Virus record (IMG/VR): IMGVR_UViG_3300033153_009436
Coordinates: 1-52,428 of that record
DNA length: 52,428 nt
Origin: a virus
Reading direction: 5' to 3' (one strand)
The position numbers and the translations under genes were made by a program. Shown one piece after another: positions 1 through 52,428 of this stretch. The notes beneath the pieces are model-generated. The model saw only the letters and a program-made list of their open reading frames with translations. It did not search any database and was not told where the DNA came from. Positions within the stretch are counted from its first letter, which is position 1. Each line of letters opens with the position of its first letter.

Positions 1-1
1 A

Positions 2-3000
2 GAACCAGCAGCTCCTGCAGAAGATATATCTAAATTACCTATTCAAAAAAGAATACAAGCACTAATAGACAATGGAACAATAGTAAGTACCTCTACCCAT
101 AACTTAGGGGGAAGATTTCCTATTATAATAAATATTAATGGAGTTCCAACTCCTTTTTATAGAAGCAGTGTAGGTACAGAAGGCAAAGTAAAAGGAAATT
201 GGTATCCATTCTTTGGATTTGGAAAAAACAAAAACAATTCATGGCTAATAAAAGGGCCAGTAAAAGATTCAAAGGAAGGATATGGAATTGCTGCTATACA
301 AGAAATGATGGAGTATCTAAATAATACTCTTAATTGGGATCATTCAATTGACAAGGTACTTACAGTTAAAAAGCATCCATTTTTCAATGTACTTACAGTG
401 GTATCTGAAGAAGATTTCAATAAAGAAGTATTTGGAAAAGATGTAAGTAATATCAACAAAAAAACAGCTACAGATTTTATTAGAGAACAATTAAATAAAA
501 TTGAAGAAGCACCAGCAGTTCCTGCTGTTGAAGAACCAGTGTATGATCCAGTTTTATATGAGAAGGATACTGCTATAAAAGAAGCTCTGGAAGAATCTGC
601 TGTTAATGGTGATACATTTAAGGAAGCTCTTGAAAAACTAAATATTACTGAAGAAGATCTTCAGGAGATGATTGCTGAAAGAATGATGACAGAGTTTAAA
701 GAGTTTGAAATATTAGTTGGTGGTTTAAAGGCTGATACGGAAATTTCTGAAGATATTAAGCATGGACTTATCTCTGAGACAGGAAAAGTTACTGAAGAAG
801 GAAAGAAATCTATGGAAGCTCTCAATCTTAGAGAAGAAGATCCTGGTTTTAATTTAGCACAGGTGTTCTTCAATGACTGGTTAAATACTAAATCATTTAA
901 TGATCTACTACTTGGTGATCAGGCTATGACATTAAAGAATGCAATTGATCAGATTAAAAGAGCTAAGATGCAAAATGCTGCTGGCCCTAGTGCAGCTAGT
1001 ATAATAGCTGCTCCAAAACATGGAATAGATCATCCCAATCAACATATTAGTTTATTAAGTTTTGATGATCCAGAATTTAAACAGAAATATGGTGTATTTG
1101 AAGAAAATACAAAACCAGGAGAAGAAGCTAATGCTCAAGTATATGGAACTGTTAAGGCATTTAGATATATGTGGTTTGGAATAGGACAACTTAGTATTAA
1201 ACAAGTTGAACTTCTTGATAAGATAGAAAAGGGTGAGTGGGTTAGTTCTGAAGAGTTTTGGGGAAATGTTAGTCAAGGCATGCGAGGGTTTAAAGATGAT
1301 AATGCAATGACTAACTCTAAGAAATTTGTATATGGAGATGGAAAAACATATCTCAAGTTTTCTCTTGTTACATTAAGTAAAGAGCTTACTTCCAGACTAG
1401 ATGAGAATGGGAACTGGATTGCTCTTGAAACACGTAAGGAGCTTCATAATCTTAGAGTAAAGATGGAGAAGTGGGAGAGTGAGACAGATCAGAATGGAAA
1501 TTTAATAAGAGAAACTATTGCTATAGCTGGTCCAGCATCTGCAATTAAGATGTTAAAAAGAAATCTTACTACAGCTACTGAAGCTTTTAGTGGAAACGAT
1601 ATTAATTCAGAGAATATAACAGACTTGGATGCAAATTATATGAGATTGCAGATGGTTAATCCATCAAATAAATTAGAAATAATTGATCCAACACAGATTA
1701 AAACTATTATTACTTCAGAACAAAAAGATTCAGTAGAAGTTTGGATTGGTAATAAGAAAATGACTGTTGGTCAAATTAGAAAAGCCTATCATAAATCTAT
1801 AGCAGATAGGGTTACTCTGCAGTATATAGGAAGAAGAAACTTAATATTTACACTTCCTGCAGCAATGGATGAATTACATAAGAGTATAAATCTAGGAGAG
1901 ATTACTACAGATCTACGATCTTTTCTAAGGTATGCTCTAATAAATCTAGAGGCATCACAAGTTAAAACACAGATGTTAGAGTTCTTTAGTTTAGATCTTA
2001 CTGGTGAGCCTAAATATGATTTAAATAATTCTTTAACAATGCAAAAGTTTCAGGAATTATTTTTAAGTTATTTTAGCAAGGGTGTTCTGCAAGAACATAT
2101 GCCAGGACACAGTTTATCTTTGGTTTCAGGTAAGGGCATGAAGGTTTGGAAAAAGGTTATAGCTATTGATGAAGAGACAGGACAACCAAGCCGTTGGGAA
2201 ATTGTAAGGACAGATGAGTGGGTTGCTATGGACATAAAGGACAAAAATAAAATATTGAATGCAAAAAGCACAAAGTTAGACTGGGATAACACAAAAGAAA
2301 GAACATTTTCAGGACTTAAGGTTGGAGATTATTATATTGATGGTCTTAGAGCCAATGTGAAAGCGTATAAAGAAAATGGAGAAGAAGAAGGAGATAGTTA
2401 TTCTGAGATGATGATGCCTGCTCACTTTAGATCAGTGATGGATAATGTAATAGTTACAAACCCAAATTTTTATAAGTCAAAAGAAGAAATACTTAGTGAA
2501 TGGTGGAATTGGGCATATAAAAGTAATTGGTCACCAGAGGCACAACAAGATATAGTTAGAAGTGATATAGAAGATTTTGATCCTGCTAGATCAAGAAAAG
2601 AATTTGCAGATTGGAAAAATTATCCATACAATGGAATAAAAGATGAATTTGGAGATAATGGTAATAACAAAAGTCAAAAAATACCTGATGTAGTTGGTAA
2701 AATGTTTAGTATAAGAATACCATCTCAGGATAAACACTCAGCTGTAAATGTAATGCTTGTAGATTTCTTACCTGTTTTTTATGGTTCTTCTGCAGTCTTT
2801 CCAGAGGATCTAATTGAGATATCAGGAGCTGATTTTGATATTGATAAAGTATACACTCAGATAAAAGACTTCTATAATGAGGGTAGAAACTTTTATGAAT
2901 ATGGTAAAGCCACCACAGAAGAAGGTCAATATGCTGACTATATAAGATATATAATAAAACAAGGTAACAAAAAAGGAAATGTTATAAGTGATGCTCTAGA

Positions 3001-6000
3001 AGCATGGAATGAAAAGCTTCCAGGGAATCTTGGAGATAAAAAAGGAATCATTAGCCGTTATCTCACTGAAGATGAAATAGCAGATCGTATAGGACTAAAA
3101 CCAGAAGTGGGAGATCCTGAATATCACACATATGTATTGAATTATAGTTCTCTAGTATTAGAATCAATGCTTGAATTTGCTAAAGAAGCTGATGAAACTC
3201 TTATAAAACTATGGGAGACGAAGAAAACTAAAGACTTGATGGGTGCATTAGAAACACTTCAATTACCTGTAACAAGAAAGGAATATAAAGAATATAAGAA
3301 AAAACATGACAGAGAGCCTTATGTAGGAGCTATGAATAATGATGTACTTGATTATAAGTTTGCTCTTCTTGGACATAAAGGAATGACAGAACCCCAGGAT
3401 GGACGTAGAATAGGTTTGGCATTTGAACCAGCAGATGTTAAAGCATTAACTGATCTGTGGGATTGGATGGCAGGAGTAAAAGATGAAAAAACAGGAGAAT
3501 GGATAATGGAGCCCGCATTGCCTGAGTTTGCAGAAACAGTTAAAGAAGAAGGTATTGATGTAGACAATTTACTTGGAAAAGCTTTAACTTTTAAAAATAA
3601 TAAAGAAGGTTCTAGATCTATTGGAGCTGTTGTATTGCCTAATATAGTTATGAGTCTCTTGTCTGAACATAATATTAAAATACGTTCTAAGAAAAAAGGA
3701 AGGACTGAAGAAATTTCTCAACTTAGATTAAATGGTCATACTTATAAAAACTTTAATATAAAGTATGAGATAAATCCTGAGACAGGAAAAGAAATTAAAA
3801 CGAAAGGATTAAGAAGTCAATATGTACTCTCTGCACTTATAACGGCAATGACTGATAATGCTAAAGAAAGATTATCAGCAAAACTTGGATTAAATAAAGA
3901 TGCACTTGCTGTTGTAACTAATCTTGTAGCTTTAGGTGTTGGTATTAGGACAGCAATTTTATTAATAAATCAACCAAGTATTAAAGAGGCTTATATTTCA
4001 GCCATTGATAAAGAGAAACCCAGAGATCCAGGAGTAGCTGCAATTCTTCGTTTAGAAATTGACCAAATGGATAAGGATTACGGAGATGAGGTTTATCTTG
4101 TACCTGTTACTGATAAACAAATGATCCATGTATTGAGAAAAGAAGAGAATGTAGATTTGGATATGGAAAAACAATTCTTAACTGCACATGAAATAAAAAC
4201 ATATACATCAAAGATGCTCTCTCTTGTCAAATTAACTAAAGGAATGGGTAGAGATACTGAAGCTATTAATCAAAGAGATATAGATATAAGAGATCTGGGA
4301 ATTGATCTTACTGATTCAGAGTTTGCTACTAAAAGGGATGCTGATGGAAACTTAATCCCAATAGATGTAAGGAAAATTTTTAATGAAGAACAGGGTGCAA
4401 CAAGTTGGCAATCTAGATTTTATACCATCTATAAAGAGTTTACTCAACAATTATTACCTTCTGTATTCCTAACGAGAACTCCAGATTTTATAAAGATGAA
4501 AGATGTAGTTCTTGCTAACTTAACAAATGATAGTTTCTATATGAGCCCATATAGAGTTAATCAAATTGAAAAAGACTTACTCAGTTATATTACCATAAAA
4601 GCTTATATGAGAGCTCTTAGTGCTCAAGGTAATGACATTCTGAAGAGATCATTAGAAAATGGTTTTATATATGATCAGAAAAAACAGGATGGATTGAAAC
4701 TAAATGATGTAGTTTCAAGAATCAAAAAATATTTAAAAGGAAAAGAGAAGAAAAACTACTTTATTGAGAAATATGTTTACCAGGATAAAGCTACTGATGA
4801 TGCTAATAACTCAGGAGTTAATAGATTGAGATCAAACACTTGGACAAAAATGAGTGATAGTCAGATTGTAAACATACAAAATAGTTTTCTTGAACTTTAT
4901 AGTGATCTTAATACACGTGAAGATGCAATTCATCTGGTACATTATGTACTTGTTAAAGATGCCATGCAATATAAGGGTGGTACTATATTAGATGCAATTC
5001 CTGCATTTATGTTTGATAATCTACTTCAACAAGTAAAGAGTACTCATAATGCATTTAATCTTAAAACTAAAACAGAAGAAGCATTTAAAAGAGTGCTAGG
5101 AAGCAGTCTTCCAGAATTATATAATGAATTTGTGGATGGATATCTCTCCGCACAAAATAATTATTGGCTTTTAAAGAAAATGAAAATAGACGATACTTCT
5201 ATTTATAATCCTAAGAAGTATGTGAGTACTGGTGTTAAAAGGTATGGTGCTAATATAAGAAAGGTGGCTCAGGATGATGAAAATAGTTTGTATGTATTCG
5301 CAGATAATGCTACTGGAACAGGAAAGGTTGGACAGCAACTATTAAGAGGAATTCCTAATGCTAAACCACTTCACTATAAATTAAACGTTGGATACTCTAA
5401 AAGTGATTACTATAATGATGCCCACTTTACAGAGAATGTTCAAATCATAGATGAGAATATAAATGATATCCAAAAGTATGCTAAGGATAACGCAGTAGAG
5501 ATTATTTTTCCTGATAACATATTGGCAAATACTAAAAAACAAACTGAGGCAGAGGTTGCTAGGATGAAGAAATATATGCCAAAAACACTTGAGTATTTAC
5601 AAGAAAGAATTAAAGCGGAATTTGGTTATAATATTACTACAGGTGTTAGTGCTAAATTAAAAATAGACACAGAGGCACTTATGCAACCTGTTCATATAAA
5701 TATGGAAACCAAAAAACTTATTGTTGATCTTTATAAAGGACTTGGCGTTTATACAGATAAAGAAACAGGAGTAAGGAAAATGAAAAGGTGGGCAGTAAAA
5801 AAGAAAAAAGGAGAAAAAAGAGCTCCGGCTTGGAAGGTGGCTTTAGGTGACTTTAGTACACTTAAAAAGAACATGAGTAAGATCATGAAAAAAGGATGGA
5901 ATACTTTTGATACTGAGAGTATTGAAGGAAAAAATATAGCACGTGTAGGATTTCCTTATATGGTAAGAGTAAATGTTGGAGGAGTTAGGGAAGAGTGGAG

Positions 6001-6757
6001 ATACTACAAATTAGAGACAGTGTGGGGAAACAAAGATTCAAAGACAACTGATTTTGTTTCTATGATTGAAGATGGAGATCTTATGGCATATGGTAATAGA
6101 GCTGAATATGTTGAGATGGAACTTAATGGTACATTTACACAGAATCCTATTGGTTTTGTATATGGGAAAGAAGGTTTACCAACAAATGCTGAGGTAAACC
6201 AATTTGTTGATGACAAAAATGAAACTATTGGAATAGAAGAAGAACCTGAGATTTTACATGATGAAGAGAATCTAGCTCAACTTCAGGAAGACTTTGAGCA
6301 GCAAGCTATTGAAAATGCAGTAATAGGTGCAGATGAAATAATCTTTGATGAGGATAACATAATTGTCAGAAAAGGAGAGACTAAAGGTAATATAGCTGAT
6401 GCATCAGTAATTAAGAAAATACAAGATAAGATCAAGGAAGAATCTCAACCAGTAGAAAAATCAGATGTTATATCAGAAGAAGAAGCAATAGACTTATCAG
6501 CAAATTTTGAAGAAGAAGTTGAAGGACGAGGACAACCGTTATCTGAAGGTTTAAAGAAGTTAATTAAATCTAATAAACCAACGCATTCTGTGATCACTAA
6601 TTGGTGGAACAAGTTAGAACGTCCAGACAGAGCAAAAGTAAGAAATGCTTTAGGAATACAGACATTAGATGGGGTAATTGATGAATTTACTTCAGAAAGT
6701 AATACCTTTACAGAGGAAGAGTTTATTAACGATATAAAATTATGCCACTTAAAATGA
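2..6757 (+). CDS. Virion RNA polymerase of crAss-like phage type, 5' end outside window
   Basis: This giant protein would be packaged in the virion and injected to transcribe early genes. The frame is open from base 2, so the true start lies upstream; 2251 residues are visible. At 2831-2845 it encodes DFDID (visible residues 944-948), the metal-binding catalytic loop known from the phi14:2 gp66 polymerase and equivalent to the DFDGD of cellular beta-prime. The residues before it resemble the beta-prime run into that loop: an R-x-P segment, then PVFYGSSAVFPEDL. An acidic tail and a W-W-rich segment end the protein. The TGA stop overlaps the next start as ATGA. The motif and size are seen directly; virion location and early transcription are inferred from the family. 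Confidence 0.93.
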   Translation, partial: EPAAPAEDISKLPIQKRIQALIDNGTIVSTSTHNLGGRFPIIININGVPTPFYRSSVGTEGKVKGNWYPFFGFGKNKNNSWLIKGPVKDSKEGYGIAAIQEMMEYLNNTLNWDHSIDKVLTVKKHPFFNVLTVVSEEDFNKEVFGKDVSNINKKTATDFIREQLNKIEEAPAVPAVEEPVYDPVLYEKDTAIKEALEESAVNGDTFKEALEKLNITEEDLQEMIAERMMTEFKEFEILVGGLKADTEISEDIKHGLISETGKVTEEGKKSMEALNLREEDPGFNLAQVFFNDWLNTKSFNDLLLGDQAMTLKNAIDQIKRAKMQNAAGPSAASIIAAPKHGIDHPNQHISLLSFDDPEFKQKYGVFEENTKPGEEANAQVYGTVKAFRYMWFGIGQLSIKQVELLDKIEKGEWVSSEEFWGNVSQGMRGFKDDNAMTNSKKFVYGDGKTYLKFSLVTLSKELTSRLDENGNWIALETRKELHNLRVKMEKWESETDQNGNLIRETIAIAGPASAIKMLKRNLTTATEAFSGNDINSENITDLDANYMRLQMVNPSNKLEIIDPTQIKTIITSEQKDSVEVWIGNKKMTVGQIRKAYHKSIADRVTLQYIGRRNLIFTLPAAMDELHKSINLGEITTDLRSFLRYALINLEASQVKTQMLEFFSLDLTGEPKYDLNNSLTMQKFQELFLSYFSKGVLQEHMPGHSLSLVSGKGMKVWKKVIAIDEETGQPSRWEIVRTDEWVAMDIKDKNKILNAKSTKLDWDNTKERTFSGLKVGDYYIDGLRANVKAYKENGEEEGDSYSEMMMPAHFRSVMDNVIVTNPNFYKSKEEILSEWWNWAYKSNWSPEAQQDIVRSDIEDFDPARSRKEFADWKNYPYNGIKDEFGDNGNNKSQKIPDVVGKMFSIRIPSQDKHSAVNVMLVDFLPVFYGSSAVFPEDLIEISGADFDIDKVYTQIKDFYNEGRNFYEYGKATTEEGQYADYIRYIIKQGNKKGNVISDALEAWNEKLPGNLGDKKGIISRYLTEDEIADRIGLKPEVGDPEYHTYVLNYSSLVLESMLEFAKEADETLIKLWETKKTKDLMGALETLQLPVTRKEYKEYKKKHDREPYVGAMNNDVLDYKFALLGHKGMTEPQDGRRIGLAFEPADVKALTDLWDWMAGVKDEKTGEWIMEPALPEFAETVKEEGIDVDNLLGKALTFKNNKEGSRSIGAVVLPNIVMSLLSEHNIKIRSKKKGRTEEISQLRLNGHTYKNFNIKYEINPETGKEIKTKGLRSQYVLSALITAMTDNAKERLSAKLGLNKDALAVVTNLVALGVGIRTAILLINQPSIKEAYISAIDKEKPRDPGVAAILRLEIDQMDKDYGDEVYLVPVTDKQMIHVLRKEENVDLDMEKQFLTAHEIKTYTSKMLSLVKLTKGMGRDTEAINQRDIDIRDLGIDLTDSEFATKRDADGNLIPIDVRKIFNEEQGATSWQSRFYTIYKEFTQQLLPSVFLTRTPDFIKMKDVVLANLTNDSFYMSPYRVNQIEKDLLSYITIKAYMRALSAQGNDILKRSLENGFIYDQKKQDGLKLNDVVSRIKKYLKGKEKKNYFIEKYVYQDKATDDANNSGVNRLRSNTWTKMSDSQIVNIQNSFLELYSDLNTREDAIHLVHYVLVKDAMQYKGGTILDAIPAFMFDNLLQQVKSTHNAFNLKTKTEEAFKRVLGSSLPELYNEFVDGYLSAQNNYWLLKKMKIDDTSIYNPKKYVSTGVKRYGANIRKVAQDDENSLYVFADNATGTGKVGQQLLRGIPNAKPLHYKLNVGYSKSDYYNDAHFTENVQIIDENINDIQKYAKDNAVEIIFPDNILANTKKQTEAEVARMKKYMPKTLEYLQERIKAEFGYNITTGVSAKLKIDTEALMQPVHINMETKKLIVDLYKGLGVYTDKETGVRKMKRWAVKKKKGEKRAPAWKVALGDFSTLKKNMSKIMKKGWNTFDTESIEGKNIARVGFPYMVRVNVGGVREEWRYYKLETVWGNKDSKTTDFVSMIEDGDLMAYGNRAEYVEMELNGTFTQNPIGFVYGKEGLPTNAEVNQFVDDKNETIGIEEEPEILHDEENLAQLQEDFEQQAIENAVIGADEIIFDEDNIIVRKGETKGNIADASVIKKIQDKIKEESQPVEKSDVISEEEAIDLSANFEEEVEGRGQPLSEGLKKLIKSNKPTHSVITNWWNKLERPDRAKVRNALGIQTLDGVIDEFTSESNTFTEEEFINDIKLCHLK

Positions 6758-6891
6758 GTCAAGAACCTACAGCAGCAGAATTTGTGAATTGGTTAAGGGG
6801 TTATTTAGACGCTTTACCCAAAGAAAAAATGGATTATACAGTGTTTGACAAAATAAAAGAGAAGTTGCACTATATTAAAAAAGAAGATTAA
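6754..6891 (+). CDS. Small conserved phage protein between the two giant genes
   Basis: This 45-residue protein (MSQEPTAAEFVNWLRGYLDA at its start) sits between the two giant genes. Its ATG overlaps the upstream TGA as ATGA and its TAA is directly followed by the ATG of the next gene, so translation is probably coupled. An in-frame ATG at 6742 would add four residues. The EFVNWLRGYLD pattern resembles small proteins common in Bacteroidetes phages whose role I do not know. It is too compact to show a fold beyond likely helices. Confidence 0.6.
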   Translation: MSQEPTAAEFVNWLRGYLDALPKEKMDYTVFDKIKEKLHYIKKED

Positions 6892-9800
6892 ATGAAATGT
6901 TATAATAGAAGTGCTCCAGAATATCAAGTTCTTACATCTAAATATAAGAGTGTACTTGCTGTTGATAGTATTATAAATAAATGGCAAGATCTTCATAAAA
7001 CTGAAAATTTTCCTACCCTTTCAGATGCGGAGGAGATGATGGAGTCTAGAAAGGTGGTTTTTAATTTAAAGAAAAGAGAATTTGCAGAAACTGTTCTTGC
7101 TAATCTTAGCAGAAAGAATTGGATCAGTAAACTTGGAAAAGATTATTATGTAAATAAATCAAGTGGCTTAACAAGAGGGTTTGATGCAGGAGTACTATGG
7201 AAGAATATAAGAAATATTAATAAGTATCTAGAGTTTAAAAATATTCCTTTAGAAACAATAGAAATACAAAAGAAAAAACCATATAGGATCACTGTTAAAG
7301 AAAATTTATTTACAAGACAAGATATCATACAAGAGAGTAGGGAAAATGATGGGGTTCATACTGCAGATGTGATTGAACATTTAGTAAGAATGTTTCCTGG
7401 AGTAAATGTACAAGCAGTAAGTGTGGCTGCTGCTAAGGAATACTATGATCGTCTTCCTACATGGCAAAAAGCAAAACTTTCTTTTGATCAGGTGAAATCT
7501 TATTATGTAAATAACCAGGTAAAACTTATAGAAGGAAGAACCACTGCAGAAACTTCTATAGAAGAGATACTACATCCTTTTATAGATGGTATAAAAAATG
7601 ATAACATTAAACTATTTGAGGGTCTCTTGTCTGAAGCAAAGAAGAACTTTCCTCAACTTACTCAACAGATTGAAGATTCTTATACAGAGCGAAGAGGGTT
7701 TACTACTGAAGAAAGAGATCTGGAACTTGTAACTCAAGCTCTCTCAAGACATTTTAATAAAGAATTTAAAGAAGAACCCACTATAGGTTGGGAAGCTAAA
7801 GTTAAAGAATTTTTGGAGTGGTTCATGAATATAATAGAGAACCTTCATGAATATCTTACTGGAAAAGGTTTACAAGTTAGTGTTATAAATCCTAATGCAA
7901 CTATGACAGATCTTGCAAGACTTTTAAACACTAAAGATCTGGAGTTTACAACAGAAGAAGCTGTAAGTAGAAAGATAAGGTATTCTCTAAATCCTGAGAA
8001 GAAAAAAATGTTAGATAAGATCATGGGACCTGCTAATCCTGTACAGAAGGCATTAATGATGAAGATGTTTCATCTGGCTATAACAAGTAAGAAGGATACA
8101 GAAGGTTCATTAACTGCTAATGTTAGTGAACTTACGGGAAGTGATCCTTTAGTTGTATTGAATGAACCAAACCACACCTATTATGATCTGGAAACAGGTG
8201 AGGAATATACATCTGTAACAAAAGCAATTAAAGGAACATTTGTTAATAAAGGAGATAAGCAATTAAATCTTGATATTGGAAATGATTTTGATGCAATAGC
8301 AGATGGACTGGCAGCAGGTCTCACATATGAAGAGATACTTCCTAGATTAGTGGTAGTTCATAAATCAATGAAAAAGGTAGGAAAAGGAAAAGATGCGTTT
8401 ACTGTCTCAAATGCATTCATAGCATATAACCAGCTATTAGGTACAATAGAAACTATAAAACAGAATGGTTCAATTATAATACCACAGGTTATATTTGCAG
8501 ATGCAGATTCAAAGATAGCAGGAATGGCAGACTTGGTAGTCATTAGTCCTGAAGGAAAAATAGGAATCATAGATCTCAAAACAGGGAAAGGACCAATAAA
8601 GGCAGCAGGCTATGATAAACCACACCCATTAGAAAAGGATAGTATTCTTAAAGAAAAAGGTGTAGATGAACTCTCAACTAGAAACCAGCATGGTATACAA
8701 GTTAATACTTATAGACGTATGGTGGAGAATCTAGGATATGAAGTTTTAGATCAACAATCATTTGGCATATCTACTCTTCATATGAATGTTGATATAGAGG
8801 GGTATGGTAAAAAACAAATATTTAAGGATAAATTTGAGTATGATGGTTGGGAATCTCATGCTCCTTCCAAGAATCAACCTTGGGTAGATAAGATTGTTCC
8901 TATTAAGAAAAAGGAGGTATCTGCTGCAGATATAGCAAATGCAGAAGAAGCAGCAGGTGTAGATAATCCTACTAGAGATGAAGATTTTTTATCTGATGAG
9001 GATGCTATGCCAGAAGAAATAGAGACTGGTGCATTATATGCAGTTCTCTTTGAAGCACTTCAAGATTTTACAATAGGTCTAAAGAAGAGAAAAGAAGCTA
9101 TTGAGCTAATGAGAGATGGCATTTTTCTTGATAAAACAAGACAAGAAAATGTAGAAAATATAGCAGATACAATGTCAAAAATAAATGTAGCTCTTAATGA
9201 GGGAAGAGATGCTGTTGAGATAGTATACACAGAGTTATTAAGAGATTCAATTGCTGAGATTAAAAAATTTACTGAGTATATTAAGGATCCTATAAATTTT
9301 AATAAGAATAAAACTCAAAGTACACTTGTTTTGAAGCTCATGTCTGAGCTCAATAAACTTGAGACTGTCACAGCAGCTGATGGAACAAGAACTCAAGGTC
9401 TTATTGATGAAGCAATGGATAATTATTTTAGATCTTTTGTTATAGATAACTCTAATAGAGATTTTTCACCAGAAGATTTAGATGAGTTAATGACTAAGGC
9501 TAAAGATATAAGTTTATGGGAAGCAAGTTCATATGATCTAGATAGTTCATCTGATCCGCTCTCAGCACTGATGGCCAAACTGTATAAAAGAAAAAAACAA
9601 GAAGTATTAGATAGAGTTGATAATAGGAATAATAGTATAAGAGTAGTGCTGGCAAAACTTTTAAAACTATCTAATGGTAACAAAATTGACTATAGCTTCA
9701 TGTTACAAGAAGATAATACACGTTATATTCAAGAGATAGGATATGATTATTTTAGAATGGCCGCAGATCTTAGAAATGATATATATGCAGATGAAGATAT

Positions 9801-12396
9801 GAATGAGGGTGAGTATATATTCATAGAAGATCTTGAAACTGCTAAACCAGAAGATATTGCTTTTAATAAAGAGCTTTATAAGAGAAAGAAAAAATATACA
9901 GAATTTTTAAGATCAGAAATAAAAACATCAGAGGGTTATAAAGATGGTACTTATCATAGATATACAAAAGAATTTAAAGTATTACGTGCAAAGTATCAAA
10001 TATATAATCCTATAGGGAATGGGTTTTGGGAAAGAAGGAAAGATGTATCAGATGCAGCCTATGCAAGATTTGAGGCTAGAGAATTTGATGTAAGAGATGC
10101 ACAGTTTGCTACATTTGATTCTAACAATGAATTTACTGGAGTAACTAGACTTGATACAATTAGAGTGCCTAAGAAAAAGCATAGTGAAATAAGATCAGTA
10201 AGTGCTCCTACACAAAGCCAGCCCAATGGTAAGGATATGCGGGATGCTAAATGGGTTAAACTGATGAATCCAGATAGTGCTTTAGGGGAAGCTCAGAAGG
10301 ATTTTTATTTAATGTTTAGAAGAATGTTTGAAGAGGAACTTCTAGCAAAACTGCCTATGTCAGTACGAGATAATATGCTGGGTAAGATTCCATTACAAAA
10401 AGATGCATTATATGATACATTAAAAGATAAACCTAATATTGTAACACGTCTCTGGGCCAAAGCTACAAGAAGTGCAACTGATTTCTTTACTGAGACAGGA
10501 TCTGCTAAAAAAGTTATGACAGATGAGAATGGTAATTTTATTGATACACTTCCAATATGGATGGTGGGTAGTCCAAGAAATGAGAAGGCACTTAAGACTA
10601 TTGAGAATAAAATTATGGCTCTTAAGAAAAATTATAATAGTGGAGCTCTTTCAACTTTACAATATGAAGAACAAAAGCAAGAACTTGAAGGAAAAAGAAG
10701 TAGAATATTAGCACAACCTACACGAGATGAAATAAGTAAAGATTTAGGAGATAGCTTGCTTAGGTTTAGCCACATGGCTGAGAATTATGAGGTGATGGGA
10801 ACTATAGAAGATACTCTCACAGGAATGATAAAGATCTTAGAAAAGAGAGAATATACTCCTGCAAGTGGAGCTAAACTGATGGGTAGTATAAAAGGTAAAA
10901 TGAAAGAAGTGGGCATTCCAGGTGTATCTACTGGTGGTGAAGCTGAAATAGTAAAGAGAGCCAAGAAATGGATGAAAATGGTTTACTATGATAATGATAA
11001 AATGACAAGAAACTGGTTTGACAAGGCTACTGCAGGTCTTATAAGGTATTCATCTCTTTCTTATGTTGCATTTAACCCATTTGGAAATATCAATAACTAT
11101 ACAATAGGTAGAATTAATAATGCAATTGAACAAGCTGGCGGATTATTCTTTGGAACTAAAGAATATACAAGAGCTACATATGAATTTAATAAAAGAGGTC
11201 TTTCTGATGTAGTAAGAAAGACATCATACTTGGCAACTAAAAAAGCTTATGAAAAGTATATACCTCATAGTAAGTATGAAGTACTAGTAGAACTTTATAG
11301 AATGATGGATGCTAAATCTGATATTCGTGAGTCTGGACAATTTGACAAAAAAGAAACTTTGTGGGATAAGTTTACGGGATTTGGATATATGCTACAAGAT
11401 GCTGCTGAATATAATGTACAAACTAAAGTAGGTATGGCTGTCTTGATGACTAAACAGATTAAGAATAGTAAAACAGGTGAAACATTAAGTTTATATGATG
11501 CATATACGCTTAATGGGGATGGTACAGCCACATTAAAGGAAGGTTATGATACTTTAATAGATAGAGAAGGTAAGGAACTTAAAGATTTTAGTAATGATGT
11601 ACGTTATGATATACGTAATGAGATACGTGAAGTTAATAAGCAGATCCATGGTAACTATGCTTACGAGGACAGAATGGTTATACAGTCACACGCATTAGGA
11701 GAATTAGGAGCTCAGTTTCATAAATGGGTTATTCCTGCAATTAAGGCAAGATTTAGACCTGAATATTTTGATGAAAATGTAGGTTGGTTAGAGGGAAGAT
11801 ATTTATCAATGTGGAGTTTTATGAAATATGCAGCTACACATATAGGAGAAATGCAGAAGTGGAGTACTAATTTTCAAGAGCAAGTTAGAGGAGGACCAGA
11901 GCAATCTAGAATGAAAATGCTAAATGTATGGAGAACTTCAGCTGAGTTGGCATTAATGATGACTACTGTAATAACAGCAATACTGCTTGAGATGCTATTT
12001 GAAGATGATGATGATGACTCAGTTTTACAAAAGAGACTTGAGAATGCATTAATTTACCAAGCTGACAGAGCACACAAAGAAATGATTCAGTTTATGCCTT
12101 TTCTTCCACCATTCACTGGTACTAAACAAATTTACCAAATGATGAAGTCTCCAATTGCATCTACCAGGACACTAGGTGAGCTGGCAGAGGCATTATCAGC
12201 AACAATGGACTATGGATATGGAAAGATGTTCCTGAGTGAGAAAGAATTTAGAACTAATCCTAAGTATGTGTACCAACAGAAGCCAAGAAAAGGGTACCTT
12301 AAGTTGGCAAAACAATGGATGGATGCTGTACCTATTCTATATGGTATACAAAGATGGTATGGATATGATAGACAGAAAAGTTTTTATATTAAATAA
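6892..12396 (+). CDS. Giant virion protein with embedded PD-(D/E)XK nuclease domain
   Basis: 1834 residues, next to the virion RNA polymerase as in crAss-like genomes, so probably a co-injected cargo protein. Around residues 440-610 there is a RecB/Cas4-like nuclease core: a YYDLETGEEYTSVTKAI segment, D547 in GMADLVV, D561-x-K563 in IIDLKTG, and a Q603-x3-Y607 motif. A hydrophobic stretch at about 1683-1703 is followed by a run of acidic residues (EDDDDD), which could cross or touch a membrane during ejection. The C-terminal third is basic. The nuclease residues look intact. What it cuts, and whether it acts in the virion or after injection, cannot be read from the sequence. Confidence 0.8.
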   Translation: MKCYNRSAPEYQVLTSKYKSVLAVDSIINKWQDLHKTENFPTLSDAEEMMESRKVVFNLKKREFAETVLANLSRKNWISKLGKDYYVNKSSGLTRGFDAGVLWKNIRNINKYLEFKNIPLETIEIQKKKPYRITVKENLFTRQDIIQESRENDGVHTADVIEHLVRMFPGVNVQAVSVAAAKEYYDRLPTWQKAKLSFDQVKSYYVNNQVKLIEGRTTAETSIEEILHPFIDGIKNDNIKLFEGLLSEAKKNFPQLTQQIEDSYTERRGFTTEERDLELVTQALSRHFNKEFKEEPTIGWEAKVKEFLEWFMNIIENLHEYLTGKGLQVSVINPNATMTDLARLLNTKDLEFTTEEAVSRKIRYSLNPEKKKMLDKIMGPANPVQKALMMKMFHLAITSKKDTEGSLTANVSELTGSDPLVVLNEPNHTYYDLETGEEYTSVTKAIKGTFVNKGDKQLNLDIGNDFDAIADGLAAGLTYEEILPRLVVVHKSMKKVGKGKDAFTVSNAFIAYNQLLGTIETIKQNGSIIIPQVIFADADSKIAGMADLVVISPEGKIGIIDLKTGKGPIKAAGYDKPHPLEKDSILKEKGVDELSTRNQHGIQVNTYRRMVENLGYEVLDQQSFGISTLHMNVDIEGYGKKQIFKDKFEYDGWESHAPSKNQPWVDKIVPIKKKEVSAADIANAEEAAGVDNPTRDEDFLSDEDAMPEEIETGALYAVLFEALQDFTIGLKKRKEAIELMRDGIFLDKTRQENVENIADTMSKINVALNEGRDAVEIVYTELLRDSIAEIKKFTEYIKDPINFNKNKTQSTLVLKLMSELNKLETVTAADGTRTQGLIDEAMDNYFRSFVIDNSNRDFSPEDLDELMTKAKDISLWEASSYDLDSSSDPLSALMAKLYKRKKQEVLDRVDNRNNSIRVVLAKLLKLSNGNKIDYSFMLQEDNTRYIQEIGYDYFRMAADLRNDIYADEDMNEGEYIFIEDLETAKPEDIAFNKELYKRKKKYTEFLRSEIKTSEGYKDGTYHRYTKEFKVLRAKYQIYNPIGNGFWERRKDVSDAAYARFEAREFDVRDAQFATFDSNNEFTGVTRLDTIRVPKKKHSEIRSVSAPTQSQPNGKDMRDAKWVKLMNPDSALGEAQKDFYLMFRRMFEEELLAKLPMSVRDNMLGKIPLQKDALYDTLKDKPNIVTRLWAKATRSATDFFTETGSAKKVMTDENGNFIDTLPIWMVGSPRNEKALKTIENKIMALKKNYNSGALSTLQYEEQKQELEGKRSRILAQPTRDEISKDLGDSLLRFSHMAENYEVMGTIEDTLTGMIKILEKREYTPASGAKLMGSIKGKMKEVGIPGVSTGGEAEIVKRAKKWMKMVYYDNDKMTRNWFDKATAGLIRYSSLSYVAFNPFGNINNYTIGRINNAIEQAGGLFFGTKEYTRATYEFNKRGLSDVVRKTSYLATKKAYEKYIPHSKYEVLVELYRMMDAKSDIRESGQFDKKETLWDKFTGFGYMLQDAAEYNVQTKVGMAVLMTKQIKNSKTGETLSLYDAYTLNGDGTATLKEGYDTLIDREGKELKDFSNDVRYDIRNEIREVNKQIHGNYAYEDRMVIQSHALGELGAQFHKWVIPAIKARFRPEYFDENVGWLEGRYLSMWSFMKYAATHIGEMQKWSTNFQEQVRGGPEQSRMKMLNVWRTSAELALMMTTVITAILLEMLFEDDDDDSVLQKRLENALIYQADRAHKEMIQFMPFLPPFTGTKQIYQMMKSPIASTRTLGELAEALSATMDYGYGKMFLSEKEFRTNPKYVYQQKPRKGYLKLAKQWMDAVPILYGIQRWYGYDRQKSFYIK

Positions 12397-12398
12397 TT

Positions 12399-12728
12399 AT
12401 GAGTTTTATGATACCTATATTATCTAGCATTAATAATAAAAAAAATAATCACTTAAACCAAGATAGGGATGAGAGAGGAAGATTTATGAAAACCAAGCAA
12501 AATAAAGTAAATAAATTTTGGAAAGATGTGAAGAATAAATATTTTGAAATTCTTTTTCTTCTAACAGTTTGTATTTTAACAGGATGTGCCACTAAGTATC
12601 AGGTTGTATCTGATTTAGGAAATAATTCATATCATATGCACAATATAAAGAAAAACAAGATAGAAATTATTACTACTACAGAGACATTAAAGATTGATGG
12701 ATGGTATAATTTAAAAAGATTAAAATGA
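12399..12728 (+). CDS. Putative lipoprotein, upstream of a coupled second lipoprotein
   Basis: 109 residues from the first ATG. A hydrophobic stretch ending in CILTGC is a good lipobox, so the Cys would be lipidated and the short C-terminal part exported. From the first ATG the lipobox is unusually far in, which suggests that translation may really begin at the internal ATG near 12486 (MKTKQNK). The upstream segment holds a DRDERGRF-like motif often seen at phage protein N-termini. The stop overlaps the next gene as ATGA. Possible roles are lysis or surface exclusion; neither is shown. Confidence 0.6.
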   Translation: MSFMIPILSSINNKKNNHLNQDRDERGRFMKTKQNKVNKFWKDVKNKYFEILFLLTVCILTGCATKYQVVSDLGNNSYHMHNIKKNKIEIITTTETLKIDGWYNLKRLK

Positions 12729-12946
12729 AAAAGTGGTTAATATTTTGTGTATTTTTGCATACATTTTTTTCCTGTGGTTCCTCTAGTGAGAGGAAATTGG
12801 AAACATTAACCCCACCTCTTATTATTATTGAGACAGATAGTGCTGTTGTAATAGAGGATGCAAAAGGAGAACAATACACGCTTAATACAATAGATAGAAT
12901 AGATTATAGTGTTTATAATTTAAAAATTGGAGACACATTAAAATGA
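12725..12946 (+). CDS. Putative small lipoprotein
   Basis: 73 residues. It begins with a short basic signal segment and a hydrophobic core ending FFSCGSS, which fits a lipobox with Cys at about position 17. The mature part is about 55 residues, acidic, and predicted to be mostly beta strand by eye. It overlaps the gene before and the gene after as ATGA, so three membrane-directed products are translationally linked. No family recognised. Confidence 0.6.
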   Translation: MKKWLIFCVFLHTFFSCGSSSERKLETLTPPLIIIETDSAVVIEDAKGEQYTLNTIDRIDYSVYNLKIGDTLK

Positions 12947-13047
12947 AAATTATGAAAAAGATTTATAGAGGTTTTGAATATTGGAAATATGAATTTGTTA
13001 TTATTATAGGAGTTTTATCTATAATAGCAACTATAGTTATAATCTAA
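12943..13047 (+). CDS. Membrane microprotein (34 aa)
   Basis: 34 residues: a basic N-terminus with aromatic residues (MKIMKKIYRGFEYWKYEF) and one hydrophobic helix to the C-terminus (VIIIGVLSIIATIVII). The ATG overlaps the preceding TGA as ATGA. It is the last gene before the terminator at 13066. Together with the two lipoproteins it could form a membrane complex; there is no direct evidence of function. Confidence 0.5.
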   Translation: MKIMKKIYRGFEYWKYEFVIIIGVLSIIATIVII

Positions 13048-13065
13048 GATTATTTCTTATGATAT

Positions 13066-13095
13066 AAAAAGGGAGGCACTACACCTCCCTTTTTT
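13066..13095. terminator. Bidirectional intrinsic terminator between convergent genes
   Basis: AAAAAGGGAGG (13066-13076) pairs with CCTCCCTTTTT (13084-13094) around a 7-base loop. It has a T-run on the plus strand and A/T-rich flanks on the minus strand, and it lies between the end of the plus-strand virion block (13047) and the end of the minus-strand reductase gene (13145). Confidence 0.85.
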
Positions 13096-13144
13096 ATTTT
13101 TATTATACTGATAAATACTAATTTCCTGCAAATGCAGTGAATTT

Positions 13145-15073
13145 TTATTTTACTTCACATGTACCACCCGCACAAGCTAGTTCACCAGTAAGATTTGTTT
13201 CATCTGTAATTTCTTTGATTTTAGACAAATCAACCTCAGTTAGTGATTTTATTAGTTTATTATATTTATCTTTAGTGATATCTTCAAGAGGTAATTGAGG
13301 ATGAGTTGTATCATCTCCCCAAAATGGAAAGATAGCTAAACCATTATAAGCATTTCTATTTTCCCACATCCATTCACCTGCTAAATCCCAATCATTATCC
13401 TTAAGAGAGACAGTAGCTGAAACATTATGAGTGTTTGATCCAGTTCTATGACCAGTTTTAACCCATTCTGTAGCAACATGCTTTATTCTTTTAAGCATAT
13501 CAAAACAAGACTCTGTTCTAAAAATAGAACCTTCAGGTGCTTTCTGAGGAGAACAAATCCAAGCAGTATCATGAGGTCTTTCAAAATCATCCTCTATTAA
13601 CTCAGAATGATTTTCTAGTAAATAATCATAAATAGCTTCATTTTTTCCTACTTTAATCCTTCTTATAAAGTAATCATTGTGCCAAGGATGTATTCCTGAA
13701 CTAGTTCCTAAAGCTAATGATGTTGTACCAGCAGGTTTTACAGTAGTGCATCTAGATGATTGATTAATTCCAATTACTTTGGCAACTCTTTTATTTTCCT
13801 TTTTTACTATTCCTGCAGCTTCAGCCATATCATAACCAAGAACTCTGCCACTAGCTATCCCAGTCATACTTACACCAATCAATGCATCCTTTTCAGTATT
13901 TGTACGCCATACATCCCTTAGATAATGAAAATTAGTATAACTTGCTTGAAGTGTTCCAATAAATGAAGCAGCTTTTACACGTTCATTTAGATCTTCTTGT
14001 GAAGTTATATTAGATACATTTACTTCACATAGATTACAGAATTGATATGGACGTAAAGCAATCTCACAACAAGGATTGGTACCCCAGTCTTTATCATTAC
14101 TAAAGTATATACCGGGATCTCCAGACTTAGTTAATTCCATTCTGTTCCACAACTTTAAAAAGAATTCCTTACTAATCTTATGCCTCATGAGAACTGCAGA
14201 GTTATTAGCACGACCACGTTGCCCGTTTAATTCATGCCAGTTTCCTGATTTACAACTAATCATTTCATCATCATAAGCACTAAACAAACTAATTAAAGCT
14301 GCTCTTCTAATACCTCCTGCTAATACAGCATCTGCTATATGACAAACAATATCATGTACTTCTAGAGTAGATAATCTTTCACCATCTTCTTTATTCTCTA
14401 GAATACCGCTTAATTTAAGAATACACTCTTTCAATGGTTGTGGACCAGGTGCTTTACCACCAGATGTCACAAGTCTTGCACCTTTAGGACGGATATCAGA
14501 AAAATCAAACTCTATACGAGACCCTTTGCCATTCATATAAGATTTCATCAATACTCTTATTGAGTCAGCCCATCCTTCAATGGAATCACCAATTAAGAAT
14601 CTCTTCTTACGGTTAATATATGGTTTGTTTATTGCAGGTAATTGATCTACATGATGTTTTTGTACAGAGTACCCAACTCCAGTTCCACCAAGTAATAAAA
14701 ACATACACTCACTAAATGAATCAATATGATCTATAGGCATATAAGCACAGTTATACATTCTATTAGGTGAAATCTCAATTGGTTTACCACCAAATTGCAT
14801 ACTTCTCATAGAAGGAAGAACCCTCTTAGCATAAACAAATCTATAAGCTGATATTATTTCATCTTTTAGTTCTGGATATTTTTTAATATGCATGTTCTTA
14901 TTACGTGTAACAAGTTCTTGCCAAGTCTCTCTTCTGTTTAGTTCAGGCATGTATCTTGCGTACTTCATATAGATAGTAATTTCACTAAGAATTTTATTGC
15001 TTAATTCCATATCAATTGTTTTAAATAAGTTAATATTAAATGTTTGAACGGGTGTCCGTTCAATAAGATACAC
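13145..15073 (-). CDS. nrdJ: Adenosylcobalamin-dependent (class II) ribonucleotide reductase
   Basis: 642 residues, like the monomeric RTPR family (about 740 in Lactobacillus). It would reduce ribonucleoside triphosphates to dNTPs with vitamin B12 cofactor, without oxygen. Seen: TWQELVTRNKNMH near residue 50, Cys109 in YNCAYM, the radical-site segment NPCCEIAL (Cys335) with FCNL (Cys346) as the disulfide partner region, and a C-terminal CAGGTC pair (Cys634, Cys639) that would re-reduce the active site. The start used is GTG at 15073, 8 bases after the upstream stop; ATG at 15010 (MELSNKIL) is an alternative. It is in a two-gene minus-strand unit inserted between plus-strand virion blocks. Confidence 0.9.
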   Translation of the reverse strand: MYLIERTPVQTFNINLFKTIDMELSNKILSEITIYMKYARYMPELNRRETWQELVTRNKNMHIKKYPELKDEIISAYRFVYAKRVLPSMRSMQFGGKPIEISPNRMYNCAYMPIDHIDSFSECMFLLLGGTGVGYSVQKHHVDQLPAINKPYINRKKRFLIGDSIEGWADSIRVLMKSYMNGKGSRIEFDFSDIRPKGARLVTSGGKAPGPQPLKECILKLSGILENKEDGERLSTLEVHDIVCHIADAVLAGGIRRAALISLFSAYDDEMISCKSGNWHELNGQRGRANNSAVLMRHKISKEFFLKLWNRMELTKSGDPGIYFSNDKDWGTNPCCEIALRPYQFCNLCEVNVSNITSQEDLNERVKAASFIGTLQASYTNFHYLRDVWRTNTEKDALIGVSMTGIASGRVLGYDMAEAAGIVKKENKRVAKVIGINQSSRCTTVKPAGTTSLALGTSSGIHPWHNDYFIRRIKVGKNEAIYDYLLENHSELIEDDFERPHDTAWICSPQKAPEGSIFRTESCFDMLKRIKHVATEWVKTGHRTGSNTHNVSATVSLKDNDWDLAGEWMWENRNAYNGLAIFPFWGDDTTHPQLPLEDITKDKYNKLIKSLTEVDLSKIKEITDETNLTGELACAGGTCEVK

Positions 15074-15081
15074 AATTTATT

Positions 15082-15318
15082 TTAGTCTAAATCACTATAA
15101 TCAATGTTTGTGTAACTGAGTGTTAAAAAAAGTATACCAATTTCAACTCTAAAGAGTGGTCTATCTATATTATCTTTATGTAATATGTGACAATTTATAA
15201 ATTTTATTCCAATTAAGGGTTCTGATGGAAGTATTTCTATGTTAAGTTTATGTTCAAATATTTTATTAGGTTGTTTATCCATATGATGATTTGTTGTTGA
15301 TTTGTTATGTTTTTTCAT
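15082..15318 (-). CDS. Hypothetical protein upstream of ribonucleotide reductase
   Basis: 78 residues with a His/Asn/Lys-rich N-terminus and alternating hydrophobic residues (NIEILPSEPLIGIKFINC) suggesting beta strands. It is the first gene of the unit driven from the promoter at 15356-15387 and ends 8 bases before the reductase start. Its pairing with the reductase might mean a shared role in nucleotide supply, but no motif shows it. Not recognised. Confidence 0.55.
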   Translation of the reverse strand: MKKHNKSTTNHHMDKQPNKIFEHKLNIEILPSEPLIGIKFINCHILHKDNIDRPLFRVEIGILFLTLSYTNIDYSDLD

Positions 15319-15355
15319 ATATATATTGTATATTATATATGAAGATTTAGTTATA

Positions 15356-15387
15356 CAAATATAATTAAATCATACAGATTTTATCAA
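15356..15387 (-). promoter_or_regulatory. Bacteroidetes-type promoter for the reductase unit, in a divergent intergenic region
   Basis: Read on the minus strand: TTG (15387-15385), a 21-base spacer, then TATATTTG (15363-15356). This matches the Bacteroidetes -33 TTG and -7 TAnnTTTG pattern and lies about 40 bases before the start at 15318. The 85-base region 15319-15403 also separates the plus-strand gene at 15404; I see no equivalent plus-strand consensus there, so that side may use another polymerase or promoter class. Confidence 0.6.
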
Positions 15388-15403
15388 AAAATATTTATAT
15401 ATA

Positions 15404-15643
15404 ATGTCTGGGTTACCGCTTACTTTTTCACAATTTGTTAAAAATCCAATTGCTGCAATAACTTTTTTGTCACTTATTGCGATGGTGTATCTATATATAG
15501 ATTCTAAGAGTGCATATGCGGCTCAAATAGAAGCATGTGTACATAGAGAACAAGTGACAAATGAACGTATTACAAAGCTTGAAGGGGATTTAGAACGATT
15601 ACATGATAAATTTATTGAGCTGGTTACAGAGATGAACAAATAA
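15404..15643 (+). CDS. Membrane-anchored coiled-coil protein, possible inner-membrane spanin
   Basis: 79 residues: a transmembrane helix at about 15-32 (IAAITFLSLIAMVYLYI) followed by a charged heptad-like region to the end (TKLEGDLERLHDKFIELV). This is the layout of an inner-membrane spanin, though the periplasmic part is short at about 45 residues. The next gene, 4 bases on, is a lipoprotein, as expected for an i-spanin/o-spanin pair, and a holin lies 4.5 kb downstream. A tail or holin accessory protein is the alternative. Confidence 0.5.
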   Translation: MSGLPLTFSQFVKNPIAAITFLSLIAMVYLYIDSKSAYAAQIEACVHREQVTNERITKLEGDLERLHDKFIELVTEMNK

Positions 15644-15647
15644 ACAA

Positions 15648-16109
15648 ATGAGCAAATTATTGTTAATTTGTATTTTTATGTTATTTGGTTGCGAACCTAG
15701 TAATACAACTATTGATGTTTCTCATTATGATCCTTCATTTGCAGAAATTAATTGTTCACAAACAATTTCAACAGATTCACTTTTGATCCTTGCAGAGGAA
15801 TTTAAAATCAAATACTTTAACGATAAGGAAAAAAGTACTTTAAATTTTGATAGCTTGCATGCACTTCTTAAGAATGATAAAAAATTACAATATGTTTTCA
15901 CTAAACAAATTCATAATATTACTGCACAATATGAGAAACAAAAAATTATAAATGAAAAATTAAAGAAACCCTCCTATAGAAGGAAGGATTCAATTATTTA
16001 TAAATATGTATATAAAGACTCAATTATTTATAAGTTTGACACCATAAGAAAAACAGATACAATTATTAGTTTTGTGAAATTTAAAAAGAAAAAAAGAAAA
16101 AACAATTAA
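15648..16109 (+). CDS. Lipoprotein, possible outer-membrane spanin
   Basis: 153 residues. The N-terminus MSKLLLICIFMLFGC is a compact lipoprotein signal with Cys15. The mature part is helical and charged, then has a short internal repeat (KDSIIYKYVYKDSIIYKF) and a very basic end (KFKKKKRKNN). It lies 4 bases after the membrane coiled-coil gene. The pairing suggests a two-component spanin that fuses the membranes at lysis; this is inference from layout, not from sequence family. Confidence 0.5.
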   Translation: MSKLLLICIFMLFGCEPSNTTIDVSHYDPSFAEINCSQTISTDSLLILAEEFKIKYFNDKEKSTLNFDSLHALLKNDKKLQYVFTKQIHNITAQYEKQKIINEKLKKPSYRRKDSIIYKYVYKDSIIYKFDTIRKTDTIISFVKFKKKKRKNN

Positions 16110-16121
16110 TCATCAGAACTC

Positions 16122-16559
16122 ATGGCAATAAAAAAAATATATAGAACAAACCCAGATCCAATCTTGGTAAAAGCTGATAATGATCAGGCACAAGGAGCAT
16201 TAGCTAAGATAGCACATATAAATTGGTTAATTGAGCAGATAGATGAACCAACTTTAGAATCTGTATCTGTGGTAGGTTCAAACTTTGAGATGGATATAAG
16301 AAAGGGAGATTATTTTAATATCACACTTCCTGATGGACCCGGTCCTTATACATTATCTTTTACTTACTTAACAGTAGGAACTTATATTGTATATATTAAG
16401 CAAAATGCTACAGGCAATGGTGTAGCAACATTAACAGGAGTAGAGTGGCCTGCGGGAGTTGCTCCCACTATAACCGCAACCCCAGATAAGATAGATATTA
16501 TAACATTGATTTATGATGGAACCTCCCTTAGAGGAGTTATAACACAAGATTACGTATGA
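16122..16559 (+). CDS. Fibre-like structural protein with shared N-terminal module
   Basis: 145 residues. The first 40 contain a module (AxGALAKIAHIN region) also found at the start of the protein at 18370, probably a virion-attachment segment. The rest is beta-rich with Gly/Pro turns and the NFEMDIRKGDYFNITLP and TYIVYIKQNATG patterns seen in phage fibre head domains. It overlaps the next gene as ATGA. I infer it is a tail-tip or capsid-decorating fibre component. Confidence 0.6.
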   Translation: MAIKKIYRTNPDPILVKADNDQAQGALAKIAHINWLIEQIDEPTLESVSVVGSNFEMDIRKGDYFNITLPDGPGPYTLSFTYLTVGTYIVYIKQNATGNGVATLTGVEWPAGVAPTITATPDKIDIITLIYDGTSLRGVITQDYV

Positions 16560-18091
16560 AAGTAATACCTTTTGGCTTTTTTAATGTTGGTGGTGGAATC
16601 ACCCCCTTTCCCAATACTTATAGTCTTGACTTTGATGGAGTGGATGATTATGTTGATTGTGGACATGTAGATGCACTTATTAGTGCAACTACATTTACTA
16701 TTTCAGTATGGTTTAAATTAGATGATGCAGTAGGAGGCTATGATGTGATTGTCTCACAGTCTCAACTTGCAGGACGGCTTAATATCTATCATCAGCCAGG
16801 AGAATTAGGTTTTCAGGTAATGGATTTAACAATATGTTATCTCGCTATAGACTTTACATCTAATGATTGGACTCACGTTGCAATGGTATTTGATGGCAGT
16901 CAAGGAGGATTAATTCCAGGACCACCATATTATCAGCCAGGACTACAATGTTACTTAAATGGTTCAAAGATTACGACCTTTACTGATGGACTTGGAATAG
17001 TTCCAGCAGTTTCTGCAGCATTAACTAATAGTCTTTTAATTGGTAAATATGAGATAGCTGCAGGTTATGAGTTAGGTGGAAATGTGGATGAATTAAGCAT
17101 CTGGAGTACGGCACTAACTGATGCAGATATTTCTACACTCTACAACTCAGGTACTCCTACTAATCTAAATACTGCTTTAGCAACTACGCCTGTTATCTGG
17201 TATAGAATGGGGGATTCTGGAACATTTTTCAACGGAAATTGGGAACTGAAAAACCAACCTCAATTAGATAATTGGTCAAGTCATTCAATGAACTTTGATG
17301 GGATTGATAACTATGTTAACTGTGGTGCTGCATCTTTAGGGATTACAACAGCAATTACAATATCAGCATGGGTAAAACCAACGGTTCTAGATCCTTCACC
17401 CAGCGGGGGAGTTATAGATAAATATGCTACTGGTCCCTTTAGTGGATGGTCTATATGGCAATCAACTGCATTCCCAGGCAAATGGAGAGCGAGTTTTGGA
17501 ATTGAAGAGCCTTCTAATCCAGGTGTTTATATTAAAACAGAAGTAGAATTTGATGTTCCTAATACAGATTGGCAGCATGTAGTTGCAACTTTTGATACTA
17601 CTGGAGATTTAAAGTTGTATCATAATGGAAGTCTTGAAAATACAGATCCTAATGAAGCTTTCTCTATAATTAATACTAATCTTGAAGAAATAATATTAGG
17701 GGCTAGAAGTGATACACCAGCAGGAGAATATGCTGGATTCATAGACGAAGTTGCTATTTGGGATGTTGCATTAGATCTAGCTACAATAGCTTCAATATTT
17801 AACGCAGGAGAGCCAAATGATTTAACTTTAGCAGCTTCTTATACTACAGGAGGGGGAACTGATAAAAGTGGAGATTTACAAGGCTATTGGAGAATGGGCG
17901 AAGATGCAATGTGGGATGGAGTTGCAAATGAATTGACTATTCCAGATGCTTCAACCAATTCCAATGATGGCACAAGTAGTGGAATGGCTGAAGAAGATAA
18001 AATTAATAATGCACCAGGAAACATTAATCAAGGACTCAGTGATGGAATGGGGGAAACAGCACCCTCTGGCAGATCAACTGATGTTCCTTAA
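16556..18091 (+). CDS. Adhesin-like protein with two LamG/concanavalin-like domains
   Basis: 511 residues with two repeats of a LamG-type jelly roll. Each begins with a near-identical strand (FDGVDDYVDCG at 26-36 and FDGIDNYVNCG from 247) and continues with the ISVWFKL/ISAWVKP, HVAMVFDG/HVVATFDT and NVDELSIW/IDEVAIW landmarks of the family. Such domains bind glycans, so this is a good candidate for host-surface recognition. The C-terminus is Gly/Ser/Asn-rich and low in complexity. It is translationally coupled to the fibre-like gene before it. Confidence 0.78.
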   Translation: MKVIPFGFFNVGGGITPFPNTYSLDFDGVDDYVDCGHVDALISATTFTISVWFKLDDAVGGYDVIVSQSQLAGRLNIYHQPGELGFQVMDLTICYLAIDFTSNDWTHVAMVFDGSQGGLIPGPPYYQPGLQCYLNGSKITTFTDGLGIVPAVSAALTNSLLIGKYEIAAGYELGGNVDELSIWSTALTDADISTLYNSGTPTNLNTALATTPVIWYRMGDSGTFFNGNWELKNQPQLDNWSSHSMNFDGIDNYVNCGAASLGITTAITISAWVKPTVLDPSPSGGVIDKYATGPFSGWSIWQSTAFPGKWRASFGIEEPSNPGVYIKTEVEFDVPNTDWQHVVATFDTTGDLKLYHNGSLENTDPNEAFSIINTNLEEIILGARSDTPAGEYAGFIDEVAIWDVALDLATIASIFNAGEPNDLTLAASYTTGGGTDKSGDLQGYWRMGEDAMWDGVANELTIPDASTNSNDGTSSGMAEEDKINNAPGNINQGLSDGMGETAPSGRSTDVP

Positions 18092-18102
18092 TAACAAAAA
18101 CA

Positions 18103-18360
18103 ATGGCAAAATCGTATATAACAATAAAGACAACGCAAATAGATGTAGTTGATTTCTCACAGGTGATTGAAAACAGAGAACCTTTGAGATACTCTTTAGA
18201 TGACTCTGAGTTTATAGTTAAGTGGATATTTGGTTCACCTCATATTCCTACGAGTATAGAGAGTGTTCCAGAAGCAGACAGAAGTGCAATAATGACACAC
18301 GCACAGGCATTAGAAAAAATGGCAACTCCAGAATGGAGTGATCCTAATCTTCCTGAATAA
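18103..18360 (+). CDS. Hypothetical structural-region protein
   Basis: 85 residues, acidic, with a beta-rich first half (SYITIKTTQIDVVDF) and a helical second half (DRSAIMTHAQALEKM). It lies between the LamG protein and the second fibre-like protein, 11 and 9 bases from its neighbours, so it is probably part of the same assembly. No family recognised. Confidence 0.55.
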   Translation: MAKSYITIKTTQIDVVDFSQVIENREPLRYSLDDSEFIVKWIFGSPHIPTSIESVPEADRSAIMTHAQALEKMATPEWSDPNLPE

Positions 18361-18369
18361 TTAATAATT

Positions 18370-18927
18370 ATGGCACTTAGAAAATTAAAACAAGAAAGTC
18401 CAGGTAAAATTCTGCAGAAAGCAGAGGATAGTAGAGCTGAAGGTGGCTTAGCTAGACTAGCTCATGTTAACTATGTGGTAGAATATCTAAACAATCTTGG
18501 AAAAACTACGTATGTAGATAATGCTGCTGCTCTTGCAGATGGTAAAAAACCAGGAGATATTATTGCAATAACAAGTAATCCTGGTTACCTGAGTCCACTG
18601 GCAGTAGTAGTAGAAGCAATTCCTGTGATTATGGCAGATGTAAGATATATAAGTTGTGTTATGGGACCTGGTGCTTCACCTGATGTTTTGTTAAGTGATG
18701 CAGAAGTTTTATTACTTATAACTGCTATGATGCCGCCTTTAGGCTGGACTTCTTTCTGGTTAACAGATACAGAGCCTCCTGAATTTATTCATTGTTATGT
18801 AGTAGATCCAACTTATGTTGCAGGAACATTAGAACAAAATACAACTGCTTTAGAACTTTCACAACCAGGATTAACAGGTTATGCTGATTGTACAGCGTGT
18901 GAAGCAGCTCATCCACCACCACCATAG
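18370..18927 (+). CDS. Second fibre-like protein sharing the N-terminal module
   Basis: 185 residues. The N-terminus (AEGGLARLAHVNYVVEYLNN) matches the start of the protein at 16122 over about 35 residues, so the two look like paralogous attachment modules with different C-termini. A YVDNAAALADGKKPGDI segment resembles short motifs in phage tail proteins. The end contains CTAC and a proline run (PPPP). Probably a virion surface protein. Confidence 0.58.
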   Translation: MALRKLKQESPGKILQKAEDSRAEGGLARLAHVNYVVEYLNNLGKTTYVDNAAALADGKKPGDIIAITSNPGYLSPLAVVVEAIPVIMADVRYISCVMGPGASPDVLLSDAEVLLLITAMMPPLGWTSFWLTDTEPPEFIHCYVVDPTYVAGTLEQNTTALELSQPGLTGYADCTACEAAHPPPP

Positions 18928-18957
18928 AAAATTAACTTTAACAAATAAATAGAAATT

Positions 18958-19353
18958 ATGGCAAGAAAAAAACCATTACCAGAATATCAAGGATATACAA
19001 AGTCTGAAACAGATTCAGTACCAGCATGGGAAGAACGTGAAGAATTATGGACTCCTAATAATGAATATCATCCTACACCTCTACCTGATTTTATTCAAGA
19101 TCCTAATGAAATTGGTCCTTCAACAGAAGAACAATTTAATTATAAAAATCAATTTAATCGATGGAATCAGGATAGTATTCCTGAGAGTATACCTATAATT
19201 GATCAAATAAAAAGGAGACACCTTCAACGCCAGAAAGGGCAAGACTTTTATATAAAAAGAGAAGGTGGTCAAATACTTGACTCTTTTAAGAGTGCAGCCA
19301 GATTTGATCAGAAGACTTATAAAAAGAATCCAGGTAGGAGAAGTAAAGGATAA
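18958..19353 (+). CDS. Hypothetical charged structural-region protein
   Basis: 131 residues, hydrophilic, rich in Pro, Asn, Glu and aromatic residues, ending strongly basic (KNPGRRSKG). It shows no hydrophobic core, so it may be extended in the virion or bind nucleic acid. It starts a series of small basic proteins up to 20149. Not recognised. Confidence 0.55.
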   Translation: MARKKPLPEYQGYTKSETDSVPAWEEREELWTPNNEYHPTPLPDFIQDPNEIGPSTEEQFNYKNQFNRWNQDSIPESIPIIDQIKRRHLQRQKGQDFYIKREGGQILDSFKSAARFDQKTYKKNPGRRSKG

Positions 19354-19356
19354 GTT

Positions 19357-19524
19357 ATGCATGGAATTACAGATCTTGTAGGAATTACATTTCCAGGTAC
19401 GAAGGCACATAGAAGGAAAAGGCTTGAAAACATAGCTAAAAAGTGCAGTAAAGTATCTGGTTGTTCTGGTAGAGCACGAAGATTACAAGCAAGAAGTGCT
19501 AGAATAGCAAGGAGGGGATATTAA
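19357..19524 (+). CDS. Tiny arginine-rich protein (55 aa)
   Basis: 55 residues, very basic, ending in a run of Arg/Ala (RARRLQARSARIARRGY) with two Cys in KCSKVSGCSG. It starts 3 bases after the preceding stop and its TAA is directly followed by the next ATG. A DNA-binding or packaged minor virion protein is plausible from composition only. Confidence 0.55.
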   Translation: MHGITDLVGITFPGTKAHRRKRLENIAKKCSKVSGCSGRARRLQARSARIARRGY

Positions 19525-19647
19525 ATGGGGTGTGGTTGCGGAAATAAGAAAAACACTTCTGGCAAACTGCTACCTCATTTGAGTGTGAATAAGAGAAAGA
19601 AAACCATGGCTAAGCCTAAAACAAATAAATATGGAAGAGTTAAATAA
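19525..19647 (+). CDS. Tiny cysteine-motif protein, paralogue of the one at 20021
   Basis: 40 residues beginning MGCGCGNKK, then a basic tail. The GNKKNTSGKLLPHLSVNKRK segment parallels NKKKKGVSHKLLPYLTDKKK in the protein at 20021, so the two are probably duplicates. The end overlaps the next gene by 17 bases. Function unknown; the CxC could bind a metal. Confidence 0.5.
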   Translation: MGCGCGNKKNTSGKLLPHLSVNKRKKTMAKPKTNKYGRVK

Positions 19648-19756
19648 AGTAAAGTGTCAATGTGGACATACTGAGGATCCTGATGGAAATTGTGATGGTT
19701 CTCATGAAAAGCTAGTTAAAGATGGCAAAGCTAAGCAAGAAGACAAAAGCTGCTAG
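19631..19756 (+). CDS. Mini CDGSH-like iron-sulfur motif protein (41 aa)
   Basis: 41 residues containing CQCGHTEDPDGNCDGSH (Cys9, Cys11, Cys21, His25). CDGSH proteins hold a 2Fe-2S cluster with three Cys and one His in the pattern CxCx2[ST]x3PxCDG[SAT]H; here all four ligands are present but the spacing before CDGSH is one residue longer and the Pro is shifted. The remainder is a Lys-rich tail. It overlaps its neighbours on both sides (19525 gene and 19722 gene). Cluster binding is inference. Confidence 0.5.
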   Translation: MEELNKVKCQCGHTEDPDGNCDGSHEKLVKDGKAKQEDKSC

Positions 19757-20014
19757 GAAAAAGCCAGGGGGATCTAATGTAGGTACGTACAAAGACGTGA
19801 AGTCCTTTTGTGGTCCTGCAGGTGGAGCACCCGCTGGTTCTTTTCCCACTAATACTATTGAAAGAGGTAGGTCAGCTCTTAAATTAGCTCACAATGCCCT
19901 AATCCAGGAGGAATTAAGGCTTGTGTACTCAGGAAGTACCCTTCTTTAAGAAAGAAGAAGGATGGTGGAAGTGTACATGGTACCTTTGAGCCCAATGGAA
20001 TGGGATGGTTATAA
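19722..20014 (+). pseudogene. Small conserved phage protein split by a -1 frameshift
   Basis: The frame from 19722 encodes MAKLSKKTKAARKKPGG and FCGPAGGAPAGSFPTNTIER, then RSALKLAHNA, and drifts to a stop at 19949. The neighbouring frame continues the expected sequence from the CCC at 19897-19899: APNPGGIKACVLRKYPSL, then a Gly/Lys-rich end at 20014. I know the join AHNAPNP as a conserved pattern in Bacteroidetes phage proteins. One base appears missing in a C-run; a real mutation, a sequencing indel or a -1 ribosomal shift would explain it. No classic slippery heptamer is visible, so I favour an indel. Confidence 0.65.
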
Positions 20015-20020
20015 AAGACT

Positions 20021-20149
20021 ATGAGTTGTAAAGAATGTAATAAAAAGAAAAAGGGAGTTTCACATAAACTGCTACCTTATCTAACTGATAAGAAAAAGAT
20101 TGATCCTATAATGGAAGCTTGGAGAATTAAATATGAAATAACAAAGTAA
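20021..20149 (+). CDS. Tiny cysteine-motif protein, paralogue of the one at 19525
   Basis: 42 residues: MSCKECNKKKKGV, then HKLLPYLTDKKK shared with the 19525 product, then a helical tail (MEAWRIKYEITK). CxxC here replaces CxC there. It lies 2 bases before the holin start. Unknown function; the pair flanks the CDGSH-like and frameshifted genes. Confidence 0.5.
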   Translation: MSCKECNKKKKGVSHKLLPYLTDKKKIDPIMEAWRIKYEITK

Positions 20150-20151
20150 CC

Positions 20152-20595
20152 ATGGCATTACCAATAATAGCTAAAATATTTGGAGGTCTTTTAGGTAAGG
20201 CTGACAAGATCATTGATGATGTGGTCACTTCAGGTGAAGAGAAGTTGATATTAAAGAACCAGCTTGAAGAACTTCTAGCCAAGAGTGAACAGATTATTAA
20301 TCAAAATGTAACTGATAGGTGGAAGTCTGACATGGCTAGTGATAGCTGGCTCAGTAAGAATGTGAGACCAATGGTTCTTTTATTTCTGGTCTTCTGTACT
20401 GTCTTGATGGTTTTTATAGATGCGGGGAGTATTACATTCAATGTAGAGGATAAATGGGTTGACTTACTTCAATTAGTATTAATTACAGTAATTGGTGCAT
20501 ACTTTGGAGGCAGATCCATAGAGAAGGTGGGAAAGATTAAATCTTGGAGAGAAAAAAGAGCTGAGAGAAAGGCAGCAAAAAACTTAGATGATTAG
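20152..20595 (+). CDS. 3TM-type holin (GTA holin family-like)
   Basis: 147 residues. The SWLSKNVRPMVLLFLVFCTV segment, a second membrane helix (about 103-119, LLQLVLITVIGAYFGG) and the GGRSIEKVGK end match the 3TM phage holin family (GTA_holin_3TM). It would collect in the inner membrane and open it at lysis. The first 60 residues hold an amphipathic segment and a helical charged region; the tail is basic. It is near the end of the late unit and overlaps a 38-residue membrane protein. No endolysin is visible in the window. Confidence 0.75.
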   Translation: MALPIIAKIFGGLLGKADKIIDDVVTSGEEKLILKNQLEELLAKSEQIINQNVTDRWKSDMASDSWLSKNVRPMVLLFLVFCTVLMVFIDAGSITFNVEDKWVDLLQLVLITVIGAYFGGRSIEKVGKIKSWREKRAERKAAKNLDD

Positions 20596-20704
20596 ATGCT
20601 TAGGATCTCTTCTTTATAATACAGCATTAGTTACAATCACATTTGCACTCCTTCCTTTTCTAATAGTAATTGCTACTATAGGTGTTATTCTTAAATCAAA
20701 ATAG
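20588..20704 (+). CDS. Membrane microprotein overlapping the holin (38 aa)
   Basis: 38 residues, almost all hydrophobic (LVTITFALLPFLIVIATIGVIL between charged ends). Its ATG is inside the last codons of the holin in another frame (8-base overlap). The position suggests a holin regulator or second holin component; sequence alone does not decide this. Its TAG stop lies in the left arm of the terminator. Confidence 0.5.
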   Translation: MIRCLGSLLYNTALVTITFALLPFLIVIATIGVILKSK

Positions 20705-20735
20705 AAGGCTCCCGTATTGCTACGGGATACCTTCT
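20703..20735 (+). terminator. Terminator hairpin ending the late plus-strand unit
   Basis: AGAAGG (20703-20708) pairs with CCTTCT (20730-20735), and inside it CCCGTA (20711-20716) pairs with TACGGG (20721-20726) around a TTGC loop. A second perfect hairpin follows (CTAATAAA 20745-20752 with TTTATTAG 20761-20768). These close the plus-strand unit facing the minus-strand gene that ends at 20826. The rest of 20736-20825 shows no convincing gene. Confidence 0.7.
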
Positions 20736-20825
20736 TATTAAGAACTAATAAATACCATGCTTTATTAGGCTGAAAAACCCTGACGGGACATGATATCACT
20801 CATAGTGGAGCATTAACCATACCCA

Positions 20826-21083
20826 TCATATTTCCTTGTATAGAAGATTTTCAAGTTGTTCTATAATATCATATCTATTAGTGGAATCCTCCATTATATT
20901 GTAGATCTTTTTGGCAAGTTCTTTTATATATTCTGATTTATAATCTTCTTCTAATCTTTCATCTTTTTCAATTGCATCAATTACTTCTTTCATATCATCT
21001 ACTGTACTATTCTTTATAGTATTTAACACAATATGCAATCTTTTTTTATACATTGTCTCATAAAACTTTACATTTTCATCCAT
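20826..21083 (-). CDS. Hypothetical helical protein
   Basis: 85 residues, charged and helical throughout (DDMKEVIDAIEKDERLEEDY), with no hydrophobic segment. It is the last minus-strand gene of the replication side, downstream of the DUF932 gene and of a terminator, and has its own palindromic site 20 bases before the start. A small regulator is one possibility. Not recognised. Confidence 0.55.
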   Translation of the reverse strand: MDENVKFYETMYKKRLHIVLNTIKNSTVDDMKEVIDAIEKDERLEEDYKSEYIKELAKKIYNIMEDSTNRYDIIEQLENLLYKEI

Positions 21084-21102
21084 TTTTATTATTTGAGTTA
21101 AC

Positions 21103-21117
21103 TATCAAAATTTGATA
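21103..21117. promoter_or_regulatory. Perfect 15-base palindrome, operator candidate
   Basis: TATCAAA-A-TTTGATA, two 7-base arms around one base, about 20 bases upstream of the start at 21083. Size and position fit a binding site for a dimeric repressor, perhaps for autoregulation of the 85-residue gene. No second copy was found by eye. Confidence 0.4.
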
Positions 21118-21125
21118 CTTTTTCT

Positions 21126-21169
21126 GGGTAAAAGAGAGAAGAATTTACCCTCTTATTGCTAAAAGGGTA
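21126..21169 (-). promoter_or_regulatory. Overlapping alternative hairpins in leader of the 20826 gene
   Basis: GGGTAAA (21126-21132) can pair with TTTACCC (21144-21150), but the same TACCCT (21146-21151) can instead pair with AGGGTA (21164-21169). The two stems exclude each other, like antiterminator and terminator folds, and lie in the 145-base gap before the gene at 20826-21083. Confidence 0.3.
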
Positions 21170-21200
21170 GACTCAAACTCATTTATACATAATAAAGTAA

Positions 21201-21219
21201 ACCGCACATATTTTGCGGT
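21201..21219 (-). terminator. Terminator after the DUF932 gene
   Basis: ACCGCA (21201-21206) pairs with TGCGGT (21214-21219). It lies just past the DUF932 stop (21229) on the minus strand and is followed there by TTTACTTTATTA. The T-run is imperfect. Confidence 0.5.
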
Positions 21220-21228
21220 ATGTAGACT

Positions 21229-22290
21229 TTAAATTTCAAAGCCATCTTGGTCCTCAAAATCTAATTCTTCATCTTCAGGTGTAGAAAAGACTGTCTCATT
21301 AGCATTGTCTTTTTTGGTACTATAAAATGGTTTTTCCTGAGAAGATTCTTCAACTCCAGTGTGCACCCTATGTGCATGTTGGTTTTCAGTTGAAGATTCA
21401 GAGGGTATAGGTTCTGACTCAGTATCATTTATATTAATATCCTCTATCACGGGGCTATCCGTACTACTTTGTGATGATTCTGACTCAGTCAATACATCAT
21501 CAGGATTTGTGGTATCTTGTTGATTAACACCCATCTTCCCAAGAACATCCGCCACTATAAAGTCATGAAACTTCTGTTGGTCACTTAACCAGGTCCTGGG
21601 ATGAGACTTCTTAAATGCATGCGTCACATGATTGTAAAAAGCCCAAGCATTATCTTGATCAGCCTTATAATCATAAGAAGCTTCATTCATTTCAGACTTA
21701 ATACATGACATCTGTGTTACATCTAGAACTTTTTCATCAAAAAATAGTCGTCCCAGCAACTCTGATTGCTCTTGAATAGACAGGTCAATTGTTCTGAGAG
21801 AGTTCTTATCAGTAACAAGATTCTTAAAGAACTTGTGTGCATGCTTAATTTGTGATGAAATTTGTGATTTTACTTCACTATCTGCAGATCCTGTGTGTTT
21901 TCTAGCAAAGTTTGCCATATCGCCACATACCATTCCATTACTGCAGCACATAACATATCCTCCTACAGCACATTGAAATCTTGTGCTCTTATCATAAGAG
22001 TTTGTCCATGCAAACATCATTCCCAGGTCTTCTTCCTCCTGAACTTCAGGTGAATATAAATTAAATACCTGCGGTATTGCTTTGATGTGATATATACCCT
22101 GAGCTACTTGGGCGTTCATATTGGCTCTATAAAGTACTTTCTCTATCATGAAGCCATTTGCCTTTAATAAGTCTTCTGTGTGACTTATTACGTCTTTATG
22201 AGGTATTACAGTGTAAGTATCCCCATGTTTTGGTAACGGACTGGTTTCTAAAAAGTATTTAGTTGTTTCTGTTGGTCTTGTGTATCCCAT
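21229..22290 (-). CDS. DUF932 family phage protein
   Basis: 353 residues. Residues about 75-135 match DUF932 (NSYDKSTRFQCAVGGYVMCC then SNGMVCGD), a family common in phages and plasmids with no settled function. The last 100 residues are Ser/Glu/Asp-rich and probably disordered, ending DFEDQDGFEI. That acidic end resembles those of the proteins at 35792 and 45148 and recalls SSB-type interaction tails. It is downstream of DNA polymerase in the same unit, so a replication-linked role is likely. Confidence 0.75.
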   Translation of the reverse strand: MGYTRPTETTKYFLETSPLPKHGDTYTVIPHKDVISHTEDLLKANGFMIEKVLYRANMNAQVAQGIYHIKAIPQVFNLYSPEVQEEEDLGMMFAWTNSYDKSTRFQCAVGGYVMCCSNGMVCGDMANFARKHTGSADSEVKSQISSQIKHAHKFFKNLVTDKNSLRTIDLSIQEQSELLGRLFFDEKVLDVTQMSCIKSEMNEASYDYKADQDNAWAFYNHVTHAFKKSHPRTWLSDQQKFHDFIVADVLGKMGVNQQDTTNPDDVLTESESSQSSTDSPVIEDININDTESEPIPSESSTENQHAHRVHTGVEESSQEKPFYSTKKDNANETVFSTPEDEELDFEDQDGFEI

Positions 22291-22309
22291 TTTTTGTTGG
22301 TTTTAATTA

Positions 22310-22507
22310 TTAATATCCACTCATTTTTAAATAGCTAATTAAATACTTAGCGTATACAATATCAAAAGTCTCTCCGTTATATCTGAAAGATCTTTCTTCA
22401 GAGTCTGTTGCTTTTGCATATGCATCTCTGAATTCCACAGCTTCCTCTTTAGAGAAGAATGTAGTTTTTCTATGTAAATCATTTATTTCTTTTTTAGGTT
22501 CATCCAT
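22310..22507 (-). CDS. Hypothetical small protein after DNA polymerase
   Basis: 65 residues, mixed charge, with aromatic residues in a SFRYNGETFDIVYAKYLISY segment that suggests a small beta-alpha fold. Its ATG overlaps the polymerase stop by one base (TAATG), so it is co-translated with the polymerase. Not recognised. Confidence 0.55.
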   Translation of the reverse strand: MDEPKKEINDLHRKTTFFSKEEAVEFRDAYAKATDSEERSFRYNGETFDIVYAKYLISYLKMSGY

Positions 22508-24495
22508 TAAAATAATTTTAATTGATTTGATTCAGCCATAATATTACTAATCTCCTTTTCAATGGCTTGTATATAATATCTATTATCAATATCATATGCA
22601 CTCCATCTCACATAAAGTTTCATTTTATTATAAACTGTTTGTAACCATTGTCCAGATTCAAGTTGAATTTCTCTTTTATCATCAGAGTTTACTTTGATGA
22701 TCTTAGATCCTTTATTAGATATATAGTATCTATTAATTTTCTGAAGATTGTCTTCTACTTGATGATCTACATCAATATATCTAGATATTTGTTGCCATTT
22801 ACCCTTACTTTTTCCTCCTATACAAAAATCAAGAATATTTTTATTAGATTCTATATAGTCAGAAGGGAGCATTCCTTTAACAAAGTAAGCATAAATTCCT
22901 TTAGGAATTACAAGTTTTGACTTATTTTTATGCAACATTAAGTTGTTGAATTCAAACCGTCCCTTACATTTTGTTTTACCATAAAAGAACTTATTACCTT
23001 TTACTATGAACACGTAGTGAGGATTTTTAGCTTTAATATCTCGCCATAAACCCATTTCTACCTCTTTATAATCATGAATTGCAATATAATTATTTACATC
23101 AGCAAGTATGATTTTTTGATATTGATCATGATCAAGTTCTAAATTTGTAAGACTTTCCCATTTTTTACACACATCTCTATATGTTTCAATAGAATTTCTA
23201 GGTATACGTGTCTCAATACCATCAGTGTTCTGCAATAAACCCTGGGCTTCTGGAATTGCTTCCATGATCATCTCATAAAGCATCATTAAGCTTAGTTGCC
23301 CATTAACAGTGACACGCATTGTATACTCAGGATCATAAAAGAAAGATTTATCCTCATTACTAAGGCCATAAACACAATTAAGTGCAATCTTATAAACATA
23401 GTTCATAGGATTACTCTTTGGTATCTTAATTCTTTCATTATAGAACCATTGATACAGATCACAAAATTCTTTTTTGGGTAAGTGAGCTGGGGACCATTCA
23501 TTCTTTATAGCTAAATTTGGATAAAAACTTTTAACATCTGAGCTCATTATAACCCATTCATCATCTGCTTCATATACTCCTGAAGTAATGGCTCCGTGAG
23601 CTCCACCTAATCCAAAGTTAGTTTTCATACCTCTATAATTAACAGAATATTTGAAAACTCCTTTTAATTGTGTAGGATCAAGTTCAACAGATTTGAATTT
23701 ATCCAAAAGTAAATTAAACTCTGGAGTATTAAATTCAATATAATCAAGAAGGATATTGTTTACTTTGATTACTTCTCTATATGTGCGTAAACTTTTAAGT
23801 TCTTTCTTGGAGATTCCAAGTTCCTTACTTAAATAATGTGCAAATATTTCCTTACTAATAGCTGGTTCTGAAGAAGAAAATAAATTGATCTTATATTTCT
23901 CCGTAAGTTCTTTACGCAATCCTATTTCAGACTTGGATCTATTATAAATTTCCTTAGTTGAGTCAACATCATTAATACAATACTGAATTATTGTTTTTAT
24001 TTCCTTTTTGGTCCCAATTTCAGTTTCATGATGTATTGGCATGTCCAGGATGTTATCCCAATCCATACTATACTGAATCCACTTTAGTGAAGATCTTTTA
24101 GCTGGATTATCCCAATGATTTAACTTAAACACATCTATCTGACCAATCTTCATCTCCCAGGGAGCATAATCTTGCCAAGATTGATTGTTACTTTTACTTA
24201 TACATTTTTGTGCATATGTATATATAGACTTTGCTATGTCCTCCGCTTTAAGAGAATTTAATGTTGTATAATTATCTAGTATATAGTGAGTGACTTGTGC
24301 ATCAAAGGCTAAACCATTATATGATATATGCCATTCTCTATACATTTCATTCTTTCTAAGAAATTCCATGAAAGCATCAAAGTCATTCTGTAGTTCATGT
24401 ATTACAAAAACTTCTTGCTCAGAGGTCTTGTAATGTTTAAATACTGCTACAAAACAATTGCTTAATGTTTCATAATCCATCACATAGTGGTTCAT
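22507..24495 (-). CDS. Family B DNA polymerase with 3'-5' exonuclease
   Basis: 662 residues, short for family B. Exonuclease motifs: DYE at 7-9, SYNGLAFD at 58-65, YCIND at 172-176. Polymerase motifs: A (D320-VKSFYP), B (K369-IALNCVYG), C (QNTDG at 422-426). Motif C has Asn for the first Asp of the usual DTD; the second Asp (D425), the more critical one in the family, is kept. The last five residues are QLKLF, the consensus bacterial sliding-clamp-binding motif, at the same C-terminal place as in E. coli Pol II. No phage clamp is in the window, so it may use the host clamp. Start overlaps the upstream gene as ATGA. Confidence 0.92.
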   Translation of the reverse strand: MNHYVMDYETLSNCFVAVFKHYKTSEQEVFVIHELQNDFDAFMEFLRKNEMYREWHISYNGLAFDAQVTHYILDNYTTLNSLKAEDIAKSIYTYAQKCISKSNNQSWQDYAPWEMKIGQIDVFKLNHWDNPAKRSSLKWIQYSMDWDNILDMPIHHETEIGTKKEIKTIIQYCINDVDSTKEIYNRSKSEIGLRKELTEKYKINLFSSSEPAISKEIFAHYLSKELGISKKELKSLRTYREVIKVNNILLDYIEFNTPEFNLLLDKFKSVELDPTQLKGVFKYSVNYRGMKTNFGLGGAHGAITSGVYEADDEWVIMSSDVKSFYPNLAIKNEWSPAHLPKKEFCDLYQWFYNERIKIPKSNPMNYVYKIALNCVYGLSNEDKSFFYDPEYTMRVTVNGQLSLMMLYEMIMEAIPEAQGLLQNTDGIETRIPRNSIETYRDVCKKWESLTNLELDHDQYQKIILADVNNYIAIHDYKEVEMGLWRDIKAKNPHYVFIVKGNKFFYGKTKCKGRFEFNNLMLHKNKSKLVIPKGIYAYFVKGMLPSDYIESNKNILDFCIGGKSKGKWQQISRYIDVDHQVEDNLQKINRYYISNKGSKIIKVNSDDKREIQLESGQWLQTVYNKMKLYVRWSAYDIDNRYYIQAIEKEISNIMAESNQLKLF

Positions 24496-24842
24496 ACATC
24501 TGAATTTAATTTTCTTATTTGTACACTTATTGGAACTCTTAGTCTAGGGTGTATAGTTTTTAATTTTACAAACCATTTTAAATATAATAAATCTTTGCAT
24601 TCTGCAATTTTCTCTCCCTTATACTTACCAAAAGGCATCTTAGTAAATACAGTACCATTATGTGTTGTCTTATTTCCATAAAGCACATCTCTAAATATAT
24701 ATTCTTTACCATTAGATGCTTTATAGCTTTTTTTGGAGAACAAACTCTTCTTTATATCCTGAAGAGTTATATTACATGTTTGACTTGCTAGTCTCATGCT
24801 TTCATATTGACATCCTGATATTAAATCTTTAACTGGTTTCAT
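24492..24842 (-). CDS. DUF3820-like protein
   Basis: 116 residues from the ATG at 24842. A longer frame to 24875 would run through a terminator, so the shorter start is preferred. The MPFGKYKGEKIAE then YLKWFV pattern matches the DUF3820 family, often found with phage replication genes. The first half has a CNITLQDIKKSL segment. It overlaps the polymerase start as ATGA and so is co-translated with it. Function unknown. Confidence 0.6.
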   Translation of the reverse strand: MKPVKDLISGCQYESMRLASQTCNITLQDIKKSLFSKKSYKASNGKEYIFRDVLYGNKTTHNGTVFTKMPFGKYKGEKIAECKDLLYLKWFVKLKTIHPRLRVPISVQIRKLNSDV

Positions 24843-24859
24843 AATTTCTAATTTTAGGC

Positions 24860-24886
24860 AAAAAAAAAGGGACACATTAGCATCCC
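24860..24886 (-). terminator. Strong intrinsic terminator
   Basis: On the minus strand GGGATGC pairs with GTGTCCC (two G-U pairs) around TAAT, directly followed by nine T. It separates the gene ending at 24932 from the DUF3820-polymerase pair. Confidence 0.85.
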
Positions 24887-24907
24887 TTCCTCTTTACATA
24901 TAAATAA

Positions 24908-24925
24908 ATTAGCCGTATGGCTAAT
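24908..24925 (-). terminator. Second hairpin upstream of the terminator
   Basis: ATTAGCC (24908-24914) and GGCTAAT (24919-24925) form a perfect 7-bp stem with a GTAT loop, just after the stop at 24932. It is followed on the minus strand by TTTATTTATA, so it may be a tandem terminator or an RNA-stability hairpin. Confidence 0.5.
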
Positions 24926-24931
24926 GCTTTC

Positions 24932-25369
24932 TTATACTTTAGCCAATGACTCTTGCATAATAATTTTTGATTCTGGTTTTTCTGGAGCTGCTTTTAAGAA
25001 AGGTTTAAATTTGAATTCTGATGCATTTACTGCAAAAGTATTTATGAAATTTACAATTTCTTTCTCTTCAGATATATAGAATTCAGAGAATGTATCAACC
25101 ATAACTCTTTGTTCTTTAATTGTTTTACCACTTTCACGTCTTGCTATTTTTAATCTTGCTGGATCTCCATTATCATCTATTTTTGGAACCATATGATATG
25201 ATCCTTTCATTGTTTTTGTAATTACTGCTAATATCTTTGACTGTGGGTCAAATAAGCATTCTACATATGGACATTCAGGTGTTGCTGGAACAAGAGTAAA
25301 TGTTTTTTCATTCCTAAAACTTGAGGTAATCATGATCATATTCTGACCAAGTGAATTTTTTGCATTCAT
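24932..25369 (-). CDS. Hypothetical protein of the nuclease unit
   Basis: 145 residues, mostly beta by eye in the first half (TFTLVPATPECPYVECLFD, ILAVITKTMKGSYHMVP) and charged at the end (LKAAPEKPESK). It is preceded by a good promoter match inside the gene before it and followed by two hairpins, so it can be made as its own abundant transcript. It is acidic to neutral and lacks membrane segments. Not recognised. Confidence 0.6.
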   Translation of the reverse strand: MNAKNSLGQNMIMITSSFRNEKTFTLVPATPECPYVECLFDPQSKILAVITKTMKGSYHMVPKIDDNGDPARLKIARRESGKTIKEQRVMVDTFSEFYISEEKEIVNFINTFAVNASEFKFKPFLKAAPEKPESKIIMQESLAKV

Positions 25370-25393
25370 GAAAAGTTATTTTTATTTGTTAGA

Positions 25394-25963
25394 TTACAAA
25401 GATAAAGAATTATTTTTAAATAAATCAAGTTCATTCACACTTATTTTTAGATTCTCTTTATCTAGATCAGGTTTGCTGCATAATTCATATACTTGTTCTA
25501 TTGTATTTAATGGAACTCCCAAATGTTCAGCATATAATTCATGAAATCCTTCTGGATTTATATAACTTTGGATATAATCAGCAATAGTACCCACATCTCC
25601 AAAAAAGTTTGAGATTTTTTCTTTAGTTTTAAGTGTAAACTTAGAGTATTTACCTAGTATAAACATATCAAGATCATGTTTAAACTTAGAATAATCATAA
25701 ACATAAAGATGAAGATCTTCTTCTGGTTTGTAATATTCTTCAAATAGTTTATTCTTTGTTAAATAAACTTGTTCAAACCTTTTGAACTTTTCATCATCTT
25801 TTGCAGAGTAAAGACATATAAATTTACAATCTTTTATATGGTATTTATCATCCCAAGATAAATATGTTTCAATAGGCACATATTGAACACCTTTTCTTAT
25901 TTGCAGCAAGGGGTATAGAAAAACCTTGCTCTTTTGAAAATATTCTGCATATACTTGCTTCAT
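25394..25963 (-). CDS. Hypothetical protein next to RecB-like nuclease
   Basis: 189 residues, rich in Tyr, Phe and Lys, with a beta-type first half (KVFLYPLLQIRKGVQYVPIE) and a helical second half. It follows the nuclease gene after one base, so the two are likely used together. No catalytic motif or known family is visible. Confidence 0.55.
   Translation of the reverse strand: MKQVYAEYFQKSKVFLYPLLQIRKGVQYVPIETYLSWDDKYHIKDCKFICLYSAKDDEKFKRFEQVYLTKNKLFEEYYKPEEDLHLYVYDYSKFKHDLDMFILGKYSKFTLKTKEKISNFFGDVGTIADYIQSYINPEGFHELYAEHLGVPLNTIEQVYELCSKPDLDKENLKISVNELDLFKNNSLSL
25397..25428 (-). promoter_or_regulatory. Bacteroidetes-type promoter for the gene at 24932
   Basis: On the minus strand TTG (25428-25426), a 21-base spacer and TATCTTTG (25404-25397), 28 bases before the start at 25369. 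The spacing equals that of the promoter at 15356-15387. It overlaps the end of the gene at 25394. Confidence 0.5.
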
Positions 25964-25964
25964 G

Positions 25965-26951
25965 TTATAATTCTACTGTATCAACTAAAAATTCATAAGG
26001 AAGTGTATAATTTCTTTCTTTATAATGATGTTCTGCACATTTTAGAACACCCACCATTCCTGTAGCCCATGAACTCAGTGTTTTTTCTGATACGGGAAAT
26101 GGATACACTTGGTTATATTTATCTATTACAACAAAGGTAAATAAAATTTTATAATTTTCTCTTTTTGCTACAATATGATTATTAAGAGCTAATGTAATAT
26201 AAATAGAAGCTTGTAACCAATAATTATAAAAGTCTATTGATTCAGAGAAATCAGATATTGTCTTTGATGTTGTTTTAAGATCAACAATATGAAGCACTTT
26301 TTTATCATGATCTATAGTATAATAATCAACTATACCTTTAAGTCCAAAATCATAATTTTGAAGTTTACACTCAAGTGGTTTTTCTTTAAAAACCTCTAAA
26401 GTGTCTAATTCAAAATCAGTTGCACCTGTATTAAATAGTTCCATTACCCCCGGATTTTGCTTTATGATATTAGCTTGATCCTGACATCTTAAGAGAGTAT
26501 CATTGTCTATAATGTCCTTTCCTGTAGTACAAATGAACTCATAATAATCTTCACTATCAGTAGTTTTAATTTTTGCCACTCTTTGTTCATCTGTTTTTAA
26601 ACTCTGATAAAGATTTTGTTCCTTTAATGAATCAAGAATTACAAAATCTTCTACATCAGCAAGAAGTGGAGTATCTGTGTGTAAAGTGAGACTCTTAAGA
26701 ACTTTTTTAACATTCTCAGATGGGATCTTCCCAGGTACTGTAGAGAATAGAACGTTTATATTCTCTGGCTGAAACACTAAGCAGTGCACTAACTTACCTT
26801 CAATAAGGTGTTTATCTGTTTTAACCTCTCTGTCTTTAAGTATATAGTCCTTATAGAATAAGGATGGTGAAAATAATAACCTATTCAATGAAGAATAGCT
26901 AAAATTAAATGGCTTGGAATAAAACTCTTCTTCTTTTTGTTTATTAATCAT
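25965..26951 (-). CDS. PD-(D/E)XK exonuclease, RecB/Cas4-like
   Basis: 328 residues. The order of motifs fits the PDDEXK_1/RecB-like family: G52-x3-H56 in EGKLVHCLVF, D209 in KGIVDYY, D224-x-K226 in IVDLKTT, and Q247-x3-Y251 in YWLQASIY. It would degrade DNA ends for recombination or host-DNA breakdown. It has no iron-sulfur Cys cluster of the Cas4 type. Its start overlaps a 26-residue membrane protein as ATGA and it sits downstream of DNA ligase. Confidence 0.82.
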   Translation of the reverse strand: MINKQKEEEFYSKPFNFSYSSLNRLLFSPSLFYKDYILKDREVKTDKHLIEGKLVHCLVFQPENINVLFSTVPGKIPSENVKKVLKSLTLHTDTPLLADVEDFVILDSLKEQNLYQSLKTDEQRVAKIKTTDSEDYYEFICTTGKDIIDNDTLLRCQDQANIIKQNPGVMELFNTGATDFELDTLEVFKEKPLECKLQNYDFGLKGIVDYYTIDHDKKVLHIVDLKTTSKTISDFSESIDFYNYWLQASIYITLALNNHIVAKRENYKILFTFVVIDKYNQVYPFPVSEKTLSSWATGMVGVLKCAEHHYKERNYTLPYEFLVDTVEL

Positions 26952-27028
26952 TTTTGATTTATTTTAATTACTACATATATAAGAATTATAAGTGCAAATG
27001 CCCAAGCAAATACTACTATCTCTATCAT
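26948..27028 (-). CDS. Membrane microprotein (26 aa) coupled to nuclease
   Basis: 26 residues, nearly all a single hydrophobic helix (MIEIVVFAWAFALIILIYVV) with a short basic end. Its TGA overlaps the nuclease ATG as ATGA and it starts 13 bases after the ligase stop. The fit between two genes and the clean hydrophobic helix argue for a real gene; function unknown. Confidence 0.45.
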   Translation of the reverse strand: MIEIVVFAWAFALIILIYVVIKINQK

Positions 27029-27041
27029 CTTTGTTTTGGTT

Positions 27042-28112
27042 TTATTTATCTAATCTAACTCCTACACATACAGGAAATCTAGGTATTCCATCATCACTAT
27101 ATTCAAAGAACCTAATTTCTGCAGTCTCACCACAATAATCAGATGCATTAATAAGTATATCTTCCCTTTCTTTATGAGAGAATTTCATTCCACAGCCAAA
27201 TTCAACACCATTGTATGAACATATAAATTGTCCTTGTTCAGGTCTTTTTGTAGAAGGTACAACATCTACAATAGTACATGCCAGGTCCTGGAAGTCTTTA
27301 TACTTAAGTAAGTTGCTGCTCCTGCTCTTAGGTTTATATCCAGCATCTCCCCATCTCACAATTGTTCCTTCATATCCCATTTTCAATGCTTTACCGTGCA
27401 GTGTCTTGAGCTCCTTCTCATCTTTAATAGTTATAGTTGGTACTAGCTCAATGTATTTAAAAGGAACAACAGAAAACATCTCTATTAAATTATTTAATAC
27501 AACCAGTCTCTGTTCAAAAGACATATCAGGATCAGCATAATCATAGATATGATACTTAACGTCTTCAGTTTCCCCTGGTCTATACTTCTTAATAAGTCTC
27601 ATGTTTTCTTGAAAAGTCTTTCCATGAGCATACAATTCACCGTCCAATGGTGCATTTAGCTCAAATTTATTTAGTTCTTCAAGTATATGATCCATATTAA
27701 GAATGGCCTTCCCTTTTCTTGATACAAATTTATCAGTATATCCTAATGCTCTCATTCCATCTAACTTAGGCTGTGCATAACACGGATATTCCACCTTATG
27801 AGATTCCTTATCATAACTCTTTGCTAACATAGGTAATATAACATCAAATGCTTTAGCATCTTCTACAGAGTCAAAGTACCCTGTGCTCATCTTATTATCT
27901 ATTTTACTTTTAGCTTCTGCCAAAGCCTGCTCTATTGCAGTTGTTGCATTAGCTTTACCAACATTCTTAGCTATACATGTACTTTGATGCTTAACTAATT
28001 GTCCCTCTAATAGACCAGATTCTTGTATAAGATCTGCTCCTTTAGTATATACATGTAATACACGGACTCTTCCTTTAGAGTCCAGTTTATAAATCTTTTT
28101 TGAATAATTCAT
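27042..28112 (-). CDS. ATP-dependent DNA ligase with WGR-like N-terminus
   Basis: 356 residues. Nucleotidyltransferase motifs: I K116-LDG (adenylated Lys), III DGE at 157-159, IV EGTIVRW at 248-254, V LLKYKDF at 268-274. Residues 1-80 look like a WGR-type nucleic-acid-binding domain (KLDSKGRVRVLHVY through NVGKANATTAIEQA to TGYF). It would seal nicks in replication and repair. It is preceded by the structured non-coding stretch 28133-28585, whose terminal hairpin ends about 25 bases before this start, so it may be transcribed separately or be controlled by that structure. Confidence 0.9.
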   Translation of the reverse strand: MNYSKKIYKLDSKGRVRVLHVYTKGADLIQESGLLEGQLVKHQSTCIAKNVGKANATTAIEQALAEAKSKIDNKMSTGYFDSVEDAKAFDVILPMLAKSYDKESHKVEYPCYAQPKLDGMRALGYTDKFVSRKGKAILNMDHILEELNKFELNAPLDGELYAHGKTFQENMRLIKKYRPGETEDVKYHIYDYADPDMSFEQRLVVLNNLIEMFSVVPFKYIELVPTITIKDEKELKTLHGKALKMGYEGTIVRWGDAGYKPKSRSSNLLKYKDFQDLACTIVDVVPSTKRPEQGQFICSYNGVEFGCGMKFSHKEREDILINASDYCGETAEIRFFEYSDDGIPRFPVCVGVRLDK

Positions 28113-28132
28113 TGGTTTTAAATTTAATTGTT

Positions 28133-28200
28133 AAAAAGAACGGAGTGAAACCACGGACAGTGGTGGCTGTCCAATGGTTTCAACTATGGCAACTCCGTTC
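28133..28200 (-). terminator. Three-tier terminator hairpin of the candidate RNA
   Basis: GAACGGAGT (28138-28146) pairs with ACTCCGTTC (28192-28200); inside it GAAACCA (28147-28153) with TGGTTTC (28075+, at 28175-28181); inside that GGACAG (28155-28160) with CTGTCC (28167-28172). On the minus strand the hairpin is followed by TTTTT (28137-28133). The 22 paired positions make it the strongest fold in the window; it separates the upstream unit from the ligase gene. Confidence 0.8.
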
Positions 28201-28585
28201 AATAAAAAATAAAGCTATCAAGAGTAGAGCATTTCACCATATACTAGTGTTCCATATAGTATACACCAGATGATACTCCTGAATTAACTAGCGGCTCCGT
28301 GCATTAGCCCCAACATTACTAAGGGCACAAACTAGTTATTTTTGAATGTACTGATTCCACGGGTTGCTCATCATCCGCTCAGGGACCTACTACCAACACA
28401 AGGCTGGGTTCAATATAAATACACCTTTTTTTACCAAGGTTTACACAGACTTAGCATAACATTGCCATAACGTAATACATTCAAACTTTAAAATTATAAT
28501 GTGTATAGAGGCTATAACTCTATCCATACAGGTATTGACTAGTTTACCTGAGACTCCAGCATGGTTTTCACGTACAGAGCACACA
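28133..28585 (-). ncRNA. Candidate structured non-coding RNA, about 450 nt
   Basis: No plausible gene on either strand, but many complementary segments: CAGGTA/TACCTG (28529-28550), ATAGAG/CTCTAT (28505-28523), a 10-bp long-range helix 28341-28350 with 28476-28485, AACTAG/CTAGTT (28286-28291 with 28332-28337), TATACTA/TAGTATA (28240-28263), and a compound 3' hairpin. The loop of the first hairpin contains AACTAGT, complementary to other ACTAG sites, so a loop-loop contact is possible. Neighbours are all on the minus strand and the strong terminator fits minus-strand transcription. No match to RNase P, tmRNA or a tRNA was seen. The 5' end is not defined. Confidence 0.6.
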
Positions 28586-29764
28586 TTAAAAAGGTAAAAC
28601 ATCCAGTTCTAGATCTTTTACATTTTTAGCTGTAATCTTTTTTTTATATTCATCTTTTAATATAAGAGATGATGGATCAATCTTAAATACACTCTCTTGG
28701 TCTATCCCAAAAGTACCATTTAATACACTATTAAACATATTCTTTGCAATTATTTGAACTGCAAATTCAGTTAAAGCATCATCTTTAACTAGTTTTTTAA
28801 TTAAATTATCATATGGATGTGCTGAACCAAAATAAGAACTATGGATATAATTCTCAAATCTAATACGCAAGGACTTAAAATTTACATAATTCCAATTTTT
28901 TGTTTCTTTTAAATCATCAGAATGAAAAAAGAATAACATAGCTAAATAAGTGTAAGATTCTTCAGTATTACAATTAGCCATTATTTCAACGCCTAAAGAT
29001 CTGTCATCTACATAATCACTCTTTATCATTTCAACTATATTACTATAGTTTTCTTCATTTAATGGTGTTGAATCTTCACTAGATACATTATTTATTACAG
29101 AATCTAAACACAATAAATGTTGATTATTTTTTAACCAATTAAAATTTGATATTTGTTCAGGTTCTATATAATATACATAACCTCCACTAGTTGAATGCAG
29201 TACGGATTCTAACCAAGTTTTCTTTGAGTTAGTAGATCCACCTTGATGATAATAATAAGGTTTACTAACACAAAATTGATCATCATCATTTACTGTATCC
29301 AGAAATTGTTTAATTTTAACAATAGCTGCATCTGTAAAACGGGCAGGCTGGTTTACATTACAATGTAAAAGATGTAAAAGATCCTTTTTTGATGTGTAAT
29401 TAGGAGTATTATATGTAGAACTATTTAGTGTACCAAAATATTTTTCTGATACTATTGCAATATCTGCTTTTTCTTTATCTCTAATTACTTGTGAGTCATA
29501 TTTTTTATTAATAATATTGACTTTTTCTCTAGGTAAAGCTAGATGAGGAAATCTATAAATTTTTGCTGAATTAAGTTTTGATTTATCAAACTCTGGTATA
29601 TCAATACCATAGAACTTCAGCCAGGCTTCATTCCATTGTTTTGTAATACCAATATATAGTCCTTTATGATGAAAGTCTAGTTCAGATACATCAAATAATT
29701 GAGTACCACAACTATCAATATAATTTATAGTTATATCATATAAGTTTTTTGTTACATTTATCAT
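28586..29764 (-). CDS. BRCT-like-segment protein of the MoxR/VWA module, SSB-like tail
   Basis: 392 residues, not recognised as a family. Residues about 68-110 (FPHLALPREKVNIINKKY, then VIRDKEKADIAIVSEKYF) align by eye with a segment of the protein at 29766 and look like a beta-alpha-beta BRCT-like unit. The C-terminus ends DLELDVLPF; acidic residues before LPF are typical of bacterial SSB tails. It is last in a run of VWA, AAA+ and two BRCT-like genes and is followed by the candidate RNA. I infer a client or adaptor role within that module. Confidence 0.55.
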   Translation of the reverse strand: MINVTKNLYDITINYIDSCGTQLFDVSELDFHHKGLYIGITKQWNEAWLKFYGIDIPEFDKSKLNSAKIYRFPHLALPREKVNIINKKYDSQVIRDKEKADIAIVSEKYFGTLNSSTYNTPNYTSKKDLLHLLHCNVNQPARFTDAAIVKIKQFLDTVNDDDQFCVSKPYYYHQGGSTNSKKTWLESVLHSTSGGYVYYIEPEQISNFNWLKNNQHLLCLDSVINNVSSEDSTPLNEENYSNIVEMIKSDYVDDRSLGVEIMANCNTEESYTYLAMLFFFHSDDLKETKNWNYVNFKSLRIRFENYIHSSYFGSAHPYDNLIKKLVKDDALTEFAVQIIAKNMFNSVLNGTFGIDQESVFKIDPSSLILKDEYKKKITAKNVKDLELDVLPF

Positions 29765-29765
29765 A

Positions 29766-30830
29766 TTACTTCTTTTTTGATTTTAAATATTGCCTATACT
29801 CAGGTTTTACTTGAATTTTAAATACATATAGACTTCTATTTTCTATTCTTATTTCTCTTCTGACAATTGGTTCTAGATATCTAAAGTTTTCTTCATCAAG
29901 AAGCTCCTTTTCATCCAACCATAAGATCATTTCTTCTGCAGTTCTGTATGAAAAAGAACTAATATCTGCAGTATTTGACCAGTACTGAACATCTTTGTTC
30001 CTATTAAATTTATACATGGCATTATCAATACCATTTGCCAGCGTCCACAGTAAATGATAATTAGATCCATAGTCAATAGTTGGTAATATTTTACTAGCTA
30101 TTGCATTATCCTCATCATTGTAAGAGTTAACTTGTGTTATGATATCTTTTACCAGTTGCTCATCCAATATTTGTTTAGTTGCTGATTGATGCATAACATC
30201 TTCAACAGCCATAACAGAAAGTGACTCAGTATCAATTTTATGTGCCAGATTAACAGCCATTCCAGTTAACAACCAGGCATCATAAAGAGTATCATATGTG
30301 TCAACAGAACTGCTCCAAAGATTGAACCAATTACTTACTTTATCATCATAAAGTATAAGATTGCTTTTTCCATTAAGCATGGTATCTTTACTATACTTGA
30401 CACTAGATGGCATACTATTTGACTCTTTAAAAGTTTCATAGTTCCAAATTTTTGCCAGCATAGTGGTGGAATTAATATTATTTCCATTCTGAAAATGATC
30501 ATGGAAATCATCATGAGTTATGATGACTTCTGCTGCATTAAGATCACTTACTAATGTTATCCCGTGTTCTTTTAGTGCACTTCTCACTCTATCTATAGAA
30601 ACTGGTGATTTTGGGAGCAAAAATGCTCTCTTCCAGGATGTTTTAAGTTGCTTTGTAGTGCTAGTCTTTATGAGATCCTTTATTGTTTCATATTTAGTTT
30701 CAGAATCAGTAGAAATTATAGTCTCTATATCTCCATTGGAGTTAGAACACACCCCATATTCTGGGGTGTCTTCTAATCCAAAGTGTTTTAGAGCATCTTC
30801 ATTATATTCTTGATATACACTTTTACTCAT
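29766..30830 (-). CDS. BRCT-like-segment protein of the MoxR/VWA module
   Basis: 354 residues. Residues about 66-112 (FLLPKSPVSIDRVRSALKEH then AAEVIITHDDFH) match the segment in the neighbour at 28586, so the two may be distant paralogues or partners. The end is strongly basic (YLKSKKK). The start overlaps the AAA+ stop by one base and the stop lies 2 bases before the next start. Function unknown. Confidence 0.55.
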   Translation of the reverse strand: MSKSVYQEYNEDALKHFGLEDTPEYGVCSNSNGDIETIISTDSETKYETIKDLIKTSTTKQLKTSWKRAFLLPKSPVSIDRVRSALKEHGITLVSDLNAAEVIITHDDFHDHFQNGNNINSTTMLAKIWNYETFKESNSMPSSVKYSKDTMLNGKSNLILYDDKVSNWFNLWSSSVDTYDTLYDAWLLTGMAVNLAHKIDTESLSVMAVEDVMHQSATKQILDEQLVKDIITQVNSYNDEDNAIASKILPTIDYGSNYHLLWTLANGIDNAMYKFNRNKDVQYWSNTADISSFSYRTAEEMILWLDEKELLDEENFRYLEPIVRREIRIENRSLYVFKIQVKPEYRQYLKSKKK

Positions 30831-32104
30831 TATTTTACAGTCATTTTAATTATTTCTGGATTCATCATTAGTTTATTAAACTTTTGCTTGTTTCCATTAA
30901 ATATAGTTCTCACAACAAGATACTTTAGATCATTATTAAAATGTTCTTTTGTACAAAGAGCAATTAATCTATCTGTAATCTTTTGTGTCACTGAATTTTC
31001 TTTAGAATAAACTACAGAATAGTTAGCTAATCTGGTTGCTAAAGTTGATGCAATATCTGCACGATAATTATCTCCTTCACCAACACAACCTTTTAATTCA
31101 CCTAAGATATATTTCTCATTATCATGAGTTAATAGATCTTTTGGTGTTACCAGTTTATCCAGTTTGTTATTTATAAAGGTAGTAAACATAGATGCAAATG
31201 TATCTCCAACAGAACCTTCACCAATTAATTGTATCATACTGAGATTTGATTCAAAATCATCAAAGCTTGATATAGAATTAAAAAAGGTTGTAATAGATCT
31301 TGCATTTGTTTCTTGAGTTACAAGTTCAGGATTTAATAATAGAAAGTTAATACATCTTGTATCTATACCTGATTCTTCTGCCCAACGAGCCCACACATCT
31401 ACATTAAACTTTAAATTTGCTGTGATGTATCTGGTCTTTTGTGCTGAGTCAACAGAATTAACCATATAATCTCCATTATCTGGATTAGCTGTTAACATGA
31501 TATGCCAATCTTTAGGTAATGTCCAAGAAATATATGTTTGTCTATCAATTAGTTCCATTACTGCTTGAATAAATCTAGTATCTGCTCTGTTCCAATCATC
31601 AAGAAGTAAGATACCACCCTCTTTCTTATCAGCTATCCATTCTGGTGCACAATAAGACATTCTGTTTTTACCAGTCATCTTATATCCATTCTTTAGATAT
31701 TCTTGTACTGCTAGTTCATCTACCCATAATCCAACTTTCTTGATTATTGAGTTTGATTCATCTAGCTTAGCTAAATCTGCTGATGCTGAAGTACGCTGAG
31801 CCGCAGTATAAGTAAGTTCATCTATTTTTTTTAGAACTTTTTTCTCTTTATACATTTGAAATTGACGTACAGGAAATCCAACAAGATCTCCTAGTTCCTC
31901 TATCTGAGCAAGATTTAATTTTACAAAATTTAGATTATTATCTTTTGCTAATTGAACAACTGCAGAAGTTTTACCAATTCCTGATTCTCCAACTACTTCT
32001 ATTGCAACAGGTGGTTTAGATTGTTCTTGTAAGAATCTATTATTTATAATAATATGATTTATAAAATCATTTAATTCATCAATGTTTAAATTTACTTGTG
32101 CCAT
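30830..32104 (-). CDS. MoxR-like AAA+ ATPase
   Basis: 424 residues. Walker A GESGIGKT at 39-46, Walker B ILLLDDWNRAD at about 165-175, sensor-1 Asn in MLTANPDNGDY, and an arginine-rich helix after it fit the MoxR/dynein-like AAA_5 group. Such ATPases remodel partner proteins together with VWA-domain proteins. Here the VWA gene is directly upstream (4 bases), supporting a phage RavA-ViaA-like pair. Substrate not evident. Confidence 0.82.
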   Translation of the reverse strand: MAQVNLNIDELNDFINHIIINNRFLQEQSKPPVAIEVVGESGIGKTSAVVQLAKDNNLNFVKLNLAQIEELGDLVGFPVRQFQMYKEKKVLKKIDELTYTAAQRTSASADLAKLDESNSIIKKVGLWVDELAVQEYLKNGYKMTGKNRMSYCAPEWIADKKEGGILLLDDWNRADTRFIQAVMELIDRQTYISWTLPKDWHIMLTANPDNGDYMVNSVDSAQKTRYITANLKFNVDVWARWAEESGIDTRCINFLLLNPELVTQETNARSITTFFNSISSFDDFESNLSMIQLIGEGSVGDTFASMFTTFINNKLDKLVTPKDLLTHDNEKYILGELKGCVGEGDNYRADIASTLATRLANYSVVYSKENSVTQKITDRLIALCTKEHFNNDLKYLVVRTIFNGNKQKFNKLMMNPEIIKMTVK

Positions 32105-32108
32105 TTTT

Positions 32109-33275
32109 TTAATTTAATTTAATTACTAATCCTGGTAACTCATCGTTGTCTCCTGAACTTGAACTTAAACACCATAAAGTGTTCTTTGGACATTCATCTG
32201 GAGCTGGTGCTTCACCATCTGTGCAATATATAAGTGCAGTATATGCACGTTTGTTTTCATTGAAATGATCTACAACTGGTTGAAAACTTGTGCCTCCTCT
32301 ACCTTTTATTTCCCAATCTTTTTTAGGATTGAATACTTCTACGCCTGCAAGGCTTGCATCACACTGTGCAACACTGATTTTATGCCCTGTCTTATGCATA
32401 TGGCATAATTCATTATAGAATTCCTTTAATTCATTAGATGATACTGAGCCAGATGTATCCACACCTACAAGAATATGATTCTTGAACTTGATCTTAAGTC
32501 CAGGATTTTCTTGATAACGTTTATTATACTTTCTCCGCATCTTCTTGGTGTAAACAATACTAGAATTGCCCACAAACCGTCTTAAATAACCTCTCCAGTC
32601 AAATTTAGGAGGTGGTATATTGAGTATTCTACTAATGATTTCTGATAGTTCTCCAGGAATAGTTCCTCTTCTCTTTTCAGTAATATCTGCAGTTTCTTTA
32701 AGCTGATGATCAATTTGCTTTTCTACAAGTCTTTTCTCAGCCTCAGTTAACTCATCAAATTCATCCCATGTTTTATGATCATCATAAGGACTATCTCCGG
32801 GTGACTCATTTAATATTGCATTTAATGAATCACAGGTTCCTTCTTCAGATGCCTGTTGTAGTAAATAATAGTATACTTTAGTTCCTGCTCTTTCAGGTAA
32901 ATTAAGTTCAGGAAATGAATCCAATGTTAATCCACCTTCTGGCAATTGTATACTACTTATGTATTGATTAATTTCAAGATCAGCTGCTATGTTAAATAAC
33001 TTTTTACTTTCAAAACTATCCCTATAAATAAGATGTCCAAAAGAAATATGTAATAGTTCATGTTTTAATAAACCTATTCTTTGTTCATTGTTCAGATTCA
33101 TAAAGAAATCTGGATTAATTGCTAATTGAACACCTATACCATGTTTACTGACACCCGCTGTTGGAATATCTTTTCTAAATTTCTTATTTAAACCAATAAG
33201 AAATAATCCATAAAATGCTTCATTTAATATTAAATTTTTAGAAGCTCTTGATAATTCTTCTGATATATCTACCAT
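32109..33275 (-). CDS. Metallopeptidase-like/VWA protein (DUF2201-like)
   Basis: 388 residues. The N-terminal half carries H72-E-L-L-H76 (KHELLHISFGH), a zincin-type motif, and a following NIAADLEIN segment. The C-terminal half is a VWA-like domain with an intact MIDAS start D273-T-S-G-S277 and a later T in CTDGEAPAP. This order is that of DUF2201 proteins, usually next to MoxR ATPases, as here. Whether it cleaves protein or is only structural cannot be told. The start overlaps the 132-residue gene by 7 bases. Confidence 0.8.
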   Translation of the reverse strand: MVDISEELSRASKNLILNEAFYGLFLIGLNKKFRKDIPTAGVSKHGIGVQLAINPDFFMNLNNEQRIGLLKHELLHISFGHLIYRDSFESKKLFNIAADLEINQYISSIQLPEGGLTLDSFPELNLPERAGTKVYYYLLQQASEEGTCDSLNAILNESPGDSPYDDHKTWDEFDELTEAEKRLVEKQIDHQLKETADITEKRRGTIPGELSEIISRILNIPPPKFDWRGYLRRFVGNSSIVYTKKMRRKYNKRYQENPGLKIKFKNHILVGVDTSGSVSSNELKEFYNELCHMHKTGHKISVAQCDASLAGVEVFNPKKDWEIKGRGGTSFQPVVDHFNENKRAYTALIYCTDGEAPAPDECPKNTLWCLSSSSGDNDELPGLVIKLN

Positions 33276-33667
33276 TTTAATTCTAATTTTACTTTATTAA
33301 TAAATGTAAACTCTAAACTTTGAAGAGCTTCTTCTACCATAGTATCCAGTTCTAAATTAATTATCTCTTTATCAAAATCAGTTATATTAAGATTTTTTGA
33401 AAAACGGAAAAATAAATTATCCCAGGATAAATCTATTTTAGAACTATCTTTTATTTCTAAAATTGAAAGAATACACTTTTCAAATTTATTTACAAATACC
33501 TGTCTTTTTCCATATATTAGACATTTTGCTAATATTACAATAGCAATGTTACTTATATCAATATTCTTGATATTAGAACAAGCTATTTCAAAATCTTCAT
33601 TAGAAGCAATTAACATTTTCTTTAATTCTTTATACGTTTTTATATCTAATTTTACTTTATTTGCCAT
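33269..33667 (-). CDS. Hypothetical protein preceding the VWA gene
   Basis: 132 residues, helical by eye, Lys/Asn/Ile-rich, with a KLDIKTYKELKKMLIASNED start. It overlaps the upstream gene by one base and the VWA gene by 7, so it belongs to the same translation chain. It may be an adaptor of the AAA+/VWA pair. Not recognised. Confidence 0.55.
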   Translation of the reverse strand: MANKVKLDIKTYKELKKMLIASNEDFEIACSNIKNIDISNIAIVILAKCLIYGKRQVFVNKFEKCILSILEIKDSSKIDLSWDNLFFRFSKNLNITDFDKEIINLELDTMVEEALQSLEFTFINKVKLELKW

Positions 33668-34014
33668 TAATCTTCTATTTTTATAGTTTTAATCATCCAC
33701 TTTGGTTTTGTTTCTGAATGTAGTGCTACTAACCATTCTTTTGCTGATGGAATGTAGTTATTACAATCTTCTTTAACATGTTGTTCTCCAACATACCTTG
33801 TATATACAGTCTTTCCTTCACTATTACTGAAGTTTGACCCAAATATTTTTTCTAGTTCAAAGATTCCTTCACTATGATGTCTAAATAATCTATGTTCTGA
33901 GTGTCCTACCCAAGATTTAGTTGCATCAAACCACTCATGTATAGGAAGATAATCTTCTAGAACTCCACCAAACTTTCTTACAGAACTTTTAGCATGTAAT
34001 AAAGGATGAGCCAT
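33667..34014 (-). CDS. DUF6915-like protein
   Basis: 115 residues with the sequence pattern of DUF6915: MAHPLLHAKSSVRKFGG, then IHEWFDATKSW, then HRLFRHHSEGIFELEKIFG. The several His residues (HSEHRLFRHH) could bind metal. Start and stop each overlap a neighbour by one base. Role unknown; the family occurs in phage replication neighbourhoods. Confidence 0.55.
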   Translation of the reverse strand: MAHPLLHAKSSVRKFGGVLEDYLPIHEWFDATKSWVGHSEHRLFRHHSEGIFELEKIFGSNFSNSEGKTVYTRYVGEQHVKEDCNNYIPSAKEWLVALHSETKPKWMIKTIKIED

Positions 34015-34391
34015 TATATAAAGATTTGTTCATTCCAGGAAGTGCTATCTATGCATCTTAAATGAAGATCCATCTCATAGCTATTATGTTCTAAATTTAT
34101 TGTTAATGTACCATAACCACCATCATTATTAATCCAATCTCCTGTAGAATCTGCATGCTCATGAATAATTTGGTAAAATATATCATCTAACTTTCTTATT
34201 GTTTCTCTTGTGTTTATTATTTTTGTATTGTGATCATAACTGACTACTTCATCAATACCACCATCATCTCCTGATCCAGAGAAAGCAATTTCTATAGTGT
34301 GCACATCTTTATCTTTTAGGCACATCATCTCCAACCTTTGTTCTAGGGTCAGTTTTCTTTTTAACTTTTTTTTTGTTTTCATAGTCTTCAA
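34014..34391 (-). CDS. DUF6878-like protein
   Basis: 125 residues. After a very basic start (KTKKKLKRKLTLEQRL) it shows IEIAFSGSGDDGGIDEV and GDWINNDGGYGTLTINLEH, the two landmark segments of a small phage family. It overlaps the RusA gene by 83 bases, so the real start may be one of the internal Met codons near 34328. Unknown function. Confidence 0.5.
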   Translation of the reverse strand: MKTMKTKKKLKRKLTLEQRLEMMCLKDKDVHTIEIAFSGSGDDGGIDEVVSYDHNTKIINTRETIRKLDDIFYQIIHEHADSTGDWINNDGGYGTLTINLEHNSYEMDLHLRCIDSTSWNEQIFI

Positions 34392-34746
34392 TTTCTATAT
34401 AAACTCCAGGTTCTTTTTTATCATAATGAAATGGTTTAAATGCAGGTATAATAAATTCACAGTTATCATCTTCAATCCATTCATGCTCCACCATATCATC
34501 TTGAACTGTCTGAGCTGGATTTATATAATCAAATTTATGTTTTGAACCTCTTATAAACCTGAATGATACTGTGACAGGCTCTTCATACTTTGAATATGTC
34601 TTGATAAAAGAATTTTTAAGCTTTTTATATAGAGCTTTAGTATCCTTTCTATACTTCATAACAGCTTTACTTGAGATGAAATACTTACCTGTCCATCTTC
34701 TACCATTCTTTGAACTTGGTACATTACCTGGTATAAACCATTTCAT
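34309..34746 (-). CDS. RusA-like Holliday junction resolvase
   Basis: 145 residues, close to RusA size (about 120). Seen: N-terminal PGNVPSSKNGRRW, and the acidic metal-binding set D73 and N76 in FDYINPAQ, D83/D84 in VQDDMVEHEW, D93/D94 in IEDDN. It would resolve branched DNA before packaging. The C-terminus is a Lys-rich extension. The start overlaps the primase stop as ATGA and it overlaps the following gene by 83 bases. Confidence 0.78.
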   Translation of the reverse strand: MKWFIPGNVPSSKNGRRWTGKYFISSKAVMKYRKDTKALYKKLKNSFIKTYSKYEEPVTVSFRFIRGSKHKFDYINPAQTVQDDMVEHEWIEDDNCEFIIPAFKPFHYDKKEPGVYIEIEDYENKKKVKKKTDPRTKVGDDVPKR

Positions 34747-35726
34747 TTTAATGTTTTTTTAAGGATTGAACTTAGATTTTCATGGGTTTTCTTGAATCCA
34801 TGTTCTTTTACAGAATCAGATACATCTTTACTTAAGTCTGGAATAGTACCTTTTATAGCATACTGATCATGATACTTTTGTACAGCTTTCTGACCTGCTT
34901 TATCATTATCAAATAGAGTGATCACTTTCTTATACTTCTTACATAAATTATCAATGATATAAGCTTTAATTATTGTGTTCTCACTGTCTGGTGCAATATA
35001 CTCTGCATTATAACTAAAATGTCTCAGAGTCATTATGTCTTTAAGTGATGAACATATGATTAAGTAAGGTTGATTGTATTTAAGTTGATCTACCCCCTGA
35101 ATATGATGGAATGCTTTAATAAATTTATGCTTCTTTTGTAAAGGTTGGTATACTTTATAAACTTTCCCACTTTTATCAAAATAACCATATATTTGAGAGC
35201 CTCTTATAGTAATGGTTTTAAGTTTTCCATCTTCTTCTTTAGACATCTTATAATACTCTAAAGCTTTTACATTATATTCAAAAAGAATTGATGTTCCTAT
35301 ACCAAATTGTAACCAGAAATCTCTATCATTTGAATTCCAACCTCTTGATTTAGTAAAATCAATTTGATATTTGGAATATTTTTTAAAATCTGATTGTTCA
35401 TAACTTCCATGTTCAAGGACATATGAGTTAAAATCTTGTATAATTTTAAAAACTGCTTCTGAATAAGTATTTACATCACTGTACAGTTCTTTTATTAAAT
35501 CAATTTTACTACCATATTTTCCACTAGAGAAATCTTTAAACTTATACTCACCAGATTTGTCATCCATAAAGATGCACATACTTGGTGTTCTCTCAGAAGG
35601 ATTAAATATTGATTTAATTTTTATGTCTTGTCCTGCCAATTTTTCTGGTAGATCTAAATAATACTCAAATACCCAGGTACTTGGGATTTGTACATCTGTT
35701 ACTATTAAATTTTTTGTAGTTAGCAT
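34743..35726 (-). CDS. DnaG-type primase with TOPRIM domain
   Basis: 327 residues. The N-terminal part (FNPSERTPSMCIF, then YKFKDFSSGKYGS) resembles the CHC2-type primase start but lacks the zinc ligands. The TOPRIM core is at about 221-280: LIICSSLKD (226-230 carries Ser where Glu is usual) and LFDNDKAG (D273, D275). It would prime DNA synthesis for the polymerase with the DnaB-type helicase. It begins its own unit after the terminator at 35733-35772 and overlaps RusA as ATGA. Confidence 0.82.
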   Translation of the reverse strand: MLTTKNLIVTDVQIPSTWVFEYYLDLPEKLAGQDIKIKSIFNPSERTPSMCIFMDDKSGEYKFKDFSSGKYGSKIDLIKELYSDVNTYSEAVFKIIQDFNSYVLEHGSYEQSDFKKYSKYQIDFTKSRGWNSNDRDFWLQFGIGTSILFEYNVKALEYYKMSKEEDGKLKTITIRGSQIYGYFDKSGKVYKVYQPLQKKHKFIKAFHHIQGVDQLKYNQPYLIICSSLKDIMTLRHFSYNAEYIAPDSENTIIKAYIIDNLCKKYKKVITLFDNDKAGQKAVQKYHDQYAIKGTIPDLSKDVSDSVKEHGFKKTHENLSSILKKTLK

Positions 35727-35732
35727 ATTGTA

Positions 35733-35772
35733 AAATAAAAAGAGGGACTACAATTTAATGCAATCCCTCTTT
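35733..35772 (-). terminator. Intrinsic terminator between SSB-like gene and primase
   Basis: AAAGAGGGA (35739-35747) pairs with TCCCTCTTT (35764-35772), then T-rich sequence on the minus strand (35740-35733). It ends the unit DnaA-like to SSB-like and lies 13 bases before the primase start. Confidence 0.8.
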
Positions 35773-35791
35773 ATTTTATACTTAACAGCTA

Positions 35792-36496
35792 TTAGAGTTC
35801 AAAATCTGAGCCATTATTACTTGATTTTGGTTCAAATGAAGTAACATCATCCTTTTTCTTGATAGGTTTAATGTGTTCTTCCTTATTAAATTCTAGCAAT
35901 CTAGAGTTCTCTTTACCAACAGCTTCCAAAGGAATACCATCTTTACTCATACGTGGTAAATAAAGATCATTATTTATATAACCTTCTTTATTCTCCCACT
36001 CACGTCCAGCAATGCATGCATTAAAAAAATCAGAAGAACCTTTACTTGATGTAAACAACTTATTAGCCTCAACCATAAAGTCAAAAATGTCTTTAACTTC
36101 AATTGCATCAAGCTCATCTCTACAACCAAGTACCTCAGAAAGATAAATCATTGACTTTAGTACCTCAGTATCTCTGGAAATTTCTCTTCCACTTGGAAGT
36201 TTAGCATCCTTATAAGGCCATGGTCCAAATCTTACTCTTCCAACTTGTCCTTCATATCTTGGAGATTTTTCATTAGTTGGGTCCGTTAGGAACCCTTCAA
36301 ACTCACCCTCCACTGGCTTAGTTTCTACGTGCAGAAGAATATTATAAGCTTCTTTATCATATGGTGTTTGATCAAAAGTTATATTATTAATCCTGATCTC
36401 ATGATTTCCTGGATCAAGAACAGGTCTTACTTTACCACTTCCTGCGGTCATGTCTTTTGTACTTAACATAGTTTTGTTTTTAGTTGTTGTATTCAT
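35792..36496 (-). CDS. Putative single-stranded DNA-binding protein
   Basis: 234 residues. No exact family match by eye, but the layout fits a phage SSB: beta-rich core (EIRINNITFDQTPYDKEAYN, ILLHVETKPVEGEF), then a flexible Ser/Asn-rich tail ending NNGSDFEL with an acidic, Phe-containing tip. It sits after the Sak4-like ATPase, a pairing common in phage recombination. The DFEL end resembles those at 21229 and 45148. It closes its transcription unit. Confidence 0.55.
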   Translation of the reverse strand: MNTTTKNKTMLSTKDMTAGSGKVRPVLDPGNHEIRINNITFDQTPYDKEAYNILLHVETKPVEGEFEGFLTDPTNEKSPRYEGQVGRVRFGPWPYKDAKLPSGREISRDTEVLKSMIYLSEVLGCRDELDAIEVKDIFDFMVEANKLFTSSKGSSDFFNACIAGREWENKEGYINNDLYLPRMSKDGIPLEAVGKENSRLLEFNKEEHIKPIKKKDDVTSFEPKSSNNGSDFEL

Positions 36497-36518
36497 TTTT
36501 ATAGTTTTTGATTATTAA

Positions 36519-37205
36519 TTACTCATTTTCATACATAGCTATCTTGCGATTGACATAGTCAAAGCAATTTGGTATAAATCTGTCATCAAACATACCAGCT
36601 GGTGATTTACAAGTATTTTCTCCGTTGGTTTGTGTGTCAAACCCATATTTAAAAGAACCATCATCTTCTTTGATGACTCTTCCAAAGAGAACAATAGTGA
36701 AAAGTCCTTCCAAAGTTAATGAATTATCTATCATTTTCCCAACAGTTTTGGCTTTAACTTTGCGGTGTCCATTGACATCCGTTGACTCCTCAGAATGAGT
36801 TAAATAATACACATGAAGATCTTCTCTCATGTCTTTTGGCAGTTTAGAAACTGATGCTATATTGGTAGCAATATCAGTGAATTTATCATAGCCCTTTTCT
36901 TTGGACCTATCAAAATATTCAAAACTTGCCATATATTGAAAATCATCAATGATGAGATTCTTAATTTGAGGCATATTTTCTTCTACATGCTTCATAGCTC
37001 TTATTATACCATTTGCTGATGAAACAGAACTTATATTACCTTTAGGATTATCCTTTGATATTGGTGTATAATTCTTTTTCCATCCTTTAAAGGGTAATGC
37101 TTTACCAGCAACATTTATAATAAAGGTTTCTTTAGGATCTAGCTCTCTAATTGCAGTTGATTTACCTGCTCCTGAGTCTGCAATAATTAAAATTGATTGT
37201 GCCAT
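36519..37205 (-). CDS. RecA-fold ATPase, Sak4/AAA_24-like
   Basis: 228 residues. Walker A ADSGAGKST at 9-17, Walker B LIIDDFQYM near 85-92, a YYLTHSEE segment and later VGKMIDNSLTLEGLFTIV, all typical of the AAA_24/Sak4 group of phage single-strand annealing ATPases. Together with the SSB-like protein 22 bases downstream it would make a recombination pair. Start lies 1 base after the stop of the gene at 37207. Confidence 0.75.
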   Translation of the reverse strand: MAQSILIIADSGAGKSTAIRELDPKETFIINVAGKALPFKGWKKNYTPISKDNPKGNISSVSSANGIIRAMKHVEENMPQIKNLIIDDFQYMASFEYFDRSKEKGYDKFTDIATNIASVSKLPKDMREDLHVYYLTHSEESTDVNGHRKVKAKTVGKMIDNSLTLEGLFTIVLFGRVIKEDDGSFKYGFDTQTNGENTCKSPAGMFDDRFIPNCFDYVNRKIAMYENE

Positions 37206-37206
37206 T

Positions 37207-37725
37207 TTATTTTTGTTTTAAATAATGTGTCATAATTACTAATTGATCATATATCTTTTCAAGCTGGTCCTCTACATTAGAATTAGAGCTTGGTTTTAAT
37301 TCATCTAATGATAATATATTCTGAATTTGTTTTTTAACTCCATTTCTAGAATTAATATCACTTATTACTTGTAATTCACCTACAGGTATAATATGTCTCT
37401 GAAACCCTGAACTACTTTCAATTAATTCATATTCTTCTTTCCAATGTTTATTATATTTCCATAGATACAATGTTCTCTTAGGGTCTTCAGACTCATAGTC
37501 TATACTTACAAATTCTGTATAAATACTATTTCCTTTTTCTAGTTCACTTGGAAAAAAGCTTATATGCAATTCATCTTTTCCTGATGGTCTATAAGCCATT
37601 TTTGGAATATATACAGAATTAGACATATCTGTACTGCTAAAGTAATTTTCATGTTCCACATGAAGATCTTTAACTTTTTGTTTACGGTCTTCTGGTGTCA
37701 TTTTTTTTTCTTTTGTACTAATCAT
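37207..37725 (-). CDS. Hypothetical protein in the replication unit
   Basis: 172 residues, acidic, with an initial basic helix (TKEKKMTPEDRKQKVKDLHV) and beta-type middle (ELHISFFPSELEKGNSIYTE). It overlaps the DnaB-type helicase gene as ATGA and ends one base before the Sak4-like gene. Its place suggests a replication accessory. Not recognised. Confidence 0.55.
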   Translation of the reverse strand: MISTKEKKMTPEDRKQKVKDLHVEHENYFSSTDMSNSVYIPKMAYRPSGKDELHISFFPSELEKGNSIYTEFVSIDYESEDPKRTLYLWKYNKHWKEEYELIESSSGFQRHIIPVGELQVISDINSRNGVKKQIQNILSLDELKPSSNSNVEDQLEKIYDQLVIMTHYLKQK

Positions 37726-38675
37726 CTTCTTATTTGTTGAGGAGGTGTATCCATTTCAGATATCTCCATTTTTTCAAATTGTGCTTTAAAGAAACTCATT
37801 CTTGTATCTCCATTTCTAGCTTTTAAAAAATGCATAATTAATGTTCTATCATCTTCAATAATATACCTATCTGGTCCATAAAACTTAATCTTTTGTTTGG
37901 CCGGTCTATTAAGACCTATTAAAGTATCAGCATGTTGTAACATTGCATCTGAACCAAATATATCTGATTCAAGTACATAATTACCATATTTACCATCTGT
38001 TGCTCTATCTGGATTATCTATATTTCTGTTTAGTTGTGATAGACATATTATCATGCATGGATATTGTCTTTTTATTTCAGTAAAGAATTCACCTAATTCA
38101 AATAACATATCTATTCTATTATTTTGATAAGGTGCTCTTTTTACTAATATACTATGATCTAATGTTATCATAGTTTTTTCTTTATGCTCATTAAAATACA
38201 TGTCTACTTGTTCACGCATTTGATTCACTGTCATTGGTCTCCCAATAACATCTACGGGATGTCCCACTCTTTCTTTTGCATATTCATGACATTTATTAAA
38301 AGTATCAGCAGTTAATATACTACCTGCACTACACAATTCTTTATAAGTTTTTCCAGTTATTGATGAAAATTCTCTAATTGCTGAAGTTCTTCCTACCATT
38401 TCAAATTGAAATTGTAATACTCTAAAATTATCATCTGGATTTAATACAAATGATTCTCTTATAATCTGATCTTTAATTAAAGTCTTACCAGATCCCGGTC
38501 TGCCTCCAATTACAGTGAGAGTATTCCATTCTAATCCATCTGTTGTAGCATCATTAAACTTAGGCCACGGAGTGTATATAGATTTTTCTTCTCCATTTTG
38601 CCTATTAAGCATATACTTTAGAGCTTCATTGAAAGATGTATGTTGTCCTTCCCATTTTTTTATTACCTTACTCAT
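37722..38675 (-). CDS. DnaB-type replicative helicase (RecA domain only)
   Basis: 317 residues, shorter than full DnaB (about 450) because the N-terminal primase-binding domain is absent. Walker A GGRPGSGKT at 57-65, the FQFEM segment after it, an acidic TLDHSILV Walker B region, and ICLSQLNRN (motif H4) match the DnaB core. It would unwind the fork as a hexamer. It overlaps the loader-like gene and the next gene as ATGA, so four replication genes are translationally chained. Confidence 0.85.
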   Translation of the reverse strand: MSKVIKKWEGQHTSFNEALKYMLNRQNGEEKSIYTPWPKFNDATTDGLEWNTLTVIGGRPGSGKTLIKDQIIRESFVLNPDDNFRVLQFQFEMVGRTSAIREFSSITGKTYKELCSAGSILTADTFNKCHEYAKERVGHPVDVIGRPMTVNQMREQVDMYFNEHKEKTMITLDHSILVKRAPYQNNRIDMLFELGEFFTEIKRQYPCMIICLSQLNRNIDNPDRATDGKYGNYVLESDIFGSDAMLQHADTLIGLNRPAKQKIKFYGPDRYIIEDDRTLIMHFLKARNGDTRMSFFKAQFEKMEISEMDTPPQQIRR

Positions 38676-39271
38676 ACTACTTTCTCTTTAAAGGATTGAT
38701 CATCTGTTTCTACACCTTCCTCAATCATATCACAATAGTCTGCTAGTTCAGAATGTTTTACTTTGTTCTTATCTTCTTTTGATATAAAATATTGACTAGT
38801 TTTCATATACATATATTCTTTATCTTCATATTCATTCACATATTGAGCAGTTGCTTTTAGAATTTGTTCCCAGGAATAATCATACTCTTCAAAAAACCAT
38901 CTAAAGGATTTTTCAAGAGTTTTTATATTTACTCTTGCAGGTTTACCACTAGGTAACTTCCTTGCAGGAAATAGAACTCTATATTTTTGTATACTTTCAA
39001 GAAAAGCTTTACCCATTAATTGAGAATTGGTTTTCTTTTTAGCTTTTATAAAATAATTATCAAAGATTCTAATCAACTTTTCACCTTTAATGGTTATACT
39101 TACTGATCCATCATGATTTACTTTTGTAAGATCTTCTACTAATAATCCCTTAATCTCTAAATGTTGATTAAGTGTGCCATTTAATGAAATCTTATTTTTA
39201 ATCCCAAATAGCAGTAGACATTGATTTGGTGTTATCTTGTTTTTCAGCATCATCTGAAATAGTTCCCACAT
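38672..39271 (-). CDS. Putative helicase loader/replication accessory protein
   Basis: 199 residues. A winged-helix-like N-terminus (KNKITPNQCLLLFGIKNKIS) is followed by a helical region with conserved aromatic residues (FRWFFEEYDYSWEQ, TAQYVNEYEDKEYMYMKTS). I know this pattern from Bacteroidetes phages, always by replication genes. Position between a DnaA-like protein and DnaB suggests a helicase loader; that is inference. The start lies inside the upstream gene (74-base overlap); an internal Met near 39253 is an alternative start. Confidence 0.5.
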   Translation of the reverse strand: MWELFQMMLKNKITPNQCLLLFGIKNKISLNGTLNQHLEIKGLLVEDLTKVNHDGSVSITIKGEKLIRIFDNYFIKAKKKTNSQLMGKAFLESIQKYRVLFPARKLPSGKPARVNIKTLEKSFRWFFEEYDYSWEQILKATAQYVNEYEDKEYMYMKTSQYFISKEDKNKVKHSELADYCDMIEEGVETDDQSFKEKVV

Positions 39272-39713
39272 AGTGATTTTTTTTAGAAATTAATATATTT
39301 AAAATTGACCAAAAATATATATCTGTAAATTTTAAATTATTACAGAATAAATAGTTCTCTGCTTGTTTAATAGCATGTATGGTACTGGCGTGGTTTCTTT
39401 TTATATAATTAGCTATAGATACTTTAGTAAATCCACTTTTATGAGCGATATGCTGGAAAGTTTGAGAATATCTTGTAAATTTTGTAGTTCTAAGTCTATT
39501 CTTAAATGAAGTTATATGAAAGAGTGTTGGCTCATCCATATGCATTTTAGCAATTACAATAGATTCAATAAATTTTAAAGACTTTTTATGATAGCAAAAT
39601 TGACTTTTTGTTGAGCCTATCTTTATATCAACAGAAAGACCATATTTATGTTCAAAGTTCTCTATGAATTTTTGAACATCATTGATCATTTCCAATAAAT
39701 TCAGATTGGACAT
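39198..39713 (-). CDS. DnaA domain IV-like DNA-binding protein, putative replication initiator
   Basis: 171 residues. Residues 80-122 (RYSQTFQHIAHKSGFTKVSI, then KRNHASTIHAIKQAENYL) resemble the C-terminal DNA-binding domain of DnaA; RNHASTIHA parallels the GRDHSTVIHA signature that contacts the DnaA box. There is no ATPase domain. The N-terminal 80 residues are unassigned. It is first in the loader-helicase chain and has a promoter-like TATATTTG 20 bases upstream, which fits an origin-recognition role. Confidence 0.55.
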   Translation of the reverse strand: MSNLNLLEMINDVQKFIENFEHKYGLSVDIKIGSTKSQFCYHKKSLKFIESIVIAKMHMDEPTLFHITSFKNRLRTTKFTRYSQTFQHIAHKSGFTKVSIANYIKRNHASTIHAIKQAENYLFCNNLKFTDIYFWSILNILISKKNHYVGTISDDAEKQDNTKSMSTAIWD

Positions 39714-39733
39714 ATGTTGGTTTTGAATGTTAA

Positions 39734-39741
39734 CAAATATA
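39734..39741 (-). promoter_or_regulatory. -7 type promoter element (TATATTTG) before the replication unit
   Basis: On the minus strand TATATTTG, the Bacteroidetes TAnnTTTG -7 element, 20 bases before the start at 39713 in a 36-base gap. No TTG is at the ideal -33 distance, so support is partial. Confidence 0.4.
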
Positions 39742-39749
39742 AGAAATTT

Positions 39750-40436
39750 TTACCATATTATTGGTAGTTTATCTCTCTTTTTAAGCTCTTCATTTACGTC
39801 ACTGAAGACGTTTTTACAATCCCATTCTCCTCCTTTATAAGCAGCAGATGCAGGATGTGCAACTTTAAATATTTTTTGTTTATCAAGTAATGGTTCCCAT
39901 TCTTCTGCTTTTTTACCCATAAGTATGAATATTCCATCAAAATTATGATTAATATGATCTAGTAATTGAGTAGTGAAAGGTTTCCATAGATCATAATGAG
40001 ATCCAATATTACCTATTTGTGTAGTTAATGCTGTATTAATTGGAAGCACTCCTTGTTTACACCATCTTTTTAAATCTGGATTACACTTATCCCAGTTGTC
40101 CCCGTGTAACGCCTTAAAAATAAATTGTAAGGATTTTTCTGGTTTTCCTTTAATGCTGCAGCTAAATGCTATACCATCTGCAGTATTTAGTTGAGGATAA
40201 GGATCTTGACCTATAATAAATACATTTGTATTGTTATATGATGTTGATTCAAATGCATTAAAAATGTATTTTAGTGGTGGAGTAAATCTGAAACCTTCAT
40301 CTACTTCCTTACGTAAAGTAATAATAAGTTCACTAAAGTCTGAACTGTTCATGAAAAATTTAAGTGCTTTACTCCATTCACTTATTTCTAATTTTTCAGT
40401 AAGTTTTTCACGAATATAATTTACTTCATTATTCAT
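39750..40436 (-). CDS. ung: Uracil-DNA glycosylase (family 1)
   Basis: 228 residues, usual size. GQDPYP at 76-81 gives the catalytic water-activating Asp78; GIAFS at 88-92; GVLPINTALT at 129-138; HPASAAYKGGEW with His194 closes the active site. It removes uracil from DNA. It shares a 26-base divergent gap with the plus-strand gene at 40463. A phage with its own Ung presumably has thymine, not uracil, DNA and uses the enzyme for repair or against uracil-containing competitors; that is inference. Confidence 0.92.
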   Translation of the reverse strand: MNNEVNYIREKLTEKLEISEWSKALKFFMNSSDFSELIITLRKEVDEGFRFTPPLKYIFNAFESTSYNNTNVFIIGQDPYPQLNTADGIAFSCSIKGKPEKSLQFIFKALHGDNWDKCNPDLKRWCKQGVLPINTALTTQIGNIGSHYDLWKPFTTQLLDHINHNFDGIFILMGKKAEEWEPLLDKQKIFKVAHPASAAYKGGEWDCKNVFSDVNEELKKRDKLPIIW

Positions 40437-40450
40437 AATTTAAATTTTTA

Positions 40451-40458
40451 TATATTTG
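40451..40458 (+). promoter_or_regulatory. -7 type promoter element (TATATTTG) before the plus-strand island
   Basis: TATATTTG, an exact TAnnTTTG, with its last base only 5 bases from the ATG at 40463. If used, transcription would start at or next to the start codon, giving a leaderless or nearly leaderless message. No TTG at -33 is seen. Confidence 0.4.
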
Positions 40459-40462
40459 TAAA

Positions 40463-40597
40463 ATGAAATTTCCATTTTTATCAATAGAAGAATTAAATAA
40501 AGCTATTAAATCTCCGGGTCTCCAGAAATTAAAGCTAGAAAATAATAAAAGTTTTATAAAAAAATTACAAGCTGTTTATGACAACCAAGGAACTTAA
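40463..40597 (+). CDS. Hypothetical small basic protein (44 aa) of the plus-strand island
   Basis: 44 residues, helical and basic (LSIEELNKAIKSPGLQKLKL). It starts the two-gene plus-strand island and overlaps the next gene by 20 bases in another frame. Too short for the usual length cutoffs, but the promoter element and overlap support it. Not recognised. Confidence 0.5.
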   Translation: MKFPFLSIEELNKAIKSPGLQKLKLENNKSFIKKLQAVYDNQGT

Positions 40598-41045
40598 AAA
40601 ATCAATAATCCCTGATCCAAGTAAAGTATTAAAAGATCTAGAAGTAAATGCAAGTTATATAACTAATCTTCAACAAACTTTAATATTAGTATTATCAACT
40701 GCAACAGAAGCAAAACAAATAACAGATTGTTATGCAAAAATCAATGATCTTTCTAAAAGAATGGCAGATAAAGATAAAGATAAAAAAGAAGATCAGCCAC
40801 CTCTTTCATTTTCTACTTTTGAGACTTCTGTTTTTACATTAATAAGTTTTACAGCTTATTTAAGAGACCAAGCAATTAAACAAAAAGCTGTATTAGAATT
40901 TGAAGGTGATCTTGATATAAAAGATTATAAAGCTAATATTGAATCTTTAATATCAGCATCTCCTGAAAATATTGATGAAGAGATGGGTAAGCTTGCAAAA
41001 AAGATGACAGATGCTCTTACTAAAGTTAATACTACCTCAAATTAG
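40578..41045 (+). CDS. Hypothetical protein of the plus-strand island
   Basis: 155 residues, helical, with two charged helices (AKINDLSKRMADKDKDKKE) around an amphipathic middle (FSTFETSVFTLISFTAYL). It and its 44-residue neighbour are the only plus-strand genes of the 20.8-52.4 kb half. Its end overlaps the convergent gene at 41032 by 14 bases. Function unknown; an inserted accessory gene or regulator are possible. Confidence 0.6.
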   Translation: MTTKELKKSIIPDPSKVLKDLEVNASYITNLQQTLILVLSTATEAKQITDCYAKINDLSKRMADKDKDKKEDQPPLSFSTFETSVFTLISFTAYLRDQAIKQKAVLEFEGDLDIKDYKANIESLISASPENIDEEMGKLAKKMTDALTKVNTTSN

Positions 41046-41415
41046 TATTACTAAAATCACCATATTCTAATAAAGCTTGAATTACTAAATTTAATTCATC
41101 CTTATCACAATCAGCAAAGGATTTACAGTATTCTGTTTTATTTTTTACCATACATAGGCCTGCTTTTCTTTTAGTTAGTAATTTTACTTCTTCAAAAGTA
41201 TATCCTAACACATTAGCCAGCTCTTTAATCATGACATGAACTTTAGCTAGTTGTGCATTAGTCCCTTTTTCACTAGAAACACTAACAAACATTTCTACTT
41301 TAGTTCCTTCAGGAAGTTCTTCTATAAATTTATTATATCTTTTTTCCTGGGTCTTTATATTGTATTCTAACTTTCCACTTTTTTTAGTAAGATTAGCCTG
41401 TATATTATCTTTCAT
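41032..41415 (-). CDS. Hypothetical, possibly NinB/recombination-related
   Basis: 127 residues. The middle (AKVHVMIKELANVLGYTFEE) followed by VKLLTKRKAGLC and an SFADCDKDELNLVIQALLEY end resembles small Bacteroidetes phage proteins sometimes likened to NinB. The likeness is weak. It overlaps the upstream membrane-UVR gene by 11 bases and the convergent island gene by 14. Confidence 0.4.
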   Translation of the reverse strand: MKDNIQANLTKKSGKLEYNIKTQEKRYNKFIEELPEGTKVEMFVSVSSEKGTNAQLAKVHVMIKELANVLGYTFEEVKLLTKRKAGLCMVKNKTEYCKSFADCDKDELNLVIQALLEYGDFSNTNLR

Positions 41416-41737
41416 CTTTTTTTTTATAATTTTTTATTTGATCTCTTATATAACATGCTTCTTCATATTGTTCCAACTCTAATGCTTTTTTAAGTGATAT
41501 ATATAAAGCTTCTTTTTCTGTAATATTAGATTTTGTAATTTGTATTGTCTTATTAGTTTCATCAAAAGGAAAACCTTGTTGTAAACCAAATGTTATTAAA
41601 TGATATAAAGTATTTCTTAAATACTCTGTATGTTTATCTATTTGTCTTTGATTTCTCATAAACATTATTTTTTTACCTACCATAAAGCCTGAAATAAAAC
41701 ATAATATTCCACCTGTTATAATACCTATAACTATCAT
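41405..41737 (-). CDS. Membrane protein with a UVR motif
   Basis: 110 residues: an N-terminal transmembrane helix (MIVIGIITGGILCFISGFMV) then a helical cytosolic part whose last 30 residues (LKKALELEQYEEACYIRDQI) match the UVR motif of UvrB/UvrC and Clp adaptor proteins. UVR motifs form coiled-coil contacts, so this may tether a DNA-repair or Clp-type partner to the membrane. Overlaps both neighbours. Confidence 0.55.
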   Translation of the reverse strand: MIVIGIITGGILCFISGFMVGKKIMFMRNQRQIDKHTEYLRNTLYHLITFGLQQGFPFDETNKTIQITKSNITEKEALYISLKKALELEQYEEACYIRDQIKNYKKKDER

Positions 41738-42051
41738 ACTTTTTTAGGTTTAACTTTATTATAGTTTATTTTTATTATTTCTTCTTCAGCCCATTCATAA
41801 GCTTGTTTAGGATCTTCAAATCCACTCTTACATACATCAGTAACCCAGGCTGTTTTACCCTTTATATATATTGCAGCTATCCATACTGTAGATTTTATTT
41901 TAGATAGTGGACTTACTTGAATCCAATATCCTTCTTTTACCAAGTCCATTAGTTTATCACATACAGTCCAACTACCTGTTGGGTCCCATGATAAGTTATC
42001 TAACATTTCTTCCCGTTGTTGCATAAATAATTCTTTCATTTTTCCCATCAT
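41734..42051 (-). CDS. Hypothetical protein after the SF2 helicase
   Basis: 105 residues with a helical start and a beta-rich middle (GYWIQVSPLSKIKSTVWIAA). It overlaps the helicase stop and the next start as ATGA. Probable accessory to the helicase unit; not recognised. Confidence 0.55.
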   Translation of the reverse strand: MMGKMKELFMQQREEMLDNLSWDPTGSWTVCDKLMDLVKEGYWIQVSPLSKIKSTVWIAAIYIKGKTAWVTDVCKSGFEDPKQAYEWAEEEIIKINYNKVKPKKV

Positions 42052-43148
42052 TTTGGATTTAAAGGATTAAAATATTTAATTTTATCTGAGTCAAGATCTT
42101 TTAATGCAGACTTAACCCATTTTTCATCCACAGTGTCTTTATAAGACAAAATATGACAGGTTGCCTTTTGATCAGGATTAAGTCTTAACAATCTACCTAT
42201 TCTTTGTGATGATTTTCTTTCATTTCCATATGAATGCATTATTATACCTTGTTGTAAACCAGGAATATTAACTCCTTCACTTAGTTGCAATACACATGAT
42301 AATTTATCTATTCTACCATCAGAAAATAATTGAAGATTATCTTCAGATTCTGAGTTGCCAGAATGATAACTATGAGAACATACTCTATCAGCTTGTTTGT
42401 GAGTATTTGCAAAGATTATACACTTTTGACCTATGTTTTTAATTAGACCTTTCATATAATTTTCTTTGGTTTTATAATCCATTAATCCTCTCATTCTCAT
42501 TATAGATGCAAACTGCTTCTGTTTTTGAGTTTGAGCATCATATACACGTCCAGTATAATATTCATAGTCTTTATGTTCTGAAGTATACCATTTCTTATCT
42601 TCCTTAGTTTTTTTAGATAATGTCTGAAGTTTAGATAATGTTAATTCATGTACAATTATTTGATAATCATTTAAAATATCTTGATCTGTAGCTTCATCTA
42701 CACTAAACGTGTATACAATAGGACAGTATTTATCTACTAGTCTGTATTTTTCTGATCCACGTCTTTGTGGTGGTGTACCAGTAAGTCCCACAATCTTTCC
42801 TTTAAATTCAGATAAAAATGGTTCATGTGTCTCTAATAAACTATGACATTCATCCAAATACACTATATCAAAATCATTAGGATTATATTTATTTATAGAA
42901 AGATAAGTGCTGAATGTTATATGTTCTGTTAATCTTAAACCCATTTTTACAAGTTCATCAGTCCAAGATTGAAATATTGATTTCTTTGGAGCAACTACCA
43001 ACACTTTTAAAAATGGTTGATAATTTTTCTGCATATGTTGAATTGCTATCCTGGTTTTACCCACTCCCATAGAGATACCTAATCCACATCTATTATGCTT
43101 TAATGTCTCTTGTAAAGCTGCTTCTTGTACTATTTCTTGATTGCTCAT
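42048..43148 (-). CDS. Superfamily 2 DNA/RNA helicase (DECH box)
   Basis: 366 residues. Motif I MGVGKT at 27-32, Ia VVAPKKS, II DECH at 99-102, III TGTPP at 123-127, VI QRIGRLLRL near 316-324. It is a compact SF2 enzyme of the kind found in crAss-like replication modules (SNF2/DEAD type). Possible work: fork restart or branch migration with RusA. It overlaps both neighbours by 4 bases. Confidence 0.85.
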   Translation of the reverse strand: MSNQEIVQEAALQETLKHNRCGLGISMGVGKTRIAIQHMQKNYQPFLKVLVVAPKKSIFQSWTDELVKMGLRLTEHITFSTYLSINKYNPNDFDIVYLDECHSLLETHEPFLSEFKGKIVGLTGTPPQRRGSEKYRLVDKYCPIVYTFSVDEATDQDILNDYQIIVHELTLSKLQTLSKKTKEDKKWYTSEHKDYEYYTGRVYDAQTQKQKQFASIMRMRGLMDYKTKENYMKGLIKNIGQKCIIFANTHKQADRVCSHSYHSGNSESEDNLQLFSDGRIDKLSCVLQLSEGVNIPGLQQGIIMHSYGNERKSSQRIGRLLRLNPDQKATCHILSYKDTVDEKWVKSALKDLDSDKIKYFNPLNPK

Positions 43149-43366
43149 AATTTTTCTCCTTTATATTTTTCTATTTTATCTGGTTGATATTTATTCATAT
43201 AATCTAAGAATGCTTCTTCTATTGTTTCTCCTTTGCCTACATTAGCATCACCATTAAAGTAATTTCCTTCACTCCTATTAAAACAGAACCAAGCTTTTTT
43301 ATAGAAACTGTAATGAAATAATACACTATATAAATCTATTCCAAATATATCTTCAAATTCTGTCAT
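43145..43366 (-). CDS. Hypothetical small protein before the SF2 helicase
   Basis: 73 residues, rich in aromatic residues (YSVLFHYSFYKKAWFCFNRS) and Gly. The pattern recalls small phage alpha-beta sandwich proteins with a GETIEEAF helix start. It begins 22 bases after the tRNA gene and overlaps the helicase as ATGA. Not recognised. Confidence 0.55.
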   Translation of the reverse strand: MTEFEDIFGIDLYSVLFHYSFYKKAWFCFNRSEGNYFNGDANVGKGETIEEAFLDYMNKYQPDKIEKYKGEKL

Positions 43367-43387
43367 TGTTTATTATTTTAAAATTAG

Positions 43388-43460
43388 TAGCGGGTATAGG
43401 ATTTGAACCTATGACCTTCAGGATATGAGCCTGACGAGCTGACCACTGCTCTAACCCGCT
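43388..43460 (-). tRNA. tRNA-Met (anticodon CAT)
   Basis: On the minus strand a full cloverleaf: acceptor AGCGGGT with ACCCGCT, D-arm GAGC/GCTC, anticodon stem TCAGG/CCTGA with loop CTCATAT, T-arm with GGTTCAAATCC. CCA is not encoded. CAT can also mean tRNA-Ile with lysidine; the acceptor begins A-U so it is less likely an initiator. It lies between two small genes, 3 bases from the upstream stop. Confidence 0.93.
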
Positions 43461-43464
43461 TAAA

Positions 43465-43713
43465 CTATTCTTTACAAAAGGGATTTTCTTTGTCTGATCC
43501 AGTAAGTTTCATATATATTAATTGACTTCTAAAAGCATCTATAGCTTGTTTATAACCTGCTAATGCAACAATAAGTTGTCTTGTATCTCCAGATTCTTGA
43601 TACTTTTCATATTGATCATCAGCTATAGCTAAAGATCTTCTTCTAAGGTCTCCTATAGTTTTAGTTTCTTTTGTAGATTTTACTGATAACTTATTTTTCT
43701 TTTTTGTTGTCAT
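43465..43713 (-). CDS. Hypothetical small helical protein
   Basis: 82 residues: basic N-terminus (TTKKKNKLSVKSTKETK), then a helical region with SGDTRQLIVALAGYKQAIDA and FRSQLIYMKLTG, a pattern seen in several phage proteins of unknown role. It ends just before the tRNA and may be cotranscribed with it. Overlaps the zinc-ribbon gene by 23 bases. Confidence 0.55.
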   Translation of the reverse strand: MTTKKKNKLSVKSTKETKTIGDLRRRSLAIADDQYEKYQESGDTRQLIVALAGYKQAIDAFRSQLIYMKLTGSDKENPFCKE

Positions 43714-44227
43714 TTTCTTTCTTTTTTATTGATAATAGTTCTCTCCATATATTAAGTTGTTTCCTTTTTAATTCTATTAACTCAAGTGGAATATCTTTTC
43801 TGGTAAGAATAGTATCTCTGTATAGATTATACGCTATATAATGATCAGAATTTAATTCATATGTTCTATTTTCTTCATTTGACCGCCATTTTCTATGATA
43901 TAATTTATGACGTTTAGTGTAACCTGGAGAATTTTCACTATAGGTCTTATAATATTTTTTATAACATTTAATACATTGTGAGGTTAATCCATATATTCCA
44001 CTCTTCTTTTTATAAAAATCACTAAGAACTTTTTCTTCTTTACATGTAAAACAAATTTTAGTTGTAACACCAGAAAGAGGAAATCTACGAGCATTTGCAC
44101 ATTTTTTACATTGTGATGTACAATTATCTAATTGACGCTTATCAGAATGAAAATTATCTAAAGTTTTAAGATTATGACAAGCTATACATTTTTTTCTAAG
44201 AGAGATCTTCTTCTTCACAACATTCAT
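43691..44227 (-). CDS. Protein with two CxxC zinc-ribbon repeats
   Basis: 178 residues from the ATG at 44227 (MNVVKKKISL); a longer frame reaches 44287 but overlaps the HNH gene further. Two ribbons: CIACHNLKTLDNFHSD to CKKC and CFTCKEEKVLSDFYKK to CIKC, each followed by basic residues. This tandem is typical of phage DNA-binding or HNH-associated proteins. The C-terminus is Lys-rich (KKKENDNKKEK). It overlaps the HNH gene by 32 bases, so the two are co-translated and may work together. Confidence 0.65.
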   Translation of the reverse strand: MNVVKKKISLRKKCIACHNLKTLDNFHSDKRQLDNCTSQCKKCANARRFPLSGVTTKICFTCKEEKVLSDFYKKKSGIYGLTSQCIKCYKKYYKTYSENSPGYTKRHKLYHRKWRSNEENRTYELNSDHYIAYNLYRDTILTRKDIPLELIELKRKQLNIWRELLSIKKKENDNKKEK

Positions 44228-44498
44228 TCTCTTCTCCTTTCCCTGTATAACCAAAGCCATATTCTTTGGCTTCTTGTATATGATCATGTATAAAACTATG
44301 ACATTGTCTACATGCTGCTACCCAGGTGGTTATGTCTAAATGATACTTACCTCTTCCTTTCTTATGATGAATATCTGTAGCTTGTAAACCACAATCACCT
44401 ACTTTTATCTGACACATTGGGTGCTCAAGAAGGAAGTCCTTCCTGAGTTTTGTATAAGCTCTATTGGTCTTGGCCATTTTCTTTGATACTTTTCTCAT
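44196..44498 (-). CDS. HNH endonuclease
   Basis: 100 residues. Zinc ligands C29 and C36, C63 and C66; catalytic pair H44-H45 in TDIHHKKGRGKY; CHSFIHDH with H67 and H71. This is a small free-standing HNH nuclease, either packaging-linked or homing-type. Start at 44498 overlaps the preceding stop by 4 bases; an alternative start is MAKTNRAYTK at 44477. Confidence 0.8.
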   Translation of the reverse strand: MRKVSKKMAKTNRAYTKLRKDFLLEHPMCQIKVGDCGLQATDIHHKKGRGKYHLDITTWVAACRQCHSFIHDHIQEAKEYGFGYTGKGEENECCEEEDLS

Positions 44499-45007
44499 TT
44501 TACTTGTAAATAATTTTTAGTTAATAATCCTTTTCCCATAAAAAAAAGAATAACATCTTCATACTTAATTCCAAGATCCTTGAATGATATAGTATTTTTA
44601 TATAGATCACATGTATTTTCTACAGGTATATCTAAAATATTTTTTGCAAGTTTACTATTATGAAATACTTTAAATACTTTATTAGCTGATCCATTGCATA
44701 TTACTTGTTTCCAAGCATTAAGTTCTTTTTGACCACGAGTCCATACTTTTCTTATTCTTCTCTTTTTATCCCAATGCATTTTATTCAGATCTTGTTGATT
44801 GTAGACATTTATACCATGAAGAACTCTTTTAAACAGAAAGTGTTGGTAAGGATTTAATTTTGTATAAATTATAGTTTGTTTTGGTTCTTTGACATATAAC
44901 TGATACTCACTTAATATACCCAGGTACATATATTTTTGTTCTATATCAGTTGTTCTAAGATTTTGCTTTAAGTTTTTGAGTGAATTTAATTGGTTTTTAG
45001 TGAACAT
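44495..45007 (-). CDS. Hypothetical conserved phage protein
   Basis: 170 residues, basic, Tyr/Lys/Asn-rich. A segment LNPYQHFLFKRVLHGINVYN then MHWDKKRRIRKVWTRGQ occurs, to my knowledge, in other Bacteroidetes phages, with no assigned role. The basic patch suggests nucleic-acid binding. First gene after the terminator at 45054. Confidence 0.55.
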   Translation of the reverse strand: MFTKNQLNSLKNLKQNLRTTDIEQKYMYLGILSEYQLYVKEPKQTIIYTKLNPYQHFLFKRVLHGINVYNQQDLNKMHWDKKRRIRKVWTRGQKELNAWKQVICNGSANKVFKVFHNSKLAKNILDIPVENTCDLYKNTISFKDLGIKYEDVILFFMGKGLLTKNYLQVK

Positions 45008-45053
45008 GAGTGTGGGTTTAGAGGGTTATAAAGATAGTAAATTTAATAAGTTT

Positions 45054-45088
45054 AAAAAAATGGGCAGCTCAATTAAGAACTGCCCATT
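45054..45088 (-). terminator. Intrinsic terminator after the gene at 45148
   Basis: AATGGGCAG (45059-45067) pairs with CTGCCCATT (45080-45088), 9 bp, followed on the minus strand by a T-run (45060-45054). A short extra hairpin, CAAGGT/ACCTTG at 45117-45131, lies between the stop and this terminator. Confidence 0.85.
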
Positions 45089-45147
45089 ATAGAGCTTTTG
45101 GGGTAGTGTTCATTACCAAGGTGCTACCTTGAACCTTACTCTAATTT

Positions 45148-45738
45148 TTATAATTCAAAGGATTCATCTTCTTTTTCTTCCACCTCTTCTAATTCTTCCA
45201 CTTCTTCCACCTCTTCTGTTTTCTCCTCTTCTTCAATATTCTCCTTGATTTTCTCAAGGTCTTCTGCACTTATAGTTACAGCCTTATCTGGTTCATCAGC
45301 ATCTTTAGCTACTGAATCAACTCCTTGAGCTTCTTTAATAGCATCCCCATTTGTATGAGGTATAAGACAATCTTCCTGAAGCCCTGAAGCATCATAGAAT
45401 GTCTTTCTGTAAATTGGCTCACCATGTGAACAACATACAACACCTGTTTCACCAGCTATTTTAAGATCTCTATCAGGTTCATTTGTACTAAATGGTTCAG
45501 TTCCCTCTCTTACAATGATTTGACCTGGTAAGCTTTTTTGCTTTGCTATACCTATGGCATTCAAATCTTCAACAGTACCATGAATTAATGTACTTAAAAC
45601 TGAACTTTTTACCCAACCACTAGCTGAAAATGCTACTTTTTCTTGAGTTATTCTAACATGTCCAAATTCTGGATTGTTTTTAGATTGACGGATTACATTA
45701 CCCAATTCATCAGGCTCAATTGTTACCTTGTTTTTCAT
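45148..45738 (-). CDS. Conserved phage protein with acidic tail
   Basis: 196 residues. The first 120 are a beta-rich domain (GHVRITQEKVAFSASGWVKS, then PGQIIVREGTEPFS and LKIAGETGVVCC) that I recognise as common in Bacteroidetes phages but of unknown role. The rest is a long Glu-rich segment ending EDESFEL, like the tips at 21229 and 35792. It may contact the same partner as an SSB. Made in a two-gene unit with the 45770 gene. Confidence 0.55.
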   Translation of the reverse strand: MKNKVTIEPDELGNVIRQSKNNPEFGHVRITQEKVAFSASGWVKSSVLSTLIHGTVEDLNAIGIAKQKSLPGQIIVREGTEPFSTNEPDRDLKIAGETGVVCCSHGEPIYRKTFYDASGLQEDCLIPHTNGDAIKEAQGVDSVAKDADEPDKAVTISAEDLEKIKENIEEEEKTEEVEEVEELEEVEEKEDESFEL

Positions 45739-45769
45739 TTGTTTTGATTTTTGATTAATAAATGATTAA

Positions 45770-46027
45770 TTATTCTTCTCTATGGAAATCTTCATCCTCT
45801 CTCTTTTGTTCTGAATCAATATCAGTAAGATCAGGTTCAATTTCATGATCTAATTCAGGATCCTTATACTTATTTTTAATATTAAAGGGCTGAAAAAAAG
45901 GATTATTTGTTTCTATAGAGTAACTTGAACTTAAACCAATAAGTTCATGAATGTCATTATCATCAAGCTCAAGATATTGCTCAATAGACAATTCAATAAT
46001 TTTACCATTAGAGAGTTGGTAGATCAT
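45770..46027 (-). CDS. Hypothetical small conserved phage protein
   Basis: 85 residues: MIYQLSNGKIIELSIEQYLE then DIHELIGLSS at the start, a pattern common in Bacteroidetes phage small proteins, and a very acidic second half (DPELDHEIEPDLTDID). First gene of the unit with promoter element 46048-46055. Unknown function. Confidence 0.58.
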   Translation of the reverse strand: MIYQLSNGKIIELSIEQYLELDDNDIHELIGLSSSYSIETNNPFFQPFNIKNKYKDPELDHEIEPDLTDIDSEQKREDEDFHREE

Positions 46028-46047
46028 TTGTTAATCTTTGAATTCTT

Positions 46048-46055
46048 CAAAAATA
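46048..46055 (-). promoter_or_regulatory. -7 type promoter element (TATTTTTG)
   Basis: On the minus strand TATTTTTG, matching TAnnTTTG, 20 bases before the start at 46027. No clear TTG at -33. The rest of the 121-base gap (46028-46148) shows no gene. Confidence 0.35.
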
Positions 46056-46148
46056 ACAAATTAATTTACCTAATTATAGTTTAAATCTTTAACGGTTTAA
46101 AATAGAATGCAGAAATATAGCTATCATTAAACTTGATTGTTATGTTTC

Positions 46149-46397
46149 TTACATGAGTCTTAATAGTTTTCCCTCACGTTTAATATAGTTCTTGTTTTTT
46201 AATTCTTGTATACTTCTATCCACTGTTCTACAACTTACTCCTCCTGTATCAGCAAGAGTTGCTATAGAAGGATAACAAGTTCTACGTTTATTTGCATATA
46301 CGCACAACATGCTGTAAATGGCTTTAGCTTGAAGTGATAATTCTGGATCTGTTATTACGGCATGTGATATAATTCCAAATTTATATTTTTTTGACAT
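46149..46397 (-). CDS. Winged helix-turn-helix protein (HTH_36-like)
   Basis: 82 residues. LSLQAKAIYSMLCVYANKRR, CYPSIATLADTGGVSCRTVD and RSIQELKNKNYIKRE are the helix, recognition helix and wing of the HTH_36 type found in replication initiators and phage regulators. It is probably a DNA-binding regulator; no effector domain is present. It overlaps the gene upstream by 17 bases and ends before the gap 46028-46148, where its target could be. Confidence 0.68.
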   Translation of the reverse strand: MSKKYKFGIISHAVITDPELSLQAKAIYSMLCVYANKRRTCYPSIATLADTGGVSCRTVDRSIQELKNKNYIKREGKLLRLM

Positions 46398-46569
46398 GTT
46401 TTCTTCTTACTATAGCAATAACTTCTTCAATAGTCTTTACCTTTTCAAGATCTGGATCATTAAAATCATATTTTATATTGAGAAACTTTCCAAAATTATC
46501 TTGGGTAGGTCCTCTTAAATAATAGTCCTCTTTTTCTTTATTCAATAATTGTACTGAAATTTTAGCCAT
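46381..46569 (-). CDS. Hypothetical small protein coupled to the HTH gene
   Basis: 62 residues with a beta start (KISVQLLNKEKEDYYLRGPT) and basic helical end (IAIVRRKHVKKI). It overlaps the HTH gene by 17 bases. Not recognised. Confidence 0.5.
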   Translation of the reverse strand: MAKISVQLLNKEKEDYYLRGPTQDNFGKFLNIKYDFNDPDLEKVKTIEEVIAIVRRKHVKKI

Positions 46570-46571
46570 TT

Positions 46572-46700
46572 TTATTGCAACTTTTTATATGCCCTTATTA
46601 CATTTTCTTGTTTTTCTATTTCAGTTTCAGTAGCATATGGATCATCATATAAATATTGTAAATGTCTTTCTAGTTTTTTTAAAAAATTATCGTGTGGCAT
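46572..46700 (-). CDS. Hypothetical small helical protein (42 aa)
   Basis: 42 residues, charged helical (FLKKLERHLQYLYDDPYATE, then EIEKQENVIRAYKKLQ), reminiscent of a helical hairpin. It overlaps the upstream gene by 14 bases and stops 2 bases before the next start. Short, but the gap fit supports it. Confidence 0.45.
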   Translation of the reverse strand: MPHDNFLKKLERHLQYLYDDPYATETEIEKQENVIRAYKKLQ

Positions 46701-47193
46701 TATTTTTAAGTTTAAAATATTTAATTGAATCTACATTTGGTAATAACTCTAAGTCAGAACTAGCTATTTCTTCTGGTATTATTTCTAATATCCATTTACC
46801 AGCTTTGTTTTTCTTTAAAATGAATAAATCAACTTTAAACTGAGAATAGTATGGATTAAATTTATCATCATCCCAACTACTATCATTTGTTATTTGTCCA
46901 TAAATTCTATCATCTTTATGAAGTAAACCAAAGTCTTTCATTATATCCTTTTCATATATATCACCAGCCCAATAATTTTTAGGAGTTGCTACTACATAAC
47001 AATTTCTATAAAATGGTTCATATACTGTTTTTTGAAGACTCATATTTATTAATAATTCTACTTGACTTGAAGTAAAAACATGTGTTATCATTGATTTAAT
47101 TATATCCTTATTTACAAGTCCTTTAGTAAATATAGGATCAATAATATGATCTACAACTTTTACAGATAAATTATATTTCTCTTTTCTACTCAT
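46687..47193 (-). CDS. Hypothetical protein
   Basis: 168 residues: a helical N-terminal half (HIIDPIFTKGLVNKDIIKSM) and a beta-type C-terminal half (FKVDLFILKKNKAGKWILEI). Mixed charge, no signal or membrane segment. It begins one base after the upstream small gene. Not recognised. Confidence 0.52.
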   Translation of the reverse strand: MSRKEKYNLSVKVVDHIIDPIFTKGLVNKDIIKSMITHVFTSSQVELLINMSLQKTVYEPFYRNCYVVATPKNYWAGDIYEKDIMKDFGLLHKDDRIYGQITNDSSWDDDKFNPYYSQFKVDLFILKKNKAGKWILEIIPEEIASSDLELLPNVDSIKYFKLKNNATR

Positions 47194-47194
47194 A

Positions 47195-47335
47195 CTATTT
47201 CTTTTTAATTATTTCCATCTTGAATTTCCAGAATATAATACGGTTGAAAAGATGTAATCCCCCTGGTGTATCTACTTGTACCTTCAAACGATTACTATCT
47301 TTACCCTTTCCTCTATTTTTCCTTATTCTTATCAT
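47195..47335 (-). CDS. Hypothetical small basic protein (46 aa)
   Basis: 46 residues with a very basic start (MIRIRKNRGKGKDSNRLKVQ) and a basic end (EIIKKK). It fills the gap between two genes with one base to the next start. Possible nucleic-acid binder from composition; unproven. Confidence 0.42.
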   Translation of the reverse strand: MIRIRKNRGKGKDSNRLKVQVDTPGGLHLFNRIIFWKFKMEIIKKK

Positions 47336-47347
47336 AATGATTTAGTT

Positions 47348-47734
47348 TTAATATTTTATATTTTTCACTTCAAAATAAATATGTTTAGGTGCTTTATTAA
47401 AATATTTAAATAATGCTGGACATAACCATACATTTAATGATCCAAAAGGAGTATCATATATATAATTAGTCCCCACTGGTGCTTTTATAGAAGATCTTTT
47501 TATCTTAAAATTATGAGTGGGAAAACTTTCTTTAGAAAATACTAAAGTACATCTATCAGCATCTTTAGTTACATGACTTAACATTGTATCTGCTCCTGCA
47601 ACAAATGGTTCTTTAACTAAATCTACATCAGGATCATCAAAAACCCATTGATCAAACCACATATATGGATGAACTATATTAAGTTGATTACCTGTTTTAT
47701 ATTTTCTCTTAAATAATTTTTCTAGTATATTCAT
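47348..47734 (-). CDS. DUF6717-like protein
   Basis: 128 residues from ATG at 47734 (MNILEKLFKRKY); the frame is open to 47785. The core WFDQWVFDDPDVDLVKEPFV then CTLVFSKESFPTH matches a small family I know as DUF6717. A later WLCPALFKYFN segment adds aromatic residues. Role unknown. Confidence 0.5.
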   Translation of the reverse strand: MNILEKLFKRKYKTGNQLNIVHPYMWFDQWVFDDPDVDLVKEPFVAGADTMLSHVTKDADRCTLVFSKESFPTHNFKIKRSSIKAPVGTNYIYDTPFGSLNVWLCPALFKYFNKAPKHIYFEVKNIKY

Positions 47735-47832
47735 GATTTTTATTTTATAGTTAATAAAGTAAGAGAATACTGCTGTATTATACACTTACGTCTCAAAAGA
47801 ACAGTATTTCTTACCCCTCCACTCACTCTTCT

Positions 47833-48171
47833 CTATCTTTTTGTTTCAAGTATTTCTCTCTCTTTTATATACTTGTGTTGTTTGTACGACACTGATGGCG
47901 TCTTTTCTAATGAAACAATAACTTTTTGTATGTTTTCTATATATAATGCTCCTATTTCTAAAGAAATTGTTTCATTATGCATATCCTCATCTAACCATTC
48001 AATACAATCTTCTAATGTATTTATCTCTTCATAAAATGGATTTATATACATATCTGTTTTTTGTATAATTGGTTGATGATATGTTATTTGAGCATTTACA
48101 GCTAATGCTACTAATGTCATTATACTAAAAAATAGTAGTGCTGTAACCAAACCTTTTATTGAATCTTTCAT
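47833..48171 (-). CDS. Putative secreted or membrane-anchored protein
   Basis: 112 residues. The N-terminus is a signal-like segment (IKGLVTALLFFSIMTLVALA then VNA, a plausible cleavage site before QITYHQP). The mature part is acidic and helical. It overlaps the next gene as ATGA. A periplasmic or surface role is likely; no family. Confidence 0.55.
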   Translation of the reverse strand: MKDSIKGLVTALLFFSIMTLVALAVNAQITYHQPIIQKTDMYINPFYEEINTLEDCIEWLDEDMHNETISLEIGALYIENIQKVIVSLEKTPSVSYKQHKYIKEREILETKR

Positions 48172-48758
48172 ATTATAAAATTTTTAGACATGTTTAACAT
48201 AAAACTATCTGGATAACCATTTAAATATTTTTTAATTATATCAACATTAGAGTATTTCAATTTTTCTCTAAGTGTTTTATAAAGTTCTCCTAGTTTTTTT
48301 AATTCATTAATATTATCAAAGTGATTATTAAATTTCACCTCATTTTTACTAGTTTTATACATAATTGTGTATTCATTTCCGTATATAACTATTTTTGGAT
48401 TAGCATCTATATCTATAAACCATGTATTCCATGGACCACCTGTTGAAACTTTTGTAGTGTTAGGACAAACTTCTTTTCCAAGTATTGTTAATTTTTCTCT
48501 TAACCATTTAGGAGTATTTCCACGTTTATGATATGTTGTATTGGTCATATGTTTATCAATATTATATTCTTGATGTACAAAACCACTATAATAAGCATTA
48601 GTTACATTAATTATTCCTTTATCAGTCTCAATCCCATTACAAAAACTAACATCAAATGAATGACCTTTAAATAAACAATTTCTTCCGCCCTTTACTATAC
48701 TTTGATAATCATCAAAACAAGCTTCTATTTTTTTAAGTTTTTTCTCTAACTTTTTCAT
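48168..48758 (-). CDS. Hypothetical protein
   Basis: 196 residues, with a helical lysine-rich start (MKKLEKKLKKIEACFDDYQS) and a beta-rich middle (IDANPKIVIYGNEYTIMYKT). No motif or membrane segment. It overlaps the secreted-protein gene by 4 bases. Not recognised. Confidence 0.52.
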   Translation of the reverse strand: MKKLEKKLKKIEACFDDYQSIVKGGRNCLFKGHSFDVSFCNGIETDKGIINVTNAYYSGFVHQEYNIDKHMTNTTYHKRGNTPKWLREKLTILGKEVCPNTTKVSTGGPWNTWFIDIDANPKIVIYGNEYTIMYKTSKNEVKFNNHFDNINELKKLGELYKTLREKLKYSNVDIIKKYLNGYPDSFMLNMSKNFII

Positions 48759-48777
48759 AGTTGTTTTAAATTATTAT

Positions 48778-49161
48778 TTATGGAACATCTACAGTAGAAG
48801 GATCAGGTAAACCTAATAACAATTCATTATCTCTCTGTACTCTTTCTCTAAATTGCTCTGTTTTACGATCATATACTAAACCTTTGTAAGTCAGTATTTT
48901 TGCTCTTATTTCTCCTTCTCTCTCATCATCATCAGGCCAGTAACAATCTGTAGTATCAGTTTCCCAATGAACTGCAGCTTCAATTAATCTCCTCATATTA
49001 GGTTCAAAATCCTCATCTTTGTTATGACCTATAAATACCCTTTCTAATATTTGTGCAGCTTCTTTCTTAGTCATCTCAACACCCTGTTTTTTTCCTTCAT
49101 CAAGAACTTCCTGAGCAGTAATAACAATCATTACTTTATTATCTATCATCTGTACTTTCAT
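48778..49161 (-). CDS. Hypothetical acidic protein
   Basis: 127 residues, acidic, helical centre (EMTKKEAAQILERVFIGHNK) and a DCYWPDDDEREGEI segment. It ends with a Pro/Asp stretch (LLGLPDPSTVDVP). No known family. Confidence 0.52.
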   Translation of the reverse strand: MKVQMIDNKVMIVITAQEVLDEGKKQGVEMTKKEAAQILERVFIGHNKDEDFEPNMRRLIEAAVHWETDTTDCYWPDDDEREGEIRAKILTYKGLVYDRKTEQFRERVQRDNELLLGLPDPSTVDVP

Positions 49162-49170
49162 AACTCTATA

Positions 49171-49353
49171 CTATTTTTTATTAGTTCTTTCTTTAGTTAT
49201 ATGATATTGTAATAATATTGTACTAATCACAATACCAACAATACTTAAACATCCTGCAATAATGAAAACTTCAATGTTTATAGTACTTGCTAAAACAGTT
49301 AAAAAAATAAATATAAATATAGGAATCAATAAAAAAATCAATTTCTTTTCCAT
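49171..49353 (-). CDS. Small membrane protein with two helices
   Basis: 60 residues, two hydrophobic helices (LIFLLIPIFIFIFLTVLA and VFIIAGCLSIVGIVISTILL) with a basic C-terminal end (KERTNKK). One of several small membrane proteins in this part. Function unknown. Confidence 0.55.
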   Translation of the reverse strand: MEKKLIFLLIPIFIFIFLTVLASTINIEVFIIAGCLSIVGIVISTILLQYHITKERTNKK

Positions 49354-49357
49354 AATA

Positions 49358-49660
49358 CTATTCTTTAAATTTAAATCTTACTGCTACAAATGGTAATACA
49401 ATCATTAAACCATGATCATATGCTGCATAAAATCCAATTCCTTTTACAAACTCAAGTTTAATTGTAGGAATTATATCTATATCCATCTTATATGCCTGGA
49501 TAAATGCTATAACTGCAGCGATATGGAATATTATTACTATTAAAATAAATGTAGGTATATCAGTTACTACATCTATTGTTCCTAACAATAAACCAATATC
49601 TATAACTGCTAACATTGCAGGCATTACTATTAAATACAAAAATTTATATAGTCTCTTCAT
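49358..49660 (-). CDS. Small membrane protein
   Basis: 100 residues, with two or three hydrophobic helices (FLYLIVMPAMLAVIDIGLLL, FILIVIIFHIAAVIAFIQAY and a C-terminal aromatic segment). It is 4 bases upstream of the 49171 membrane protein, so the two may form a complex. Not recognised. Confidence 0.55.
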   Translation of the reverse strand: MKRLYKFLYLIVMPAMLAVIDIGLLLGTIDVVTDIPTFILIVIIFHIAAVIAFIQAYKMDIDIIPTIKLEFVKGIGFYAAYDHGLMIVLPFVAVRFKFKE

Positions 49661-49802
49661 TTTTCTTTAGTTTTATATGTTTAGTCACTGATTTTTTATA
49701 TACTTCACCCTTCCTATTTTTAATTCCAGGTTGCTCAGTTATTTCAACTATTTGTTTATAATATTTATTTCTTGAAATTTCAATAATCTTTTTTGCTATC
49801 AT
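49644..49802 (-). CDS. Hypothetical small basic protein
   Basis: 52 residues from ATG at 49802 (MIAKKIIEISRNKYYKQIVE); a longer frame starts at 49832 but overlaps the preceding gene more. Very basic at the end (KHIKLKKNEETI). It overlaps its neighbours by 17 and 23 bases. Not recognised. Confidence 0.45.
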   Translation of the reverse strand: MIAKKIIEISRNKYYKQIVEITEQPGIKNRKGEVYKKSVTKHIKLKKNEETI

Positions 49803-49968
49803 TTTTTCTATTTTTATGAAATTCTTCATCAATTTTTTGCAAATTATCCATTAGTTTAGCTTCACTTCTCTTTTCTTTGGCTTCTTTAGGCTTATCAAAG
49901 ATCTCAAAGGCTAATGCTTCTTTTCTTAGATGTTCTGCCATTTTTTGAAATGGTGTTTTTCTACTCAT
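49780..49968 (-). CDS. Hypothetical small charged protein
   Basis: 62 residues, helical and charged (FQKMAEHLRKEALAFEIFDK, then KEAKEKRSEAKLMDNLQKID), ending NDSKKDY. No hydrophobic core. It is one of a series of small overlapping genes. Not recognised. Confidence 0.48.
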   Translation of the reverse strand: MSRKTPFQKMAEHLRKEALAFEIFDKPKEAKEKRSEAKLMDNLQKIDEEFHKNRKNDSKKDY

Positions 49969-50001
49969 ACAAATATTGGTCTATTATAAAATGGGTTTAT
50001 A

Positions 50002-50217
50002 TCATTCATTTATTTTCTTTATTGAGGTTACATTAATTGGAGTAAGATCATCAAAATAGATAGTATATAAAAAGCCACCCTGTTTTTTTTGTTTTTTACT
50101 AACATCCTCCCAATGTAAAGAATCCTTCCAAATTGGACTGTCTTTTACATTCTTCCTAATATTTTTATCATCAATAGATGAAAATACTTGTTCTAGCATT
50201 AACTTTTTGGTTTTCAT
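50002..50217 (-). CDS. Hypothetical small protein after the large RNA locus
   Basis: 71 residues, basic, with a beta-type C-terminal half (GGFLYTIYFDDLTPINVTSI). It is the first gene downstream of the 775-base structured stretch and starts 22 bases after its closing helix. Not recognised. Confidence 0.52.
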   Translation of the reverse strand: MKTKKLMLEQVFSSIDDKNIRKNVKDSPIWKDSLHWEDVSKKQKKQGGFLYTIYFDDLTPINVTSIKKINE

Positions 50218-50239
50218 AAATTTCTGGTTTTAAAAGGTT

Positions 50240-51014
50240 AGAATAAAAGGTTGAGTGTTGGCCTTTAGTATTATCATTCTGATCCTTTTCAAGATCTTAC
50301 ACACACACTGCATTACGGCAGGTAGATAATATGTTCACGTGAAGTGAAGTTCACGCTCTCTTTACAATTGGGGTCATAGATTCCTTTTCTTACTAACTTT
50401 CTTCCCAGAATTAACAGAATGGCTTCTGCTAGTTAAATAATACTCATTCCTCTCATCATCAGCCTTGCGAGCTTCTAATGCCTACATATTTCAGCAGGAT
50501 AAGAACATTGTTGCCTTTAGTGGCATCCCAAAAGTCTCCAAGTTATTTTGCTTTTTATCTAAATTACTAAAATTTAGTTTAAAGGTTCCAGGTAAATGAC
50601 AGAAGACACTTAGAGTTTATATAATCATGCTACCTTTGGGGTAGTTTAGACTATAACTCCTATCTGTTTTAAGCTGCCAAGCCTACTCACTACGATACAT
50701 TTAACATCAGTGTATTTCTACAACCAAATCAAAATGTCAGTTGATTACAGCTTCACATCCGGCAAGATGTTACTACCATAACTTATCACAATTCTTATTG
50801 ATGTTTCCATCTCAATCACCAGCCTGTCTGATGATCTATATCTCTAGCAACCTGTAGGCCCATTCCAAGACATAGATATTGTAATACTCTTCAGTGAAAT
50901 GCAAGTAAACTTACATCCCCAACCTTGTGCCTTATACACTTAGTCAGGTTTATCCCATTACTGGTTTATCCTTAAGGCCACGAGAGCTGACCTATTACCC
51001 CGAAGGGTTATTCT
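50240..51014 (-). ncRNA. Candidate large structured non-coding RNA, about 775 nt
   Basis: No plausible gene here on either strand. The ends pair: TTATTCT at 51008-51014 with AGAATAA at 50240-50246. Read on the minus strand, local hairpins carry RNA-type loops: ACCC-UUCG-GGGT (50997-51008), GATG-GAAA-CATC (50800-50811), TGTA-GAAA-TACA (50711-50722), a GCAA loop (50461-50473). Other stems are ATGTAAG/TTGCAT-type (50899-50916), CTACC/GGTAG (50630-50644), CTAAATT/AATTTAG (50559-50577), CAGAA/TTCTG (50415-50428), CGTGAA/TTCACG (50338-50355). Size, phage location and tRNA-bearing neighbourhood recall giant ornate RNAs such as GOLLD or ROOL, but I cannot confirm a family. Confidence 0.65.
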
Positions 51015-51173
51015 TTATTCTCTAGTTTGTTCATTACACCATTGACATTCATGAAATCTATCACATGTACATTCAATAATGCCATAATTAACTGAATCTA
51101 ATGCTGCATCACCATTTAATAATGATACATCTATAACATCTACAATTCTACAAATATCCTTATCTTTATCCAT
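51015..51173 (-). CDS. Hypothetical small cysteine protein (52 aa)
   Basis: 52 residues, acidic start (MDKDKDICRIVDVIDVSLLN) and a Cys-rich end with CTCDRFHECQWC, which could bind zinc. Its TAA is directly before the start of the candidate large RNA, so the two may share a transcript. Missed by length filters. Not recognised. Confidence 0.5.
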   Translation of the reverse strand: MDKDKDICRIVDVIDVSLLNGDAALDSVNYGIIECTCDRFHECQWCNEQTRE

Positions 51174-51189
51174 ATATTTCTATTTATTA

Positions 51190-51573
51190 TTAATTTAAAC
51201 AAACTTCAAATTTATGAAATTTAAAAGTTGGTACATAAGTATCTTCATCCTCCTCTATTTCCAAATACTCTCTTGTCATTTCAATTAAACCCATTTCACT
51301 TGCTATTACAGCAAGTGGTTCACTCTTAACACAAGCCTTTATTATTTCTTCAGTAGTTGGTCTCTTGAAATCATATTTATCATCCATATGATGCTCACCT
51401 GTACTATTATACCAACCAAAATTACGGTTATTAGAAGTAAGATATTCATTACCTTCTGTCTCTGCAAAAATATCACCTGCAATATAACCATCAGCTATAC
51501 CCACTTCTTCACCCTTGTATATACAAAAGGGATTTCTATTTATAAGTTTAAAAGTTCCTTTTATTTTTATCAT
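51190..51573 (-). CDS. Hypothetical protein
   Basis: 127 residues, acidic, with a beta-rich start (IKGTFKLINRNPFCIYKGEE) and a middle helix (EEIIKACVKSEPLAVIASEM). No membrane segment. It overlaps the upstream membrane protein gene by 26 bases. Not recognised. Confidence 0.55.
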   Translation of the reverse strand: MIKIKGTFKLINRNPFCIYKGEEVGIADGYIAGDIFAETEGNEYLTSNNRNFGWYNSTGEHHMDDKYDFKRPTTEEIIKACVKSEPLAVIASEMGLIEMTREYLEIEEDEDTYVPTFKFHKFEVCLN

Positions 51574-51835
51574 TTTTAGGGAGATTATTTGTTATTTCTT
51601 TTATTTTATCTTTAACCCACGTATTCTTCTCTTTCTTGCATTGATCTTTTATTTGTATTACTATGACGGTTGTACATACAATAAGTGTAACAACAGTAAA
51701 TGTAACAAAAACAGGTATTATTCCAAAAGCTCTCTCTAAACCTGCTACTCCAAGAGAACCAATTAAACTTATTATTAATAAAGTTCCAAAGAACTTACCC
51801 CAATCAGTTGGGTTATCCATTTTAAGCTTTTTCAT
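51548..51835 (-). CDS. Small membrane protein with two helices
   Basis: 95 residues with two hydrophobic helices (FFGTLLIISLIGSLGVAGL and VFVTFTVVTLIVCTTVIVI) and a long basic C-terminal tail (KEKNTWVKDKIKEI). Possible inner-membrane accessory or exclusion protein. Not recognised. Confidence 0.55.
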   Translation of the reverse strand: MKKLKMDNPTDWGKFFGTLLIISLIGSLGVAGLERAFGIIPVFVTFTVVTLIVCTTVIVIQIKDQCKKEKNTWVKDKIKEITNNLPKNDKNKRNF

Positions 51836-51846
51836 AATATTTAGTT

Positions 51847-52077
51847 TTAAGGTTCAACCTGACCACCATAATCAGAACAATGTTCTATACGTAAAGGACG
51901 AATTTCATCAAACACATCTTCTATAAGCTCCTCAATCTTATCAATAGCTAAACTTACACTACTTGATTTAATATTTGAAGAATCATTAGCCTCCTTTAAT
52001 TTCCATTTAGTTTCTTCTAATGATCCAATTGCTGTACTAAATACATCATCTAATTTTTCATATTCTACTACTGTCAT
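51847..52077 (-). CDS. Hypothetical small helical protein
   Basis: 76 residues, acidic and helical (EKLDDVFSTAIGSLEETKWK, then SLAIDKIEELIEDVFDEIRP). It resembles a helical bundle without hydrophobic segments. Not recognised. Confidence 0.52.
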   Translation of the reverse strand: MTVVEYEKLDDVFSTAIGSLEETKWKLKEANDSSNIKSSSVSLAIDKIEELIEDVFDEIRPLRIEHCSDYGGQVEP

Positions 52078-52095
52078 GATCTTTAATTTTAAAAA

Positions 52096-52428
52096 TTATG
52101 TTATTGAATCTCCACTTCCTATTGCTTTTTTATTGATGACACCTGCTTCCACAATATCTTTCTCAAAAGCTATTACCTCATCATCATAGCTGTCCCAATT
52201 TGGTTCAGGTTCAATTGTATGATCTTTAACTATATAAACTACTGGTTTAGCATACCATTCATCAGTTGGCAATTCAAAAGCATCTCTTAACTCTTGATCA
52301 TTAATAGAACAGTTAATTTGATCAACATATTCTCTAACCATTCTCCCTAAAGCTTTTACAGCACCATAATGCTGTGTTTCAAATCTATCTAACCTATCTC
52401 TAGCAGATACTACCTTCTTTGGATCAGC
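52096..52428 (-). CDS. Hypothetical protein, 5' end outside window
   Basis: The frame is open to the last base, so the gene continues beyond the window; 110 residues are visible. The visible N-terminal part is helical and basic (KKVVSARDRLDRFETQHYGA), then an acidic domain (VVYIVKDHTIEPEPNWDSYD) ends GSGDSIT. An internal Met at 52341 is not the preferred start because the upstream residues continue in frame. Not recognised. Confidence 0.5.
   Translation of the reverse strand, partial: ADPKKVVSARDRLDRFETQHYGAVKALGRMVREYVDQINCSINDQELRDAFELPTDEWYAKPVVYIVKDHTIEPEPNWDSYDDEVIAFEKDIVEAGVINKKAIGSGDSIT

Follow-up and report, generated by a model that had tools for sequence, protein, structure and literature searches.

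The stretch of 52,428 nt analysed here, hereafter the window, is IMG/VR record IMGVR_UViG_3300033153_009436 and belongs to a crAss-like phage: its 1834-aa protein (6892-12396) matches the RNA-polymerase subunits of Bacteroides crAss-like isolates and of crAssphage records. Between a 71-aa ORF (50002-50217) and a 52-aa ORF (51015-51173), both on the minus strand, lies a region (50218-51014) without a gene on either strand. It is the largest gene-free gap of the window at 797 nt, followed by gaps of 473 and 368 nt, and the longest ORF inside it, on either strand, is 44 aa. GC content in the gap is 0.33-0.38, against mostly 0.22-0.33 in its surroundings. The sole tRNA of the window, a tRNA-Met at 43387-43460 (ARAGORN), is 6.8 kb from the RNA described below. 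The second-largest gap (28113-28585, 473 nt) yields no Rfam match at gathering score. Among the neighbouring genes, a small Cys-rich protein (CTCDRFHECQWC / CSCDEVHICQQC) is encoded close to the RNA both in the window (51015-51173) and in another carrier (L092:1029-1208, minus strand), and a 127-aa neighbour protein used as query found no relatives.

The first-pass annotation had described about 0.8 kb free of genes on both strands and proposed an RNA of about 775 nt over 50240-51014. The gene-free region is confirmed and the structured minus-strand RNA is real, with a conserved extent that is shorter, minus-strand 50993-50247 (~750 nt), its 3' end lying 29 nt upstream of the ATG (50217) of the 71-aa gene on the same strand. 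The loops named in that annotation are all present on the minus strand: two GAAA loops (GAUG-GAAA-CAUC at 50811-50800 and GAUCUU-GAAA-AGGAUC at about 50297-50282), one of GCAA type (GCUCGCAAGGC at 50472-50462) and a UUCG hairpin (CCC-UUCG-GGG at about 51005-50996), the last seen in the window's sequence alone. Its claimed pairing of the two ends (AGAAUAAA with UUUAUUCU) forms in the window's own fold and is absent from the consensus of the homologues. Single-sequence folding gives z = -1.74 for the minus and +1.02 for the plus strand, which favours the former without settling the matter; the strand is settled by the comparative evidence from homologues.

At gathering scores, Rfam searches of the whole window report a tRNA alone and nothing at the RNA. 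A permissive cmscan aligns the GOLLD model (RF02032) end to end, positions 1-416, with 50664-50248 on the minus strand at 45.8 bits (E=1.4e-10); it is the sole significant match, the runner-up having E=1.6. Because this score, and that of every scored relative (best 122.8 bits), is under the GOLLD gathering score of 150 bits, their significant E-values notwithstanding, we file the RNA as a divergent relative or subfamily of GOLLD and not as a curated member of RF02032. The conserved GOLLD 3' domain and its helices are present, the model being aligned whole and the helices showing double changes. Given that the Rfam model has 416 positions, and given the published arrangement of the 5' and 3' domains, we infer that it covers the 3' half of GOLLD only, and a second covariance model, R1, was therefore built from the 5' half alone (core 50783-50975) with canonical GOLLD sequences excluded from it. 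Run on 17 loci, R1 recovers the source of the model and, in two canonical GOLLDs, L140 and L139, the 5' half directly upstream of the 3' half, with E-values of 2e-12 and 1.4e-8. It does not match the mycobacterial GOLLD L138, in agreement with the published lower conservation of GOLLD 5' regions (PMC12286853). A search of RF02032 against 14 control genomes gave no match, and nhmmer between the subfamily and canonical GOLLD gave nothing significant, the kinship being detected by covariance model only. Both halves of the RNA are related to GOLLD.

Among 50 records related by their DNA polymerase, two carry better GOLLD matches (88.8 and 72.6 bits, both below the cut-off), and two IMG/VR pattern scans built from those two recovered about 40 homologous loci in metagenomic phage contigs. 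Most of them align with the full RF02032 model at 46-123 bits (E down to 5e-36), several members are without any RF02032 match in the searches run, and the nhmmer alignments of most span about 760 nt. G026 and G059 each have a further, weak GOLLD match (20 and 16.5 bits) that was set aside, and ten IMG/VR contigs with the pattern RGCTCGCAAGGCYGAKGRYG were rejected as homologues, having neither a GOLLD nor an R1 match. Most of the long carrier contigs have crAss-like polymerase genes; a crAss-like RNA polymerase is found in 12 of 36 carriers, those without a match being nearly all contigs under 60 kb. R1 is positive in 6 of 51 polymerase-related records, the window included and many of the records being fragments, and on this count the RNA looks like an accessory element in crAss-like phages. 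Neither blastn with the window RNA and three relatives against 50,697 annotated phage records nor a single pattern scanned across 84,980 genomes of bacteria and archaea found a copy.

The comparative set comprises 26 full-length sequences of less than 96% mutual identity, which are 55-64% identical to the window. The consensus that RNAalifold predicts from their alignment has 145 pairs, and compensating changes occur in 117. Under a tree-aware null, in which the substitutions of each branch are re-dealt, significance is reached by 52 of the 145 consensus pairs; with the structure slid by one to three columns it is reached by 0-1 of 131-145. The 52 pairs are spread evenly over the two domains (25/73 in the 5' and 27/71 in the 3' domain). 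A refined structure, to which P17, P18 and three tertiary pairings were added and in which the linker helix was entered as a pseudoknot, pairs in 95.3% of 4296 cells across the 26 sequences, against 34-45% when slid; double changes occur in 131 of its 166 pairs, and none of 500 shuffles equals either value. Because the same alignment partly guided the choice of the refined structure, the tree-aware null is the cleaner test. One secondary structure is under strong selection across ~750 nt. Its parts are listed below, with helix and loop numbers assigned by position, from the Rfam layout and the text of PMC12286853, and not by a superposed structure.

50247-50993, minus strand: whole GOLLD-like RNA, 5' then 3' domain (nhmmer homologues, alignment, covariation)
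50976-50992, minus strand: 5' hairpin; loop 50986-50983 pairs with junction 50890-50887, two covarying pairs
50783-50975, minus strand: 5' domain core, source of R1; matches the L140 and L139 5' halves
50784-50886, minus strand: 5'-domain multibranch helix, 50886-50878 paired to 50792-50784; double changes in 8/9 pairs
50800-50811, minus strand: candidate L11a, the conserved GAAA loop of a hairpin (alignment, covariation; L11a GAAA in PMC12286853)
50248-50664, minus strand: 3' domain, whole Rfam GOLLD model
50600-50662, minus strand: P17-equivalent helix, 50662-50657 with 50605-50600; inner hairpin 50644-50630 (covariation)
50536-50615, minus strand: pseudoknot bracketing the linker, 50615-50608 with 50543-50536; double changes in 8/8 pairs
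50544-50599, minus strand: variable A/U-rich linker, without a tRNA in this phage (ARAGORN; alignment)
50364-50535, minus strand: P18-equivalent helix, 50535-50530 with 50369-50364, the Rfam bracket helix recovered by covariation; 2/6 pairs non-standard in the window
50454-50480, minus strand: P20-equivalent hairpin with invariant CGCAAG loop (cmscan, alignment, covariation)
50378-50453, minus strand: P21 arm; L21a centre 50422-50421, L21b centre 50405-50404, CCA and UGG here
50282-50295, minus strand: hairpin with GAAA loop, candidate P26/L26 (cmscan, alignment, covariation)
50247-50265, minus strand: P27, the terminal hairpin, with loop 50258-50255 paired to J24/26 50302-50299, a contact in PMC12286853

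In the alignment, the linker between P17 and P18 is poorly conserved and varies in length. An unguided search for covariation outside the secondary structure returned, among its best pairs, the contact between the first hairpin loop and the 5' junction, J24/26 with L27, and L21a with L21b. As the single pairs have E of only ~0.05-1.2 in this all-against-all search, weight is added to them by adjacency and full pairing: the 5' loop-junction contact is paired in all 26 sequences, and J24/26-L27, which is a contact in the GOLLD cryo-EM structure (PMC12286853), in all 26 at three positions, two of them covarying. GAAA loops stand at the L11a and L26 positions, as numbered here by inference; GOLLD has a GAAA loop at L11a and adenosines in L26 (PMC12286853). 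The published L20 kisses J13/15 (PMC12286853); in the subfamily the L20 loop is invariant, and no clear covariation partner for it was found in the 26 sequences.

In the published particle, L21a of one chain pairs with L21a of another, and L21b likewise with L21b (PMC12286853). This self-kissing is not kept in its published form here, since self-pairing of the loop centres is impossible in 11 of the 26 sequences (CC/GG, GG/CC, AC/GU). The centres of L21a/L21b read CC/GG (as in the window), GG/CC, AC/GU or GC/GC, and five switches between these states are placed on the tree; the complementarity of a to b is kept in every state. Two or more bases pair in each of the 17 distinct combinations of loops, where permutation would give 12.8 such combinations (p=0.002, relatedness not removed). 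Hence L21a-L21b has probably switched to a heterotypic contact, which may form between chains or within one, and the loops hint that the halves of a cage would join differently in this subfamily. Set against published GOLLD as a whole, the RNA falls short of the curated score and departs in the L21a/L21b contact, and the testable features apart from L20 are found.

A further difference concerns the 3' flank. Rfam finds six pistol or twister-P1 matches in 37 carrier contigs, all six 3' of the RNA; four are within 6 nt of it and the other two, both pistols, are ~278 nt downstream.

L124:2050-2111 (plus), L144:330-391 (minus), L143:1404-1465 (plus), L170:32-93 (minus): pistol, above the Rfam cut-off
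L150:327-378 (minus), L172:336-387 (minus): twister-P1, below the Rfam cut-off, directly after the RNA 3' end
L145, L147-L149, L155, L157, L158, L160, L171: twister-like 3' flanks, recognised by eye
L145-L149, L155, L158, L160, L170, L171: conserved elements of the 5' flank

The roughly nine flanks recognised by eye share a twister-like core (UAAUGCACC, CCCAAGG or CACAAGG, GUGCAGAG) with a long extra helix; RNAalifold gave no consensus for them because of long insertions. The window itself has no match to the Rfam models for pistol and twister-P1, and in the canonical GOLLD L139 a tRNA lies 10 nt downstream in place of a ribozyme. A simple reading of these flanks is that the RNA 3' end would be made by whichever cleaving element adjoins it. 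Other neighbours include a tRNA-like element, GGCAGUA...UACUGCC, which has a stem resembling a T-arm, is not called by ARAGORN and lies directly 3' of the RNA in L156 (G024 near 98375); at L152:1928-2329, ~0.8 kb downstream of the RNA, a match resembling tmRNA (37 bits, cut-off 47) and, after it, a tRNA; and the two 5'-flank elements listed above (CCAGUAAGUUGCUGGCGU...; GAGAAAGCCAUUCC...GCAGGUAAGAGUCCUGA), which lie just upstream of the RNA and have no Rfam match.

Taken together, it is very probable that this is a noncoding RNA of a divergent GOLLD subfamily that is patchily carried by crAss-like phages. That each scored member falls under the curated cut-off would also suit a new class of giant RNA resembling GOLLD by chance or convergence, a reading we consider highly improbable: two independent halves match GOLLD in the correct order and position, and the invariant loops UCAAAAG, CGCAAG and GAAA together with one tertiary contact are shared with GOLLD. 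The subfamily is preferred over a new class because both halves match and the J24/26-L27 contact covaries. Size and phage setting are all that would recommend another known large RNA; for ROOL, OLE, HEARO and the group I and II introns, 50000-51200 gives no match even with E allowed up to 10, and the whole window gives none at gathering score, by which ROOL identity too was rejected, and the chance of any of them is negligible. The same holds for a decayed protein gene or non-functional spacer, which would account for the absence of ORFs and nothing more: the homologues preserve structure and not frame, many of their indels are not multiples of three, and the 131 doubly changed pairs speak against it. 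The first-pass annotation had thus rightly proposed a large ornate minus-strand RNA of the GOLLD/ROOL kind; of the options it allowed (member, divergent relative, new class), the divergent relative of GOLLD stands and neither a new class nor ROOL is supported. Of the checks it proposed, cmscan and covariation in homologues returned the GOLLD match and abundant compensating changes, and the decayed gene it raised as a counter-explanation is nowhere visible.

A further alternative is a GOLLD-fold monomer, which could for instance be a long structured leader that controls expression of the 71-aa gene. In its favour are the start of that gene, which lies downstream on the same strand and is not separated from the RNA by a ribozyme or an obvious break, and the change in the L21 loops, the joiners of the half-shells in the known cage, which could pair within a chain. 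However, the 3' neighbours of the relatives vary (ribozymes, a tRNA-like element, different genes), so a fixed cis target is unlikely, and known GOLLD members oligomerise as RNA alone (PMC12286853). We hold the monomer to be unlikely, if less so than the rejected readings above.

For the GOLLD subfamily the likely mechanism, by analogy with env-38, which forms 14-mers (PMC12286853), would be self-assembly into an RNA cage during infection. Many copies of the RNA would assemble protein-free into a hollow particle, its caps made of 5' domains and its ring of 3' domains, with the variable linker facing the interior; L21a is predicted to pair with L21b instead of each with itself as in the known cage. 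An increase of GOLLD expression in the course of lysis is cited in PMC12286853; more speculatively, the RNA would be made in lytic infection and the cage may hold or shield the linker or some macromolecule. The fuller proposal, in which heterotypic L21a-L21b contacts close the cage and a 3' pistol or twister frees the RNA in several lineages, is put forward tentatively, at somewhat less than an even chance.

These sequences add about 40 diverse members from crAss-like phages that are invisible to annotation at the Rfam cut-off. They indicate which contacts evolution has kept (J24/26-L27, 5' loop-junction) and which one it appears to have rewired (L21a/L21b), and the biological reality of the quaternary structure, solved for GOLLD cages in 2025 (env-38: PMC12286853), becomes testable through swap mutants. 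ROOL, another giant RNA of phages, likewise assembles into a cage (PMC12286853) and has no sequence or structure match to the window RNA. The GOLLDs of huge phages, LR756502 and LR745206 (L139, L140), are found by RF02032 (275 and 287 bits) as well as by R1; they differ in being tRNA-flanked and in their own L21a loop, a palindromic UCGA. The complementarity and co-change of L21a and L21b and the pistol and twister ribozymes beyond the 3' end of some relatives look new; in the open-access literature searched, no description of GOLLD in crAss-like phages or beside ribozymes was found. With GOLLD, which is phage-encoded and often near tRNAs, the RNA shares its encoding by phages, the two-domain order, the Rfam 3' helices, a related 5' domain, the variable P17-P18 linker, the invariant loops and the J24/26-L27 contact; unlike GOLLD, it scores far under the Rfam cut-off, has L21a/L21b loops that appear heterotypic and not self-complementary, lacks a tRNA island beside it in the window and, in some relatives, ends next to self-cleaving ribozymes.
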